64,000 nt of DNA from contig QWPW01000001.1 in the NCBI GenBank assembly GCA_003671025.1, forward strand, positions 124,001-188,000. The letters run 5' to 3'. Origin of the DNA: Planctomycetota bacterium (lineage in GTDB: Bacteria; Planctomycetota; Phycisphaerae; Phycisphaerales; SM1A02). The position numbers and the translations under genes are program-made. This document shows positions 1-64,000 of the stretch, one piece after another. The notes under the pieces were generated by a model. The model searched no databases and had not been told where the DNA came from. It worked only from the letters and a program-made list of their open reading frames with translations. The number at the start of each line of letters is the position of its first letter. Within the stretch, counting starts at the first letter, position 1.

Positions 1-1108
<1,108 letters not shown>

Positions 1109-1131
1109 GTCTTCGCGGACGCGTGCTGGTC

Positions 1132-1175
1132 GAATCAGCTACGAATCGCCTACGAATCAACTACAGATCAACTAC
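1132..1175. repeat. 11-bp tandem array, four copies
   Basis: Four consecutive units, GAATCAGCTAC, GAATCGCCTAC, GAATCAACTAC and AGATCAACTAC, lie between the CYTH gene and the end of uppP and reach the uppP stop codon. Similar arrays with an 11-bp unit but different sequence occur at 17969, 18459 and 59735. Confidence 0.85.
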
Positions 1176-2134
1176 GAATTGGCCGCTTGGCTCAGCGCAA
1201 AGATCGTGTACGCAGCGGCGAGCAACAAACGCCAAACGCCGAAAATGGCGAAGCCGCCGCGTGAGAGGTAACTCACCGAATTGGCCGCTTGGCTCAGCGC
1301 AAAGATCGTGTACGCAGCGGCGAGCAACAAACGCCAAACGCCGAAAATGGCGAAGCCGCCGCGTGAGAGGTAACTCACCAGCCACTTGATTGCCAGCGCG
1401 GCAGAAGCTGCGGCGACCACGATGCCAACCATGATGGGAAGCGATCCTCCAAGCGATTCGACGAACGCCGCGGGATCAGTCTTTGTTGCTTTGTACAGGC
1501 TGTAAACGCACGCGGCGCCGAGCGTGGGCAGACCGAGGAGAAAGCTGAACTCCGCCGCGCGCCGCGGTGAGAGTCCAAAGATGATGCCGCCGAGAATGGT
1601 CATCATCGAGCGCGAAGTGCCAGGCCACATCGCGACTGCTTGCATGAAACCAATCGCAAGCGCGTGCGTGAAACTGAGCGTCGAGAAATCATCAGGCTCG
1701 TTCGCTTCTCGGGTGGTGAGCGTGCGAATCCACGGCGTGAGAATGAGCAAGAGCACGCCGCCGCCGCCGAGCGCCATGACTACGGGCGTCGGTTCAAACA
1801 ACCGCGCCTTGATCCAATCGTTGAAGAGCAATCCCAAGACCGCAGCTGGAAGAAACGCGACGATGAGTTTGAGAAACAGGGTGCGCCCTGCGGGATTTTG
1901 CCCAGCGATGCCGCGCACCATCGTCATCACGCGCACGCGATACAAGCCGAGCACTGCGAGAATCGCGCCGCCTTGAATGATGATGTTGAAAGAGTCGATC
2001 GCGGATTTTTTGCTCGGCTCATCGCTCAGTCCCAGCAGCCACGCGGTGAGAATGAGATGTCCGGTCGAACTCACCGGCAGATATTCGGTGATGCCTTCGA
2101 CGAGACCGAGGATGATGGCTTGCAGGATGGTCAC
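1172..2134 (-). CDS. uppP: Undecaprenyl-diphosphatase UppP/BacA with duplicated C-terminus
   Basis: Integral membrane phosphatase that recycles undecaprenyl pyrophosphate for peptidoglycan synthesis. The two family signatures are present: EGITEYLPVSSTGHL near residue 14 and PGTSRSM near residue 170, with many hydrophobic helices. The protein has 320 residues, whereas about 286 would be expected here. The excess is an exact 34-residue repeat at the C-terminus (VSYLSRGGFAIFGVW...), caused by a 102-bp tandem duplication. The repeat would add one extra hydrophobic helix, which could change the side of the membrane on which the C-terminus lies. Without it the protein is ordinary. Confidence 0.93.
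   Translation of the reverse strand: MTILQAIILGLVEGITEYLPVSSTGHLILTAWLLGLSDEPSKKSAIDSFNIIIQGGAILAVLGLYRVRVMTMVRGIAGQNPAGRTLFLKLIVAFLPAAVLGLLFNDWIKARLFEPTPVVMALGGGGVLLLILTPWIRTLTTREANEPDDFSTLSFTHALAIGFMQAVAMWPGTSRSMMTILGGIIFGLSPRRAAEFSFLLGLPTLGAACVYSLYKATKTDPAAFVESLGGSLPIMVGIVVAAASAALAIKWLVSYLSRGGFAIFGVWRLLLAAAYTIFALSQAANSVSYLSRGGFAIFGVWRLLLAAAYTIFALSQAANS
1176..1379. repeat. Exact 102-bp tandem duplication inside uppP
   Basis: Positions 1176-1277 and 1278-1379 are identical base for base. The unit is 34 codons, so the frame is kept. It begins directly after the 11-bp array. Confidence 0.95.
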
Positions 2135-2219
2135 GGGGCTCTATCTACCTCAGTTGGGCTCGCGCTGCACGGAGCCGTCGGCGAAACTTCTCGCGCGTGC
2201 TCAGCGGCTCTCGTGGGAC

Positions 2220-3200
2220 TCATGTTTCGCGCAACCACGGCATCAACGAACGCACGCGTGCGCTGGCGCCTTCGATGGGGTGCGCGCTCGCGGCGCGTCG
2301 CCACGCTTGAAATTGCGGATGGCCTGCGTCGTGATCTTGCATGAACCGACGCGCGAACGCACCGCTCTGTATGTCCGCAAGCAAGGCGCGCAACTTTGTG
2401 CGCAGTGCATCATCAACCAGAGCGGATTCTGCGACGAACGCGCCAAACTCGGCGGTGTCAGAGATGGCGCGGCGCATGCCATCGGGACCGCGCGCGTACA
2501 GAAGATCAGCCACTTGCTTCACCTCATGACAGCATTCGATGTACGCAACTTCGGGCGCATATCCCGCTTCGACGAGCAGCGCGAAACTCTCATGCACCAG
2601 TGCCAGTAATCCTCCGCACAACACCGCTTGCTCGCCAAAGAGATCGCTCTCTGCTTCGGCGGCGAAGCTCGCTTCGATCAATCCACTGCGCGCGCAGCCG
2701 ATGCCCGCACCCCACGCGAGGGCAAAGTCTCGCGCGCTGTTCGCAGCGTTTTCGCGTTGCACCGCGAAGAGCGCAGGAATCCCCAGTCCTTCTTCATACC
2801 GCGCACGCACGGTTGCGCCAGGGCCTTTGGGGGCGACCAGCACCACGCCCAGATCTGCACGGGGCTCGATGAAGCCAAACCGAATCGAAAATCCGTGGAT
2901 GAAGCCAACGACTGCGCCGACGGGAAGCGCGTCTTCAATCCATCGCACCCACGCCGACGGTTGCACTTGATCGGGCAACGCCACGATGGCGAGATCCGCG
3001 CGCGCCGCGGCTTCTGCGAGGGTCATCGAGGCGAACCCTTCCTGCGCCGCGAGAGCGACACGCATCGAGCCGTCGCGTCCGCCGACGATCACGTTTAGCC
3101 CAGAATCCCGCAGATTCAGCGCATGTGCGCGTCCTTGATTGCCGTATCCGAGCACCGCGATTGTCTTGCCTTGCAGCGGCTCAAGCGGCGCATCAACCAT
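2220..3200 (-). CDS. ilvC: Ketol-acid reductoisomerase (class I), IlvC
   Basis: NADPH-dependent enzyme of valine, leucine and isoleucine synthesis that converts acetohydroxy acids to dihydroxy acids. The N-terminal Rossmann signature GYGNQGRAHALNLRDSG, the VAPKGPG loop, the metal-binding DLFGEQAVLCGG and the YIECCHEVK helix of the C-terminal knotted domain are all visible. The start at 3200 gives about 326 residues, matching class I enzymes. The frame is open further upstream to 3419, but that part has no family similarity. The histidine usual in KGPGHTV is alanine here (KGPGATV). The gene follows uppP on the same strand by transcription order, and a PilZ gene diverges from it. Confidence 0.95.
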   Translation of the reverse strand: MVDAPLEPLQGKTIAVLGYGNQGRAHALNLRDSGLNVIVGGRDGSMRVALAAQEGFASMTLAEAAARADLAIVALPDQVQPSAWVRWIEDALPVGAVVGFIHGFSIRFGFIEPRADLGVVLVAPKGPGATVRARYEEGLGIPALFAVQRENAANSARDFALAWGAGIGCARSGLIEASFAAEAESDLFGEQAVLCGGLLALVHESFALLVEAGYAPEVAYIECCHEVKQVADLLYARGPDGMRRAISDTAEFGAFVAESALVDDALRTKLRALLADIQSGAFARRFMQDHDAGHPQFQAWRRAASAHPIEGASARVRSLMPWLRET

Positions 3201-3424
3201 TCTGAAGATGGGGCATTCACCGCTGAGAGATCGAGGGCTCGAATGCATAAAGTGAAGATAGCACGAAGCACACGCACCACCATTGGTCGCAGTGATGACG
3301 ATTGTTTCGATGCTGTCGATTGTGACGGTCGTTCCGTCTGTGCGGATTTCAGTGAAGTTCTCGTTTGGATGAGCCGATGGGGGAAAGCGGGGCTTATCCA
3401 CGCAATACCGAAGGGGCAACTCTC

Positions 3425-3931
3425 ATGCAACACATTACCGAGCGACGCCGTCACGATCGCTTCACCGTGGAACCCATGTATTCGTCCGTCACCGTGCGCC
3501 GTATTTCGCGCGGAGTTCTCGCGAGCGAGGCCACAGAAGGTCACGTCTACAACGTGAGTCTCGGTGGCATGCGCTTCGAACTTGATGAACCTCTGCCCAA
3601 GGGCGCGCTCATCTCCATCGAGCTTGAGTTGCCTGGATGCGACGCGCTCATTTGCGCGACGGCGCGGATCGTGCGCCTGTTTTCTGAAATCGATGATCCG
3701 GGTCCGCGTCGCATGGCGATTGAGTTTGAGTCGTTTGCGCAAGATTCACGCGTGACGCTCGAGCGCCATCTTTCACAGAAGTGGTTGCGCGCGGAGACTC
3801 CGCGATTCACAGCCTCGCGAATCAAGATTGCTCACGACTCCGCGGCATTGCGACAATGCGAACTCACCATCGAGACGAGCGCTTCAACGCTCACTTCTTC
3901 GCGCAAGACCAAGTCGGCCAGCGCCGCGTAA
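3425..3931 (+). CDS. PilZ-domain protein
   Basis: PilZ domains bind cyclic di-GMP. The two signature parts are present near the N-terminus: RRRHDRF (RxxxR type) and NVSLGGMRFE (D/NxSxxG type), separated by the usual spacer. The rest of the beta barrel is recognisable up to about residue 125. The tail is Ser/Thr/Lys rich. The start at 3425 was preferred because AAGGGG lies about ten bases upstream and the domain begins at once; an upstream in-frame ATG at 3365 is possible. The last 100 bases overlap the 3' end of aroK on the other strand. A link to flagellar motility through c-di-GMP is an inference only. Confidence 0.82.
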   Translation: MQHITERRRHDRFTVEPMYSSVTVRRISRGVLASEATEGHVYNVSLGGMRFELDEPLPKGALISIELELPGCDALICATARIVRLFSEIDDPGPRRMAIEFESFAQDSRVTLERHLSQKWLRAETPRFTASRIKIAHDSAALRQCELTIETSASTLTSSRKTKSASAA

Positions 3932-4392
3932 AGCGGACGACGCAGATTTGCGATGACCTCAATCTCTCCGACGACGCCCAGGCCCGTGAGGCTTGGGCGT
4001 TCTCCTTCATCGCGCATCAATCGCTGCGCGAGGAGTTCTAGCGGTGGATCGAGAAAGATGATCAGCGCGCGTCGCGTTTGTCGCGCTTCGTCGAGCATCG
4101 CCCGTGCGCCCGGCGCCATCGGCGTGCCTCCACCGAGCGCCATCACTTGCGCAGGTTGCGCGAGCGCGCGTCGAAGTTCAGCGGATTCTGCCACGCGAAA
4201 TTGTGCTTCACCCACTCGAGTGAACGCGGCGCCGACGCTCTCCGGCGCGGCGGTTGGGCAGGCAAGCGCATCGCGCGTTCGATCATCGAGATCGTTCGCG
4301 TCCACGCCGAGGAATCGCGCCAATGCTCGGGCTTGCGTAGTCTTTCCACTCGCGCGCAGCCCGATGAAGATGATGTGGCGATCAAGAATCAT
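3832..4392 (-). CDS. aroK: Shikimate kinase
   Basis: Phosphorylates shikimate at the 3-hydroxyl in the chorismate pathway. The 186-residue protein has a P-loop (GLRASGKTT, residues 11-19), the substrate-binding DLDD segment near residue 34, GEAQFR near residue 61 and the LGGGT loop near residue 86, all in canonical order. The lid region contains ERPSL with the expected arginine. The frame extends upstream to 5058, but the family similarity begins at the ATG at 4392. Its 3' end overlaps the convergent PilZ gene by 100 bp. Confidence 0.92.
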   Translation of the reverse strand: MILDRHIIFIGLRASGKTTQARALARFLGVDANDLDDRTRDALACPTAAPESVGAAFTRVGEAQFRVAESAELRRALAQPAQVMALGGGTPMAPGARAMLDEARQTRRALIIFLDPPLELLAQRLMRDEGERPSLTGLGVVGEIEVIANLRRPLYAALADLVLREEVSVEALVSMVSSHCRNAAES

Positions 4393-4550
4393 GATGAAGG
4401 AATGAACGACGCTCGGGCAGAACCCAACGGTGAAGTTATGTCGGCCGACGGTGGGTCTTAGGATGAGCTGCGCCTGGCGCCGCGTCGCCGATGGCCTGTT
4501 CGCGCCGGTGCAACCAATCGATTGCGACTCTGCGACTGCTCTCAGCGACA

Positions 4551-4588
4551 AAAAGACACAACGCGCGACGAGATCGTCACGCGTTGTG
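4551..4588 (-). terminator. Rho-independent terminator of rpmH
   Basis: Perfect 9-bp arms CACAACGCG (4557-4565) and CGCGTTGTG (4580-4588), followed on the minus strand by TGTCTTTTTG. It lies 43 bases after the rpmH stop and before aroK, so rpmH is probably transcribed alone. Confidence 0.8.
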
Positions 4589-4630
4589 AAGGTAATTTGT
4601 TTGCCCGGCCTGTTGCGGCGCGCCGTACTT

Positions 4631-4765
4631 TTAGCGCACGCGAATCGCGCGCCCGAGGCGGCGCTTGGTGTTGATGATCTTGCGACCCTTGCGGGTGGAC
4701 ATGCGCTCACGGAAGCCAGTGGCGCGGATCTTCTTGATACGACTGATTTTGTGCGGGTAATGCAT
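4631..4765 (-). CDS. rpmH: Large ribosomal subunit protein bL34
   Basis: A 44-residue, strongly basic protein begins MHYPHKISRIKKIR and continues ATGFRERMSTRKGRKIINTK. The GFRxRM-xT-xGRK pattern is the L34 signature. The N-terminus MHYP differs from the MKRTFQPS form of most bacteria and fits PVC-type L34; that comparison is from memory. The gene is too short for usual ORF cut-offs. The normal neighbour rnpA does not follow, since a terminator and then aroK come next. rnc diverges on the other side. Confidence 0.9.
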   Translation of the reverse strand: MHYPHKISRIKKIRATGFRERMSTRKGRKIINTKRRLGRAIRVR

Positions 4766-5017
4766 ATAGTTTCTCGCTTAAGGGTCGGCAAGAGTAACAG
4801 GTCATCGCACCCCTCGCAAGCGGTTGCGCGCGTGATGTCTCGCTTGAGTTTGAGTCCATCGACCTCGGTGCTGCTTTCATCCGACCAAATCAAGAGTACA
4901 GTCATACAACTCGATGCCCATACTCCATTCGCCGCGATGGTCGCGGCGCTTGGAGCATCCGCCTCGGACGCGTGCCAACATCTGGCAAGGAACTCGGCCT
5001 CGCGCCGTGTCAACATC

Positions 5018-5746
5018 ATGGACGAGGCCATTCCGCTCGATGAAGTCGAGCGCCGCATCGATTATCGGTTCAGCAATCCGTTGCTTCTGCAGCAGGCGTT
5101 TGTGCATGCGTCGATTGCATCCACGCGTGTCGCGAGCAACGAGCGACTTGAGTTCCTCGGCGACGCGGTTCTTGGCGCGGTGGTGTGCATCCATCTCTAC
5201 GAGCGCTTCCCGCTTGAGCTCGAAGGCGAACTCACCAAGATTAAGTCAAGCGCAGTGAGCCGTCGCGTGTGCGCCGACATTGCCGTCGATCTCGGTTTCG
5301 CCGACGCGGTGCAGTTGGGCAAAGGCATGGGCTCGCGCACCGAATTGCCGAGCTCGCTGCTCGCGGCACTGTTTGAATCGGTGGTGGGCGCGATCTATCT
5401 CGACGGTGGCATCGAGCCCGCGCGCACATTCATTCTTCGCAATCTCGACGAGCGCATCGGTCGCTCGGCAAGTCTCGGCCACCAGCAGAATTTCAAGAGC
5501 GTGTTGCAGCAATCGCTGCAGAGCCGCGAACTGGGAAACCCCTCGTACATCGTGCTCGATGAAAAAGGGCCTGATCACGCGAAGGCGTTTGAGATCTGTG
5601 TCGAAGTCGGCGCGCGTCGCTTCAAGAGTTGCTGGGCTATGAGTAAAAAATCTGCCGAGCAAGATGCGGCGCTCGAAGCGCTGGTTGAGTTGGGATTAGC
5701 GACACGCCAAGAGTGCGGCGAGGTGCGTTTGGTTGTGGCGGAGTAG
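5018..5746 (+). CDS. rnc: Ribonuclease III
   Basis: Double-strand-specific endoribonuclease of rRNA and mRNA maturation, 242 residues, the normal size. The catalytic signature NERLEFLGDAVLG is near residue 42 and the second acidic site LFESVVGAIYLDGG near residue 120. A double-stranded RNA-binding domain follows (FKSVLQQSLQSRELGNPSYIV, ending with KKSAEQDAALEAL). The frame is open far upstream to 4430, but that part is unlike the family and overlaps rpmH on the other strand, so the ATG at 5018 was chosen. Confidence 0.94.
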   Translation: MDEAIPLDEVERRIDYRFSNPLLLQQAFVHASIASTRVASNERLEFLGDAVLGAVVCIHLYERFPLELEGELTKIKSSAVSRRVCADIAVDLGFADAVQLGKGMGSRTELPSSLLAALFESVVGAIYLDGGIEPARTFILRNLDERIGRSASLGHQQNFKSVLQQSLQSRELGNPSYIVLDEKGPDHAKAFEICVEVGARRFKSCWAMSKKSAEQDAALEALVELGLATRQECGEVRLVVAE

Positions 5747-5770
5747 TCGATAGGCGACGAAGGCGCGCGT

Positions 5771-6256
5771 TCAACTCAACAAGACCCATCCGATGAGTAG
5801 CGCGTCGGCGATCATGACGAGGATGATGACGGCGGCGATGAGCGCGATGTTGTTGGTAAACCAACGTCGAGCGCGTGTGGTCACACTCGCGGTAGGCGCG
5901 GGGATGATTGCGATGGTTGCGGCGGCGGACTCGAGTGGTTCACCTCGACGCGCGCGATCTTGCACGATGGCGACGATGAGATTCGCGTCGAACGAGCGGA
6001 TTCCCAAGCGTTGCGCCAACGCGAGCAGTGTGCGTCGATCTTCAAACGCCAACACGGTGCCTTGCAGCGCGCCTTGCGTTTCTTGTGCGAGTTTCCAACG
6101 CGCGTCGTTGGGATCGAATCCGCGATTGCGCGCGGTTTCGCGAGCATCAAGCATCTCCTGCGCTACCGCCTGACGAAACACCCGCTCGCCGCGCGCGTCT
6201 GGACGCGGGCGCGTGTCGAGGATGATCTTGGGGAGCGTGGAGGCGGCGATGCGCAC
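5771..6256 (-). CDS. Hypothetical protein with C-terminal membrane anchor
   Basis: I do not recognise a family. The 161-residue product is mostly soluble and charged, with an Arg-rich middle (AREtARNRGFDPNDARWKLA, then DRRTLLALAQRLGIRSFDANLIVAIVQ) and one hydrophobic segment near residues 137-158, followed by only a few residues, so a tail-anchored topology is likely. The start is uncertain. The GTG at 6256 is the first usual start codon, but the frame stays open about 27 more codons upstream with plausible coding character and no ATG, GTG or TTG. It converges on rnc. Confidence 0.6.
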   Translation of the reverse strand: MRIAASTLPKIILDTRPRPDARGERVFRQAVAQEMLDARETARNRGFDPNDARWKLAQETQGALQGTVLAFEDRRTLLALAQRLGIRSFDANLIVAIVQDRARRGEPLESAAATIAIIPAPTASVTTRARRWFTNNIALIAAVIILVMIADALLIGWVLLS

Positions 6257-6599
6257 GGAATTCAGTTCTTGAATGTGGGAGACGGTTGCTGCGGTTTGCA
6301 GGCGAAGTGTGATGACACCTCTGCAAAACCCGCGCGAAGTCGAGTGGACAAATCGAGTCTACAGCGAGTTTGCGCGCGGTCGAATTGCATCAAGCGATTT
6401 CGCCGAGATGGGCGCATGTTCGCCCGCACAGATGGAACTGCGCGTCGCGTGGACGGCCTGCGCGCCAGCCGATCCGAGCAGGACCGTGCATTGCTTCGAG
6501 CGTGATGAACGAGCGGGGAATCAGGCGATTTCTGCGTGCAACGAGCGCACGGAACAGCGCGCCGCGTCTTTGATTATTCCCCGCCACGGACGAGTCCGA
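6257..6599. other. Intergenic stretch without recognised gene
   Basis: Lies between the 3' end of phoU and the next minus-strand gene. Part of it may be the unrecognised 5' end of the downstream hypothetical gene. I see no RNA gene, clear terminator or protein similarity here. Confidence 0.5.
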
Positions 6600-7287
6600 T
6601 CACTCCACGCCGTGACGAACCAAACGTCCTTCGACCAGAAACACGGTGTCCTCAGCGATCGAGGTCACGATGTCGGCGAGGCGTTCGACGCGCTGGCCGA
6701 TGGCGAGCAACTCCAGCGCCGCGCCTGATTTTTCGACATCTTCGGCGATCCACTCGCGCGCCCAGGCGACCACTTCGCGATTGAGATCATCGACATACTT
6801 GTCACTGCGACGAATCTCCAAGCACAGCTTGATGTCTTCATTGGAGAGCGCGACCAAGACATCGCGCAGCATGCTCGTCGCCGCTTCGGCCATGCGAACC
6901 AATGCCGGCGGATAGCGATAGTTTCCGCTCTCGACCATGCGAATCACGCGCTTGGAAATTCCCTTGCACATGTCGGCGATGCGCTCGAGTTCGTTGGAGA
7001 CGGCCATCGCGGTGAGGAAGTTCGTTGGAGACGCGCATCGCGGTGAGGATCAAGCGCAGGTCACTCGCAACAGGACTGCCGAGCGCGAGGAGTCGCATGC
7101 ATTCGGCTTCAAGCTCGAGTTGCATCTGATCGACTTCGGCATCGCCCATGCGCACAGTTCGCGCGAGATCAACATCGCCGTCACGAATGACATCGATGAT
7201 GCTCGCGACGCGCTGTTCAACCACTGCGCCCAAGGCGAGCAAGTTTCGTCGCAAGTTGATTACGCGAGATTGCAGATTGACAGCCAT
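6600..7287 (-). pseudogene. phoU: Phosphate transport regulator PhoU, frame broken by a 31-bp tandem duplication
   Basis: PhoU couples the Pst transporter to the PhoR kinase and represses the Pho regulon when phosphate is plentiful. The first half (from MAVNLQSRVINLRRNLL to DLRLILTAMRVSNE) and the second half (from AVSNELERIADMCKGISKRV to the end) are both good PhoU sequence, with the conserved acidic metal-site regions. They lie in different frames. Deleting one 31-bp copy near 6989-7050 would join them as LTAMRVSNELERIADM, the normal family sequence. Either the gene is disrupted, giving constitutive Pho expression, or the duplication is an assembly error. It is the last gene of the pst block. 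Confidence 0.88.
6989..7050. repeat. 31-bp imperfect tandem duplication inside phoU
   Basis: Copies at 6989-7019 and 7020-7050 share GTTCGTTGGAGAC and CATCGCGGTGAGGA and differ at a GG/CG swap and at the final bases. The unit length is not a multiple of three, so it shifts the phoU frame. Confidence 0.9.
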
Positions 7288-7313
7288 CGTGTTTCCTTTC
7301 GCTCACGCGTGCG

Positions 7314-8171
7314 TCAGCCGAAGCGACCCGTGACATAGTCTTCAGTCTGTTTGTTCTTAGGCTTGGTGAAGAGCGCTTCAGTCTCGCCCACTTCGATCAA
7401 ACGTCCCTCGAAGAAGAACGCAGTTTGGTCAGAGACGCGCGCAGCTTGCTGCATGTTGTGCGTGACGATCATGATGGTATAGCGATCGGCGAGCGTCGCG
7501 ATGAGCTCCTCAATCGCGAGCGTCGACTTAGGATCGAGCGCAGAACATGGCTCATCCATCAGCAGCACGTCGGGGCCAACCGCGATGGCGCGCGCGATAC
7601 ACAAGCGCTGCTGCTGTCCCCCAGAGAGACTCAGCGCCGACGCATGCAAGCGGTCTTTGACTTCGTTCCAAATCGCCGCTTGGCGCAAACTTTGTTCGAC
7701 AAGTTCATCGAGTTCCGCGCGGCGATAGTGACTGTGCAGACGTGGACCAAACGCGACGTTGTCATAGATCGACTTGGGAAACGGATTGGGCTTCTGGAAC
7801 ACCATGCCCACGTTTCGACGCAACTCGACGACATCGACCGTCTTCGAAAGAACATCTTTCCCGTTCAGCTCCAGCGTCCCTTCAGCGCGCGCGCTGGGAA
7901 TGCTGTCGTTCATGCGATTGATCCAGCGGAGAAACGTGCTCTTTCCGCAGCCCGACGGACCAATGAAGGCGGTCACATGTTGCGCGGGGATTTCGAGATC
8001 AAGACTCTTCAGCGCTTGAAACGATCCGTACCAACTGGAAAACCCGCGCACGCGCAGCATCGTTCGCGCCTCGGCAGGCGCGGTACCGATCAGGGTTGCC
8101 GCTGGCGACGACGCCACCGCAGTGAACTGAGTGCGTGCAATCGGGGTATTGGGGAGTGGTGGAAGGGTCAT
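7314..8171 (-). CDS. pstB: Phosphate ABC transporter ATP-binding protein PstB
   Basis: ATPase of the high-affinity phosphate importer. After about 35 non-conserved residues, the ABC domain shows Walker [10 protein letters not shown], the Q-loop region [16 protein letters not shown], the signature LSGGQQQR, Walker [14 protein letters not shown] and the switch histidine in IVTHNM. The PstB-specific ending ([11 protein letters not shown]-like) is present. An upstream TTG at 8207 is possible, but the ATG at 8171 is favoured. The gene follows pstA by 37 bp. Confidence 0.96.
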
Positions 8172-8208
8172 GGCATCACGAGTGGTGGAAGAAGTGACAC
8201 GAAGCAAT

Positions 8209-9144
8209 TCACTGCAGCGGCTTTTGCAATTTTTGACGGATCAGCACCGCAACGCCATTGAACGCGAGCAGCACCACCAACTGCACCATGATCGCGCTGG
8301 CTGCGATTTCATGAAACGCCGGTTGCGGGCGACCCGCCCAGTTATAAATCTGCAGCGGCAGAATCGCGAAGTCGCTCATCAGGTTTTGCGGCGTGTTGAA
8401 GACGAGCAGAATTCCGCCCAAAACTAACAGTGGCGCACTCTCGCCGATCGCGCGACTCATCGAGAGAATGGCGCCGGTCATGATTCCAGGAATCGCGGCG
8501 GGAAGTGTGATGCCCCACACCGTTTGCCACCGGGTCGCACCGAGCGCCATCGCGCCGGCGCGCAGCGAACCAGGCACGCTGCGCAGCGCCTCTTGGGTCG
8601 AGATGATCACCACCGGAAGAATGACCAACATAAGAGTCAGCCCTCCTGCGAGCACACTCGAACCAAAGGGAAGCCGCACGTACCACAGACTCTCCGAATC
8701 ACCCCACGAGAGCGCGTCGTCGGCATTCGTCCCCAGTACACCAAACATGCGCGCGAACGCAGTCAGACCGAGGATGCCATAGACAATCGAGGGCACGCCT
8801 GCGAGGTTCATGATGTTGGTTTGCACGATGCGCGTGAAGCGCGATTTTTTGGCGAATTCCTCGAGAAATACCGCAGTTCCGATGCCAAGTGGTAGCGCGA
8901 CGACCCCGCAAATGGTGCACACCCAGACCGATCCCCATAGCGATGCCGCGATGCCTGCTTCGCTTGGTTTACGCGAAGCGAAGTTGCCCAAGAATTGCCA
9001 TGAGAGTGTGCCCCAACCTTGCCACACGATGGAGATCAATAGCACAGCAAGCACGACTACGGCGATGTTGATCGCGCACAGGCACAGCCATAGGAAGACG
9101 CGATTGCTCAGAACTCGCTGCGATGCAGAGCGCGGCGTCGACAT
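8209..9144 (-). CDS. pstA: Phosphate ABC transporter permease PstA
   Basis: Membrane permease subunit, 311 residues from the ATG at 9144, with six or so hydrophobic helices. The PstA-type segments [15 protein letters not shown] and [20 protein letters not shown] (the EAA loop that contacts PstB) and [15 protein letters not shown] are present. The ATG overlaps the pstC stop as TGATG, so translation is coupled and the frame upstream of it is not needed. Confidence 0.96.
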
Positions 9145-10097
9145 CAGTCGTACTCCTCGCGAAAGCGGTGCAGGACCCATTGTCCCACCATGGTGAGGCC
9201 GAAGGTCATGACAAACAACATCGCGGCCACGGCGTAGCTCGACTTATATTCAACACCAGTGGCGGGGGCGTCGCCGAGAAAGATTTGCACCATGTACGCG
9301 GTCATGGTTTGCACCTGCTCCGCGGGATTCGCAGTGATTTGCGCGATGCCGCCCGCAGCGAGCGCCACGATCATGGTTTCGCCGATGGCGCGGGTGATGG
9401 CCAACAAGAACGCCGCCACGATTCCTGAGAGCGCCGCGGGAACCACGACTTTCACCGAGACATCAAAGCGGGTTCCGCCCAGAGCGAACGCGCCGTCGCG
9501 CAGACTGCGCGGCACCGCGCGCAATGCATCTTCGGAGAGTGAGCACACGATGGGCAGGATCATGATGCCTGTCGCGAGTCCTGCACTCATCGCGTTGTAA
9601 CTTCCAAACGCGGGACTGATCTTCTGCAACAACGGAGTGATGAGCGTCAGCGCGAAGAAGCCGTAGACAACGGTGGGAATACCCGCCAAGATTTCCAGCG
9701 CAGGTTTGATCGCGGCACGCACGCGCGGACTGGCGTATTCGCTGAGATACACCGCGGAAATCAGTCCCACCGGCAACGCAAAGGACGCGGCGATGACCGT
9801 CACCAGCAGTGTTCCTGCGATGAGCGGCCACACTCCGAAGTGTTTTTCGCTTCCCAGGAGTGGGTTCCATTGTGTGCTGCCAAAAAACTCGCCCAGTGAG
9901 ACGTCGGGAAACTCAAAGAACCCGATGGTCTCTCGCGCGAGCACCACGATGATGGTGGTGGTGACCAGAATGGTGAATGTCGCCGCGAGCGCGAGCGTTC
10001 CCACGATCACGCGCTCGCGCAGTTTGCGCAGCGCCACCGATTTGGGCCGCCCGAGTTGCCTCAGGTCACGAATCGATGATGAGGGCAGCGACGTCAC
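9144..10097 (-). CDS. pstC: Phosphate ABC transporter permease PstC
   Basis: Second permease subunit of the phosphate importer, 317 residues, GTG start. A cytoplasmic N-terminus of about 30 residues precedes a first helix ([20 protein letters not shown]). The PstC signatures [37 protein letters not shown] (EAA loop) and [15 protein letters not shown] follow. It is separated from pstS by 185 bp holding a perfect hairpin. Confidence 0.96.
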
Positions 10098-10220
10098 GCG
10101 GTGGAGTCCAAGAAGCGCGCGTGTTGCGAGGCGAATTCGCTCGCCAACCCGAGGGCGCGCCTCAGTCGGTCAATCTAACGGAGCGAGGCACGTTGCGGAC
10201 TTGGCGCAGGATGTTGATTC

Positions 10221-10264
10221 TGCAAAGACATCGCGGCGACTTGCGCCGCCGCGATGTCTTTGCA
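10221..10264 (-). terminator. Perfect 18-bp hairpin between pstS and pstC
   Basis: Arms TGCAAAGACATCGCGGCG (10221-10238) and its exact complement (10247-10264) flank an 8-base loop. No T-run follows on the minus strand, so it is more likely a partial terminator or a 3' stabiliser that lets pstS outproduce the downstream transporter genes. That role is inferred from similar arrangements in other pst operons. Confidence 0.65.
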
Positions 10265-10282
10265 CTTGTTTGAATCCAAATC

Positions 10283-11272
10283 TCATTCATAAGCCTGAGC
10301 GAGCGGCGTCGTCACCGCGTCGCCCGCAGCAGTCGTGAATTGCGTGCCGATGCGGCGCAATTTCCAATTGTTGGCGACCTTGGCGTAAATCGCGGCGGGA
10401 AGTTTGACGTAACCAACTTCGTTCACCAGTTCGGTCGCGTGCGCGAGATAGAACGCAACGAACGCTTCAACCTCTGGTCGGGCCGCGCTCGCTTTGTTGA
10501 TGTAGATGAAGAGCGGTCGGCTGAACGGCGTGTAGGAGCCGTTCTCGATGGTGTCCACGGTCGGCATGATCACGCCTTTGCCGTTGTCGATCCCGACTGC
10601 TTTGAGCTGCTCTTTGTTCTCAAAGTAATATGCGCAACCAAAGAACCCGATGGAGTTTTCATCGCCCGCGACGCCGCGCACGAGAACGTTGTCGTCCTCG
10701 GAAACGCTGATATCGCTGCGGATTGCGCCATCTTTTCCTACGGTCACCTCTTTGAAGTAATCGAACGTGCCCGAGTCAGTGCCCGGCGAATACACCTTGA
10801 TCGCGACCGCGGGCCACGTCGGATTGATGTCCTTCCACAACTTCGCAGTGCCCGACGCGGAGTAGATCTTCTTCACATCCGCCAACGTGAGTGACGAGCA
10901 CCACGTGTTCTTCGGATGGACCACGATGGTGAGTCCGTCGTAGGCAATAGGAAGTTCAACAAACTCGACGCCGCTCTTCGCAGCCGCTTCCGCTTCCGCT
11001 TTCTTGATGGGGCGCGATGCATCAGCGATGTCAACTTCGCCGGCACAGAAGCGCTTGAATCCGCCGCCGGTCCCCGAGATGCCCACGGTGACGCGCACTT
11101 TCTTCTCCGACTTGTTGAACTCTTCGGCGACGGCTTCGGTGATGGGATAGACGGTGGAGGAACCGTCGATCTTGATCGCGCCCTTGAGTGGCGCGGCGTC
11201 TTGCGTTCTTGCGTGAACACCGCTTGACGTTGCGAGGAGTGTGAGCGAGGCGATGAGTGAAAGTGTGTTCAT
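10283..11272 (-). CDS. pstS: Phosphate-binding protein PstS
   Basis: Exported phosphate receptor of the PstSCAB importer, 329 residues. A signal peptide is visible (hydrophobic stretch LSLIASLTLLATSSGVHA, cleavage likely after HARTQDA or just before). The phosphate-binding motifs IDGSSTVYPITEAVAEEF, SGTGGGFKRFCAGEVDIADA and SPGTDSGTFDYF are intact. The long form with VSEDDNVLVRGVAGDENSIGFFG is typical of the family. A Pho-box-like site lies about 70 bp upstream, and phoR ends 159 bp upstream. Confidence 0.96.
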   Translation of the reverse strand: MNTLSLIASLTLLATSSGVHARTQDAAPLKGAIKIDGSSTVYPITEAVAEEFNKSEKKVRVTVGISGTGGGFKRFCAGEVDIADASRPIKKAEAEAAAKSGVEFVELPIAYDGLTIVVHPKNTWCSSLTLADVKKIYSASGTAKLWKDINPTWPAVAIKVYSPGTDSGTFDYFKEVTVGKDGAIRSDISVSEDDNVLVRGVAGDENSIGFFGCAYYFENKEQLKAVGIDNGKGVIMPTVDTIENGSYTPFSRPLFIYINKASAARPEVEAFVAFYLAHATELVNEVGYVKLPAAIYAKVANNWKLRRIGTQFTTAAGDAVTTPLAQAYE

Positions 11273-11340
11273 AGATGAAGTGTCTTGTGTCGGGACAAGG
11301 GGCAGGAAAACAACTCGCGACCCGAATGGTCGCCGCCGCG

Positions 11341-11358
11341 TGTCAAGAACTGGTTAAG
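11341..11358 (-). promoter_or_regulatory. Pho-box-like site upstream of pstS
   Basis: On the minus strand it reads CTTAACCAGTTCTTGACA: two similar half sites (CTTAAC, CTTGAC) with an 11-bp period and an AGTT spacer, the architecture of known PhoB boxes. Almost the same 17-mer lies before phoB at 13639-13656. Confidence 0.65.
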
Positions 11359-11431
11359 CGCAGATGTAGAGTCGCGTGTTTTTGAAGGATTGTCACAGGG
11401 CGCCATCGCGAACCGAGCAGCGGGGAACGGC

Positions 11432-12646
11432 TCATTCACACGGCAAATACAGGCTCACGCGACATCCGCGCCCGAGCTCGCTGGTCAGTTCCACGCGCCC
11501 GCCATGAATGGTGGCAATGTGCTTGACGATGGCAAGTCCAAGTCCGGTCCCGCCTTGTGTGCGAGCTCGCGCCTTGTCGACGCGATAGAACCGTTCGAAG
11601 ATGCGCGGCAGATGTTTCGACGCAATGCCCGGACCAGTGTCCTCGACAGTGATCCGTGCGCAACGCTCTCCGAGCGCGACTTCGATCTTCACGCGCGCAT
11701 CCGCAGGTGAATACTTAATGGCATTGGAGACGAGATTGGCCAACGCTTGTTCCGCCAGCGAACGGTTGACGAACACGTGAATGTCCTGCGGCGCGAGCAA
11801 ATCAAGACGCACATTCTTCGCCTGCGCGGTGAGTTCGAGATCCTCGATGACTTGGGCGGTGATCTTGTTCATCGAGACTGACTCGCGCGTGAGCGTGTGG
11901 CGCGATTCCGGTTCTTCCAGAAACGCCAGCGTCAGGATGTCTTCGACAATTCCCGAGAGCCGCACGGTGTTGCGATGGACGATCTCGAGGAACTTTTGTC
12001 GTTGCTGAGGATCTTCGATTCCAACTTGCAGCAGCGTCTCGACATATCCCTTGATGTTGGTGATGGGCGTGCGCAATTCATGCGAGACGTTCGCCGCGAA
12101 CTCACTGCGCATCGACTCAAGTCGCCGCATGCGCGTGACATCGACCAGACTGATGACGACACCCGGCGGTCGGCCCTCGGTGTGCAACGGCTCGCAGGAA
12201 ACCTGCGCTTCCAGCGGGGAATCACGCTCAAATTGCAATTCGCCTTGCGCGCGACCATCGTTCCCCAGCGCGGTGGTCACGATGCGATTGAGCCCGGGTT
12301 GACGCACGACTTCTTGCAGTAATCGTCCTCGTGCGGCATCTTCTTCAAAGCCGAGCAATCGCTCTGCCGCGGGATTCGCCGAGATGATGCGTTGCAAGTG
12401 ATCGAGCGCAAGAACCGCAATCGAAGTCGCGCGCAGTACGCGGTCGATTTCTTCCAGTTGACTTGCAAGACGATCGTGACGTTCGCGTTCGCTGCGCAAT
12501 CGGCGCAACGCAAGGTCGGCCACGCCATCCATCATGGGGAAATGCTGATCGGTGGCGATGGAAGCGTGTTCATCGCGCAGCAGCGATTCGATTCGTCGGC
12601 AACTGCGGCGGCGAATGACACTCGATGCGGCCCATGCAACGGCCAT
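11432..12646 (-). CDS. phoR: Phosphate regulon sensor histidine kinase PhoR
   Basis: Phosphate-sensing kinase partner of PhoB. From the ATG at 12646, a short membrane-proximal segment leads to a PAS domain (LRATSIAVLALDHLQRIISANPAAERLLGF, read in parts), then the H-box SHELRTPITNIKGY, the N-box NLVSNAIKYSP, DTGPGI, FERFYRVDKARA and GGTGLGLAIVKHI. All catalytic boxes are intact. The frame remains open about 35 codons upstream of 12646 and encodes very hydrophobic residues but has no usual start codon, so the annotated N-terminus probably lacks its membrane anchor. The gene follows phoB. Confidence 0.93.
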   Translation of the reverse strand: MAVAWAASSVIRRRSCRRIESLLRDEHASIATDQHFPMMDGVADLALRRLRSERERHDRLASQLEEIDRVLRATSIAVLALDHLQRIISANPAAERLLGFEEDAARGRLLQEVVRQPGLNRIVTTALGNDGRAQGELQFERDSPLEAQVSCEPLHTEGRPPGVVISLVDVTRMRRLESMRSEFAANVSHELRTPITNIKGYVETLLQVGIEDPQQRQKFLEIVHRNTVRLSGIVEDILTLAFLEEPESRHTLTRESVSMNKITAQVIEDLELTAQAKNVRLDLLAPQDIHVFVNRSLAEQALANLVSNAIKYSPADARVKIEVALGERCARITVEDTGPGIASKHLPRIFERFYRVDKARARTQGGTGLGLAIVKHIATIHGGRVELTSELGRGCRVSLYLPCE

Positions 12647-12880
12647 CGCCGCGGCAATGATCCATCCCCACCAGAAACCGATCGCGGGCCCTTCCGCGAG
12701 GAACGTGATTGCGCAAGTGGAGATGGCAGCAGATGCGAGAATGAAGTAGTCCTATGCCTAAGCGCATCGCCGCGCGTAGAGGCGAAGCACAATTAGGAAA
12801 CGGCGATGGAAGCGACTGATTGCGCGCGGCATTCTGCCACTTTCTCACGGTGGTGCAGCCGTCGGGTGCTGTAACGAAAC

Positions 12881-13606
12881 TTAGAGTTCAACACTCGCAC
12901 GCGCATCGGCAAAGCGATAGCCCACGCCGCGCACCGTTTCCACGCTGTCCGCGAATTCGCCGAGCTTTCGGCGCAATGCGGTGACATGCACATCCACGGT
13001 ACGACTCGAAAGCACGGTGCTCTTGCCATGCACCGCGCCGATGATCTGGTCGCGCGTGCGAACAAATCCGGGGCGAGTGGCGAGGTAGTGGAGAATGCCG
13101 AACTCAGTCAGTGTGAGTTCGATCTTCTTTCCGTCACATAAGACTTCATGGCGATCGAGATCGATGATCAATCGTCCGTCGAGCAGCATGATGCGATCCC
13201 CCGAGGGAGCGGCTTCTTCCACGACTCCGCCACGACGAAGCACATTGCGCAGGCGTGCCATCAACACGCGAGGGCTGAACGGCTTCGTGACATAGTCATC
13301 GGCGCCAAGTTCGATGCCGGCGACCACATCCGCTTCTTCGCCTTTCGCAGTCACCATGACGATGGGAATCGTGCGCGTCGCTTCATCCTGCTTCAGGCGG
13401 CGACAAACTTCGAGACCATCAAGATCAGGAAGCATCAGGTCGAGCACAATGATGTCGGGCTTCTCGCGGCGAATGAGTTCGAGCGCCAAGCGACCGCTAT
13501 GAATCTTGCGCGCGCGCATTCCTGAGCGCTCCGCGTGAAACTCGATGAGCTCGGCGATTTCGAGCTCGTCTTCAATGATGAGCAGTTCGATTTTGGCGTT
13601 GGACAT
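12881..13606 (-). CDS. phoB: Phosphate regulon response regulator PhoB (OmpR family)
   Basis: The receiver domain (residues 1-125) has the acidic pocket ED near residue 12, phospho-acceptor aspartate in IIVLDLMLPDLDG and the conserved lysine in DYVTKPFSPR. A winged-helix DNA-binding domain follows (LTLTEFGILHYLATRPG, RTVDVHVTALRRKLG, TVRGVGYRF). Length 241 residues is normal. Neighbouring phoR and pst genes support the phosphate role. A Pho-box-like element ends about 33 bp before its start, suggesting autoregulation. Confidence 0.95.
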   Translation of the reverse strand: MSNAKIELLIIEDELEIAELIEFHAERSGMRARKIHSGRLALELIRREKPDIIVLDLMLPDLDGLEVCRRLKQDEATRTIPIVMVTAKGEEADVVAGIELGADDYVTKPFSPRVLMARLRNVLRRGGVVEEAAPSGDRIMLLDGRLIIDLDRHEVLCDGKKIELTLTEFGILHYLATRPGFVRTRDQIIGAVHGKSTVLSSRTVDVHVTALRRKLGEFADSVETVRGVGYRFADARASVEL

Positions 13607-13638
13607 GGGCGCAATCTTAGGGAATGAACCCGCACTAC

Positions 13639-13656
13639 TGTGAAGAACTGGTCAAG
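13639..13656 (-). promoter_or_regulatory. Pho-box-like site upstream of phoB
   Basis: Minus-strand reading CTTGACCAGTTCTTCACA matches the element before pstS at 16 of 18 positions and has the same 11-bp repeat structure. A TAAGAT hexamer lies 19 bases downstream and only 7 bases before the ATG, so a very short leader is possible. Confidence 0.6.
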
Positions 13657-13663
13657 AGTGCAT

Positions 13664-14896
13664 TCAGAGAAGTGCGGTATCGCCTTGTTTTGCAGCGTTT
13701 TCGCCAACAATCAGCGCGCTCTCGCACATCAGCGACGCCGCGCCAGTCACGGCGGGAAGCGAGAAGTTGACGCCATCGTCGGCGAGTGCGCCAAGGATCG
13801 CCATGGCTGCGGCTTCGCGCATGGCGACGGGAATCGCACACGCCCGGGCCGTGGTTTCGGTAGGGCAACCGCTTCGAAGGGCGATGGCTTCACAGAGAGT
13901 CTCATGACGCGCGGATCCACCTGCAAGCAGAATGCGCGCGCCGAGCGGGTGGCCCGCGACTCTTAGTTCGCGCGCGATGATCTGCGCGATCGCTTCGACG
14001 ATGGTGCGGCAGGCGTCGCAAGGGCTGAGCGAATCTGTGAGCGCCACGACGCGTGCGGCTTCATCACCAGTGCCGAGGGAACGACGCGCGTTTGCTGCGT
14101 TCGTGGAGTTCGCACAACTCATGCTCTCAACAATGCGCGAACAAATGTTCTCTTCGCACACGCCGCGTGCCGCACTGTGGCCGCTCGCATCAAATGGTTG
14201 TTTCAGTCGTTGCTGCGCGACGCTGTCGAGCAAATGATTACAAGCGGATATATCGAAGCCGCGAACATGAGCGACGCCATCACTGCGGCGGGGCAGCAAT
14301 GTGACGTTGGCAAATCCGCCAAGATTGATGATTGCTTGCGGCTGCTCATCATCACCAAACAGCACGAAATCAGCGAGCGGCGTGATGGGCGCGCCTTGTC
14401 CTCCCGACGCAACATTTCCGCCGCGCAGGTCATAGCGCACGCGGCAGCGCAAGCGCGCAGCCACTGGCCACGGATTCATAAGTTGCCACGTGATCGGTGG
14501 CGCATGAAACACAGTTTGTCCGTGTAAGACGACGAGGTGGGGCGTGACACCCGCCGCGCGCGCAAGTTGAGCGAGCGCCTCCGCGTGGACTTCGCCAAAC
14601 GCGAGCGCCGCGCGCGCAAGTTCACCCGCCGAAAGTGGCTGCTGCAGCGCAATTGCCCGAAGAGTCGCGGTCAATTCGCCCAACGGCCACGAGAGCGACG
14701 CGATCAACTCAACACGCATCAGAAGCCCATGTCCCTCGATGCGCAGCATCGCGGCGTCGAGTTCTCCATCGATGCTGGTCCCCGTCATTGTGCCTGCGAC
14801 GAAGCGCGTGGATTTGTGTGTTGGCGTGTTCAAAGTGGGCGCGGAAGAGTCAGTGATCGGGCGTGACGTTTGCTGTCGTAGCATCGTGCGTTGCAT
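13664..14896 (-). CDS. anmK: Anhydro-N-acetylmuramic acid kinase AnmK
   Basis: Recycling enzyme that cleaves and phosphorylates 1,6-anhydro-MurNAc released from peptidoglycan. The ATP-site motif [17 protein letters not shown] begins at about residue 34, followed by [26 protein letters not shown] and [12 protein letters not shown], and near the end [12 protein letters not shown]. Together these are diagnostic. About 30 non-conserved residues precede the domain, so the start is uncertain (ATG at 14896 or 14884; a TTG at 14911 also exists). It is the first gene of the minus-strand run that continues into phoB. uxs diverges. Confidence 0.9.
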
Positions 14897-14967
14897 CGCT
14901 GCGGGGCGCAAGTGTCCTGATCATCACGGCGCATCACTTCGCAGTTTTCTCGTACCATCCGCGCCCC

Positions 14968-15939
14968 ATGGTTAAGCGCATTCTTGTCACCGGCGGCGCA
15001 GGATTTCTCGGCTCCCACCTCTGCGACCGTCTTGTCGCGATGGGCCACGATGTCATCTGCCTCGACAATCTTTTTACGAGTCAGAAATCCAACATCGCGC
15101 ACTTGCTTGATTTCAAGAACTTTGAGTTTGTTCGCCACGACATCACCCAACCAATCATGCTTGAAGTCGACGAGATCTTCAATCTCGCATGCCCCGCGGC
15201 GCCAGGGCACTACCAGTACAACCCGATCAAAACTATGAAGACGAGCGTGCTCGGCGCGATCAATGTGCTTGGCCTAGCCAAGCGCGTGCGCGCCAAGGTG
15301 TTTCATGCCTCCACCAGCGAGGTGTACGGCGATCCCGATGTTCACCCGCAGCCCGAAAGCTATCGCGGCAGCGTGAATCCCATCGGTCCGCGCGCTTGTT
15401 ATGACGAAGGAAAGCGCGCCGCCGAAACGTTGTTCTTCGACTATCACCGTCAGAACAAAGTCAATATCCGCGTGGTGCGCATCTTCAACACCTATGGCCC
15501 GCGCATGCATCCCTTTGATGGACGCGTCGTGAGTAACTTCATTCGCCAAGCAATTCACGGCGAACCAATCACGCTCTATGGCGAGGGCACGCAGACGCGA
15601 TCCTTCTGTTACGTCGATGACTTGCTCGATGGTTTCTTGGCGCTCATGAACGCGCCCGACGATTTGCCCGGACCAGTGAACATCGGAAATCCCAGCGAAT
15701 TCACCATTCGCCAGCTCGCGGAGTTGGTGATTGAACTCTCGGGAAGTCGTTCGCAAATCATCAAAGCCAGGCCGTTGCCAATGGATGATCCGCTGCAGCG
15801 TCGCCCCGATATCACGCTCGCTCGTGCCCGCTTAGGTTGGGAGCCGAAGATCGCATTGCGCGAGGGACTCGCGCGCACGATTTCGTACTTTCAATCGATT
15901 GATATGTCGCAGTTCCGCGCGCCGACGCCGAACTATTAA
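14968..15939 (+). CDS. uxs: UDP-glucuronate decarboxylase (UDP-xylose synthase)
   Basis: Extended short-chain dehydrogenase of 323 residues that converts UDP-glucuronate to UDP-xylose with bound NAD. The Rossmann motif [15 protein letters not shown], the N-terminal [23 protein letters not shown], the catalytic [10 protein letters not shown] and [10 protein letters not shown] (YxxxK), and [11 protein letters not shown] are all present and follow the UXS/RmlB pattern closely. The ATG at 14968 starts directly at the fold. An upstream start at 14863 would overlap anmK. It is followed by a terminator. Role in surface polysaccharide is inferred. Confidence 0.92.
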
Positions 15940-15974
15940 ACACCGCGGCGGGCGCATCGCTCCACCAAACTCAT

Positions 15975-16011
15975 ACGCACACAGATCTCACAATCTCGTG
16001 TGCGTTTTTTT
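15975..16011 (+). terminator. Rho-independent terminator after uxs
   Basis: Arms ACGCACAC (15975-15982) and GTGTGCGT (15998-16005) are followed by a run of seven T (16005-16011). Position 36 bp after the uxs stop. Confidence 0.85.
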
Positions 16012-16215
16012 GTGTGATGCTTGCAGTTTCGCGCGCAGTCGAGCGAGTCGGCCACGGCGTCAAGCGCTTCGAACGCGCCGCGCGTTTCATGAGTCAAAGT
16101 GTTGAAGGCATCATTGCGATGGCGTTCGAATTCGACAGCGACCAGTGCCGGCGCGGAGCTCTCGTGCACGACCTTTGCGTGATCTTTGCGACGACCTGAT
16201 CGAGCTCTCAAAAAA

Positions 16216-16305
16216 TTTGTTCGGAAAAAAGTAGGGAACAGCGTGTGGGTCGATCCGATGTGGTAGGGTACGAACATCAACCGAACAAAAGGGCGGGCTT
16301 TGTTC
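16216..16305 (+). promoter_or_regulatory. Candidate SOS operator region of recA
   Basis: GAAC-N7-GAAC lies at 16272-16286, which is GTTC-N7-GTTC on the other strand, the form known for alphaproteobacterial LexA. TTTGTTCGG occurs at 16216 and 16299, and its complement CCGAACAAA at 16281, forming an inverted repeat at 16283-16305. The recA ATG is about 150 bp downstream. The assignment to LexA is inference. Confidence 0.45.
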
Positions 16306-16454
16306 GGGTTCAGATCGCGCTCAACCGAGTGGTTTCTGAACAAAATGCCCCGCGCACACTCACCACAGGGTTTGGCTGGTCAGAAGAATTTCCCTGCAAA
16401 ACATGCGGAATTCGAGTCGGACAGACCCACAGCACGACAGCGAAGGGGATAAAG

Positions 16455-17894
16455 ATGGTTGCGAATACAGCAGGACCAAACACGACAGGCATGAATAGAA
16501 CCGAGCCCGCGAAGACCGAGTCAGGCAAGACTGAACCAACAAGCAGGCAGGCCTCGTCGAATGCGCCCGTCGACAAGACGGTGCCAACCGCGGGCACGCT
16601 TCCGAATCCAACAAACCCAAACTCCACAGGATCACACACGATGGCGACTCCCGGCACTTCATCGACGACCAATCGTCTCGCGTCCACTTCCTCTCCTGCT
16701 GGCGGATCCAACAACCCGTCAGCGACTCCATCAGCGAGTCCGTCAGCCACTCCGTCAGCACGGATCGCGATTGAAGACAAGCCGCGCATCGCGCCGGCTG
16801 CGCAAGCGAAATTGGATGCCGCGAAAGCGGAGCAGCAGAAGGGCAAACTCGCCGCGATTGAACGCGCGATGAGCCAGATCGAGAAGGCCTACGGCAAGGG
16901 CTCGATCATGAAACTCGACGGCGATTCGCTCACGCCGATTCCATCCGTGGCAACGGGAGCATTGAGCTTGGATCTCGCGCTCGGTGGCCGCGGACTTCCG
17001 CGCGGACGCGTGATTGAAATCTTCGGGCCAGAGTCTTCAGGTAAGACGACGCTCGCACTCACCGTCATCGCAAACATCCAAAAGACCAACGGCGTCGCGG
17101 CGTTCATTGACGCCGAGCACGCACTCGATCCTTCGTGGGCCAAGCGCATCGGAGTCAACCTCGATGAAATGCTGGTCTCGCAACCAGACACTGGTGAGCA
17201 GGCACTCGAAATCTGCGAGATGTTGGTGCGATCCAATGCAGTGGACGTCATCGTGATTGACTCGGTCGCTGCGCTGATCCCGAAGGCCGAAATCGAAGGC
17301 GAAATGGGCGACTCGCAGATGGGTCTGCAAGCTCGACTGATGTCGCAAGCACTGCGCAAACTCACCGGCGCCATCGCCAAGAGCGAGTGCACTGTGATCT
17401 TCATCAACCAGTTGCGTGAGAAGATCGGCGTGATGTTCGGCTCGCCCGAAACCACGACCGGCGGCAAGGCGCTGAAGTTTTACGCCTCGGTGCGCATCGA
17501 CATTCGTCGCATCGGCGCGATCAAGGACGGCGATCGCAATGTGGGCAACCGCGTGCGAGCCAAGGTCGTCAAGAACAAAGTTGCGCCGCCATTCCGCGAA
17601 GCCGAGTTCGACATCATGTTCAACGAGGGCATCTCGACCACGGGCGACCTCGTCGATCTTGCCGCCGAGGACAACATCATCGAGAAGGCCGGTGCCTGGT
17701 TCAGCTACAAGACCACGCGCATCGGACAGGGTCGCGAAAACGCCAAGGCGTTTCTCCGCGAGAACCCAGCGATCTTCGCGGAGATTCGTCAGCGCGTCAT
17801 CGAGAAGCGTCTCGCGGCGAACGAGGTCGCAAATCGGTTGCGCACGACGACGCCACCGAAGAACAGCGACGCTGACAACGATGAGGATGAGTGA
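16455..17894 (+). CDS. recA: Recombinase RecA with long N-terminal extension
   Basis: Strand-exchange ATPase and SOS co-protease. The core begins near residue 129 ([20 protein letters not shown]) and holds Walker [10 protein letters not shown], the [10 protein letters not shown] segment, [12 protein letters not shown], the L1/L2 regions ([40 protein letters not shown]) and an acidic tail DADNDEDE. Length from 16455 is 479 residues against about 350 in most bacteria. The excess is a Ser/Thr/Pro/Ala-rich tail at the N-terminus with SATPSA-type repeats. The start has a good AAGGGG box 7 bases upstream. A later ATG at 16641 would shorten the extension to about 65 residues. Confidence 0.96.
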
Positions 17895-17968
17895 GTACTT
17901 GCAGTCTTCGTGCGTGACGGTTTGTCGCGGTGCGTGATGGTTGGTTTCGCGCCGCACGCATCAACACG

Positions 17969-18029
17969 GATCATGAACCGATCATGAACCGATCATGAAC
18001 CGATCACGAACCGATCACGAATCGATCAC
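17969..18029. repeat. 11-bp tandem array, about five and a half copies
   Basis: Units are GATCATGAACC three times, then GATCACGAACC, GATCACGAATC and a partial GATCAC. The period equals about one DNA helical turn. Confidence 0.9.
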
Positions 18030-18126
18030 CACACATCTCGCGTTCAGCAAATTGATTGAATCGTGGATCGCGGATTACGCCGCGCGGTTGTCGACCGCCA
18101 ATCGGCAACCGTCGCCGGTGTACGAC

Positions 18127-18175
18127 GGCTGATGGCTGATGGCTGACAGCTGACAGATGACAGATGACAGATGCT
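18127..18175. repeat. 7-bp tandem array, seven copies
   Basis: Consecutive heptamers GGCTGAT, GGCTGAT, GGCTGAC, AGCTGAC, AGATGAC, AGATGAC and AGATGCT change stepwise along the array, as expected from slippage followed by point mutation. Confidence 0.85.
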
Positions 18176-18338
18176 GATGTAGTTCTTGACTGGTCAATGA
18201 TGCGTCGCGTCAGTGCACGCCGTGTCGGAGCGGTCGCATAGCGCGCGCACATTGACGGTGTCGACTGGCGAATTGCCGGCTGACAGACAGACAGGCAGAC
18301 TGACTGGCTGAACAAACCAACGATCCATTCGCGTAGCG

Positions 18339-18386
18339 CAGGCGTGGCGATGAGGGGCTCCTCTCTTCGTCACGCCTGTGTTTTTC
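18339..18386 (+). terminator. Hairpin with T-run in the recA downstream region
   Basis: Outer arms CAGGCGTG (18339-18346) and CACGCCTG (18371-18378), with inner GAGG/CCTC pairing, are followed by GTGTTTTTC. It looks like a Rho-independent terminator, but it lies 450 bp after recA with no gene directly before it. Confidence 0.55.
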
Positions 18387-18458
18387 ACAGGGAGCGCAAG
18401 GCGCCGATTGAAACGCGCGATCTTCACGCTGCGACCTCAACTTCAAGCACGCAAAAGA

Positions 18459-18502
18459 AACGCTCAATGAACGCTCAATGAACGCTCAAGGAACGCTCAA
18501 CG
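18459..18502. repeat. 11-bp tandem array, four copies
   Basis: Units AACGCTCAATG, AACGCTCAATG, AACGCTCAAGG and AACGCTCAACG. Confidence 0.88.
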
Positions 18503-18598
18503 CAACGCCTGACGATGCGACGCAACGTGAATCGCGCCCGTCATCCTCCGCAAATCGGTTGAACGACGGCGCAAATCTCCGTACACTTCTCCTCCGCC

Positions 18599-18682
18599 GC
18601 GGATGTGGCGAAACTGGCAGACGCGCAAGTTTCAGGTACTTGTGGGCTAACCCCCTTGGAGGTTCGATTCCTCTCATCCGCA
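18599..18682 (+). tRNA. tRNA-Leu (anticodon CAG)
   Basis: Acceptor arms GCGGATG (18599-18605) and CATCCGC (18675-18681) pair perfectly, with discriminator A at 18682. The anticodon stem CAAGT/ACTTG encloses loop TTCAGGT, giving anticodon CAG. A long variable arm (GTGGGCTAACCCCCTT region) marks a class II tRNA, and GGTTCGATTCC is the T arm. The 3' CCA is not encoded. Confidence 0.95.
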
Positions 18683-18691
18683 TGCTTGCAC

Positions 18692-18731
18692 GCAAAGAGC
18701 CCGCCGTGATTGATCACGGCGGGCTCTTTGC
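18692..18731 (+). terminator. Terminator of tRNA-Leu
   Basis: Perfect 18-bp arms GCAAAGAGCCCGCCGTGA (18692-18709) and its complement (18714-18731) with a 4-base loop, the right arm ending in CTCTTTGC. It starts 10 bases after the tRNA. Confidence 0.85.
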
Positions 18732-18894
18732 ATTGCGGCACGGTTGATTGTGTTTCTACGCATCGTTTCCAGGCGTCGTGGGCCGGCGCACCGACGGCCG
18801 CCCAGCACCTGCCGCCCAGCACTTGGTTACGCTCACAACACGCCATCGATGCGCTTGCGGGGTCCGCGGAGCGCGCGGTAATCGGAGTCCGTCC

Positions 18895-19665
18895 TTGACA
18901 GATTCATCGACAATCACGCGATTCAATTGCACGCGGTGCGGCTACAGCCTCGCCCATCGTGTGATCGGTGAAAGGTGCTCGGAGTGCGGAACTCGCATTG
19001 ACTCGATCGGTCCAGCGTGGTGGAACCAGCGAGACCTCACGCGCATTTCGAGGATGGCTTTGCTCGCATCGATTCCGTGCTACGTGCTGCTGCTCGTTCC
19101 CGCGGTCTTCGTGAACGAGGCGCAGACGAGCCTTTCTCGCAGCGCCTTCCCGACAATCAACACCTTTCTCGTGCTCATGCCGATTCAAGTCATTGCGCAA
19201 GCGGTCGCCACATGGAGATTCGCGATCCCGGAGCTCGGTGATTCACGCATGCGACTCCTCCGCGTGCTTGCAGTCGTTCGTATATCGATATTCGTCGCCG
19301 CCGCGCTGACCGTCACCGTCACTTCACTCGCATACGACTGGAACCTATCGGGGCTGTGGGACGGACCAATCGGATCGCAATTCGGGTTCATGCTGCTGTG
19401 CGGGCTGTACTTTTTCCTTCCTCTTTGCGCAGTGGCGAGCGACATCATCCTCTCTCGCGTGCTTCTCGCGCTGCAACGAGAGTCGCAAGTGACGCTGAGT
19501 AGGTGGCAGACAATCAGTGGCAGCATCGCACGCATCCTGCTCTGGCTGGTGTTTCCGTTCATTCTGGCTCCCTTCGTCGGCTGGTTCTTTGCGCCCATCA
19601 TCTGGACCATCGCGATGGGCCGATGCTTCGGCGAAACCCGAGCGATGGCGCGCTGCGCGCAGTAG
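18895..19665 (+). CDS. Zinc-ribbon multi-pass membrane protein, unknown function
   Basis: An N-terminal zinc ribbon (CTRCGYSLAHRVIGERCSEC, two CxxC pairs) is followed by five or so hydrophobic segments, for example ALLASIPCYVLLLVPAVFV and ILLWLVFPFILAPFVGWFF. The ribbon form CxxCGYxL..G.xCPECG is common in planctomycete membrane proteins. No catalytic motif is seen. The start is uncertain. TTG at 18895 begins just before the ribbon; the frame is open upstream to 18748. A second ribbon-plus-membrane protein lies at 58839. Confidence 0.68.
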   Translation: MTDSSTITRFNCTRCGYSLAHRVIGERCSECGTRIDSIGPAWWNQRDLTRISRMALLASIPCYVLLLVPAVFVNEAQTSLSRSAFPTINTFLVLMPIQVIAQAVATWRFAIPELGDSRMRLLRVLAVVRISIFVAAALTVTVTSLAYDWNLSGLWDGPIGSQFGFMLLCGLYFFLPLCAVASDIILSRVLLALQRESQVTLSRWQTISGSIARILLWLVFPFILAPFVGWFFAPIIWTIAMGRCFGETRAMARCAQ

Positions 19666-19778
19666 GCGATGCGCGCGAGTTCCGCTTGGATGTGAGGGAC
19701 CACGGGCACCTTGGGACAAGCACGAAGCCACCATGAACGCGCCTGCCACGCGATGGATTCCTCCGCGTTTGACCAGCG

Positions 19779-20969
19779 CTACCCGCCGATCGCACTCGCG
19801 CTTGACGCACGCAACTTCGCAATCGCCTGCGTGACAATCTCGACGGCGCGCGCACACTGCGCAGTCGTTGTTTCGCGCGAGATGCTGAAGCGGATCGAAC
19901 CGTGCGCGAGTTCCGCTGGCACTCCCATCGCCAACAAAATCGGAGAGGGATCGAGCGAACCCGAAGCGCACGCCGCGCCCGCTGAGACAAACATGCCGCG
20001 CTCAGACAGCAACAGAAGAATCGCCTCGGCCTCAAGTTTGGCGAAGGCGAGGTTGGTGGTGTTCCACAAGCGCGCTCCCTCGGCTGAGTGCACGACGGCG
20101 CCAGTCGCACCAACGACGGCGCGTTCAAATTCATCGCGCATCACTGTGCCAAGCGCAAGTCCTTCGGTGGCTAACCATCGCGCCGCGAGATCTGCAGCCA
20201 CGCCAAACCCCACGATTCCCGCGACATTTTCTGTACCGCCGCGACGCTCGAGTTCTTGCGGGCCTCCGACGGACTGCGCGACGAGGCGTGTTCCGCGCCT
20301 CGCGTAGAGCGCGCCGACTCCCTTTGGTCCATGAAACTTATGCGGCGAGAAACTCGCGAGATCAAACTCAAGCGCTGCGAAATCGGTGGGCATTTTTCCT
20401 ACCCATTGCGTCGCATCCGAATGAAAGCGCACTCCATGCTCGCGACACAATCGTCCCGCGCGAGCAACATCGCTGAGCGCACCGGTTTCGTTGTTGGCCC
20501 ACATCAAACTCACCAACGCGATTTCATCGGCGCGTGCGTCGAGCAATTCAGACAGTGCGTCAAGATCAGGCGTTCCTGAATCATCACCTGCTCCCCGAAG
20601 CCATACAACTTCGTGACCGCTTCGCTCGAAGTGTTGCGCCACTTCGCGCACGGCTGAATGTTCGAATCGGGTGGTCACGAAGACGCGTCGCGTCGAGCTG
20701 TGATTTGCGAAGTGCTCCATCGATCCGCGAATCGCGACGGCAATGCTCTCCGACGCGCCTGACGTGAACACCAACTCACGCTCTTGGCAGCCGACCAGTC
20801 GCGCCACCGATTCACGTGCAAGTTCGATGACGCGTTTCGCTTCGCCGCCGACGCGATGAACACTCGAAGGGTTTCCCCACGTCTCGCGCAAGTTGCGCGC
20901 CATCTCTTCGACGACTTCATCGGCCGGGCGCGTCGATGCGTTGCTGTCGAAGTAAAGACGGTCGTTCAT
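19779..20969 (-). CDS. Cysteine desulfurase (NifS/IscS family)
   Basis: PLP enzyme that takes sulfur from cysteine for Fe-S clusters or tRNA thiolation. The 396-residue protein begins with the typical YFDSNASTRPADEVVEEM and GNPSSVH. It shows the cofactor-binding ANNETGALSDV, HSDATQ and the PLP lysine in SFSPHKFHGPKGVGALY, the RRGGTENVAGIVG segment and the catalytic cysteine loop SAGAACASGS. The mobile cysteine loop is of the class I NifS/IscS type. No iscU or other sulfur gene is next to it, so a specific iscS or nifS name is not assigned. Confidence 0.92.
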   Translation of the reverse strand: MNDRLYFDSNASTRPADEVVEEMARNLRETWGNPSSVHRVGGEAKRVIELARESVARLVGCQERELVFTSGASESIAVAIRGSMEHFANHSSTRRVFVTTRFEHSAVREVAQHFERSGHEVVWLRGAGDDSGTPDLDALSELLDARADEIALVSLMWANNETGALSDVARAGRLCREHGVRFHSDATQWVGKMPTDFAALEFDLASFSPHKFHGPKGVGALYARRGTRLVAQSVGGPQELERRGGTENVAGIVGFGVAADLAARWLATEGLALGTVMRDEFERAVVGATGAVVHSAEGARLWNTTNLAFAKLEAEAILLLLSERGMFVSAGAACASGSLDPSPILLAMGVPAELAHGSIRFSISRETTTAQCARAVEIVTQAIAKLRASSASAIGG

Positions 20970-21069
20970 GCGCTCATCCTATGGCGCTCACGAGTTCAGT
21001 CGACGGTTCGTTGACAGTCGGCATGATTCATACCGCACCGCACATGAGAGTAGGCAACACATCCGTACA

Positions 21070-22467
21070 TCAAGGAGCAGGGGTTGTCGCTGGTGGAGTC
21101 GTTGCTGGTGGAGTTGTCGCCGGTGGAGTCGTCGGCGGTGGAGTTGTCGGCGCCGGAGTGGTCGTGGACGCGGGAGCAGTGGCAGCGTTGCCGCCGCTCT
21201 CGCTCTCCTTCAAGTGTTCGGCTTGTCGTGCATCGAGCAAGGCTCGGTTGCGCGCGGCGTTCGCTTGCTGCTCGCGCATTTCGCGCTGTTGCCACGCAGG
21301 AAGTTGCGACATATCGAAGCCTGGATAAGGAGGCACCGTCGCATCTTGATCTTCCTGATTGCGCAGCTGCTCGTACTGATCGGAGTGATAGCGATCAAGC
21401 GATTCGTGTTGATAGGTGTACGCCTCGTAGGGCGCGAGTGGTGTCGCAGGCGCAGCGGGCGCCGTTGGCAGCGCGCGTTGAACTGGCTGCGCGCGTTCAA
21501 CAGGTTGCGCTGGTTGAGCACGCTGCACTGGAGCATTACGCGCGACGGGTTGCGCGCGCGGGATCGGCTGAGCGCGTTGAATTCGTTGGGCGGGTGGGTT
21601 CACCAAAAACGTGTTGCTCACTGCTTGCGGCGAACCAGTGAAAGTCGGTGCGTAAACGGGAAGTCGCGCATTTTGAACGCGGCCTGATCCCATCTGTCTG
21701 ACCGAGCGAACGAAGGTGATCGGTGGTCCTTGAAGCGTGCCACCGCGAGCCTTCACCGCCGCACCGAATGCAATCTTCGCATCAGCGGCGCCGAGGCATT
21801 GCGTCGCGTCGAAGAAGTTCGCGTTGCGCGCTTGTGGGTATCGCGCGCTGAGAACTCCATCGCTGTCGTGCGCAGACGGACTCCACGTGCCATGCACGTC
21901 ACGCGCCAACAAGTCTTGTTCCGCGGCGACGAAATTGCTCGTGACCATCAGTCGATTCGTTGCGACAAAGATCCACGCGAACGCGGGTTGTTCGCACGCC
22001 GAGGTCACGGTCGGGTTGCGCTTGGGGGGAGTGGCAAGTTGCGGTGCCCAACCGACGACGCCGTCGCGACCGCGCCACGACACGGGGGCGGGCGACCAGT
22101 CGTTGCCGGGAACCCACATCCAACCGCGGCTTTGATCGTAGAACCATGAGCCGTAGTGCTCGGTCGCCCAACCATGCGGATATCCCGAGCGCCAATACGG
22201 CGATCCATCTTGGGTGACGATCCATTCGCCGACGCTGAAGGGTTGCCACCACGGTTGGACATCGTGAGGCTGCCACACCCAACCGTAATCAGGGTTGGGA
22301 TACCACCGCCCGTACGCGAGGAGCGATTGCATGCACTGCTGCACCGTCATCGACCCGCGCCCTTGCGCGTCGATTTCTTGTTGCGCCGACGCGCGCGTCG
22401 CGGTCAATCCGAGGACACAACTAAGGAACAGCGCCAACGAAAGAAGCATCGAATGTGTTCGCGTCAT
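21070..22467 (-). CDS. Secreted Trp/Tyr-rich protein with Pro-rich repeats, unknown function
   Basis: A signal peptide (MLLSLALFLSCVLGLTATRASA) leads to a domain rich in aromatic residues with repeated W-x-W blocks: YGWVWQPHDVQPWWQPF, SPYWRSGYPHGWATEHYG and RGWMWVPGNDWSPAPVSWRG. Such blocks resemble DUF6600-type proteins; this is from memory and not certain. After about residue 270 come low-complexity repeats RAQP(I/V), then a Glu/Gln/Arg-rich segment that may be helical, and finally PATTP repeats to the C-terminus. The protein is likely exported and extended. No enzymatic motif was seen. Confidence 0.65.
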   Translation of the reverse strand: MTRTHSMLLSLALFLSCVLGLTATRASAQQEIDAQGRGSMTVQQCMQSLLAYGRWYPNPDYGWVWQPHDVQPWWQPFSVGEWIVTQDGSPYWRSGYPHGWATEHYGSWFYDQSRGWMWVPGNDWSPAPVSWRGRDGVVGWAPQLATPPKRNPTVTSACEQPAFAWIFVATNRLMVTSNFVAAEQDLLARDVHGTWSPSAHDSDGVLSARYPQARNANFFDATQCLGAADAKIAFGAAVKARGGTLQGPPITFVRSVRQMGSGRVQNARLPVYAPTFTGSPQAVSNTFLVNPPAQRIQRAQPIPRAQPVARNAPVQRAQPAQPVERAQPVQRALPTAPAAPATPLAPYEAYTYQHESLDRYHSDQYEQLRNQEDQDATVPPYPGFDMSQLPAWQQREMREQQANAARNRALLDARQAEHLKESESGGNAATAPASTTTPAPTTPPPTTPPATTPPATTPPATTPAP

Positions 22468-22486
22468 AGTTGTTCATCCTAGCAAC

Positions 22487-22519
22487 GACGCAGCGCCGCA
22501 ATCAATGCGGCGCTGCGTC
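22487..22519 (-). terminator. Hairpin after pgi
   Basis: Perfect 14-bp arms GACGCAGCGCCGCA (22487-22500) and complement (22506-22519) with a 5-base loop lie 46 bp after the pgi stop on the minus strand. The following T-tract is poor (CGTTGCT). Confidence 0.55.
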
Positions 22520-22565
22520 AGATTCGATTCGCACGGCGGGTCAGTGCTCTACCGCTCATCTCACA

Positions 22566-24347
22566 TCATTTACGTCCACGCCACGCGCGGTACTTCGCGA
22601 TGAGCGCCGTGGTGGAACTGTCATGCGTCGACTTCGTCTTCGGTCCTGCGAGTTCAGGAATGATGCGTTTTGCAAGCACTTTTCCCAACTCCACGCCCCA
22701 TTGATCAAAGGAGTTCACGCGCCAGATCGAGCCTTGCACGAAGACCTTGTGCTCATACAACGCGATGATGCGACCGAGCATGCGCGGCGACAACTGCTCG
22801 CACAGCAGCGTGTTCGAGGGGCGGTTGCCGGGGAAGGTGCGGTGGGGAACCAGCCATGGCGCCGTTCCTTCGGCGCGCACTTCGGCGGGAGTTTTGCCAA
22901 AGGCAAGCGCCTCGCCTTGTGCAAAGAGGTTCGCGAGCAAGATGTCGTGGTGCTCGCCGATGTCATGGAGCGGCTTGGCAAACGCGATGAAGTCGCAGGG
23001 CACGGGTGAGGTGCCTTGATGAATCATCTGATAGAACGCGTGTTGACCATTGGTGCCAGGCTCGCCCCAGATGATCGGGCTGGTCTCCCAACGGACTGGC
23101 GTGCCGTCAAGTTGCACCTGCTTGCCGTTTGATTCCATCTCGAGCTGCTGGAAATACGCACTAAGACGACTGAGATACTGGCAGTAGGGCAGGACGGCCA
23201 CGGTCTGGCAGCCGAGGAAGTCGCGGTTCCAAATGCCAATAAGCGCCAAGATGTATGCAAGATTCTTCCGTGGCGGCGCCGTGGCGAAGTGCTCATCCAT
23301 GTCGTGCATGCCCGCGAGCAGTTCGCGGAAGTTGTCGCTGCCCACGGCGATCATCGTCGACAGTCCGATGGCCGAATCCATCGAGTAGCGCCCGCCCACC
23401 CAATCCCAGAAGCCGAACATGTTGGCGGTGTCGATGCCAAACTTGGCGACTTCCACGCCGTTGGTGGAGACGGCGACAAAGTGCTTGGCCACCGCCAGTG
23501 GGTTCTTGAGTTTCGCGAGGCTCCATGCGCGCGCGGTTTGCGCGTTGGTCATCGTCTCCATGGTGGTGAAGGTCTTTGAACTCACGATGAACAGCGTTTC
23601 TTCGGGATTGAGATCGCGCGTCTTCTCGTAAAAATCTTCGCCGTCGATGTTGGAGACGTAGCGGCACTCGATTGAGCGCAAGGTGAAACTCCGCAGCGCG
23701 GCGTAGGCCATCACTGGACCGAGATCGCTGCCGCCAATGCCGATGTTGACCACGGTGCGAATGCGCTTGCCGGTGTAACCAACCCACGCGCCACTGCGCA
23801 CCGACTCGGCGAACTTTGCCATCGCGTCGAGTACCGCGTGAACTTGCGGGACAACATTTTCACCATCGACTTTGATGACAGCCTTGCGCGGCGCGCGCAG
23901 CGCAGTGTGTAGAACGGCGCGGTTCTCCGTGATATTGATGAGTTCACCAGCAAACATCTCTTTGGCATGACGAGCAACTGAGCACTCCGTGGCCAACGCA
24001 AAGAGCGCATCAAGAGTCGCGCTGTCGACCAGATTCTTCGAGTAGTCGAGATGCATGTCGAGCGCTTGCATTGACAACTTGCTCGCGCGCGATTTGTCCT
24101 TGGCGAACATCGCACGCAGGTTCGCACTCTTGGCGCGCTTGGCCAACGCCGTGAGTTTCTTCCACGCCTTGGTCTTGTCAGGCGCGACATGCCACGAGGG
24201 AACAACGGGAGCAACGCTCGGTTTCGTCTTCGGTGCCGCCGATGTGGCGGCGCGCTTGCTCGTCGATGGAGCGACGGTCTTCGTCGCCCGAGCGTTTTTC
24301 GTGACAGACTTAACCGAGGCGTTTCGTGCAGTTTTTGGAGCAGCCAT
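22566..24347 (-). CDS. pgi: Glucose-6-phosphate isomerase
   Basis: Interconverts glucose-6-phosphate and fructose-6-phosphate. The family signatures [49 protein letters not shown], the catalytic [18 protein letters not shown] and [12 protein letters not shown] are intact. The first 50 or so residues ([20 protein letters not shown]...) are a Lys/Ala/Ser/Thr-rich basic tail that most Pgi proteins lack, making 593 residues. The start has AGGA eight bases upstream. tal diverges from it, so two sugar-phosphate genes are paired. Confidence 0.96.
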
Positions 24348-24610
24348 GATTCGTTCCTAAAAGAAGTCCTGCGAGAGTCGGGGCAAGTCCTGATGCTAAC
24401 CACCAACGCGCGAACGCATGCGCGGAGGGTGCATTCCTCACTAAGACGTGTTGCTTGTGACGCTCAGCGAACTCGCCGATGGCGCGAGTGCATCGATTCA
24501 TTCGCTCATCTCAAAACCGAGCGATCGTTCGATCATGGTGCGCGTCCTCACACCGCAACGCTGTGCTAGTCTGTTCGTTCAACGACTAAACCCGAAACTG
24601 GAGCCTCCGC

Positions 24611-25708
24611 GTGACCACTGCCACACTTCCCACCGCTCGTCTTGCCGCCCTAGGTCAATCGATTTGGGTTGACAACATCACGCGCACGATGCTCGAGTCG
24701 GGAACGCTCGCGAAGTACATCGCGCAGTTGAGCGTGACGGGATTGACTTCAAATCCCACGATTTTCGAGAAGGCCATCGGCTCGGGCGATGCGTACGACG
24801 CGCAGATTCGCGCGCTCGCTCCCAAAGGTCTCTCGGTCGAACAAGTGTTTTTCGAGTGCGCCATCGACGACCTTCGTCGCGCCGCGGATCACTTCGGCGC
24901 CATTCACTCTGCTTCAGGACGCATCGACGGATTTGTTTCGCTCGAGGTGTCACCGCTTCTGGCCAACGACACCAAGGGCACGGTTGAACAAGCGATTGAT
25001 CTTCATGCGCGCGCCAACCGCCGCAATCTCTTCATCAAAGTCCCCGGCACCCCTGAAGGTTGTCCGGCGATTGAAGAACTCATCTTCCGCGGCATTCCTA
25101 TCAACGTGACCCTGCTCTTCTCGCGCGAGCATTACCTCGCCGCGGTCAACGCTTACACGCGCGGCATTGAGCGTCGCGTCGCCGCGGGTCTTGATCCATT
25201 CGTGAACTCCGTCGCGAGCGTCTTCCTCTCGCGCTGGGATCGATCATGCGCCAAGGTGCTTCCGGCGAATCTGCAAAACACCGTGGGAATCGCCATGGCG
25301 GGACGAATTCTGAAGTCCGCGCTCGACTTCCATGCTGATGCGCGTTGGCAAGCACTTGCCGCAAAGGGCGCGACGCAACAACGTGTGTTGTGGGCGAGCA
25401 CGGGCACCAAAGATCCTGCGCTGCCGAAGTGCCTCTACGTCGATGCTCTCGGCGCACCGAACACTGTGGACACCATGCCCGAAGAGACGCTGCTGGCGAT
25501 GGCACAAGTGGGCAATCCGCAACGCGCGATGCCTACCGATGGTGTTGCGGCAGAAGCGGCGCTCGCGGCGGCAACCCAAGCGGGAGCTGACCTCGTGAAG
25601 ATCGCCGACGAATTGCAGATCGACGGCCGTGACAGTTTCGACAAGAGCTGGCACGAACTAATTGCCAAGATCGGCGCCAAAGTGCAGTCGATTCGCGCCG
25701 CCTCGTGA
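24611..25708 (+). CDS. tal: Transaldolase
   Basis: Pentose phosphate enzyme that moves a dihydroxyacetone unit between sugar phosphates. The 365-residue product starts with GTG, preceded by GGAG at good spacing. The motifs SIWVDNITR, VTGLTSNPTIFEKAI (the transaldolase signature), SLEVSPLLANDTKGTVEQA and the Schiff-base lysine in NLFIKVPGTPEG are present, as is PINVTLLFS. The C-terminal half matches the longer Tal type found in actinobacteria and cyanobacteria. Divergent from pgi across 263 bp. Confidence 0.95.
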   Translation: MTTATLPTARLAALGQSIWVDNITRTMLESGTLAKYIAQLSVTGLTSNPTIFEKAIGSGDAYDAQIRALAPKGLSVEQVFFECAIDDLRRAADHFGAIHSASGRIDGFVSLEVSPLLANDTKGTVEQAIDLHARANRRNLFIKVPGTPEGCPAIEELIFRGIPINVTLLFSREHYLAAVNAYTRGIERRVAAGLDPFVNSVASVFLSRWDRSCAKVLPANLQNTVGIAMAGRILKSALDFHADARWQALAAKGATQQRVLWASTGTKDPALPKCLYVDALGAPNTVDTMPEETLLAMAQVGNPQRAMPTDGVAAEAALAAATQAGADLVKIADELQIDGRDSFDKSWHELIAKIGAKVQSIRAAS

Positions 25709-25817
25709 GTCTGGCTTGTGAATGTGATTCACGCCCTGCGGCGCACGTGAGTCGAATCGAAGCGACGTGCTGGTTACTCGAACCATCGACGGCGAGTCCA
25801 CGCCCATTTAGGAAGTC

Positions 25818-27101
25818 ATGTCCACAATGAACGCATTTCTCGACGAACTCGCGTGGCGCGGTCTACTGCATCAGACGACCTCAACCGAACTTGCCGCGCA
25901 TCTTGGCTCGGGGATGCGCACGGGCTACGCGGGATTTGATCCCACCGCGGATTCGCTCACCATCGGCAATTTCATGGGCATAAAGCTGCTCGCGCACTTA
26001 CAGCGTGCGGGACATCGGCCCATCGTGGTGTGTGGCGGGGGAACGGGTTTGATTGGCGATCCCAGCGGCAAGAGCGCCGAGCGACAGCTGCTCACGCGCG
26101 AACTCGTCGAGCACAATCTCTCGCGGCAAAAAGCAATCTTCGAACGCTTTCTTGACTTCAGCGGACCCCGCGCGGCGCTCATGCGCAACAACGCAGATTG
26201 GCTGGGCGCGATGTCGTTCTTGGAAATGCTGCGCGACATTGGCAAGCATTTTTCCGTCAACCAGATGATCGCGCGCGACTCGGTGGCGTCGCGTCTTGAA
26301 GGCCGCGAGCAGGGGATCAGTTACACCGAATTCAGTTACATGATTCTGCAGGCGTACGACTTTCTGCATCTCTATCGCACGGACAAGTGCTCGATTCAAC
26401 TCGGAGGCAGTGATCAGTTCGGCAACATTGTTTCCGGCATCGATCTGGTTCGTCGCGTCGAACACGGCGACAGCTTCGGTGTGACCTGTCCCTTGGTCAC
26501 CACCAGTGATGGTCAGAAAATTGGCAAGACTGAGAAGGGCGCGATTTGGTTGACTGCGGAACGCACCAGTCCCTATCGCTTCTTTCAGTACTGGCTCAAC
26601 ACCGCGGATTCCGACGCGGTGAAGTTCTTGCATTGGTTCACCTTCCTCGACGCCGACGCGATTGGTGCGTTGGCGCATTCGATGGCGCAGGACCCAGGCA
26701 AACGCGAAGCGCAGAAGACACTCGCGGCGCAGATGACCGCGATGACCCACGGCGACAGCGAACTCTCGCGCGCGAAAGCGACCAGTGAAGCGTTGTTCAC
26801 CGGTGATGTGAAATCGCTCGACGCCGCGCAAGTGGGCGAAATTGCCTGCGATTTGCCTTCGAGCGGCGTTTCCTCGAGCGCGCTTTCGGCGGGAGTGGCC
26901 ATCATCGATTTCATCACCGGCACCACCATCGCGGCGAGCAAGCGCGAAGCACGCGAGTTTCTGCAGAACGGCGCAGTCAGTCTCAACGGAGAAAAAGTTG
27001 CCGTCGACGCAATCGTGCGCAGCGAACACGCACTTCCCGGCGGCGTGATCTTGCTTCGTCGCGGCAAGAAGGCGTATCACGCCGTGCGCGTTGAGCAGTG
27101 A
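25818..27101 (+). CDS. tyrS: Tyrosyl-tRNA synthetase
   Basis: Charges tRNA-Tyr. Order of parts: catalytic Rossmann domain with YAGFDPTADSLTIGNFMG, GGGTGLIGDPSGKSAER, the tyrosine-binding YTEFSYMILQAYDFLHLY and QLGGSDQFGNI, then KIGKTEKGA in the KMSKS position, an anticodon-binding helical domain and a C-terminal S4-like domain (REAREFLQNGAVSLNGEKV). The HIGH box reads TIGN, a form typical of tryptophanyl enzymes, but the GSDQFGN block and S4 tail make the tyrosyl assignment firm. AGGAAG lies just upstream; ATG at 25827 is an alternative start. Confidence 0.95.
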   Translation: MSTMNAFLDELAWRGLLHQTTSTELAAHLGSGMRTGYAGFDPTADSLTIGNFMGIKLLAHLQRAGHRPIVVCGGGTGLIGDPSGKSAERQLLTRELVEHNLSRQKAIFERFLDFSGPRAALMRNNADWLGAMSFLEMLRDIGKHFSVNQMIARDSVASRLEGREQGISYTEFSYMILQAYDFLHLYRTDKCSIQLGGSDQFGNIVSGIDLVRRVEHGDSFGVTCPLVTTSDGQKIGKTEKGAIWLTAERTSPYRFFQYWLNTADSDAVKFLHWFTFLDADAIGALAHSMAQDPGKREAQKTLAAQMTAMTHGDSELSRAKATSEALFTGDVKSLDAAQVGEIACDLPSSGVSSSALSAGVAIIDFITGTTIAASKREAREFLQNGAVSLNGEKVAVDAIVRSEHALPGGVILLRRGKKAYHAVRVEQ

Positions 27102-27117
27102 GTGGTCGCCGCGCGCA

Positions 27118-27543
27118 TCAGCGCGGCAGCGTCGTTGCATCTTTTGGCGCAATGGTGATGCGCACCACCGCCGGTGTCACTGTCGCAATGTCGACTCCCA
27201 GCGGCGCGACTAGGGGTGAGATGCTCAGCACATCTTTGAGCAAGACATCATGCTCGCCCGATTGCGCGGGAATTCCATCGGCGCCAGAAAGTAGGCGAAT
27301 CGTGCGGCCGGAAAGCGATTCCGACGCGCGAATCACGGCTTGACGTGAGCCAGTGATCTCCGCGGAAACATGAAGCGGCCCAGGCGCAGACAGTGTGAGA
27401 CGCAACGGATCGCCCGAATCGAACTCCACTTCAAAGGCGATGACGCGCGTCTGCAATGTTTGCGCTGCGGCGTAGAGCCAGACCGCAACACTGATGGCGG
27501 TGACGCCCGCGAGGTCGATGACGCGTTGACGCCACAAGCTCAT
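27118..27543 (-). CDS. cdaR: YbbR/CdaR-like membrane protein
   Basis: A 141-residue protein with one N-terminal membrane helix (LAGVTAISVAVWLYAAAQTL) and a single YbbR-like beta domain outside (VEFDSGDPLRLTLSAPGPLH ... VVRITIAP). CdaR proteins regulate the diadenylate cyclase CdaA, and the gene overlaps the cdaA stop by ATGA, which supports the pairing. It is much shorter than the multi-repeat CdaR of Firmicutes. The frame is open far upstream, but that part is only the shadow of cdaA. Confidence 0.72.
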   Translation of the reverse strand: MSLWRQRVIDLAGVTAISVAVWLYAAAQTLQTRVIAFEVEFDSGDPLRLTLSAPGPLHVSAEITGSRQAVIRASESLSGRTIRLLSGADGIPAQSGEHDVLLKDVLSISPLVAPLGVDIATVTPAVVRITIAPKDATTLPR

Positions 27544-28391
27544 GACTCGCCTCCTGATGGTGACGCCGAGCGAGTTGACACCAACTTGGGTGACGCAGCG
27601 TTCACGCCGCGCGTCGAGGAGAGTCGTCGCGCCAATTCGTCGGCGAGGTCCGCGCAAGAAATCTGCAGCGAGAGTTCGCCGAGTTGCGCGATGCGAATCT
27701 GTCCTGTCTCTTCGCTGATCACCACGACAACGCAATCGGATTCTTCGGTCACGCCAATCGCGGCGAGATGACGTGATCCCAAGTGGGCATGCACATCGGT
27801 GCTCTGCGCCAACGGCAGCTGCACGCCCGCGCCCCAAACGCGTCCGCCGCGAATCACCAGCGCGAGATCATGCAGCGGACTATTGGGCCAAAAAACGCTT
27901 TGAATCAGCGTCGCGCTGGGCTTAGCATCGAGTTCGATTCCGCCCATGAGCAGATCGCCGATGCCCACTTCGCGCTCGAACACGATGAGCGCGCCAAAAC
28001 GATTCTTGGAGAGAAACTCCGCGGCCTCGGCGATTTCCGCGGTGAGTCCACCGAGTTCGCTCTTCGCTTTACCGAACAAATGCGCGCGCCCGAGACGACT
28101 CATCGCGGCGCGAATCTCCGGTTGAAAAACCACGATCAACAGAATCGCCAACAAACTGAAGGCGCGATCAAACAAAAAGCGCAAGCGCTGAAAGCTGTCC
28201 GTCGCGTCACCGAGCATGCGCACCAAGAGCGCCAAGCCGATGGTGAGGAGCACGAATCCTTTGATGACGCCTGCGCCTCGTGTTCCGCGGAGGAAACGAA
28301 ACACCGCGTAGACCACGAGCCAAATCACCACGAGCTCGAGGAACACCTCGAGTGCGTCGCGAAGCCGAGATCCCTCGAGAGCCGCTGTCAT
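27540..28391 (-). CDS. cdaA: Diadenylate cyclase CdaA-like protein with altered catalytic motifs
   Basis: Three N-terminal hydrophobic segments (ELVVIWLVVYAVFRFL, FVLLTIGLALLVRML, LLAILLIVVFQPEIR) lead into a DAC domain that normally makes cyclic di-AMP from two ATP. The fold is clear: FGALIVFEREVGIGD, SPLHDLALVI, GAGVQLPLA, LGSRHLAAIGVTEESDCVVV, SEETGQIRIA. The canonical DGA motif is DLA here and RHR is RHL. The catalytic aspartate is kept. Activity is therefore plausible but uncertain. ATG at 28391 was chosen; 28427 is possible but leaves only 7 bp to the divergent neighbour. Confidence 0.85.
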   Translation of the reverse strand: MTAALEGSRLRDALEVFLELVVIWLVVYAVFRFLRGTRGAGVIKGFVLLTIGLALLVRMLGDATDSFQRLRFLFDRAFSLLAILLIVVFQPEIRAAMSRLGRAHLFGKAKSELGGLTAEIAEAAEFLSKNRFGALIVFEREVGIGDLLMGGIELDAKPSATLIQSVFWPNSPLHDLALVIRGGRVWGAGVQLPLAQSTDVHAHLGSRHLAAIGVTEESDCVVVVISEETGQIRIAQLGELSLQISCADLADELARRLSSTRGVNAASPKLVSTRSASPSGGES

Positions 28392-28434
28392 CACAGGGCG
28401 ATCATACGACGCACGCCGTATCATCATCGGTCAC

Positions 28435-28962
28435 ATGAGCAGGATCACCACCAGTTGGGACATCGGCCGATCAAGCGGACATTGCGCGGCCAGCGGCGAG
28501 CCTCTGACCGCAGGAATGCCCTGCATTGTCGCGCTGATCGAGCGCGTGGAAGATCTGTCAGCGCCACTCGTGCGCATGGACTTTTCTCAGGCGGGATGGG
28601 ATTCACCGGCGCGTCCTGTCGGAGTGATCGCGTTTTGGAAAACCGTGGTCGCGCCCGCAGGTGAAAAACGCCGCGGCTTTGCCGATGATCAAACATTGCT
28701 CGACCTCTTTGATCGTCTCGGTGGTGATGAGCGTCCGCATCGCGTGCGCTTTCGTTTTGTGTTGATGCTGCTGTTGGTGCGCAAGCGCTTGCTTCGCGTC
28801 GCGGGCACTTCGACAGCGGCGGGCGTTGAGACTTGGAGTGTGTTGCCCAAGGGTGCCGCCGAGGGTGAAGCGCCGACTGCAGTGCTCAATCCCAAACTCG
28901 ATGAAGCCGCGATGAAAGAAGTCACCGATCAACTGGGCGAGGTGCTCGATGGGGCGTGGTAG
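28435..28962 (+). CDS. Hypothetical protein
   Basis: A soluble 175-residue protein, not recognised. The N-terminal third has the pattern C-A-x-SG-x-PL-x-x-G-x-PC (CAASGEPLTAGMPCIVALIE), which could be a degenerate zinc-binding knuckle. The middle is basic (RVRFRFVLMLLLVRKRLLRV) and looks like one amphipathic helix rather than a membrane span. The C-terminus ends LDEAAMKEVTDQLGEVLDGAW. It is followed by two genes linked by close spacing, so it probably heads an operon. The function is unknown. Confidence 0.65.
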   Translation: MSRITTSWDIGRSSGHCAASGEPLTAGMPCIVALIERVEDLSAPLVRMDFSQAGWDSPARPVGVIAFWKTVVAPAGEKRRGFADDQTLLDLFDRLGGDERPHRVRFRFVLMLLLVRKRLLRVAGTSTAAGVETWSVLPKGAAEGEAPTAVLNPKLDEAAMKEVTDQLGEVLDGAW

Positions 28963-28990
28963 TCGCCCCTCACATTGCACCGCCGCGCGC

Positions 28991-29935
28991 ATGTCGATGA
29001 GCATGTTGCAGTGTGCCGTCGCAGTCACGACACTGCACGCGTGCACGCCGCTGGCGATACCGCCATCAGTGCGGGAAACCCCGAAAAACGCGAGAGAACT
29101 GACGATTCAGGACGCAGACGCCGCCGCGGCGTTTGCCGCATTTACGCCGTTGCTCGCCGCGCATGATGAGCGCGTGCGCAAGCTCGACGTCTTCGAATCG
29201 CGCAGTTCACTCGAGCTTCGCTATCACAACGAGAGCGGCGAACACTTCGATCAATGCGAAGCCGACATCTTTCTCGCCGGTGCTGATCGCGGAGCGGTTC
29301 GCATCACCAAGGTCGGTCACAACCTGATGTGGATCGGCGGCAACGCCAATCGTGGTTGGATCTTTTATCTCGACAGCAAACCCACGCGCGCGGTGGTCTA
29401 CGAACAACTCGACGAATCCGCAGCGGGCTCCGCGGATTCGATGGAGAACGGCGAGTTCGCGCTGCTCACGCCCAAGTCTGCGCGCATGCTCATGGGGCTC
29501 GCAGCTATTCCGCATGATGCGCTGTTGCTGCGCATTGCCGGCGCTGCGCCCGATGCTCCATGGCACGAACGCGTTGAAGTGCAGTGGCGCGTTCACGCTC
29601 GCGCGACGGTGTCGATGCGTTTGGGTGCTGACGGTTTGCCCACGCAGGTTTGCGTGCGCGATCTCGCAGGCACAGTGATCGCCACCGCAACGCTCACCGA
29701 GTATGTGAGCGTGCGCGCGCCCAATCTCGCGGAAGGCGCATGGCCGCGCGTCGCACGTCGCACCGAAGTCATCGCACCGCGCACGAAGTCGGTGATTCGT
29801 CTTTTTCTCGATGGTCCCAGCGCGCAGGGTAAACGGATCAAGCCCAAGTTCTTCGAGCTCGATGCGCTCATCGCGCAGATGCGTCCTGACAGCGTTGAGT
29901 ACGTGCACCAAACCGAATCGGTCACGAAGCCATGA
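28991..29935 (+). CDS. Putative lipoprotein, unknown function
   Basis: From the ATG at 28991, a short hydrophobic leader ends in LHAC, a plausible lipobox, so the protein is likely lipid-anchored in the envelope. The rest (about 300 residues) is a mixed beta-rich domain without recognised motifs (WIGGNANRGWIFYLDSKPTRA, WRVHARATVSMRLGADGLPT). The pattern of a lipoprotein followed by an RDD membrane protein with overlapping ATGA suggests a shared envelope function. An earlier start at 28949 would overlap the previous gene by 14 bp. Confidence 0.65.
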   Translation: MSMSMLQCAVAVTTLHACTPLAIPPSVRETPKNARELTIQDADAAAAFAAFTPLLAAHDERVRKLDVFESRSSLELRYHNESGEHFDQCEADIFLAGADRGAVRITKVGHNLMWIGGNANRGWIFYLDSKPTRAVVYEQLDESAAGSADSMENGEFALLTPKSARMLMGLAAIPHDALLLRIAGAAPDAPWHERVEVQWRVHARATVSMRLGADGLPTQVCVRDLAGTVIATATLTEYVSVRAPNLAEGAWPRVARRTEVIAPRTKSVIRLFLDGPSAQGKRIKPKFFELDALIAQMRPDSVEYVHQTESVTKP

Positions 29936-31926
29936 GTGTCACGCATCGTTCTGCGTCGCATGACATGCGAACTCCAATCGTGAAGCGCTCGAATCAATCG
30001 TCGTTGAGTGTCATGTCGCAGTTGGACTTTCGCGGCTGTTTTCTGCGGGTTTTGCGCGGTTTCGCGGGGACGCATCTGTGGTGCGTGTGCCTCGTCGCCT
30101 GCATCGCCATCTCCTCCGCGCGTGCAGATCTTCCGGGCACCATGCCGCTCTCGGCCGCCGGTGAAGGTCATCTCTGGTGGATCGTCGCGCGTGAACCGTC
30201 GTCGACCGAGAGCACCGCGCGTGAGTATCTCCTCATGCATCACGCGAGTGTCGAAGCGGCGCCGACCGAGCGACTCGTGCTCGTGCTGCCCACGATGCCT
30301 GAAGGAATCGCAGCCGAGGGCGCGGATGTCATCATCGTCATGCGCGCAGAGGGCGCGCGCAAACGCATGGTGTTGACGCTCGCGGCCGCGCGCAATCCGT
30401 CGATGGGACATTGGTACAACCATCCACGCGAAGGACCACGCGTGCTTCCGCCGCTCGACAGCGAAGGCGAATTGCGCGGGTTAGCCATGGTGAAGGGGCA
30501 ACTGCATGCGCTGTTGCGACTTCCGCGCACGGCGGCAACGGAGCCTGAGCGTTGGTGGCTCGGCGCGATGACCAGCCAAGCGAGTGTCGATGGTGCATGG
30601 CAACAACTGCCGCTGCCGCCGCTGGAATTTGCCGAACCCGTGATGCTGGCCACAATCGGTGGAGCGCTTGAAGCCATCGGTACCGTTGATCGCAACATCA
30701 AACTGGTGAGATGGATTGCCGCGAGCAAAGGCGCTTCGATCGCGGCAACTGCGGATGCGCAGGCGCCTTCGAACGCGGTGGTCACGCATGACGAATCGCG
30801 CGCAATCGCGCCGAAAACCAGCGCAATTGAGCTCGCTCCCGTTCTCTCGGACGAGGTTCCATTCTTGAGGGGAACATGGGAGACGCGGCCGCTGCTCAAT
30901 GCCCAATCCATGTCCCCGCGCACGGTGATAGGAATCATCGACGTCGGTGGCAGTGAGATTTTGGTGCGCCGCGTCGGTGCCAACGAACTCAACACGAACG
31001 AACCCAGCGCCGCAGTTGCAGCTGCGCCAACGGCAGACGGCAGCGAATCTCCCGCATCACGCGCGACGAGTTTCATCCGCCTCGAACGCAATCGTCAAGA
31101 TCAACTCACGCCGTGGGCGGAGTTCGCGCAACCGCGTCAGCCGTGGTCATTGGCGAGTTTTGCCCCAGGCGAAGCGGGTATCGGTGCCGCGTTACTTGTT
31201 CTCGATGCGAAATCGCGCGGAACTATCGCGCTGATTTCACAAAGCGCCGCGACTCCTACTGCGCCCATGTTGCTTGAGCCGCCGACCTTTTCAGCGCGCT
31301 CCTGGATGCATGTCCCCATTCTCGGCGTGTTCTCGATTCTGCTGGTCCTCGCGGCAGTCGTGTTTGGCTCCGATGCCTACCTCGCAAATCGCGCGCGCGG
31401 CGAAATCCCCAACGCGCGAGTACGTACGGCTCGACTGCGCGGCGCGGATCCGTTCAAGCGCGTACTCGCGTTCTGCATTGATCTCGCGCCGGGCCTCATC
31501 GCAGTGTGGAGTGTGGTCGGCGGCAATCCGCTCGATCTCATCGAAGCGGGCATCTTCGTCACTGATGTTTCCCAGCAAATGCCCGCGATTTGCGCGATGT
31601 TCGCGGGTTGGGCCTTCGCGTCATTGGGCGATATTGCGTTTGGCCGATCACTGGGCAAGCGCATCGTTGGCCTGCGCATCATTCGCGTTGGCGGGGCGTC
31701 TTTCGATGCAAGCGCCACCGCCGTTGATCTTGGCGAGACTAAGTCACGGGACAGTGCAGACGCGATCGATTGGTTTCCGCGACCGTCGACGGCTCGTCGA
31801 ACAATGCGCGCACTGCTCTCGATCATCGTGGTCGCATCGCCGCTGGTGATGATCGTTGCCTATCTCAACCCTGATCGCGATGGCCCCGCCGACATGCTCA
31901 CGGGCACCGCAGTGGTCGAGGAGTAG
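29932..31926 (+). CDS. RDD-family membrane protein with large extracytoplasmic domain
   Basis: A 664-residue protein. An N-terminal hydrophobic segment (HLWCVCLVACIAISSARA, after a basic stretch) is a signal peptide or anchor. About 400 residues of exported beta-type sequence follow, then a membrane helix (VPILGVFSILLVLAAVVFGS) and a C-terminal RDD domain: FKRVLAFCIDLAPGLIAVW, FGRSLGKRIVGLRIIRVGG and a last helix. The R and the DD-like aspartate of the RDD motif are visible. RDD proteins are often transport-related; the function here is not known. ATGA overlap with the preceding lipoprotein gene. Confidence 0.75.
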   Translation: MSVTHRSASHDMRTPIVKRSNQSSLSVMSQLDFRGCFLRVLRGFAGTHLWCVCLVACIAISSARADLPGTMPLSAAGEGHLWWIVAREPSSTESTAREYLLMHHASVEAAPTERLVLVLPTMPEGIAAEGADVIIVMRAEGARKRMVLTLAAARNPSMGHWYNHPREGPRVLPPLDSEGELRGLAMVKGQLHALLRLPRTAATEPERWWLGAMTSQASVDGAWQQLPLPPLEFAEPVMLATIGGALEAIGTVDRNIKLVRWIAASKGASIAATADAQAPSNAVVTHDESRAIAPKTSAIELAPVLSDEVPFLRGTWETRPLLNAQSMSPRTVIGIIDVGGSEILVRRVGANELNTNEPSAAVAAAPTADGSESPASRATSFIRLERNRQDQLTPWAEFAQPRQPWSLASFAPGEAGIGAALLVLDAKSRGTIALISQSAATPTAPMLLEPPTFSARSWMHVPILGVFSILLVLAAVVFGSDAYLANRARGEIPNARVRTARLRGADPFKRVLAFCIDLAPGLIAVWSVVGGNPLDLIEAGIFVTDVSQQMPAICAMFAGWAFASLGDIAFGRSLGKRIVGLRIIRVGGASFDASATAVDLGETKSRDSADAIDWFPRPSTARRTMRALLSIIVVASPLVMIVAYLNPDRDGPADMLTGTAVVEE

Positions 31927-31930
31927 GGCT

Positions 31931-31955
31931 TCCCACCCGAAGTGGGGCACTTTTG
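31931..31955 (+). terminator. Possible weak terminator after the RDD gene
   Basis: A short stem TCCCAC/GTGGGG (31931-31936, 31942-31947) is followed by GCACTTTTG, 4 bp after the stop codon. Confidence 0.35.
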
Positions 31956-32068
31956 ACTCGGGTTGAGCAGTTTCTGCATTTTGAGGATTCTCACCCGTGC
32001 CTGCCGATGTAGTCGTACAGCGGCAGAGATTATTTCTCCGTCGAGTGCAGTCTGTCACATCGTGACGG

Positions 32069-34711
32069 ATGCCGATTCAGGACGAATCGGTTTCATACGC
32101 GCCCATTCTCTTCATCGAGGTGGGCACTCGGAAGGATTCTGAGTCACCCGTGTCCGCGAGCGCAACTCCAACTCCATCTCCGGGCAACGGCGTCACGCCG
32201 CCAGTGGAAACTCCTGCCGCGAGCTCGGTCGCAAGCACGCCGACCGCGGCGCCAAATGCAGGTATTTCCCGAGGAATTCGCGACTTTTGGCAAGTGCCGC
32301 TCTTGGCCACAGGTGTCGCGGGAATCGTTGCCGCGTTGTATTACGCACGCGCTCATCCACCTCAAGATGACTTCGCTGGTGCGTTGGCTCAAGCCGAAGA
32401 ACTCGTGAACAAAGGCGAACTCGACGCAGCCAAAGTCGTGCTCTTTGACGTGGTCGGGGCCAACCTTGAGAAGGCTCCGCCCGAGTTGCTTCCGCGCTTT
32501 CATGCGGTGGGAGCGGACTACGTGGCGGCCAAGATCCGCGGAGTCGATCGCCCCGGCAAAGACAGCGACGCGCAAGTGGTGACTGCGTACGACAAAGCCA
32601 AGGCCAGCGGCTGGACGCTCACTTCCGAGCAACTCATTCGCTACGCAGAGAGTTTGGTGCGGCTCGAACGCGCGCAAGAAGCGTTCGCTGCGATTAGTGC
32701 TGCAGGCAATACCGAGCAGGCCGATGCGCTGCGCCGACAAGTGCGTCGTGAAGCGTTGCTGGGAGTGTTGGGATCACCAACCGCGGGCGTTGCGGTGCGT
32801 GCTCCCGAAACGTTGTTGGCCGCGATCGATGAGTTTCGCGCGGATCCCGCGTTGAGCGTTGCTGATGAAGCGTGGGCTGCCGCACGCGCGGCGGAACTGC
32901 GCATCGGCATGGAGCGTTTCGCGGATGCGAGTGATCGATTACTGCTTGATTTGCGCCGCATTGAGAGCGCATCGAGTGATCAGGTCGGCGAAAATTCCAC
33001 GGGCGCAACGCCGCAAGCATTCGCAGAGCTCTCCGGTCTGCTCGCTGAAGCGCTCCGCCGCCAAGGTCGATTCATAGAGGCGCAGCGAGAGTTTGAACAC
33101 GCGCATCAACTCGTGCGCGCAGGCACGCCCGTCGCTGGCGCGATTGATGTGGGCTTAGGTCGCACGTTGTTGGCGCTGAAAAATTCCGCCGAGGCCAAGG
33201 ATGTGTTTGATCGCGCGGTGCTGGCGCAGCACGATGGCGCCGTTGGGCACAACGCGTTGTTAGGTCGCGCGCAATCGCGTTCCGAAATCGGTGACGCCGA
33301 TGGCGCAACCCGTGATTTCAGCGGTTTGCGCGGGGCAATTCGTCGCGGTGATCTTGATGCTTCGATGATCAATGAAGTCGAACGTGTGCTGCTTGAGCGA
33401 GCCGATGCCGCGCTTGTCGCGGAGGCTCCCGCAGAAGCGCTGGCCTACGCGGAGATCGCGGTTGATCTTGGCCGAGTTGGTGGCGCGAGTGCTGCGGCGT
33501 TGCTTCGCGTGGCCACATCTTCGCGTGAAGAAGCCAATCGCATGCTCAAAGCGGCCAAGAGCGCTTCGCCGATGTTGGTCGAAACCGATCCCGAAGACCG
33601 CGCCAAGATCAATCGTTTACTCAAGCGTGCGGGCGATGCGTTTGCCTCGCATGCGGCGACGCCGCAAGCGCGCGCGGCGCAAGATGGAACGTACACCGCA
33701 AGTTTGTGGGCCGCCGCGGATAGCTACGACCTCGCTGGTTGGCGTGAAGCGGCGATCGCGAATTTTCAGGCGTATCTCGACGCAACGCAGCCGGACAATC
33801 TTGATCGAGCCGAAGCGTTCTGGCGGCTTGCAGTGCTCAATCATGCGGAGGGCGCGTTCGCTGACGCGGCGAAGTTTTACGCCAGCGCGATTGCAGTTTC
33901 TCCAAAGGTCTATCAAGGCCGTTCGATCGTGCCGCTCGCGCGCGCGCTGGCTTCGAGCGGACGCGTTGCCGATGCGATGGCGCAATTGCAAACAGTCATC
34001 GACGGCGCTGCGGGCTTGAAGCCTTCGGCCGACGAGTATTTCGAAGCGCTCGATGTGTACGCGCGATTGTGCGCGCAGAAGGAAGACTTCGTGCGCTCCG
34101 CCGAATTGTTGCGCGAAGCAGTGGCGCGTCGTCCCGAGAATCCGCGGGTGGGTGAGTTGAGCTTCCGGCTCGGCGAGAGTTTGCGCGCAGTGGCGCGTGC
34201 TTCGCGTGAGCAATCGGAGTCGGCCGATGTCTCGGTCGCGCGCCGTGTGCAACTGGCCGATGAGTCACAAGATCGGCTCAAAGAAGCGCGCCGCGCGTTC
34301 GAAGGATCGATCTTGGCACTCGAAGCGCGCAGCGACACGCTCGATGGACTGTCACGCGACATGTTGCGCGAGGCGCATCTTGGTCGCGCGCACTCTGCCT
34401 TTGATTTGGCGCAGTATGAAGATTCCATCTCGCTGTACGAAGCGGTGGATCGCAAGTACCCCGAACACGCGTCGAGCATGATCGCGCTGATTCAGATCGT
34501 CAATGCGTGCGACGCGCTGGGCGACAACACGCGCGCCGACACTGCGCATCGGCGAGCGCAATTGCGCTTGGCCCAACTTCCCGATGACGCCTTTCTCGTG
34601 GGTGGCGGGATTCTCGCGCGTGAAAGTTGGGAGCGTTGGTTGCACAATCATCCGCCGTCGGGCTCGCGTCTGGCGAGCGAAGTTCCCAGCGCGAAAGAGG
34701 CGGCGCAATGA
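32069..34711 (+). CDS. Large tetratricopeptide-repeat protein with single membrane helix
   Basis: An 880-residue protein. After an N-terminal Ser/Thr/Pro-rich segment comes one membrane helix (VPLLATGVAGIVAALYYA, about residues 75-92), and the rest is helical repeats of TPR type, e.g. AEALAYAEIAVDLGR, REAAIANFQAYLDATQPDNLDRAEAFWRLAVL (in parts) and AQYEDSISLYEAVDRKYPEHA. This topology suits a scaffold outside the cytoplasm. The stop overlaps the start of the next gene (ATGA), and the flagellar block follows, so a flagellar or envelope assembly role is conceivable. The start is uncertain; ATG at 32069 is the first available. Confidence 0.75.
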   Translation: MPIQDESVSYAPILFIEVGTRKDSESPVSASATPTPSPGNGVTPPVETPAASSVASTPTAAPNAGISRGIRDFWQVPLLATGVAGIVAALYYARAHPPQDDFAGALAQAEELVNKGELDAAKVVLFDVVGANLEKAPPELLPRFHAVGADYVAAKIRGVDRPGKDSDAQVVTAYDKAKASGWTLTSEQLIRYAESLVRLERAQEAFAAISAAGNTEQADALRRQVRREALLGVLGSPTAGVAVRAPETLLAAIDEFRADPALSVADEAWAAARAAELRIGMERFADASDRLLLDLRRIESASSDQVGENSTGATPQAFAELSGLLAEALRRQGRFIEAQREFEHAHQLVRAGTPVAGAIDVGLGRTLLALKNSAEAKDVFDRAVLAQHDGAVGHNALLGRAQSRSEIGDADGATRDFSGLRGAIRRGDLDASMINEVERVLLERADAALVAEAPAEALAYAEIAVDLGRVGGASAAALLRVATSSREEANRMLKAAKSASPMLVETDPEDRAKINRLLKRAGDAFASHAATPQARAAQDGTYTASLWAAADSYDLAGWREAAIANFQAYLDATQPDNLDRAEAFWRLAVLNHAEGAFADAAKFYASAIAVSPKVYQGRSIVPLARALASSGRVADAMAQLQTVIDGAAGLKPSADEYFEALDVYARLCAQKEDFVRSAELLREAVARRPENPRVGELSFRLGESLRAVARASREQSESADVSVARRVQLADESQDRLKEARRAFEGSILALEARSDTLDGLSRDMLREAHLGRAHSAFDLAQYEDSISLYEAVDRKYPEHASSMIALIQIVNACDALGDNTRADTAHRRAQLRLAQLPDDAFLVGGGILARESWERWLHNHPPSGSRLASEVPSAKEAAQ

Positions 34712-35211
34712 GTGACCCTCGCAGCGACCCCGCGCGTGATGCGTCGGGCACGTTCGCGCAATTGCACACGCTCGCCAGCGCTCGACTTGAAGCGGCGCGC
34801 ACGATGCGATTGATCGTGGCACGCGAGTCGTCGTTGCTCGCGACCATCGATTCAGCGCAGCGCGGTGAGATCTCGCAAGACGATGCCGAGGACTTGCTCA
34901 CCGCGCATTTGAACGCGCGTCAATTGTGCTTGAGTGCGATGCAGGCGGATCAATCGCAGTGGAATCTCCTCGCGGAGCAACGCTCGTCATGGAGTGACAA
35001 CGCGCGCAGCACCATCGCGTCGATTGGAGCCGAAATCGCGGCAATTCTCGGTGAATTGTCCACCAGCGACGCATCGTTCATGAGCGAGCTTGCGGCTCGG
35101 CGCAACGTGGCGCGTATCGAAATGACTCGCGCCGATGACGCGCGCGCCGCGCAACGCGCCTACGCCCCACGCGAAGCGATCGAACCTCGCTTCACCGATC
35201 GGAGGGGATGA
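34708..35211 (+). CDS. Coiled-coil protein, possibly FlgN-like flagellar chaperone
   Basis: A 167-residue, almost entirely helical protein without cysteine motifs or membrane spans. The pattern (an early ESSLLATIDSAQRGEIS segment, then LLAEQRSSWSDNARSTIASIGAEIAAILGEL) is like that of FlgN, which binds hook-associated proteins before export. The likeness is weak and rests on size, helix content and position directly before a flagellar regulator pair. It is coupled at both ends by overlapping start/stop codons with the TPR gene and the histidine kinase. Confidence 0.5.
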   Translation: MSDPRSDPARDASGTFAQLHTLASARLEAARTMRLIVARESSLLATIDSAQRGEISQDDAEDLLTAHLNARQLCLSAMQADQSQWNLLAEQRSSWSDNARSTIASIGAEIAAILGELSTSDASFMSELAARRNVARIEMTRADDARAAQRAYAPREAIEPRFTDRRG

Positions 35212-36245
35212 TGTCGAGCGCACCGATTCCCGCCGCTGAGTTCACCGAGTTCCTGCGCAACTTCACCGAAGCCACGTCGCGTCTGCAAGAGACCCATCTC
35301 ACGCTCACGGGACAAGTGGAACGATTGCAGGCAGAGCTCGCCGAGGCCAACGATCGATTGCGTCGATCACGATCGCTTGCCGCGTTGGGCGAAATGGCCG
35401 CGGGCATCGCGCATGAGATCCGCAATCCGTTGGGCGCGATTGCGCTGCATGCAGAGATGCTCAAGGAAGATGTCGCCGATCGTCCCGACGCGGCATCGAG
35501 CGTCGACAAGATCCAACGCGCCACTGGTCGGCTAGAGCGCATCGTGCGCGACGTGCTCAGTTTCGCGCGCGACACTCGCGTGCAAGCGGTGGACACGAGC
35601 GCGGCGCAGGTCTTCGAAATCGTGATCGAAGATTGCGAATCGGTCTTGGTAAATGAAGGCGTGGCGATTCATATTGAAATTCACGGCGCCTGTCTGCTCG
35701 CTGCCGACAGCGCGCTGCTCGCGCAGGCTCTGACCAATCTTGTGCGGAACGCCGCCGAAGCCATGCGCGGAGGCGCGCGTCGCGACATCGTGCTCGGTGC
35801 GCGCGAAGCACGACTGCGCACCACTGACGGAGGTCGCCGCGACTTCGTGGTGCTCTCAGTCGAGGACTCTGGTCCTGGCATCCCCGCCGAGGCACGCGAG
35901 CGCATTTTCAACCCGTTTTTCACCACGCGCGCGGAAGGCACGGGCCTCGGATTGGCCATCGTTCATCGCATCATCGATGCGCACGGCGGGAATCCGTTTT
36001 TTACCACGCGCGCGGAAGGCACGGGCCTCGGATTGGCCATCGTTCATCGCATCATCGATGCGCACGGCGGGATGACCGCGTGTACCGAAGCGGTCAACCT
36101 CAACAGCAACGGAACGCGCGGCGCGCGCATCGAACTTTCACTTCCACTCGTTCCTCCCAACGTCGCGGCCGCCGATGGCGTGTCGCTTGGTGAGGCCGTT
36201 CGCCGCAGAGTCAACGGGCAGCAACATGTTCAAGCAATCGCATGA
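35208..36245 (+). CDS. Flagellar sensor histidine kinase (NtrB/FlrB type) with duplicated G-box
   Basis: A cytoplasmic kinase: coiled coil (residues 20-55), H-box GEMAAGIAHEIRNPLGAIALH, N-box NLVRNAAEAMRGG, DSGPGIP, FNPFFTTRAEGTGLGLAIVH and a second copy of the last block. The NPFF to DAHGG segment of 27 residues is repeated in tandem in frame, which should insert a whole extra ATP-lid/G2 region and may impair ATP binding. Without it the protein is of normal size. There is no membrane helix or PAS domain. It is followed 16 bp later by its likely partner, the sigma-54 activator. GGAGG precedes ATG at 35211, which may be the true start. Confidence 0.9.
   Translation: MMSSAPIPAAEFTEFLRNFTEATSRLQETHLTLTGQVERLQAELAEANDRLRRSRSLAALGEMAAGIAHEIRNPLGAIALHAEMLKEDVADRPDAASSVDKIQRATGRLERIVRDVLSFARDTRVQAVDTSAAQVFEIVIEDCESVLVNEGVAIHIEIHGACLLAADSALLAQALTNLVRNAAEAMRGGARRDIVLGAREARLRTTDGGRRDFVVLSVEDSGPGIPAEARERIFNPFFTTRAEGTGLGLAIVHRIIDAHGGNPFFTTRAEGTGLGLAIVHRIIDAHGGMTACTEAVNLNSNGTRGARIELSLPLVPPNVAAADGVSLGEAVRRRVNGQQHVQAIA
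35910..36071. repeat. 81-bp tandem duplication inside the histidine kinase gene
   Basis: Copies 35910-35990 and 35991-36071 differ only at two bases near the start (AAC/AAT and TTC/TTT), both silent. The unit is 27 codons. Confidence 0.95.
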
Positions 36246-36261
36246 TTGAAGGAGTATTGAT

Positions 36262-37908
36262 ATGGGCAAAGTTCTCGTAGTTGATGACAAAGAACTCATG
36301 CGTGATAGCGTGGCCGCGATCCTCAGTCGCAAGGGTCACGGAGTGGTCACCGCTCCTGATGCTCGCGGCGCGTTGGCACGCATTGCCGACAAGCGGCCCG
36401 AATGCGTGGTGACTGATTTGCAAATGCCGGGCATGAATGGATTGGAGTTGCTCGAAGAGATTCGCAAGATCGACTCTGAGCTGCCGGTCATCTTCATGAC
36501 TGCGTTTGGCTCGGTTGAGACTGCAGTCGAAGCGATGCGCAAGGGCGCATTCGACTATGTGACCAAGCCGTTCTCTGGCGACGAACTCTCTATCTCGGTT
36601 GAGCGCGCGTTGGAGCACGCACGTCTCTTGCGCGAGAACCAAGTGTTGCGCGCGGAGAAACCGCAGTCGCGACGCGCACAGAGTCACCGCATGATTGGCA
36701 GCGGCAGCGCGATGGAAGCGCTGCGCGCCAAACTTGCACCGATCTCGGCCAGTCATGGCACTGTCCTGATTACGGGCGAGAGCGGCACAGGCAAAGAAGT
36801 CGCGGCGCGCTTCGTCCATGAAAACAGTCCGCGTTCCACCGCACCGTTCTTGGCGATCAACTGCGCGGCGCTTTCTTCGGCGTTGCTCGAAAGTGAATTG
36901 TTCGGACATGAGAAGGGCGCCTTCACCGGTGCCGATCGCCTGCGCAAAGGCCGCTTCGAATTGGCCGAAGGCGGGACATTGCTCTTGGACGAAATCAGCG
37001 AAATTCCCCCTGATTTGCAGGCAAAACTGCTGCGTGTCCTGCAAGAGAAGTGCTTCGAGCGCGTCGGTTCGAGCGTGGCGCAGAAGTCGGATGTGCGCAT
37101 CGTCGCCACCACCAATCGCGACCTCGCGGTCGAAATCGAAGCGGGACGCTTTCGCGGCGACTTGTTCTTCCGCCTCAACGTTCTTCCCATTGCCATGCCT
37201 GCGTTGGGAGAGCGTTTGACTGATGTCTCCGAACTCGCGGAGCATTTCCTCGGACTCGTTGCCGACCGCGAGGGTGGTCGACGGAAGAAGTTGTCCAAGG
37301 AAGCGCTTGCGTTGTTTGAGCAGTACTCGTGGCCGGGCAATGTCCGCGAGTTGCAGAACCTCTGCGAGCGCGCCGCAGTCCTCGCCAGTGGTGATCTGAT
37401 CGCCGCCGAGTTGGTGGCGCCTTGGCTCGTCGCGTATGGACGTGCGTTTGCATCGCACGGCCACCCCTCGGGCAACAATGGATTCGCCTCAACGAATGTT
37501 GGGCAGTCCACGGCCGCGCAACCGTTTGTTGGTTTGCAAGGTTCAGTGCCTGCGGGATATGGATCGGTCGGACAACCAGTGATTGCGAGCTTGGCTGCGC
37601 GCGCGCGGTTGTCAGGATCGGCACCAGTGGAGACGCCCGTCATTGAGACATTCGGTATTGCACCGCGCGCGTCCTTCACTGCAAATGCACCCGCGCACAA
37701 TCTTGGCGATGGAACTGGCATCCCCAGTCTCGTGTGCGATGGTGCGTTGACACTGGATGAGATCGAGCGTCGATCCATCGTCGCCACGTTGGGCAAGAAT
37801 CGTGGTCACCGTCAGAAGAGCGCCAAAGCACTGGGAATTGGCGTGCGTACGCTCGGACTCAAACTCAAGAAGTGGAAAGAGGAATCCCTCGTTCCCGCGG
37901 AACTCTGA
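36262..37908 (+). CDS. flgR: Sigma-54-dependent response regulator (FlgR/FlrC type)
   Basis: A receiver domain (residues 1-120; phospho-aspartate in CVVTDLQMPGMNG, lysine in DYVTKPFSG) is followed by a sigma-54 activator AAA+ domain (Walker A GESGTGKE, ESELFGHEKGAFTGA with the RpoN-contacting GAFTGA loop, Walker B GGTLLLDEISEIP, SWPGNVRELQNLC). A long flexible Gly/Ala/Pro-rich linker (about residues 395-495) leads to a Fis-type helix-turn-helix (LTLDEIERRSIVATLGKNRG ... AKALGIGVRTLGLKLKKW). AAGGAG precedes the ATG. Placed between its kinase and flgB, it most likely switches on flagellar promoters; rpoN is in the same window. Confidence 0.93.
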   Translation: MGKVLVVDDKELMRDSVAAILSRKGHGVVTAPDARGALARIADKRPECVVTDLQMPGMNGLELLEEIRKIDSELPVIFMTAFGSVETAVEAMRKGAFDYVTKPFSGDELSISVERALEHARLLRENQVLRAEKPQSRRAQSHRMIGSGSAMEALRAKLAPISASHGTVLITGESGTGKEVAARFVHENSPRSTAPFLAINCAALSSALLESELFGHEKGAFTGADRLRKGRFELAEGGTLLLDEISEIPPDLQAKLLRVLQEKCFERVGSSVAQKSDVRIVATTNRDLAVEIEAGRFRGDLFFRLNVLPIAMPALGERLTDVSELAEHFLGLVADREGGRRKKLSKEALALFEQYSWPGNVRELQNLCERAAVLASGDLIAAELVAPWLVAYGRAFASHGHPSGNNGFASTNVGQSTAAQPFVGLQGSVPAGYGSVGQPVIASLAARARLSGSAPVETPVIETFGIAPRASFTANAPAHNLGDGTGIPSLVCDGALTLDEIERRSIVATLGKNRGHRQKSAKALGIGVRTLGLKLKKWKEESLVPAEL

Positions 37909-37916
37909 GGCACATC

Positions 37917-38342
37917 ATGATCGATGGACTCTTAGGCAACTCATCTCTTCCCGCACTGGAGCGATCGCTTCAGTTCATGGGCGCGCGACAGAAACTTCTC
38001 GTGGGCAACATCGCCAACGCGGAAACGCCTGGATTTCGGCCAGTTGACGTCGATCCGCGCGTCTTTCAAGGAGCGCTGCGCGAGGCACTCGATGCCGACG
38101 AAATCGATGCGCAAGGGAGTTTGTCCTTCGAAGACTCTTCCGCCGTTTCGTTTGGTAATGGAATTGCGGAGTTGAAGCCGGAGATTTTGGGCGACAACAT
38201 TATGTTTCACGATGGCAACGATCGAAGCATGGAACGGCTCATGCAACGGTTGTCCGAAAACGTTTACGCCTTTCGCGCGGCCTCGCAATTGATACGCGGG
38301 CAGTTTGATCTGATCAATACCGCGATCCGCGAGCGACCGTAA
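37917..38342 (+). CDS. flgB: Flagellar basal-body rod protein FlgB
   Basis: Proximal rod subunit, 141 residues. The N-terminal rod signature SLQFMGARQKLLVGNIANAE followed by TPGFRPVDVD is clear, and the C-terminal helix (ENVYAFRAASQLIRGQFDLI) pairs with it in the usual way. The ATG at 37917 lies 8 bp after the regulator stop, so the gene is probably cotranscribed with it. Confidence 0.93.
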   Translation: MIDGLLGNSSLPALERSLQFMGARQKLLVGNIANAETPGFRPVDVDPRVFQGALREALDADEIDAQGSLSFEDSSAVSFGNGIAELKPEILGDNIMFHDGNDRSMERLMQRLSENVYAFRAASQLIRGQFDLINTAIRERP

Positions 38343-38391
38343 TCGCGTGTGAGTCGTGCTCGCGCACGGCGTTTGCAAGGAGCCCCACACA

Positions 38392-38793
38392 ATGTTTGGA
38401 TCACTCGACATTTCAACCTCGGCGTTGGTGGCTAATCGCACCAGGCTCGATGCGATCTCGGCCAACCTCGCCAACGTCGATGTGCCCGTCGATCCGAAAT
38501 CGAGAGACGTGCCATTCTCGGAGCGCGTGGTTTACTTCGAAACTGGCGACCCAGTGGGTGGAAGCGAACTCGGTGTCCATGTCGCGCAGATCGCGCCGCG
38601 CAACGATTTTCGCCGCGCCTGGGAGCCATGGAGCAAGTTTGCCGATGCCGACGGCTACGTGCGCTATGCAAACATTGATCCCGTGGTGCAACAAGCCAAC
38701 GCGATGTTGGCCACGCGAAGTTACGACGCAAATCTTGCCGCCATCGATGCGACTAAGTCGATGATTGATTCGGCCCTGCGGATCATTGCGTGA
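38392..38793 (+). CDS. flgC: Flagellar basal-body rod protein FlgC
   Basis: Rod subunit of 133 residues. It begins FGSLDISTSALVANRTRLDA with ISANLANVD following, and ends with the conserved rod-family C-terminus (GYVRYANIDPVVQQANAMLA, then TRSYDANLAAIDATKSM). AAGGAG lies 11 bases before the ATG. The usual ANA(N/D)T motif reads ANVDVP, a mild change. It follows flgB by 49 bp. Confidence 0.93.
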   Translation: MFGSLDISTSALVANRTRLDAISANLANVDVPVDPKSRDVPFSERVVYFETGDPVGGSELGVHVAQIAPRNDFRRAWEPWSKFADADGYVRYANIDPVVQQANAMLATRSYDANLAAIDATKSMIDSALRIIA

Positions 38794-38821
38794 GTTTCAG
38801 GCAATGACTTCTGAAAGACTG

Positions 38822-38838
38822 CTGGCACGCCATGTGCT
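38822..38838 (+). promoter_or_regulatory. Candidate sigma-54 promoter of fliE
   Basis: CTGGCACGCCATGTGCT carries TGGCAC, a 5-base spacer and GTGC, one mismatch from the TGGCAC-N5-TTGC consensus with the invariant GG and GC doublets kept. It lies about 90 bp before the fliE ATG. Confidence 0.65.
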
Positions 38839-38926
38839 GTACAAGTGTGAGCCCCATGATTTTTGCGGGCGTCCGTGAACCTGTGAAACCGACCGCCAAA
38901 CTGCGCTCCACGCCACGACTCAGGCA

Positions 38927-39226
38927 ATGATCGATCCCCTCGGCATCATCTCTCGCGTCAACACCCAGTCTCCTGCGGGAATTCGGCCGGCTAGCGCACA
39001 AACTGGCGGCGACTTCAAGCAGGAGTTGCTCGACCAGATGAAGCAGGTCAACGACATGCAGAAGGACGCGACCCAAGCGACCAACGAGTTGCTCACGGGT
39101 GAACGCGACGACATCGAAGGCGTCATGATTGCCACGCAAAAGGCCGATTCCGCGTTCCGCATGCTGCTCGCGCTGCGTAACAAGGTGGTCGACGCGTACG
39201 ACGAGGTCAAGAACATTCGCGTGTGA
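38927..39226 (+). CDS. fliE: Flagellar hook-basal body complex protein FliE
   Basis: The 99-residue adapter joins the MS ring to the rod. The C-terminal family block GVMIATQKADSAFRMLLALR followed by NKVVDAYDEVKNI is intact, and FKQELLDQMKQVNDMQKDA is the usual helix before it. It seems to be its own transcription unit: a sigma-54-like promoter upstream and a terminator 80 bp downstream. Confidence 0.94.
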   Translation: MIDPLGIISRVNTQSPAGIRPASAQTGGDFKQELLDQMKQVNDMQKDATQATNELLTGERDDIEGVMIATQKADSAFRMLLALRNKVVDAYDEVKNIRV

Positions 39227-39307
39227 GTTTCGTTGAGTTGATGCGCGTTGTGTTTCGCGCGTACCTCTGACTCGATCACGAATGGAATCAACATCAAAGG
39301 GTGCAAG

Positions 39308-39333
39308 CCGCGTGGATCGCTCCGCGCGGTTTT
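39308..39333 (+). terminator. Rho-independent terminator after fliE
   Basis: Arms CCGCGTGGA (39308-39316) and TCCGCGCGG (39321-39329) with a 4-base loop TCGC, followed by TTTT. The remaining bases up to fliF (to 39638) hold only the promoter candidate described next. Confidence 0.75.
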
Positions 39334-39537
39334 GCGTTGTGACTGGAGCGTGCCGTGGAACTCGCACGCGCCACTCCTGCGTCGCCGTTGTGGACACGAT
39401 CGATCGACCCGTCTGCGAGGGCAACTTGCGCCGAGCGTGCGCATTTTTCGCATCGATCACTGCGCAGACTTTGCGGTACGAAACGATTCCATGCCGATGA
39501 GACTTCTCCGATAGCGTCGAGCCAGGATGGCAGCGCA

Positions 39538-39555
39538 TTGGGCACGACTCTTGTC
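39538..39555 (+). promoter_or_regulatory. Candidate sigma-54 promoter of fliF
   Basis: TTGGGCACGACTCTTGTC contains GGCAC, a 5-base spacer and TTGT, close to the sigma-54 consensus (last C of TTGC replaced by T). It ends about 84 bp before the fliF start. Confidence 0.5.
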
Positions 39556-39638
39556 GTGTGAGAGGACCAAGTTCCACAGCGCGCATGTTTGCGCGAGGGT
39601 GGAGCAAATGACGGCGCAACAGGCATGGAGGCCTACGC

Positions 39639-41297
39639 GTGCAAGCATTACGAAACACGCTCGAACTCATCCGACTTCGCCTCACAGGACTTCCTGCGGC
39701 GGCCAAGTTGCTCGCTGGCAGCCTCGTCATCATCATGGCATTGGGGCTGTTTCTCATTGCGCAATGGAGTGCGACGACGGGCTCGGTTCCTCTCGCAGTC
39801 AAAGCGGCGAGCTATGACGAAGCGCGGCAGTTTCTTATTGCACGGGGCGTTTCCTATCAGGAACAGAACGGGCAATTGATGGTGCCGATGGAGCGACACG
39901 CGGAAATCCTCGCGCAGTTCGCCGAGCAAGGAGCGGGCAGCGACGGCGGTATCGACTTCACCAAGTTGGTTGAACTCGACAGTCCGTTCGAAACGACGCG
40001 ACAGAGCGAGACCAAGAAACTCATCGCGTTGCAGAATGTGCTCGCGCGCACCATCGGTGGATTTCGCAACGTCAAGAGCGCGACCGTGCTCATCTCGCCC
40101 AAACCTGCGACGCCACTGGGCGCATCGCGCAACGTGCAGACAGCAAGTGTGCACGTCACCATGCGCTCTGGTGGACTTACGCAAGATCAAGTCGATTCGA
40201 TTGCGTCGATGGTCGCGGGAACGCAGTCGGGGTTGAAGCCAGAAGCCGTTTCGATCACCGATGGCATGCAGGCGTATCGCACCACCTATGGCAAAGCCGG
40301 TGCTGGCGGCGAGAATCTCGAGCTCTCGCTCAAGATCGCAGACGCGGTTCAGGCGCGCGTCGGCTCGCTCCTTTCGTCGATTGAAGGAGTTCGCATCGCG
40401 GTGAACGCACAGGCGATTACCACTGAGCGCACCAAGACGTGGACGGAATACAAGGATGGCATTTCGGTTCCCTTGAGCGAGTCGAGTTCGAATTCCGAAA
40501 TGAAAGGCGCGCCGCCATCGCGCGAACCAGGCACAGTTCCAAACACTGGCCTCGCGATTGTTTCAACCTCGGGCGGTGCTGCGCAGACTTCGACGGAACG
40601 TTCGGAAAACAAGTATCGCGCGGAGATTCCTGGCACGCGCTCGACTGAGCTCGATTCCACGGGATACGCAACCAAGATCGATGTCGGCGTCACCATTCCG
40701 TGGAGTTACTTCTTGCGCGTGTGGCAGTTGAAGAATCCTGCCGAGGCGGGCGCCGAAGTGAAGGTGCCCGATGAGGCCGCGCTGGCACTCATTCGCGACG
40801 AAGAGATCGTGCGCATTCGCAAGTTGGTCGAGCCGCTCGCATCAACTGACGCAGTCGAGGGTTCGAAGAAGGGTGTGGTTGAAGTCACGTGGTTCTATGA
40901 CTTCGCTGAACAAGCTCCACCAGCCACTCTTACCGCGGGTTTAGGCGAGTTTGTCGCGGGCGGCGATGGTGGGGGCGCAGCATTGATCAAGCCTGTAGGA
41001 CTCGGCTTGCTTGCGATCGTGAGTCTCTTCTTCATGTTCAACATCGCCAAGAAGGCATCGACGCGCGAAGAACTTCCTAGTGCTGAAGAGCTCGCGGGCG
41101 TTCCACCGAAGCTCGAATCAGATGACGCGGAGATCGTCGGTGAAGCCGACGAAGCGACGCCGGCGCTCGAGGGCATGGAGCTCGATGATGATCATCTGCG
41201 CCGCGCGCAAATGCTCGAGCAACTCAATGAAATGGCAAGCCGCGAGCCTGCAGAACTCTCAGGCATTCTGCGCCGTTGGATGCGCGCGGCCGAATGA
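39639..41297 (+). CDS. fliF: Flagellar MS-ring protein FliF
   Basis: Forms the membrane ring on which the flagellum is built. The 552-residue protein has the N-terminal membrane helix (LAGSLVIIMALGLFLIAQW), the ring-building domain 1 (ARQFLIARGVSYQEQNGQLM, PMERHAEILAQFAEQG, LARTIGGFRNVKSATVLISP), a second helix near residue 455 (VGLGLLAIVSLFFMFNIA) and a cytoplasmic tail that ends NEMASREPAELSGILRRWMR, the FliG-binding helix. GTG start with GGAG upstream. Confidence 0.94.
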   Translation: MQALRNTLELIRLRLTGLPAAAKLLAGSLVIIMALGLFLIAQWSATTGSVPLAVKAASYDEARQFLIARGVSYQEQNGQLMVPMERHAEILAQFAEQGAGSDGGIDFTKLVELDSPFETTRQSETKKLIALQNVLARTIGGFRNVKSATVLISPKPATPLGASRNVQTASVHVTMRSGGLTQDQVDSIASMVAGTQSGLKPEAVSITDGMQAYRTTYGKAGAGGENLELSLKIADAVQARVGSLLSSIEGVRIAVNAQAITTERTKTWTEYKDGISVPLSESSSNSEMKGAPPSREPGTVPNTGLAIVSTSGGAAQTSTERSENKYRAEIPGTRSTELDSTGYATKIDVGVTIPWSYFLRVWQLKNPAEAGAEVKVPDEAALALIRDEEIVRIRKLVEPLASTDAVEGSKKGVVEVTWFYDFAEQAPPATLTAGLGEFVAGGDGGGAALIKPVGLGLLAIVSLFFMFNIAKKASTREELPSAEELAGVPPKLESDDAEIVGEADEATPALEGMELDDDHLRRAQMLEQLNEMASREPAELSGILRRWMRAAE

Positions 41298-41328
41298 TTT
41301 GACACGATTGATCAGACGAAAGTGACCA

Positions 41329-42369
41329 ATGGCATACCGCCCCGGCATGAAACTTCCGAAGTCTTCCGATGAACTTGATGGTGTTCTTAAGAGCGCCATC
41401 CTGCTGCTGCTGCTTGATGCGGACAGCGCGGGACGACTACTCAAGGAAATGCCCACCGAAACGGTGGAAGAGGTCACGCGCGCACTCGCCGCGCTTGGTG
41501 ATGTGCCGAAAGAATTGGGACAAGGTGTCATCAGCGAGTTCTATTCGCTCGCGATGGCGCAGGGCTATGTGCGTGAAGGCGGTCTCGACTATGCGCGCAA
41601 CCTCCTGAAAAACTCGCTGGATCCTAAGACTGCAGATAAAGTCATTCAGCAGATTCAGACGCAAGTTCAGAAGACGCCGTTTGCGTTTTTGCAGAAGACG
41701 GAGAGCGAGAACTTGCTCACCTTCATTCAGGAAGAGCATCCGCAGACCATCGCGTTGATCGTGAGTCACTTGCCTCATCACAAGGCGAGCGAAGTGCTCA
41801 TTGGTCTTCCGCCCGCGAAGCAAATCGAAGTGGTGCGCCGTGTCGCCAACATGGAGCAGACCAATCCGGAAGTGATTCGCGAAGTCGAGAGCGCGCTGGA
41901 GAGTCGTCTCTCCAACATGATTGGTACCTCGAGCGAGAAGGTCGGCGGCGTGGAAACCGTCGCAGAAATTCTCAACCTCGTCGATCGTTCAACCGAACGC
42001 AGCATCATGCAAGGCGTCGAGAGCGAGGACCCCGACTTGGTCGAAGAGATCCGTCGTCGCATGTTCGTGTTCGAAGACATCAACAGTGTCAACGACAAGG
42101 GCATTCAATCAGTGCTCAAAGAAATCGAGAACGACGAGTTGTGTCTCGCGCTCAAGACTGCGTCGGAAGCGCTCAAGAACAAGATCCTCTCCAACATGTC
42201 CAGTCGTGCAGCCGAGTCGATTCGCGAAGACATGGAGTTCATGGGCCCGGTGCGCATCAGCGATGTCGAGGCTGCGCAACAACGCATCGTCGACGTGGTG
42301 CGTCGACTCGAAGAAGCGGGCGAGATCATCATCTCCGGCCGCGGCGGCGAGAAGGATGTGGTGGTTTGA
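41329..42369 (+). CDS. fliG: Flagellar motor switch protein FliG
   Basis: Rotor protein that transmits torque, 346 residues. It shows the family's three parts: N-domain for FliF (KSAILLLLLDADSAGRLLKE), middle domain with the EEHPQTIALIVSHLPHHKAS motif (EHPQ), and C-domain with the charged torque helix (VFEDINSVNDKGIQSVLKEI, then LCLALKTASEALKNKILSNM). It follows fliF by 31 bp. Confidence 0.96.
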   Translation: MAYRPGMKLPKSSDELDGVLKSAILLLLLDADSAGRLLKEMPTETVEEVTRALAALGDVPKELGQGVISEFYSLAMAQGYVREGGLDYARNLLKNSLDPKTADKVIQQIQTQVQKTPFAFLQKTESENLLTFIQEEHPQTIALIVSHLPHHKASEVLIGLPPAKQIEVVRRVANMEQTNPEVIREVESALESRLSNMIGTSSEKVGGVETVAEILNLVDRSTERSIMQGVESEDPDLVEEIRRRMFVFEDINSVNDKGIQSVLKEIENDELCLALKTASEALKNKILSNMSSRAAESIREDMEFMGPVRISDVEAAQQRIVDVVRRLEEAGEIIISGRGGEKDVVV

Positions 42370-42478
42370 CGCGTGCGCCCGCGCAGCGCACTCGCGGCGC
42401 GTGGCACGCATCAAAGTTGATCGAAGAGTCTTTTCGCGGCGCTGAAGTGCTGCAGTTCCAGCGTTCGTGAGTTGATCC

Positions 42479-43261
42479 ATGTCCGTGCTCAAGCCTTCAT
42501 CTCCGCGTGCACAATCGGCGCAAGGCAACGTCTTCGACCTCGGCGATTTGCGTCGCGATGCCGAAGCGGTGCTGCGAAATGCTCGCGCCGAAGCAGTGCG
42601 CATCTTGGATGAAGCGCGCAAGGGTGGTGATGCCGCGCGCGCGACAGGGCGACTCGAAGGAATCGAACAGGGGCGCGCAGAAGGGCTCGCGCGCGGGCTA
42701 GAAGAGGGCCGCACAACTGGCGCGAACGATGGTCGTACTGCTGCGACGGCGTTGCATTGCCAATCGTTGGCGGCGATCGAAGAGAGTTTCTCCACTGCGT
42801 TCTTGCACTGGATTGCGCTGCGCGACGAACACATGCGCGAAGCAGAGCGTGAGCTCGCGGGCGTTGCAGTTGCCATCGCGGAACGCATTGTCGGTGAGAA
42901 AATCGCCCACGATCCTCGCATTGTGACGCGTGAAGTTGCGGCGGCAGTCGCGTTGTTTTCGCGCGCCACGCGCGTATCGATTGAGATCGCACCTGAAGAC
43001 GAAGCGATCGTGAGCGAGTCAATGTCTGTGCTGCGCGCACAGTTGCCCGCCGGCGCCGATGTTGAGTTGATCGCGCGCGAAGGCATTGCACGAGGTGGCT
43101 GCGTCATTCGCTCGAGCGAGGGCACGGTTGATGCACGGATTGAGATGCAGTTTCGGCGCATGCGCGACGGAATCACCGGCGTGATGCTCGTTGATGATGA
43201 GGCCGCGCAGACGGATGATTCGCGCAACCCTCGCGCCGACTCGAGCGAGGATCCTTCGTGA
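42479..43261 (+). CDS. fliH: Flagellar export apparatus protein FliH
   Basis: Regulator of the FliI ATPase in the flagellar secretion system, 260 residues. It shows the Gly-rich helix typical of FliH (GRLEGIEQGRAEGLARGLEE, GxxxG repeats) and the C-terminal domain (AVAIAERIVGEKIAHDPRIV, GIARGGCVIRSSEGTVDARI). The TGA stop overlaps the GTG of fliI. The tail after residue 235 is acidic and variable. Confidence 0.9.
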   Translation: MSVLKPSSPRAQSAQGNVFDLGDLRRDAEAVLRNARAEAVRILDEARKGGDAARATGRLEGIEQGRAEGLARGLEEGRTTGANDGRTAATALHCQSLAAIEESFSTAFLHWIALRDEHMREAERELAGVAVAIAERIVGEKIAHDPRIVTREVAAAVALFSRATRVSIEIAPEDEAIVSESMSVLRAQLPAGADVELIAREGIARGGCVIRSSEGTVDARIEMQFRRMRDGITGVMLVDDEAAQTDDSRNPRADSSEDPS

Positions 43262-44712
43262 AACTCTCATCAATCACCGCGGCGGTGCGCTCAATCGAAC
43301 CACGCGAAATCGCGGGCACGGTGCGCGCAGTCAAAGGTTTGGTGCTTTCGGTAGAGCAACTTCCGCTGCCTGTGGGATCGCTGGTGCGCGTGCTTGTTCC
43401 GCATCGCATGGACGCGCCGCGCGGTGAAGTGGTTGGCTTTGACGGTTCACGCGCGCTCGTGATGTTGCTCACCGAAGCTGAGGGAATCTCCAGCGGTGTG
43501 CGTGTCATCGGTGAGCAGCCCTATGCGACCGTTGGTGTCAGCGAGCAATGGCTCGGTCGCGTTGTTGATGCACTTGGCCGACCCATCGACGGCAAGGGGC
43601 GCATCGCACCCGGATCACCGCAACCGATTTGGCCCGCGCGCACCAGTCCGCTCACGCGTGGTGTAGTGCGCGAGATCCTGCCCACCGGCGTGCGCGCGAT
43701 TGACTCGATGCTCACGATTGGCAAAGGTCAGCGCATGGGAATCTTCGCCGGTCCTGGTGTGGGCAAGAGCACGTTGCTTGGATCGATCGCACGCGGCACG
43801 AGCGCGCATGTCAACGTCATCGGTCTCGTTGGTGAGCGTGGTCGCGAAGTACCGGAGTTTTTGCATCACGTGCTCGGTGAAGAAGGACTGAAGCGCTCCG
43901 TCGTCGTCGTTGCGACTGGTGATGAGAGTCCGCTCATGCGCGTGCGCGCCGCGACCGTGGCGTGCAGCGTCGCGGAATATTTTCGCGATGGCGGACTCGA
44001 TGTGATGTTGATGATTGACTCGATCACGCGCTTTGCACAAGCGCAGCGACAGATCGGTCTTTCAGCGGGAGAAGCGCCCGCAACCAAGGGATTCACGCCC
44101 AGTGTGTTTGCATTGTTGCCGCGATTGCTTGAGCGCGCGGGTTCGATCGAAGGAAGCGGATCGATCACCGGCTTCTACACGGTGCTTGTGGAAGGCGACG
44201 ACATGACCGAACCGATTGCCGATGCCGCGAAGGGAATTCTTGACGGGCACATCGTGCTCTCGCGTCGACTCGCGGAGCGCACGCATTACCCCGCGATTGA
44301 TGTGCTCGCGTCGATCTCGCGCGTTGCCGATCAAGTGTCGCATTACCCCGCGATTGATGTGCTCGCGTCGATCTCGCGCGTTGCCGATCAAGTGTCGGAC
44401 AAGAATCACGCGCAGGCGCGTCGTCACATGTCGCGCATGTTGGCGGCGTATCGCGAGGCGGAAGAGCTCATTCAAATCGGCGCGTACGCCAAGGGTTCGA
44501 ATCCCGATGTGGACGCGGCGATCGCGCTGAAGCCTTCAATTGAAGCGTTTTTGCGCCAAGGCTCCGACGAGCGATGCGAGTTGCCGCGCACATTGCGCGC
44601 ACTCATGGACATCTCGACCACTGCAGAAAACCTTGGGCGTCGCACGTCACCATCGACGCCTGCAACTGCGCCAACGATGACCGCTCAAAGCGCGTCCTCA
44701 CCGCGAAAGTAA
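43258..44712 (+). CDS. fliI: Flagellum-specific ATP synthase FliI with 19-residue duplication
   Basis: ATPase of the flagellar export gate, F1-beta like. Walker A GIFAGPGVGKSTLL, Walker B VMLMIDSITRFAQAQRQIG, the LVGERGREV loop and PSVFALLPRLLERAG are intact. After residue 340, HYPAIDVLASISRVADQVS occurs twice in direct succession; the normal family has it once. The duplication is in frame, and the C-terminal helical domain follows normally (HMSRMLAAYREAEELIQIGA). The insertion sits in a core helix near the active site, so loss of function would be expected if the duplication is real. Confidence 0.95.
   Translation: MKLSSITAAVRSIEPREIAGTVRAVKGLVLSVEQLPLPVGSLVRVLVPHRMDAPRGEVVGFDGSRALVMLLTEAEGISSGVRVIGEQPYATVGVSEQWLGRVVDALGRPIDGKGRIAPGSPQPIWPARTSPLTRGVVREILPTGVRAIDSMLTIGKGQRMGIFAGPGVGKSTLLGSIARGTSAHVNVIGLVGERGREVPEFLHHVLGEEGLKRSVVVVATGDESPLMRVRAATVACSVAEYFRDGGLDVMLMIDSITRFAQAQRQIGLSAGEAPATKGFTPSVFALLPRLLERAGSIEGSGSITGFYTVLVEGDDMTEPIADAAKGILDGHIVLSRRLAERTHYPAIDVLASISRVADQVSHYPAIDVLASISRVADQVSDKNHAQARRHMSRMLAAYREAEELIQIGAYAKGSNPDVDAAIALKPSIEAFLRQGSDERCELPRTLRALMDISTTAENLGRRTSPSTPATAPTMTAQSASSPRK
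44284..44397. repeat. Exact 57-bp tandem duplication inside fliI
   Basis: 44284-44340 and 44341-44397 are identical. The unit is 19 codons. Confidence 0.96.
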
Positions 44713-44769
44713 TCACTCAACCGCGAACCGCAACGAATTCGGTCGCACCAAAGACTCTCAGCACGAACC

Positions 44770-45237
44770 ATGGCCCGATTTCGATTTGCATTGCAGCGCG
44801 TCCTTGACCGCCGCCTCGACGAGGAGGAGGTCAAGCGTCGTGCTTTGGCATCAGTCGAAGGACAGCGGCGCAAACTCGAACAGTCGCTTCGCGATCGACA
44901 AGCGGAGATTGCACAAGGACGCGACGCGTGGCGCGATGGACTCGTTGGGGTGATCGATCCCGCGGCGCTGCGTCATCACGCTGTTGCGGGTGTGGGGTTG
45001 ATGCGCAAAGCGCAGCGAACGGTGTTGGAAATGGCAGGATTGGAGAAGGCGCTGGTCAAGACGCGCGCCGAACTTGTCGAAGCTGCGCGTGCACGACGAA
45101 CGTTGGAAATCTTGCGCGAGCAACGACTCGCGGTGCATCACGCGATTGAAGCAAGTCACGAACGCGCGGGCATGGATGAAATGGCCGCGAACAACGCTCG
45201 TCGCAATCGCGAGGGCGAGGAAGCGATACCTGTATGA
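44770..45237 (+). CDS. fliJ: Flagellar export protein FliJ
   Basis: A 155-residue all-helical protein that begins MARFRFALQRVLDRRLDEEE, the typical FliJ start (F.F.LQ.VL..R), and continues as a two-stranded coiled coil to about residue 125. FliJ escorts substrates to the FlhA gate. It lies directly after fliI, as in most flagellar operons, and its stop overlaps the next ATG. Confidence 0.87.
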   Translation: MARFRFALQRVLDRRLDEEEVKRRALASVEGQRRKLEQSLRDRQAEIAQGRDAWRDGLVGVIDPAALRHHAVAGVGLMRKAQRTVLEMAGLEKALVKTRAELVEAARARRTLEILREQRLAVHHAIEASHERAGMDEMAANNARRNREGEEAIPV

Positions 45238-46112
45238 AGACGATGTTTCGATTGCTCACAGTGCTCGCGTTCGCAAACTTGTTGGCGCTCGCAGGCTTTG
45301 GCGGTTGGCTCTATGCCACGGGGCGCGTCGATGAGGCGCGCCTCGAGCGCATTCGCGAGATGTTCTCCACCACCGTGGTTGAAGAACAACTGACACTGGG
45401 CGAAATCGCTGCAAAAGACGCAGAAAAAGTGCGTCTCGACGGAGAAGCGCGCTCACTCCTTGAGGTCCCACTTTCGCGCACCGAACAAATCGTGACCAGC
45501 GAACGATTCGAGGAACGCGCCGCGCTGGCCATGCGTGGACTCGAGGACAGTCATCATCGATTGCAACAGGATCTCATCGAGCGAGAGCAAGGCGTGACGC
45601 AGCGCGAAGAGGCGTTGGTCGAGCGCACCAAAGAGTGGGAAGCATCGATCGCCACCGAAAAGGATCGCACCACCGACGAGCAGTTTCGCAAAGCCGTTCG
45701 TCTGTTAGAGAGTGTTCCACCCAAGCAGGGGCGCGAATGGATTCTTGAATTAGTGAAACGCGATCGCGAGTCGACGGCGGTGGCGTACCTCGACGCAATG
45801 AATCGCGCGAAGTCTTCGGCGCTGCTCAAAGCGTTCAAGGGCGAGGCGGAGGCGAAGGTGGCAACGGATTTGCTTGAGCGTGTCCGACTGCTTGGTCTCG
45901 AGAGCGAGGCCGGCTCGGAACGCCCTAATGCTGCCAAATCTGCCGACTCTTCCGTCAATCGTGGCATCAATCCTGCCCGCTCCCCGCTCCCCGCGGGCGG
46001 AGCCGCCAATCTCGGCACCCCCGCGCGAGGCGCGCCCAACAGCCCGCTCACCCTTCCACGACCTGATGCAACGGGATCTGCGCCAAGCGCAGGCAAGCCC
46101 AACGCTCAGTGA
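45234..46112 (+). CDS. MotE-like flagellar protein
   Basis: A 292-residue protein with one N-terminal membrane helix (LLTVLAFANLLALAGFGGWLY), a long coiled coil (residues 75-150), a MgtE_N-like helical pair (GREWILELVKRDRESTAVAY, LKAFKGEAEAKVATDLLERV) and a Pro/Gly/Ala-rich tail. The layout helix, coiled coil and MgtE_N-like domain is that of MotE, which stabilises the stator or hook-region envelope proteins. Position between fliJ and fliK is the usual place. The last 185 bases overlap the fliK frame. Confidence 0.72.
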   Translation: MKTMFRLLTVLAFANLLALAGFGGWLYATGRVDEARLERIREMFSTTVVEEQLTLGEIAAKDAEKVRLDGEARSLLEVPLSRTEQIVTSERFEERAALAMRGLEDSHHRLQQDLIEREQGVTQREEALVERTKEWEASIATEKDRTTDEQFRKAVRLLESVPPKQGREWILELVKRDRESTAVAYLDAMNRAKSSALLKAFKGEAEAKVATDLLERVRLLGLESEAGSERPNAAKSADSSVNRGINPARSPLPAGGAANLGTPARGAPNSPLTLPRPDATGSAPSAGKPNAQ

Positions 46113-47847
46113 CTCGCTGACGCAACGCACGCAGCGCAGCTCTCCCAAAAACTCGCACAACGCGACAAGTGCGACGGGTGATGAGCACGATCGCTCGCAG
46201 CGTGACAATGCAAAGACGACGCACGAGCGTCAAGCGAACGATCTCGCCCGGGGACAAGGAAATGAGTCACGGAATGCGCGAGTGCAGCGCGCGCGTGAGC
46301 GCGATCATGACGCGGCAACTCGTGATGAATCCGCCCAGCGCGTCGAGAGTGAATCAAGCATCGCCGCGAGCGAAGACGAATCGCGTGTTCATCGCGACGA
46401 CTCACTCAACGAGACATCTGCGCAAACGGCAACGTCTTCTGCACCCGTCGAGGTTGTGACGCAAGACGAGGACAGGAGCACCAGCGCCGGCGGAGCAAGT
46501 CTCGATGACGATGGCGTGAGTAGTCTGGTGATGAACGCGGTGCAACCTTCGTCGATCAACGCAACGGCCGCCAGCATCAGTGCGCAGGCGCTCTCGCAAG
46601 GCGCGGCACTCGCGGCGAGCGTCGCGATCGACTCGCCGTCCGCAGCAGAGCATGTGTCTGGATTGCCATCAGTCGACGCGGCGAGTTCCTTCACCACCGG
46701 CAATATTGCTACTCAAACCGCGGATTCAGCGAGTGTTCTTGCCGAAGCAGCCAACGCAATTCCCTCGGCGGCCACCGCGATTGACGCGACCTCCAATGAA
46801 CTCGCAGCGAGTGATGCGCGAAGCAGCGTCGAGGGCGCAAGCAACGGTCGACATCGCGATGCAGGAAATACCCGCGCAACGGGCGAGCAGTCGTCAAGCG
46901 CAGCGGCAACGAACAACGCGGTCCGCGCTGCGAGCGATCCGCTGGCTCGACTGATTGAATCCGCACAATTCTCGTTGCGTGAGAGCACTCTCTCCGCGCC
47001 ATCAAGCGCGGCGGTGTCTGGCCGATTGGCGCAGGTCGAATCGGAAATCTCACGCATGCGCGCGGCGCAGCAGATCGCGTCGGGCGCAGTGTCAATCGAT
47101 GCGAGTGATGAGTCGGCGAGCGGCAGCGGTGCAACATCGCCGGTGCTTTCGAGCGCGGCACTCAATGCTCAAACTGGTTCAACGAACGCACACACCAACG
47201 CGGCAGGGATCTCAATGCCGCTGATCGCAACAGTCGAAGGCGCAACTTCTGCGACATCGACGTTGCCTGCCGAGGTGCCGTCGTCAAACCCCTTTGAGAA
47301 TCCCGCTGCGGCCAAACTCGCGGCGAAAGGTGCGGAAATCCTCGCGAATCAGCGCGGTGGCACCATCACCATGCGCTTGGAGCCGCCTGCGCTGGGTCAA
47401 TTGCGCATCGAACTACGCATCTCGCAAGGGGCAGTTGTTGCCGACTTCACCGCCGCAACCCCCGAGGCACGCGCGTTGCTTGAAGCGAACCTTGGAATGC
47501 TTCGTGAACGTCTCGAATCTCAAGGTCTCTCCGTCGAGCGCATCAGTGTGCACGGCGGAACTCGTGGCACGGAAGCCACCTCAGCTCCACTTGGACAAAG
47601 TGGTCATGAGTCGCGCCAGGATGGTGCGGACAACAGAGATCGTGGGGAGCGCGCGTCGACGCGGCAGGATGCAGCGGGGGGTGAAAGTCGAGGGCGTCGG
47701 GACGACGCTCAAGACGGACGCAAGCGCACGGACGCGCTCGCAGTCGATGAGGCCAATGAGCGAAAGGGGGCCTTGCGCGGATTCGCGGGCGTCCTTCACG
47801 GTGTTGCAGATCCGCGAGGCGCGAACTCTTCGCGGCGCGCGAGTTGA
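45928..47847 (+). CDS. fliK: Flagellar hook-length control protein FliK
   Basis: Controls hook length and substrate switching. The N-terminal 450 residues are low complexity (Ser/Ala/Arg/Asp/Glu rich), as usual. The conserved C-terminal domain is clear: ITMRLEPPALGQLRIELRIS, VVADFTAATPEARALLEANL and LRERLESQGLSVERISV. A basic/acidic tail follows. The start is uncertain: ATG at 45928 (MLPNLPTLPS) or at 46066, while the frame is open from 45874. In each case the start lies inside the motE-like gene in another frame. PFHDLM near the beginning resembles the usual N-terminal FliK motif. Confidence 0.85.
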   Translation: MLPNLPTLPSIVASILPAPRSPRAEPPISAPPREARPTARSPFHDLMQRDLRQAQASPTLSDSLTQRTQRSSPKNSHNATSATGDEHDRSQRDNAKTTHERQANDLARGQGNESRNARVQRARERDHDAATRDESAQRVESESSIAASEDESRVHRDDSLNETSAQTATSSAPVEVVTQDEDRSTSAGGASLDDDGVSSLVMNAVQPSSINATAASISAQALSQGAALAASVAIDSPSAAEHVSGLPSVDAASSFTTGNIATQTADSASVLAEAANAIPSAATAIDATSNELAASDARSSVEGASNGRHRDAGNTRATGEQSSSAAATNNAVRAASDPLARLIESAQFSLRESTLSAPSSAAVSGRLAQVESEISRMRAAQQIASGAVSIDASDESASGSGATSPVLSSAALNAQTGSTNAHTNAAGISMPLIATVEGATSATSTLPAEVPSSNPFENPAAAKLAAKGAEILANQRGGTITMRLEPPALGQLRIELRISQGAVVADFTAATPEARALLEANLGMLRERLESQGLSVERISVHGGTRGTEATSAPLGQSGHESRQDGADNRDRGERASTRQDAAGGESRGRRDDAQDGRKRTDALAVDEANERKGALRGFAGVLHGVADPRGANSSRRAS

Positions 47848-47886
47848 ATCAAGCAGTAAATGTCGCAGTGATTTCAGGAGTATCCC

Positions 47887-48471
47887 ATGAGCACGATTGA
47901 CGCACTCGCTGGAGCCGGCCCGATTCAACCTGCGGGAAATCGATTCAATGACCTCTCGAGCGAAGAGTTCATCAAGATCATCTTCACCGAGCTTTCCAAT
48001 CAGGATCCCTTCAAGCCGAATGATTCATCGGCGCTTCTGGAACAGCTCAATTCCATCCGGTCAATCGAGAGCGATATGCAGCTGTCCAAGGACCTGCAGG
48101 GCATCGTGTTCCAGAATCAACTGGCGACCGCGGGCAACTTGATTGGCAAGCGCGTCGCGGGCATGACCGCGGACAATGATCGTGTTGGTGGCGTGGTCAA
48201 GAGTGTCGCTCGCAGCGGCGACGAGATCGCGCTCATCCTTGACAACGGTTGGATCCTCCCTATCGATAATGTCGAATTCATCGATCAAAACCCGACTCCT
48301 ACCCCTCCGGTGATTCCCTCGCCTGGCGCGGGCGCTGGCGCGGGGACTCCTACACCGCCGCCGACCCAATCGAGCGTGGTGGCAAATTGGGGGCAGGGTG
48401 GGCCATCGGATCTCAACGGCGACGGCGCTGTTGATGCGCAGGATCTGGCCAAGTTGCTTAGTGGTGGTTGA
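47887..48471 (+). CDS. flgD: Flagellar hook capping protein FlgD with dockerin-like tail
   Basis: Hook-assembly scaffold. The N-domain LSSEEFIKIIFTELSNQDPF and the export/assembly region NSSALLEQLNSIRSIE-like are present, followed by ATAGNLIGKRV and a beta part. From about residue 140 a Pro/Gly/Thr linker leads to DLNGDGAVDAQDLAKLLSGG, a calcium-binding dockerin/EF-hand-like loop. This motif is frequent at the C-termini of secreted planctomycete proteins, but I know of no FlgD that carries it. CAGGAG precedes the ATG. Confidence 0.92.
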   Translation: MSTIDALAGAGPIQPAGNRFNDLSSEEFIKIIFTELSNQDPFKPNDSSALLEQLNSIRSIESDMQLSKDLQGIVFQNQLATAGNLIGKRVAGMTADNDRVGGVVKSVARSGDEIALILDNGWILPIDNVEFIDQNPTPTPPVIPSPGAGAGAGTPTPPPTQSSVVANWGQGGPSDLNGDGAVDAQDLAKLLSGG

Positions 48472-48558
48472 GCACGCTCGTGCGGCAATCGCCCTGTGAA
48501 TCTTGCGACAGAATGATTTGAGCATGTCTCTGGCAACACAAAATCAACGACGATTAAA

Positions 48559-49053
48559 ATGACAATCGACCCGCGCCAACTTCTCCGACGACTCGAGCCT
48601 GCAGTGCGGCCCACGGGGACCGGTTCTGCGCGCGGCCGAGTGTCGGCGGCCGACGGCGGATTCACTGAACTGCTCTCACTCGCGCGTGACGGCGCGATCG
48701 AGAGTGCGCGTGAACCCGAGATGGCCGATGGCGCGACGCTTGAACCCGCGACGATGGCGCAAGTGGCGCGCGCGTTGGATCTCGCGCAAGGACGTGGTGC
48801 GCGTCGCGCAGTCATCGTCGCCGAAGGGCGCACTTTCATCGCTGATGTTTCATCGCGTCGCCTAGAGCGCTTGGAAACTCGTGATGACTTCGTCTTTGAA
48901 GAAGTCGATGCCGCCATCGCAATTCGCGGCGAAACAGCAACATTCGCGCAACGCCCATTGGGGCCACGCGCACTTCCCCCGCGCGAAATCGCGGAGCAAT
49001 TCGAATCACTTTCTCTCGACCAGACGCCACGCGCGCAACGCGCTAGCGCCTGA
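48559..49053 (+). CDS. Flagellar operon protein (TIGR02530-like)
   Basis: A 164-residue protein between flgD and flgE, where a small flagellar operon protein is commonly found in Gram-positive and other bacteria. The pattern matches: GGFTELL near residue 34, an LEPATMAQVARALDLAQGRG helix, the strand ARRAVIVAEGRTFIADV and the ending FVFEEVDAAIAI. Function is not established for the family. Low-complexity tail to the C-terminus. Confidence 0.75.
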   Translation: MTIDPRQLLRRLEPAVRPTGTGSARGRVSAADGGFTELLSLARDGAIESAREPEMADGATLEPATMAQVARALDLAQGRGARRAVIVAEGRTFIADVSSRRLERLETRDDFVFEEVDAAIAIRGETATFAQRPLGPRALPPREIAEQFESLSLDQTPRAQRASA

Positions 49054-49078
49054 GTCGACGCACCGAGGAGCTCTCACT

Positions 49079-50839
49079 ATGGCAAGTACTACCGCACTCT
49101 TCACCGGCCTCTCTGGCCTCATGTCGAACTCGCGCCGCCTTGACGTCATCGGCAACAACATTGCCAACGTGAACACCACGGCGTTCAAGTCCAACCGCAT
49201 GCAGTTCACGCCCACGTTCAGCCGCAACTTTTCGCTGGGTACCGCGCCAAGCGGAAGCAGCGGTGGCACGAACCCTGGCCAAATCGGCTTGGGCGTCACG
49301 GTTGCAGGAACGCAGCGCAACTTCAACAACGGTGCCATCGGCGCGACTGGTGTGGCGACCGATGTCGCAATCGAAGGCGACGGTTTCTTCATCGTCGATG
49401 TCGCGGGAACGCGACACTTCACGCGCTCGGGCAACTTCGTGCGCAATCCGCAGAATGAACTGGTCTCGCAATCGGGCGCACGCGTGCTCGGATTCGGCGT
49501 GGACGATCAGTTCAATGTGATTGAAGGCGACCTCGTCGCTCTCTCGGTTCCCGTGGGAACGCTGACCCTGGCCGAAGCAAGTCGCAACGTCATCTTCAAC
49601 GGAAATCTCAACGCCTCGGGCACCGTGGGCACCACTGGTAGTATTCATACTGGTCGTGCTTGGTTTACTGATGCGGCGATGACCATTCCCGTGACCGCGG
49701 CCACCAACCTCACCACTACGGACGTGTTTATGTCCGACGGCGCGGGCGGAGTGGTGACGGCGTTTGACTCGACGACCAATCCCAAATCGATCAGCATCTC
49801 GGGTGTCGAGAAGGGTGGCAAGGATCTCGGCGTGAAGACCTTCGCCTTTAGCGCCGCAGCAGTTGCTGGCGCCGATGCTAATGGCGTCACGCTCGGCGAC
49901 TTCACCACATTCCTCGACGATGTGCTCGGTTTGGATAGCTCCGCAGTGGGCACAGCCTCGAACCTCGGTGGTGGCGCGACGATCAACGCCGCGGGACAAC
50001 TGGTGATCACCGGCAACGAAGGCACCGTGCAAGAGCTCGGGCTCGAGACCGCGGACTTCGTGGTCAGCGGCCCTGGGCTTGGCAGCGGGCAACCACTGGT
50101 ATTGAGCAAAACTGGCGCCGCCAACGGCGAAAGCGTGCGCACGAGCTTTGTGGTGTATGACTCGCTTGGCACACCGCTGACGATTGACTTGACGTTCACG
50201 CTGCAGCAAACCGCAGCGAGCGGCGGTACCACTTGGCAACTCGTGGCCGAGTCCAACGACAACGATTCGGTGCAACGACTCATCGGTCTGGGCGAAGTGT
50301 CCTTTGATGCGAGTGGTCGATTTGTGGCGGCATCGAATCAAAGCTTCTCACTGGTGCGCACCAACGGCGCCGTGTCGCCGCTGACCGTGAACATGGATTT
50401 CAATTCGGGAACGGACGCAGTCTCGAGCCTCACCGACTCCGCTTCGAATCTCGCAGCGGTCTTCCAAGATGGATCGTCGATCGGCACGCTTTCAAACTTC
50501 TCGATCGGTGAAGACGGCCGTATTTCTGGTTCGTTCACCAACGGACTGACGCGCACCATCGGCCAAGTGGCGCTGGCGAAATTTTCGAATCCAGAAGGAT
50601 TGGTTGACGCTGGCGACAACTTGTTCCGCACCGGACCCAACTCGGGAACACCGCTGGTGGCCAAGCCGCGCGACTTCGGTACGGGGCGACTCGTGGGCGG
50701 CGCGCTCGAGTTGTCCAACGTCGATCTCTCCCAAGAGTTCATCAACATGATTCTCGCTAGCACCGGCTATTCCGCGGCCAGCCGCGTGATTACCACGACC
50801 GACGAGCTGATCAATCAGTTGCTCATGCTCGGACGCTGA
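49079..50839 (+). CDS. flgE: Flagellar hook protein FlgE
   Basis: Hook subunit of 586 residues. The N-terminus GLSGLMSNSRRLDVIGNNIA with NVNTTAFKSNRMQF, the IEGDGFFIVD block and GNFVRN are diagnostic. The domain in the middle (residues 180-420) is a long beta-rich variable region, then VVYDSLGTPLTIDLTF, GRISGSFTNGLTRTIGQVAL, and the C-terminus LELSNVDLSQEFINMILAST, read in parts, pairs with the N-terminal helix. GAGGAG lies 9 bp upstream of the ATG at 49079. It is the last gene of the flagellar block and is followed by a terminator. Confidence 0.95.
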   Translation: MASTTALFTGLSGLMSNSRRLDVIGNNIANVNTTAFKSNRMQFTPTFSRNFSLGTAPSGSSGGTNPGQIGLGVTVAGTQRNFNNGAIGATGVATDVAIEGDGFFIVDVAGTRHFTRSGNFVRNPQNELVSQSGARVLGFGVDDQFNVIEGDLVALSVPVGTLTLAEASRNVIFNGNLNASGTVGTTGSIHTGRAWFTDAAMTIPVTAATNLTTTDVFMSDGAGGVVTAFDSTTNPKSISISGVEKGGKDLGVKTFAFSAAAVAGADANGVTLGDFTTFLDDVLGLDSSAVGTASNLGGGATINAAGQLVITGNEGTVQELGLETADFVVSGPGLGSGQPLVLSKTGAANGESVRTSFVVYDSLGTPLTIDLTFTLQQTAASGGTTWQLVAESNDNDSVQRLIGLGEVSFDASGRFVAASNQSFSLVRTNGAVSPLTVNMDFNSGTDAVSSLTDSASNLAAVFQDGSSIGTLSNFSIGEDGRISGSFTNGLTRTIGQVALAKFSNPEGLVDAGDNLFRTGPNSGTPLVAKPRDFGTGRLVGGALELSNVDLSQEFINMILASTGYSAASRVITTTDELINQLLMLGR

Positions 50840-50885
50840 CGCGCTCCACAGGCGCGAAGTGACTCGCAACCACAATCAAAATTGA

Positions 50886-50916
50886 AACGACGCGCGCTCA
50901 TTGGGCGCGCGTCGTT
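50886..50916. terminator. Bidirectional terminator between flgE and the PIN gene
   Basis: Perfect 12-bp arms AACGACGCGCGC (50886-50897) and GCGCGCGTCGTT (50905-50916) with a 7-base loop. The plus strand continues GTTTCATTG and the minus strand continues TCAATTTTGATT, so it can serve both convergent genes. Confidence 0.7.
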
Positions 50917-50998
50917 GTTTCATTGTTGCCGTTGGTACCTCTGAGAGCGATGCGGCCCGTCAAACCTTCGCGTCTAGTGACACGGGATCATGAAAGGC

Positions 50999-52279
50999 TC
51001 ATCCACGTCGCGGGTTTCGTCCGCTCGGACGATCACTGCCGCGATTGCCGCGCGCATCATCGTCGCGTTCTTCGCCATCGCGCCGCGGTGGTCCCTCACG
51101 ATGCTTCGGTTGCGCAGTGGCGTGCGCGACCATGCGTGCGGTGGAACCAGAATCGAGTTCGTCCGCGCGTCCTGCCCGCGCGAAGACCATGCGTCCTGCG
51201 CTGGTCGAAAGTGAATTGGTGACCACCGCAGTCATGGTCTGCCCAACGCGATCTGCAGCGCCTTCGACGACCACCATCGTGCCGTCGGCGAGATAGCCCA
51301 CGCCTTGCGTTTGGTTCTCGCCCACGCGCGCGATTTCAATCTCGATTCGGTCGCCGGGGACCGATTGCGAGCGCATGTTTCCTGCAATATCGTTGAGATT
51401 GATGACAGATATGCCCGCGATGAGGCCGACCTTGGCCAGTGCGGAATCGGTGGTCACCAAGCGATATCCGTTGCGACGCGCGTGTTCCACCAATCCTCGA
51501 TCGACACTCGGTCCGCCGATGGGCGCCGCGTCAATGGCGATGTCCGTGCTGGTGCTCGCTTGCAGTCGCGCGACGATGTCGAGTCCGCGTCTTCCGCGCG
51601 CGCGCCGACCGCGATCGCTCGAATCTGCGAGCGCCTGCAACTCGTCGATTACCGCTTGATTCACCAGAAAAGGCGCGTCAAGCAAACCACTCGTCGAGAG
51701 GTCGACGATGCGTCCATCGATGATCGCACTGGTGTCGAGCAGCATCGGACGCACGCCGCGATTTTGCCGCGAGAACTCGACGTAGGGGATGACCAGTCGA
51801 AAGTCATCCTTGGTAGTCATCACCACGCTCACCGCGATGTAGCAGAGAATCAAACCGATGGAGATCTTGGCCAGATTGAGGTAGAGCGCAGCGGTGGTTT
51901 CTTGCAGGCCCCATGCCGTAATAATTGAATCGAGAAGCGATCCGATGGCGAAAGCGCCGACCAAGCCTAAGCACAAACCGAGGTAGATGCCGAAGATCGA
52001 GGCCAGCCGTTTGTTCGGTGTCAGCGCGTCAATGACCACGATGATGAGCCCGAGCGCGCCCGTGGCCAAGGTCAGTCCGATGATGAGCGTGAGGTTGAAG
52101 CGCTCATCGGCGCGACTGGCGACGACAAGTCCCGGGGTCGCAAGCACGAGCGCCATGAACAGGAGTCGCGCAAAAAGCAGAATGAGTCGCGTACCTTGGG
52201 AACTCGCCGTTCGTGTTTGGATGACCGCACTCGGTCCGTCCATCTCCGGCAGCGCACGATCATTCAGCTCATCGGACAT
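50999..52279 (-). CDS. PIN/TRAM-domain membrane protein (YacL family)
   Basis: A 426-residue protein with four N-terminal membrane helices (residues 30-165; FARLLFMALVLATPGLVVAS, LTLIIGLTLATGALGLIIVV), then a PIN nuclease domain (MLLDTSAIIDGRIVDL with the first acidic residues, FLVNQAVIDELQALADSSD, ATTDSALAKVG-like VTTDSALAKV) and a TRAM RNA-binding domain (GENQTQGVGYLADGTMVVVE). The layout is that of YacL. The conserved acidic residues for metal binding appear kept. The C-terminal tail is Arg/Asp/Gly rich. The RNA target is unknown. Confidence 0.88.
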   Translation of the reverse strand: MSDELNDRALPEMDGPSAVIQTRTASSQGTRLILLFARLLFMALVLATPGLVVASRADERFNLTLIIGLTLATGALGLIIVVIDALTPNKRLASIFGIYLGLCLGLVGAFAIGSLLDSIITAWGLQETTAALYLNLAKISIGLILCYIAVSVVMTTKDDFRLVIPYVEFSRQNRGVRPMLLDTSAIIDGRIVDLSTSGLLDAPFLVNQAVIDELQALADSSDRGRRARGRRGLDIVARLQASTSTDIAIDAAPIGGPSVDRGLVEHARRNGYRLVTTDSALAKVGLIAGISVINLNDIAGNMRSQSVPGDRIEIEIARVGENQTQGVGYLADGTMVVVEGAADRVGQTMTAVVTNSLSTSAGRMVFARAGRADELDSGSTARMVAHATAQPKHREGPPRRDGEERDDDARGNRGSDRPSGRNPRRG

Positions 52280-52333
52280 GATGATGATTCTACGGTGCGC
52301 GCGTGCGTGATCATCGTTACTATCGCAACTCTT

Positions 52334-52457
52334 GGAGCCATCGAAGACGGCCGGGCCCGGCGGGCGGGTCGGCCGCGAATCTGGTCAGGGCTTGATCGCA
52401 GCAGCCATAAGCGAGTCGGTCCGAGCCGAAGGTCGCCTGGCCGTCTTCGGCGGCTCC
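52334..52457 (+). ncRNA. ffs: Signal recognition particle RNA (4.5S type)
   Basis: The conserved SRP domain IV is visible: CTGGTCAGG (52381-52389), apical loop and GCAGCAGCC (52398-52406). Flanking arms pair over the whole molecule: GGAGCC (52334-52339) with GGCTCC (52452-52457) and CGAAGACGGCC (52342-52352) with GGCCGTCTTCG (52439-52449). The hairpin of about 124 nt is the small bacterial form. Position directly before dnaX-ybaB-recR agrees with Bacillus and other bacteria. The apical loop is TTGATC rather than the usual GGAA tetraloop. Confidence 0.88.
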
Positions 52458-52595
52458 ATAGTTGAGGCAGTGGTGCAAGCGGCGGTGCGCATCGTTGCGC
52501 ACGGAGTGACTGACAAGTTTGAACGACAACTTTTTCGCCCGCGCGGACGGTTCGCCCCATGACCACTGCGCAGCGTGCAGGCGTGATGAAGACTT

Positions 52596-54599
<2,004 letters not shown>

Positions 54600-54726
54600 T
54601 TAAAGTTGCGCACGTGGCAGCGTCGCCTCGTCGATGCGGAGCCAGTAGTGGTCAATTCGTCTCAGACGCGTTGAATGAAGTTTCAGTCCAGTTTGACATT
54701 GCGCGGTGCGCCGCGAGGAGATCGAG

Positions 54727-55098
54727 ATGTTCGACAAGTTGAAAATGGCAGGGCAGGTCGCGGGCATGCTCAAGGACCTTCCCAAGTTGCAGGGAATGAT
54801 GGAAGACGTTCGCGCGCGCCTCGCCAACACCAAGGTCGAAGGCAGTTCGGGCGGTGGTGCAGTGCGCGCGGTCGCCTTCTGCGACATTCGCATCGACATC
54901 GTGGTCCTCGACCCTTCGGTGATGCGCGGAATCGCTTCGGGCTCACCCTCTGATTTGGACTACGCCAATCGTCTCATCGCCGAAGCAGTGAACGATGCGC
55001 TCACGCGAGCGCGTGCACGAATGGCCGAAGAAATAGGCCGTTCCGCCAGCGAAGCGGGTATCAATCTTCCTCCAGAATTGCTGGCGCGGCTGAGTTGA
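54727..55098 (+). CDS. ybaB: YbaB/EbfC nucleoid-associated protein
   Basis: A 123-residue protein of the YbaB/EbfC family, which binds DNA as a dimer. It begins FDKLKMAGQVAGMLKDLPKL and has the central strands VEGSSGGGAVRAVAFCDIRI, then LIAEAVNDALTRARARMAEE. GGAG lies about 8 bases before the ATG at 54727. The family's usual GG(L/M) DNA/tweezer segment is less regular than in E. coli. Flanking dnaX and recR support the identification. Confidence 0.85.
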   Translation: MFDKLKMAGQVAGMLKDLPKLQGMMEDVRARLANTKVEGSSGGGAVRAVAFCDIRIDIVVLDPSVMRGIASGSPSDLDYANRLIAEAVNDALTRARARMAEEIGRSASEAGINLPPELLARLS

Positions 55099-55218
55099 TC
55101 GTCGGTCAAGCAGCGAACTCGTGTCCCACATTGTGCGAGCGTTTCTCGCGCAGCACGCACGCCCAATTTCATGCAGCGCTGAGTCACTCAGCACGCGCAT
55201 CAAACAGTTAGAGACCCT

Positions 55219-55845
55219 ATGTCGAGCGCCGGATATCCCGAATCAGTACGACGACTCATCGACGCCTTCGCTGCGATGCCAGGCATCGGTCGGCGCGGCG
55301 CGGAACGCCTCGCGTTTCATGTGTTGCGCCAGAGCCCCGAGGAAGCGCTCGCGTTGGCCCGCGCTGTCGAAGAAGTCAAACGCAAGGTCAAGCACTGTTC
55401 AATTTGTTGGAGTTTGGCCGACGCTGATCCCTGTCCCATTTGTGCGGATGTGCGACGCGATGCGGCGACGGTGTTGGTGGTCGAGCAGCCCAAAGATTTA
55501 CTTGCGCTCGAACGGACGGGGCTCTATCGCGGCGTCTATCACGTGCTCTTGGGGCGACTCGATCCACTCGCGGGAGTGGGCATCGATGCGATTACCCTCG
55601 ACACGCTCTTGGCGCGACTCGATCATCCGCAACGCAATGCGCGCGGGACCGCGGTGACTGAGATCATCCTTGGGCTCAATCCAGATCTCGAGGGCGACAC
55701 CACCGCACTGTGGATCGCGCGCGAGGCGGGCGAGCGAGGCGTGCGCTCCACGCGTTTGGCGCGGGGGCTCCCAAGCGGATCTCAACTTGAGTTTGCCAAC
55801 CCCGCGGTGTTGGGTGATGCGCTCAAAGGTCGCACGAGTCTCTGA
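55219..55845 (+). CDS. recR: Recombination mediator RecR
   Basis: Partner of RecF and RecO in gap repair, 208 residues, normal length. Order of parts: helix-hairpin-helix (IDAFAAMPGIGRRGAERLAF), C4 zinc finger (HCSICWSLADADPCPIC), Toprim domain (VLVVEQPKDLLALERTG, YRGVYHVLLGRLDPLAGVG) and the C-terminal STRLARGLPSGSQLEFANPA. All four zinc cysteines are present. Confidence 0.96.
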   Translation: MSSAGYPESVRRLIDAFAAMPGIGRRGAERLAFHVLRQSPEEALALARAVEEVKRKVKHCSICWSLADADPCPICADVRRDAATVLVVEQPKDLLALERTGLYRGVYHVLLGRLDPLAGVGIDAITLDTLLARLDHPQRNARGTAVTEIILGLNPDLEGDTTALWIAREAGERGVRSTRLARGLPSGSQLEFANPAVLGDALKGRTSL

Positions 55846-56082
55846 GGGTGAAGCGCGCCGATACCCGATTGGAGGATGTCGTCGCGAATACTGAAAATCA
55901 AGCGTGTTTCGAAGCCTTCTCCGAGGTGCGCGCTTGGGAACGCGCCGCGTGTTCGGTAGCATCGTGCTCAGAACTCGTCGCGCAATCGTCTGTTCGACCC
56001 CGTCGGTCCTTGCCTGAGCAAATGTGAGTGAACCAGCGTCTCTGCGCAGACGCATGTGCGCAAATCGTGTGGACAAACTTGC

Positions 56083-57588
56083 ATGGCTGAAATGCGCTTC
56101 GACACTTCGCAGAAACTTCGCATGGGTCAGACCATGGGCTTGTCGCCCAAACTGATTCAATCCGCGGAGATCCTCCAACTCAATGCGATGCAATTGCAAG
56201 AGCGGCTCGAGCAGGAGTGCGAGAAGAACGTTGCGCTCGAGTTGGTGAATCCAGGTTCGAGCGACGATGACACGCGTCGGCAAGATCAGCATCGTGAGGA
56301 CTCGCCCCAAGGCGGTGGATCCGATGAGTTCGAACGCTTGCGTCGCATGGAGCGCCAATACGGCGAGTTGTGGAATCAAGATGGCGATGGTCGACGCGCG
56401 GCGCGCGATACCGGCGAGCGAGATCCCAAGATGGCCGCGATGGCCAACGCGCCTTCACGCGGCCGCGGCTTGGTGGAAGTGCTGCACGAACAGTGGAGTT
56501 TCGCGGGAGTGCATGATCCAGCGATGCGTGTCGCGGGCGCGCGGCTCATCGAATACATCGATGAAAATGGGCTGATGACCACCGAGTTGGAAACGGTGCG
56601 CGAGCAGAGTGCGCACCTGCCTGGTTGTGATTGGACGATTGCAACTCTTGAGTCCGCGCTCGACCGCGTGCAACAAGAACTCGAGCCTCGAGGGGTCGGT
56701 TCGCGCAGTGTGCGTGACGCGTTGATTTTCGAAGCGCGTGCATACCTCGAAGAATGTGACGATCTTGATCGTGCTGACGCATGGTCGGACGCGATCGAAG
56801 TGTTGGTGACGTTCTATGACGACATCCTCGCCAACCGTATCCCCAAGATTCGCGAGAAAACCGGATGGAACGCCGAGCGTCTCGATCGCGCGCGCGCATG
56901 CCTCAAGCGGCTCGATCCCAATCCTGGGCGCGAGTTGGTTCCGCCCGAGCAGACCGCGATCATTCCTGATGTCCTCGTCGAGTACGACCCCGAGTCTGGC
57001 GATTACACCGCGCGCTTGGCCGATGAACTCATGCCGCGGGTGCGCGTCTCGCCCGATTACGAAGCGATGATGAAGGACATCGAGCTCGATGCGAAAGCGC
57101 GCAGCTTTGTGGCCGACAGTGTGCGCGCGGCGCGTTCGATTCTCGAAGCAGTCGAGCAACGCAACACGACGCTCATGCGGGTGGTGCGGGTGGTGCTCAC
57201 GCGTCAACGCGAATGGTTTGAGCATGGACAACAACATCTCAAGCCGATGCCGATGGTGGAGGTCGCGGACATGCTCAACATTCATGTGGCCACGGTGTCG
57301 CGCGCGGTGAGCGAGAAGTGGATGCAATGTCCGCGCGGCCTCGTTGCGCTGCGCATGTTCTTCTCGCTGGGCACGGAGAACGCCGAGGGCGAAGAGATGT
57401 CGTGGACTGCAGTGAAGGCGCTCATGAAAGAAGTGGTTGAGGGCGAAGACCGCGCCAAGCCTTGGTCGGATCGTGAGATCGCCGAAGCTCTCGAAAAGCG
57501 CGGCGTGAAAATCGCGCGCCGCACCGTGGTCAAGTACCGCGAACAGTTGGGCATCTTGCCCGCGCCGCTGCGCAAGTCGCATGCGTGA
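56083..57588 (+). CDS. rpoN: RNA polymerase sigma-54 factor RpoN
   Basis: A 501-residue sigma-54 factor. Region I (MGLSPKLIQSAEILQLNAMQ, then LQERLEQECEKN) binds the activator and core. An acidic region II follows, then the core-binding and helix-turn-helix region (LNIHVATVSRAVSEKWMQCP) and the C-terminal RpoN box, here ARRTVVKYRE. ATG at 56083 gives the usual N-terminus; an in-frame ATG at 56056 is possible. It requires an AAA+ activator; the flagellar regulator at 36262 with GAFTGA is one. The flagellar promoter candidates at 38822 and 39538 fit it. Confidence 0.95.
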   Translation: MAEMRFDTSQKLRMGQTMGLSPKLIQSAEILQLNAMQLQERLEQECEKNVALELVNPGSSDDDTRRQDQHREDSPQGGGSDEFERLRRMERQYGELWNQDGDGRRAARDTGERDPKMAAMANAPSRGRGLVEVLHEQWSFAGVHDPAMRVAGARLIEYIDENGLMTTELETVREQSAHLPGCDWTIATLESALDRVQQELEPRGVGSRSVRDALIFEARAYLEECDDLDRADAWSDAIEVLVTFYDDILANRIPKIREKTGWNAERLDRARACLKRLDPNPGRELVPPEQTAIIPDVLVEYDPESGDYTARLADELMPRVRVSPDYEAMMKDIELDAKARSFVADSVRAARSILEAVEQRNTTLMRVVRVVLTRQREWFEHGQQHLKPMPMVEVADMLNIHVATVSRAVSEKWMQCPRGLVALRMFFSLGTENAEGEEMSWTAVKALMKEVVEGEDRAKPWSDREIAEALEKRGVKIARRTVVKYREQLGILPAPLRKSHA

Positions 57589-57902
57589 CGCGTGTGTCCC
57601 GCACCGGACAAAATCGCCGAATACCCGCAAGAATATGGGGTTTTGGCGCAACGCGTTCCTGTGCGCTCATGGCATCCAACCCAGACCCGGCGTTCTTGCA
57701 TGAACGATGGTTGCACCCGCGCTGTCACCACTCACAGGCGTTTGCGGTGGTCGAGTCTTGCGCTGTGAGTTCTCCCGGTGACGCGCACGTTCCTTCGATC
57801 GCATGACGGGAGCGAGCAAACGCAGGCGACCATACTCCGCTCGCTACACTGCGCGCCCGTTTGATATTCGCGTGTCGCGAAGGTGCTACGGGCGGAGGTT
57901 TC
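57589..57902. other. Intergenic stretch without recognised gene
   Basis: Between rpoN and ilvE. I see no convincing coding frame, RNA structure or terminator in it; only the GGAGG box of ilvE at its end. Confidence 0.5.
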
Positions 57903-58772
57903 ATGAAGGTTTGGCTCGATGGTCATCTCGTTGACAAGCAGCACGCAATGGTGCCTGTTTACGATCACGGATTGTTGTATGGCGACGGCGTGTTCGAAGG
58001 AATTCGCGTCTACAACCATCGCATCATGAAACTGCGCAGTCACCTCGATCGCCTCGAGGAGAGCGCGCATGCGATTCGACTGACCATGCATTACACGATG
58101 CGTGAGATCGAACAAGCGGTGCGCGAAACCGTCGCCGCCAATGGCATGAAGGACGCGTACATCCGCCTCGTAGTCACGCGCGGCGCGGGTCCGCTTGGAC
58201 TGAATCCCTTCACTTGTCCCAAGCCTTCGACGATTGTGATTGTCGATCGCATTCAGCTCTATCCCAACGAGATGTACGCCGTGGGCATGCCCGTCATCGT
58301 GGCAAAGCGGCCGCGTATTCCGATCGAGTGTCTTGATCCGAGCGTGAAGAGCCTCAATTACCTCAACAACATTCTGGCCAAGGTGGAAGCGATCGATGCG
58401 GGTGTGCATGAAGCGATCATGCTCAATCTCGACGGTCAAGTCGCGGAGTGCACTGGCGACAACATCTTCTTCGTGCGCGGCGGACGAATCGTCACGCCGC
58501 CAGTGAGCGCGGGCATTCTCAACGGAGTCACGCGTCTCTTTGTGATGAACGAAATTGCTCCCGCGTGCGGCATCGCTGTGGAAGAACGCTCGATGCGACT
58601 TGAGGATCTTTTCACTGCTGACGAAGTGTTTCTCACGGGAACCGCGGCGGAAATCATTGGCGTGAGCGCGATCGATGGTGAAGTGATTGGTGAAGGCGGC
58701 GTTGGTCCGGTGACGCGTCGATTGATTGCAGAGTTCAAGGCGCGTGTCGCCGTGGATGCGCCAGAGGATTGA
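57903..58772 (+). CDS. ilvE: Branched-chain amino acid aminotransferase
   Basis: PLP class IV transaminase of 289 residues for the last step of Val, Leu and Ile synthesis. Motifs: VYDHGLLYGDGVFEGIRVYN near residue 20, RLVVTRGAGPLG, the PLP lysine in DPSVKSLNYLNNILAKVEA, and EAIMLNLDGQVAECTGDNIF with the late VFLTGTAAEIIGV block. D-amino acid transaminases share the fold, but the YLNN and EGIR segments favour IlvE. A clear GGAGG box lies 5 bp before the ATG. Confidence 0.92.
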   Translation: MKVWLDGHLVDKQHAMVPVYDHGLLYGDGVFEGIRVYNHRIMKLRSHLDRLEESAHAIRLTMHYTMREIEQAVRETVAANGMKDAYIRLVVTRGAGPLGLNPFTCPKPSTIVIVDRIQLYPNEMYAVGMPVIVAKRPRIPIECLDPSVKSLNYLNNILAKVEAIDAGVHEAIMLNLDGQVAECTGDNIFFVRGGRIVTPPVSAGILNGVTRLFVMNEIAPACGIAVEERSMRLEDLFTADEVFLTGTAAEIIGVSAIDGEVIGEGGVGPVTRRLIAEFKARVAVDAPED

Positions 58773-58838
58773 GTTTGCTCGCGGGGGAAAGAGCAGTACC
58801 ACCACCGCATCAAGGTTCCATCAACACGGAGGCCTCTC

Positions 58839-59708
58839 ATGCGTTGCAAGACCTGCGATCACATCTTGTGGAATCACGAGCCAGCGCGCGATGGGTCGCC
58901 GCGCCTTTGCAGTGAATGCGGAACGCGCTATGCGCCCAGCGACTTTGATTTCGTCCGCGGAAAAGTAGAGTTCTGCTGTCCACACTGTCGCACTGCATAT
59001 TTTGGAACGAGCCCGCGCGGGCATCTCGAACCGAACGCATTCATGTGCGCCGAGTGCGCGCAACCGATCACGATGGATGAGTGCGTTTTGCGCGGGTATG
59101 GCGTGGCCGATGAGCGGCTCGCGATGTTGCCCACGGGTGTGCCGTGGTTGAGTGGCCATTCGTGGCGGCGTCGTTGGTGGGCCACGGTGGGCATCGGAAT
59201 GGGGCGACCCAATCGATTGAATGGCATGTTCAACAGCGAACCGCGGCTCGCGGACGCAGCTCGCTTTCTTGCGCTGCACGGTTGGCTCTCCGCGGCACCG
59301 ACGGCGGTGTTTTTTCTGCTGACCATGGCGTGGCCGTTGCTCAACGGGTCAGGCGCAGGAATCGACATGGCGGTGGTCGCGGTCTTCTACGTTGCGATGC
59401 CGCTCTCCCTGTACTTGCTCGCGTGGAGCGGCGCATTTGCGGCGTCCTTGGTGGGTCGCGCGCATGGGCTTTCGGCGGGACGCGCGTTTGAACTTTGCGC
59501 CTATTCCTCGGGTCCACTCGTGTTTTTCTGCGTTCCCTGCGTCGGCGGCGTCGCCTACGTTTGGTGGGCGATCGCCGCAGTGGTCGCGATGTCGGAGGCC
59601 GTTCCACTAGGCAAAGGTGTCGCCGTGGTCATGATGGGCCTGCTGGGATTTTTCTTCCTCGGCATCGTGCTCATCGCGTTTATCGTCTTCTCGGGTTTCT
59701 GGTGGTGA
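58839..59708 (+). CDS. Zinc-ribbon, Yip1-like multi-pass membrane protein
   Basis: The N-terminal 80 residues carry four CxxC pairs (CKTC, CSEC, CPHC, CAEC), i.e. two zinc ribbons. From about residue 140 come five hydrophobic helices (GWLSAAPTAVFFLLTMAWPL, VVAVFYVAMPLSLYLLAWSG, SSGPLVFFCVPCVGGVAYVW, last helices to the end). The ribbon-plus-Yip1-like layout is frequent in planctomycetes. No function can be given. A GGAGG box precedes the ATG. Confidence 0.75.
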   Translation: MRCKTCDHILWNHEPARDGSPRLCSECGTRYAPSDFDFVRGKVEFCCPHCRTAYFGTSPRGHLEPNAFMCAECAQPITMDECVLRGYGVADERLAMLPTGVPWLSGHSWRRRWWATVGIGMGRPNRLNGMFNSEPRLADAARFLALHGWLSAAPTAVFFLLTMAWPLLNGSGAGIDMAVVAVFYVAMPLSLYLLAWSGAFAASLVGRAHGLSAGRAFELCAYSSGPLVFFCVPCVGGVAYVWWAIAAVVAMSEAVPLGKGVAVVMMGLLGFFFLGIVLIAFIVFSGFWW

Positions 59709-59734
59709 CGTGGGGATCTGCGTGTCGCGCGCGT

Positions 59735-59767
59735 CACGCGCGAATCACGCGCGAGTCACACACGAAT
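59735..59767. repeat. 11-bp tandem array, three copies
   Basis: Units TCACGCGCGAA, TCACGCGCGAG and TCACACACGAA lie between two convergent genes and reach into the last codons of the MATE gene. Confidence 0.8.
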
Positions 59768-61321
59768 TTTGTCCCACGCTCCAAATTTGAAGCGCGCCAA
59801 GAACATCGTGCCGCGCACCGCGAGTTCTAGCATCAGTCCCCACCAGATTCCCACCAGTCCGTAGCCGAGATGGATGCCCAGATACCACGCGAGTGGAAGT
59901 CGAATCGCATAACAAGAGACGACGGTGATGCCGAGAATCCAAGTGGTATCGCCGACTCCACGCAGACCGTTGCGTGTCACCATCGCCAGCGCGAAAAATA
60001 ATTGCATGCAACCTGCCGCGAAGAGCAGTTGCGGCACCAACGCGAGATGAATCGGATCATCCGAAATCATGCGCGTCAGCGGTTCACCCGCGCACATAAA
60101 CAGAACACCCATTGAGCCCATGATGGCCATGCCGATGAGTGTGCAACGCCAAATTGCCGCGCGCGCCAGGCTCGCGTTTCCCGCGCCGAGGTATTGCCCC
60201 GCAAGCGCGCCCGCGGCCGTGCCCATGGCAAAGCCAGGGAGAAATGAAAACGATTCCCATTGCACCGTGATGATGTGCGCACCGATGAGTCCGTCGTTGG
60301 TTGTGGTGCCGAGTTTCATGTCGGCCGCTTTGCCGATGAATCCCAACACCAGTAAATTCACGCCCCACATCGCGAGCCCTTCGAAAAAATTGGGCACGCC
60401 GACTTTGAGGACTCGCCACGTCATCGCGCGATCGAGTGGCAGATCTTCGCGCATCAAGCGCAGATCTTTGACTCCCGCGCGCAGACATCGCCACGTGAGC
60501 CACGCACCAACTGCATATGAAATCGCGCTGCCCGCGGCAATTCCTACCACCCCATAGTGCGTCGGATCCATCGGTGATGGATTGGGCAGCGTCCATCCGA
60601 ACATGCGAATGCTCACGCCCGAGATCAACCACGACGCAACGCAATTGACCACGTTGACCCACACCGCGATCTGAAATGGTTTGTGCGCTTCACCGGCGCC
60701 GTGCAAGCACATCGCGCCCACCATCATCACGCCGCAAAACGGAATTCCATAGGCCAATGTGCGCACGAAGGTGATGCACGCATCTGTCGCTTCTGGTGTG
60801 AGATTGGCGAAATGTGCCAGTGGTTCTGCGAGGGCGATCATCAGCGCGGCGACGAACACGCCCCACACCAACGAGAGCACCATCGATTGTCCGAGAGCGC
60901 GGTGGCTTTCGCGCAGATCTCCCGCGCCCATTCCGCGCGCGATGATCGCTTGGCCGCCGACGCCGAGCCCGGTCATCGCGATGCCGATGAACCAACCGAC
61001 GAAGCTGCCGATGCCAACGCCATCCATCGCCGCGCGCGCGATGTCGCTGGGAAGATTGCCTGCGAGAAGTTTGTCGACGAATCCGACGCCTGCGGCCATC
61101 GTTTGTTGCAGCAGCACGGGAAGCGAGAGAATCCAAATCGCTTGGGTCATCGATTTGCCCGCGAGTCGTCCTGCTTTGATCACGCCGGACTCATCGCGCA
61201 TCGCGTCTTGTTCGAGAGCGACCGACATCGAGCCTTGTGGATCATCTGGCGAAATTGCGCTGTCAATGCGCAAGCGCGACGAGGTGGATGGACCCTCGGA
61301 ATCCTCTGCGCTGCGGTTCAC
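59756..61321 (-). CDS. MATE-family multidrug efflux transporter
   Basis: A 521-residue membrane antiporter with twelve predicted helices. Family features: AIWILSLPVLLQQTMAAGVG with FVDKLLAGNL in the first half, GLGVGGQAIIARGMGAGDLR, and the matching second-half repeat LKVGVPNFFEGLAMWGVNLL, GTAAGALAGQYLGAGN, NGLRGVGDTTWIL. A 55-residue charged N-terminus precedes the first helix. The GTG start overlaps the stop of the upstream dehydrogenase gene (GTGA). Substrate and coupling ion cannot be told. Confidence 0.9.
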   Translation of the reverse strand: MNRSAEDSEGPSTSSRLRIDSAISPDDPQGSMSVALEQDAMRDESGVIKAGRLAGKSMTQAIWILSLPVLLQQTMAAGVGFVDKLLAGNLPSDIARAAMDGVGIGSFVGWFIGIAMTGLGVGGQAIIARGMGAGDLRESHRALGQSMVLSLVWGVFVAALMIALAEPLAHFANLTPEATDACITFVRTLAYGIPFCGVMMVGAMCLHGAGEAHKPFQIAVWVNVVNCVASWLISGVSIRMFGWTLPNPSPMDPTHYGVVGIAAGSAISYAVGAWLTWRCLRAGVKDLRLMREDLPLDRAMTWRVLKVGVPNFFEGLAMWGVNLLVLGFIGKAADMKLGTTTNDGLIGAHIITVQWESFSFLPGFAMGTAAGALAGQYLGAGNASLARAAIWRCTLIGMAIMGSMGVLFMCAGEPLTRMISDDPIHLALVPQLLFAAGCMQLFFALAMVTRNGLRGVGDTTWILGITVVSCYAIRLPLAWYLGIHLGYGLVGIWWGLMLELAVRGTMFLARFKFGAWDKIRV

Positions 61322-62337
61322 CGACTCACCTGAACTAGCACTGCAAAAACTCCAGGCTCAGCCAGCGCGGTGAGCGCGCGCGGAACATCGGTGAATCCCA
61401 AGCGTCGAGAAATGAGCGGCGATGGATCAATGGCGCGGCTGGCCAATCGTTCAATCGCGCCAGTGAGCGGACCAAATCCTGATCCATGGATTTCGATTTC
61501 ATCGAGCGCGACATGTGACAGATCAACCGCGACGGGAGCGCGCGCGGAAATTCCTGCGACAACGACGTGTCCGCGTGCGCGCACCATGCGTGCCGCAGAG
61601 GCGATCGACTCGGCGCTGCCCGTAGTTTCGATGACCAACTCTTGATCGCCGCGTTGCCCCGTTTCGTGCAGTGCGCGATGACGAATGCCAAATTGCTCGG
61701 CCACGGACAACGTTGCATCGTGGGCGGCGACGAGGCGCGCCAGAGGGTTTTCTTCGACGGCGACAAGCGTGGTCAGAATCGCCACCAGGTCGTCGCCGAG
61801 AATGCTGGCGAAGGTTTTCTTTTCGACACCACCGCGACGCACCGCTTCGATCGCGCGCGAAAGCGGTGCGGCGAACACCGCGCGTTCTTCATCGAGTCCG
61901 TGGGGAATCGGGGTGACCGAAGCCGCAGGAACGGTCACGTATTCCGCGAGCGCGCCGCGCGGCGCATCGACGCCGAGAATGTTTCGTGCGCGGCAGTGCA
62001 GCGCAAGTCCGCTACGGCAACGATCGCACGCGCCGCAAGAAAGCACGGGATGCACGATCACTCGCGTGCCGCGTGTGAGTGGGGTGGCGTTGCTCGCGCC
62101 CGTCACTGCGTGTTCGACGACGCCGCATGCCGCGTGACCGATGACGCGCGGCTCTCGCACTGGGGCATCATTGGTTTGCGAGCGCTGTGCGTTGGCGCCG
62201 AGTCCGCGCGCGGCTTCGCGTTCGAGCGGCGTTACCAACGCATGAGTCACGCGCACGGTGATGAATCCGTCCGCGTGTAGAGCGCGCGGCACCATCGTCA
62301 TGGTGACCGCGCCATCGCTGCTGACCGCGGCGCACAT
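61318..62337 (-). CDS. Zinc-type medium-chain dehydrogenase without catalytic zinc ligands
   Basis: The layout is that of alcohol/sorbitol dehydrogenases: N-terminal GroES-like domain with VIGHAACGVV, structural zinc cysteines CGACDRCRSGLALHC, then a Rossmann domain (SILGDDLVAILTTLVAVEEN, SARMVRARGHVVVAGISARA). The catalytic zinc site looks lost. The CxxD/SD segment reads ALVTPLEREAARG, and the GHE motif is GHA. It may work without zinc or on another substrate. ATG at 62337 begins with CAAVSSDG, the usual family start; the frame is open to 62385. It is followed by the MATE gene with overlapping codons. Confidence 0.8.
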   Translation of the reverse strand: MCAAVSSDGAVTMTMVPRALHADGFITVRVTHALVTPLEREAARGLGANAQRSQTNDAPVREPRVIGHAACGVVEHAVTGASNATPLTRGTRVIVHPVLSCGACDRCRSGLALHCRARNILGVDAPRGALAEYVTVPAASVTPIPHGLDEERAVFAAPLSRAIEAVRRGGVEKKTFASILGDDLVAILTTLVAVEENPLARLVAAHDATLSVAEQFGIRHRALHETGQRGDQELVIETTGSAESIASAARMVRARGHVVVAGISARAPVAVDLSHVALDEIEIHGSGFGPLTGAIERLASRAIDPSPLISRRLGFTDVPRALTALAEPGVFAVLVQVSR

Positions 62338-62351
62338 CGCGGGGGACGCGC

Positions 62352-63368
62352 TCACGCTGTGCGCCATGCGAATCCTGTCGCGCATGCAAAGTCCAATGGG
62401 ACGCGTTCAATGCTCGCTCGGCCATCACCCGGGATGTTGTCGCTCGCCGCACTCGCCGCGCCAGCGCTCGTTGCGGAATCGACTGGTTTTACTGGCGTTT
62501 CTGGCACGAGCAATGGCTCGGGAACCACTGGCGCATCTTCGCGCGCGGCGTCATTGGTGCGTCGTACTCCAAACGCCTGCAGACCAACAGGAACATCGGG
62601 CGACTCAAACACGACGGGATCCCAGAAGAGCAAACGGTCCCAGATGTCGAGTGCGCGAACGAACGTTGGATAGAGCGTGATGCGCGTTTGCGCGAATGGC
62701 TCAGGCGTTGCCGCGTAGTAAAGCAACCACGCGTTCTCGTCGAGCGCGATGTTCTGTCCGGTCATCGTGCGCAGCGAATCGACGGAAGCGACATTCACTG
62801 CGAGCTCGCGTTGCGCCAACGCTGCCACGAGCGCGCGGAAGACTGCAGGCGTCGGATACTGCGCAAGCGCGATCGCGATCTCGATGCGCACGTCGGAATC
62901 TTCCGAGCCATCGACGAGGCGCGGCCACAGTTGATCTGCCACTGCAGGGTCATGCAATCGCTGCGACGAACGCGCCGCTGCAAGACGCACTTGGCGAAAT
63001 GGGCTGGTCAAATTTTTCGCGACCAACACCGCATCATCAGGGTCACCGTGACGACCGAGCGCTTGCAATGCCGCCGCGCGCACCAATGGATCAAGCGAGT
63101 CTTCGGCGTAGAGTCGATACATGCGCACATACGGAGGCGCTCCGCCCCACGGCGCGTTGGCGAGCAGAATCGTTCCGCGACGCGCGTTCTCATTGTCGTT
63201 GGGATCCGCGGCCCATTGCGCTGCTTGCGCGGGTGTTGGCGGCGAGAAACTATCGGTGAATTGGCCGAAATCCGAGGTAATCGTGTCGCATCCGCCCAAC
63301 ATCACCACATCAACGCACACGAGCAGCAGCAGCGCGGGCGAGCAAATCGAGAGCGTGCGAATTCGCAT
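62352..63368 (-). CDS. HEAT-repeat lipoprotein
   Basis: From the ATG at 63368, a signal peptide ends in a lipobox LGGC (about residue 27), so the protein is likely lipid-anchored. HEAT-type helical pairs follow: DPLVRAAALQALGRHGDPDD, FRQVRLAAARSSQRLHDPAV, DVRIEIAIALAQYPTPAVFR. Then comes a region of unknown fold with aromatic residues (IWDRLLFWDPVVFESPDVPV) and an Ala/Pro-rich tail. HEAT lipoproteins are common in planctomycetes and probably serve protein binding. Partner unknown. It is the first gene of a three-gene run with the dehydrogenase and the MATE gene. Confidence 0.8.
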   Translation of the reverse strand: MRIRTLSICSPALLLLVCVDVVMLGGCDTITSDFGQFTDSFSPPTPAQAAQWAADPNDNENARRGTILLANAPWGGAPPYVRMYRLYAEDSLDPLVRAAALQALGRHGDPDDAVLVAKNLTSPFRQVRLAAARSSQRLHDPAVADQLWPRLVDGSEDSDVRIEIAIALAQYPTPAVFRALVAALAQRELAVNVASVDSLRTMTGQNIALDENAWLLYYAATPEPFAQTRITLYPTFVRALDIWDRLLFWDPVVFESPDVPVGLQAFGVRRTNDAAREDAPVVPEPLLVPETPVKPVDSATSAGAASAASDNIPGDGRASIERVPLDFACATGFAWRTA

Positions 63369-63448
63369 GAGCGGAGAGTAGCGCAACTGTGTGAGTTGCG
63401 CGTGTTGCGCGCAAGATTGCCAGGAGTGAGGCTCGCTACCCTGCGTTG

Positions 63449-64000
63449 ATGTCACTTGAAATTACCGCGTTCGAGCTCGGCGATTTTCAAACCAACTGCT
63501 ACGTCGTGCGCGACAGCAGCGATGCGTCGGGCTCGTGTTGGATCATTGATTGTTCCTACCAACCCGAGCCAATGCTCGACGCGATTGCACAGCGTGGACT
63601 CACGCCGACACTGTGCATCCTCACGCACTGTCACTGCGACCACATCGCGGGTTTGGCCAAGATGCGCCTTCGCTTTGGGCCAGTGAATGTGCTCTGTCAC
63701 GCGGCAGAAAAGGGCTTCAACGAAGATCCCGTCCTCAACTTGTCGGTGTTCATTCCGCCGTCAGTGAGCGCGCCGACTCCCGATGCCTACATCGGCGACG
63801 GACAACTCTTGGAGCTCGGGCAATATTACTTTCGCGTCCTTCATACGCCGGGACATTCCCCTGGCGGCATCACGTTGTGGTGCGCGGAGGCGGGCGAAGC
63901 AATCGTTGGCGACACACTTTTTGCGGGTTCGATCGGTCGCATCGATTTTCCCACCAGCGACACGCAGGCGATGGTGCATTCGCTGCATGAAGTCCTCATG
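63449..64000 (+). CDS. Metallo-beta-lactamase-fold hydrolase (glyoxalase II-like), partial
   Basis: The reading frame starts at the ATG at 63449 and is open to the end of the window (184 codons), so the 3' end is missing. The fold signatures are clear: ELGDFQTNCYVVRD, the metal site THCHCDHIAG (THxHxDH), the third histidine in HTPGHSPGGITLW and the bridging aspartate in VGDTLFAGSIGRIDFPTSD. The GRIDFP segment is typical of YcbL/glyoxalase II-like thioester hydrolases of about 210 residues. It diverges from the HEAT lipoprotein gene. Confidence 0.88.
   Translation, partial: MSLEITAFELGDFQTNCYVVRDSSDASGSCWIIDCSYQPEPMLDAIAQRGLTPTLCILTHCHCDHIAGLAKMRLRFGPVNVLCHAAEKGFNEDPVLNLSVFIPPSVSAPTPDAYIGDGQLLELGQYYFRVLHTPGHSPGGITLWCAEAGEAIVGDTLFAGSIGRIDFPTSDTQAMVHSLHEVLM

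Follow-up and report, generated by a model that had tools for sequence, protein, structure and literature searches.

The window, i.e., the whole 64 kb stretch of planctomycete DNA that was analysed, holds a hook gene cluster in which flgD is preceded by a FliK-type ORF (PF02120) and followed, after a 164-aa ORF without family assignment, by a FlgE-type ORF. The flgD product passes the Pfam cut-off for the FlgD N-terminal domain (PF03963, 35.2 bits vs. a cut-off of 27), and its matches to NCBIfam equivalog models lie below the models' own cut-offs (best 61.2 vs. 129). The 164-aa ORF between flgD and flgE (window positions 48559–49053) has no Pfam match and draws one unrelated weak model in NCBIfam; its start, MTIDPRQLLRRLEPAVRP, turns up again 3' of flgD in many relatives. 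With the FlgD of Salmonella (structure 7bhq) the protein has in common the N-terminal FlgD domain, the fliK and flgE neighbours, and an architecture of one long helix and a small barrel. This structure was the best named FlgD both by sequence (E 0.018) and by fold (rank 18, E 0.072), both of them weak matches, and Foldseek with the predicted model returned zero matches at E ≤ 0.001. The core is, however, short in the planctomycete protein and leaves no room for the fibronectin-like half of Salmonella FlgD; its C-terminus consists instead of a linker and a calcium-type hand.

The protein ends in VVANWGQGGPSDLNGDGAVDAQDLAKLLSGG, as translated from the flgD ORF. In this tail a Pro/Gly linker leads into VVANWG and then into one canonical F-hand, DLNGDGAVDAQDL, the position behind a Pro/Gly linker being that noted in the first-pass annotation of this DNA. 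A loose F-hand pattern run over all six frames of the window gave exactly one match, which lies 20 residues before the end of FlgD (Table 1). Structure prediction, proposed in the same annotation, yielded an ordered hand behind a disordered linker: in the AlphaFold model (a single chain, alignment of 38 sequences, pTM 0.44) the barrel reaches a pLDDT of about 95, most of residues 148–170 fall below 50, and the hand has block means of 78 and 87 with a helix at residues 184–192.

Table 1 Features of flgD and its product, with positions in the window.
Feature	Position	Strand	Basis
flgD, whole gene with stop codon	47887–48471	+	194 aa; PF03963 match; FliK-type and FlgE-type ORFs adjoining
N-terminal stretch with type III export-like features	47890–47982	+	comparison with Salmonella FlgD signals
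Folded FlgD core: long helix (aa 44–83), small barrel (aa 89–133)	48016–48285	+	AlphaFold, pLDDT 85–96
Pro/Gly/Thr-rich linker (aa 134–163)	48286–48375	+	sequence; low pLDDT; pN/pS 0.58
VVANWG (aa 164–169), counterpart of the end of dockerin helix 1	48376–48393	+	aligned with dockerin LLxxWG
F-hand calcium loop DLNGDGAVDAQD (aa 175–186)	48409–48444	+	sole hand-pattern match of the window; ligands invariant
Closing helix of the hand (aa 184–192), without the usual Trp	48436–48462	+	predicted helix, block pLDDT 87

Judged from its sequence, the FlgD tail is half a dockerin, i.e., a single F-hand tail, and not a full dockerin. With type I dockerins (PF00404) it shares the canonical F-hand loop, in which all positions of the calcium-ligand consensus are present (D1, N3, D5, G6 and D12), and it aligns with the second half of the dockerins encoded in the same genome. 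A profile built from the FlgD tails of six relatives, with the window's own tail left out, matches the genome's two-hand dockerins from the end of the first hand, over the inter-hand linker, through the second hand (best domain L002, 34.3 bits; the window's FlgD, 28.6 bits), so that the FlgD tail matches a dockerin cut inside helix 1. It differs in carrying one calcium loop in place of the two tandem F-hands of a type I dockerin, in lacking the closing Trp, in its sub-cut-off Dockerin_1 score (15.5 bits vs. 22.9, E 0.034 in the genome search), and in its host protein, FlgD, which has no signal-peptide-like start. A complete dockerin on FlgD was rejected because of the single hand and the low score. 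The fusion of FlgD to a dockerin/EF-hand-like motif described in the first-pass annotation therefore stands as regards a calcium-type motif on a hook cap protein, which is found in relatives too, and has to be reduced from a dockerin to half of one.

That such motifs are common on exported proteins, as the same annotation had stated, is borne out by this genome. It contains 114 Dockerin_1 stretches at E ≤ 1, of which 40 are individually over the cut-off (counted from the listing); at E ≤ 1 the search was also positive in 9 of 14 named control genomes, in 2 of them over the cut-off. The 80 loci read from the genome, which take in nearly all of the places listed, comprise 85 ORFs with the hand pattern, and the dockerin ORFs among them mostly carry two tandem hands (DxNxDGxVxxxDLxxLLxxWG) near the C-terminus. 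A Trp stands within nine residues of the loop in 127 of the 136 loops of these 85 ORFs but is absent in the window's FlgD, and the closing Trp is missing from all seven hand-bearing FlgD tails of the genus. Signal peptides were scored with a rough rule, under which several of the 12 failing hand ORFs resemble leaders by eye; 47 of the 59 5'-closed hand ORFs passed it, compared with 17 of 48 window ORFs, and FlgD did not. A looser rule, passed by 54 of 57 testable hand ORFs and also by 31 of 48 window ORFs, was dropped as too permissive. Because the rule is rough, we confine the term leaderless to FlgD and to one further hand protein of the genome (L039, discussed below).

At its N-terminus, FlgD shows export-like features by eye, namely small non-polar residues near positions 2–7 and an FxxxI motif at 28–32 (FIKII). 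These putative motifs lie somewhat nearer to the start than those of Salmonella FlgD, whose export signals, 2SIAV5 and 36FLTLL40, are N-terminal (PMC8983047, in part). Given the N-terminal position of the Salmonella signals and the similar features here, the hand is unlikely to serve in export recognition, which had been suggested as one of its roles.

The hand on FlgD is a genuine, lineage-specific addition that has been kept in part of the genus. A survey of FlgD C-termini, also proposed at the outset, covered the 75 FlgD genes detected in 181 family genomes, all of which were read. Thirteen carry the hand and 62 do not, three of the latter being incomplete genes that could still have held one (G154 is cut in the core, the tail of G182 runs off its contig, and G022 contains a run of N). 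In the window's genus, where 16 genomes were searched, the hand is present in 7 of 13 FlgD-bearing members (G000, G001, G002, G006, G010, G011 and G012). A frameshift or assembly error at the end of flgD, considered in the first-pass annotation, is excluded, as separate records of six other species have the same in-frame end; absence of the hand from all relatives, which the same annotation would have taken as a refutation, is likewise disproved by these six species of the genus. Six genus members have no hand: in five of them FlgD terminates behind a linker (e.g., TPPPTTP or GSGNP), in the sixth (G004) it is nearly tail-less, and no remnant of a hand was visible in any frame of the 150 bases 3' of the stop codons.

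The remaining hand-bearing FlgDs of the family belong to two other genera, g7 (2 of 2) and g14 (4 of 4), and have the hand differently placed: it lies near the core, its Trp is retained (as LLLGQW or LLGQW), and the g14 proteins continue beyond the hand into a long acidic tail. On a tree of the FlgD core, which rests on few columns and has many open forks, these six FlgDs form one supported group separate from the window's genus. The hand needs three changes on this tree, at least two of them forced by starred branches, and a single gain with two later losses could account for the three. Outside the family, no hand was seen in the 38 FlgDs read (18 from the order and 20 others, the latter chosen in favour of long frames among 198 matching genomes), nor in three further FlgDs of the order. 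In some FlgDs from outside the family (L068, L072, L073, L315, L326, L328 and L329), a second copy of the small barrel domain seems by eye to be present at the C-terminus.

In a separate set of 80 named loci, a real hand was present in 12, while three loci gave no start and one gene was cut; a hand-pattern match in L239 was rejected as an acidic repeat. According to their record titles, the named hand-bearing relatives come from lakes, ponds and the sea, and they include the Lake Zurich bin plancto44 (L177), a name that occurs in PMC6461901 (in part). Records titled Candidatus Kuenenia stuttgartiensis or Limnohabitans sp. (L175, L176 and L180) hold the FlgD of this planctomycete genus, and their titles look mislabelled.

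Within the genus, the hand is under purifying selection. Among the seven hand-bearing sequences, which are partly non-independent as G002, G006 and G012 are very close, synonymous sites are near-saturated in every part of FlgD (pS 0.62–0.73). The pN/pS ratio is 0.27 in the hand (17 columns, pS 0.71) and 0.30 in the six VVANWG columns, lying between 0.15 in the core and 0.58 in the linker, where the alignment is uncertain. The five consensus residues of the loop are unchanged in all seven sequences, and so are the W and G of VVANWG.

FlgD tails vary across the family, most being Gly/Pro-rich or acidic, and the hand is one of the forms they take. Tails of at least 15 residues occur in 49 of the 75 FlgDs; Lys and Arg are nearly absent from them (mean 0.9%, vs. 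6–7% in the cores), and 23 of the 49 are acidic, with at least 25% Asp plus Glu. Other Phycisphaerales FlgDs (L239, L246, L248, L251 and the g58 genomes) frequently show Asp-rich repeats or acidic ends with almost no Lys or Arg.

Our preferred reading, to which we assign a probability of roughly 0.4, is that a half-dockerin from the genome's own dockerin stock folds in response to calcium once it has been exported by the type III route, and stabilises the hook cap. Half of a type I dockerin, comprising the end of helix 1, the inter-hand linker and the second hand, would have become attached to a short FlgD through a disordered linker. The tail would thread the flagellar type III channel unfolded, with the hand empty in the low-calcium cytosol, and outside the cell calcium would occupy the loop and cause the hand to fold. 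In the cap, presumably a ring built from FlgD subunits, several of the tethered hands would come to lie close together, and those of neighbouring subunits could pair like the two hands of one dockerin. Paired hands could in turn hold or stabilise the cap during hook growth. Calcium-driven folding after export is the simplest role that fits the conserved ligands, and calcium-dependent capping, an early suggestion for this protein, is a possible role.

Several observations favour this reading. The ligands are invariant in seven of seven sequences at a pS of 0.71 and a pN/pS of 0.27, the six-relative tail profile aligns to dockerins with 34.3 bits, the hand occurs in two separate groups of the family with at least two changes on the tree, and the AlphaFold model orders the hand beyond a disordered linker. 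Salmonella FlgD forms a pentameric cap and is unstructured during export (PMC8595650, in part), which points in the same direction. We also count the 23 of 49 acidic tails in its favour, as these would likewise suit a calcium-binding surface. Against it, 6 of 13 FlgDs in the genus and 62 of 75 across the family lack the hand, so that the cap evidently works in its absence, and we count the sub-cut-off score of the lone hand against the reading as well. A wider version, in which the cap as a whole is calcium-responsive and the half-dockerin, unfolded for export, afterwards meets external calcium and locks the ring by pairing between subunits or docks to another hand protein, appears rather unlikely.

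The main rival is a constrained passenger: a mobile dockerin piece could have landed at the end of flgD and have no role there, its sequence being kept since a misfolding or sticky tail would harm export. We consider this a real, if tentative, possibility. Dockerins are abundant in the genome, the spread of the hand is patchy in the genus (7 of 13) and the family (13 of 75), and the tails of relatives are very variable, five of the six hand-less genus members simply ending after the linker. A roleless piece is harder to reconcile with a pN/pS of 0.27 and invariant ligands at near-saturated synonymous sites, and with the separate presence of the hand in two groups.

Docking to other proteins is less likely on present evidence, whether to a cohesin or to another hand protein. 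The genome does encode two cohesin domains that exceed the Pfam cut-off, located in ORFs 2233 and 530 residues long (in the control, the search was positive in 2 of 14 named genomes and over the cut-off in 1), and the hand might bind one of them, tying the hook cap or shed caps to complexes at the cell surface. By eye, the two ORFs resemble the anchor and the adaptor in the planctosome that has been put forward for Nemodlikiaceae (PMC6461901, in part), likewise Phycisphaerae from fresh water that have cohesins, dockerins and flagella; the planctosome model differs in being about secreted peptidases, and FlgD is unmentioned in the parts of that paper considered. The search for cohesin-like proteins, another of the checks suggested at first, gave no co-occurrence support for attachment through a cohesin. 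Among the 13 FlgD-bearing genomes of the genus, five have both hand and cohesin, two the hand only, five a cohesin only and one neither, although the genomes are drafts in which a single absence of either is weak. A hand without a detected Pfam cohesin was found in G002, G010 and G021, and a cohesin without the hand in G008, G009, G013, G014 and G015. Only half of a dockerin is present on FlgD, moreover, and the hook cap gets discarded, which makes it a poor anchor. We regard cohesin docking as quite improbable.

Least probable of all, in our view, is a pairing of the FlgD hand with the hands of a 295-aa protein (L039, on the minus strand, and L079), which has three WG-hand units and EF-hands and is likewise apparently without a signal peptide. 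Of all matches to the window's FlgD tail within the genome, the closest (75% over 32 aa) lies in this protein; like the tail, it has WG ahead of the loop and lacks a Trp behind it, and it occurs in 13 of 16 genus genomes. It does so, however, whether the FlgD hand is present or not: it was found in the hand-less G004, G008, G009, G013 and G014 and was not found in the hand-bearing G010. Its gene adjoins an rlmE-like gene (by eye), outside the flagellar cluster, and the tails of relatives score best on an ordinary dockerin (L002, 34.3 vs. 31.4 bits), which also leaves the 295-aa protein unsupported as the source of those tails. Related proteins (L039 and L079–L091) are found genus-wide; they measure about 250–400 residues, carry EF-hands besides one to five WG-hand units, and end in ILSARA or similar.

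No published description of a fusion between FlgD and a half-dockerin was found among the titles and abstract openings listed from the open-licence literature. FlgD with a half-dockerin tail appears to be a previously undescribed form of a known protein; evidence of calcium binding or of a phenotype would raise its interest, which is moderate at present. If the preferred reading of calcium-driven folding is true, a calcium module otherwise found on Sec-type proteins has been grafted onto a substrate of flagellar type III export and kept by selection. The protein would then offer a natural test of two questions: whether calcium drives the folding of a type III substrate once it has been exported, and whether dockerin halves act outside cohesin binding. 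Even as a mere passenger, the tail would still exemplify clearly the shuffling of a module into a core flagellar gene.

Elsewhere in the window, a FliI-like ORF (43258–44712) contains a perfect 57-base tandem duplication (44282–44397, two copies, 100% match), which repeats 19 residues in frame and could be either genuine or an artefact of assembly.
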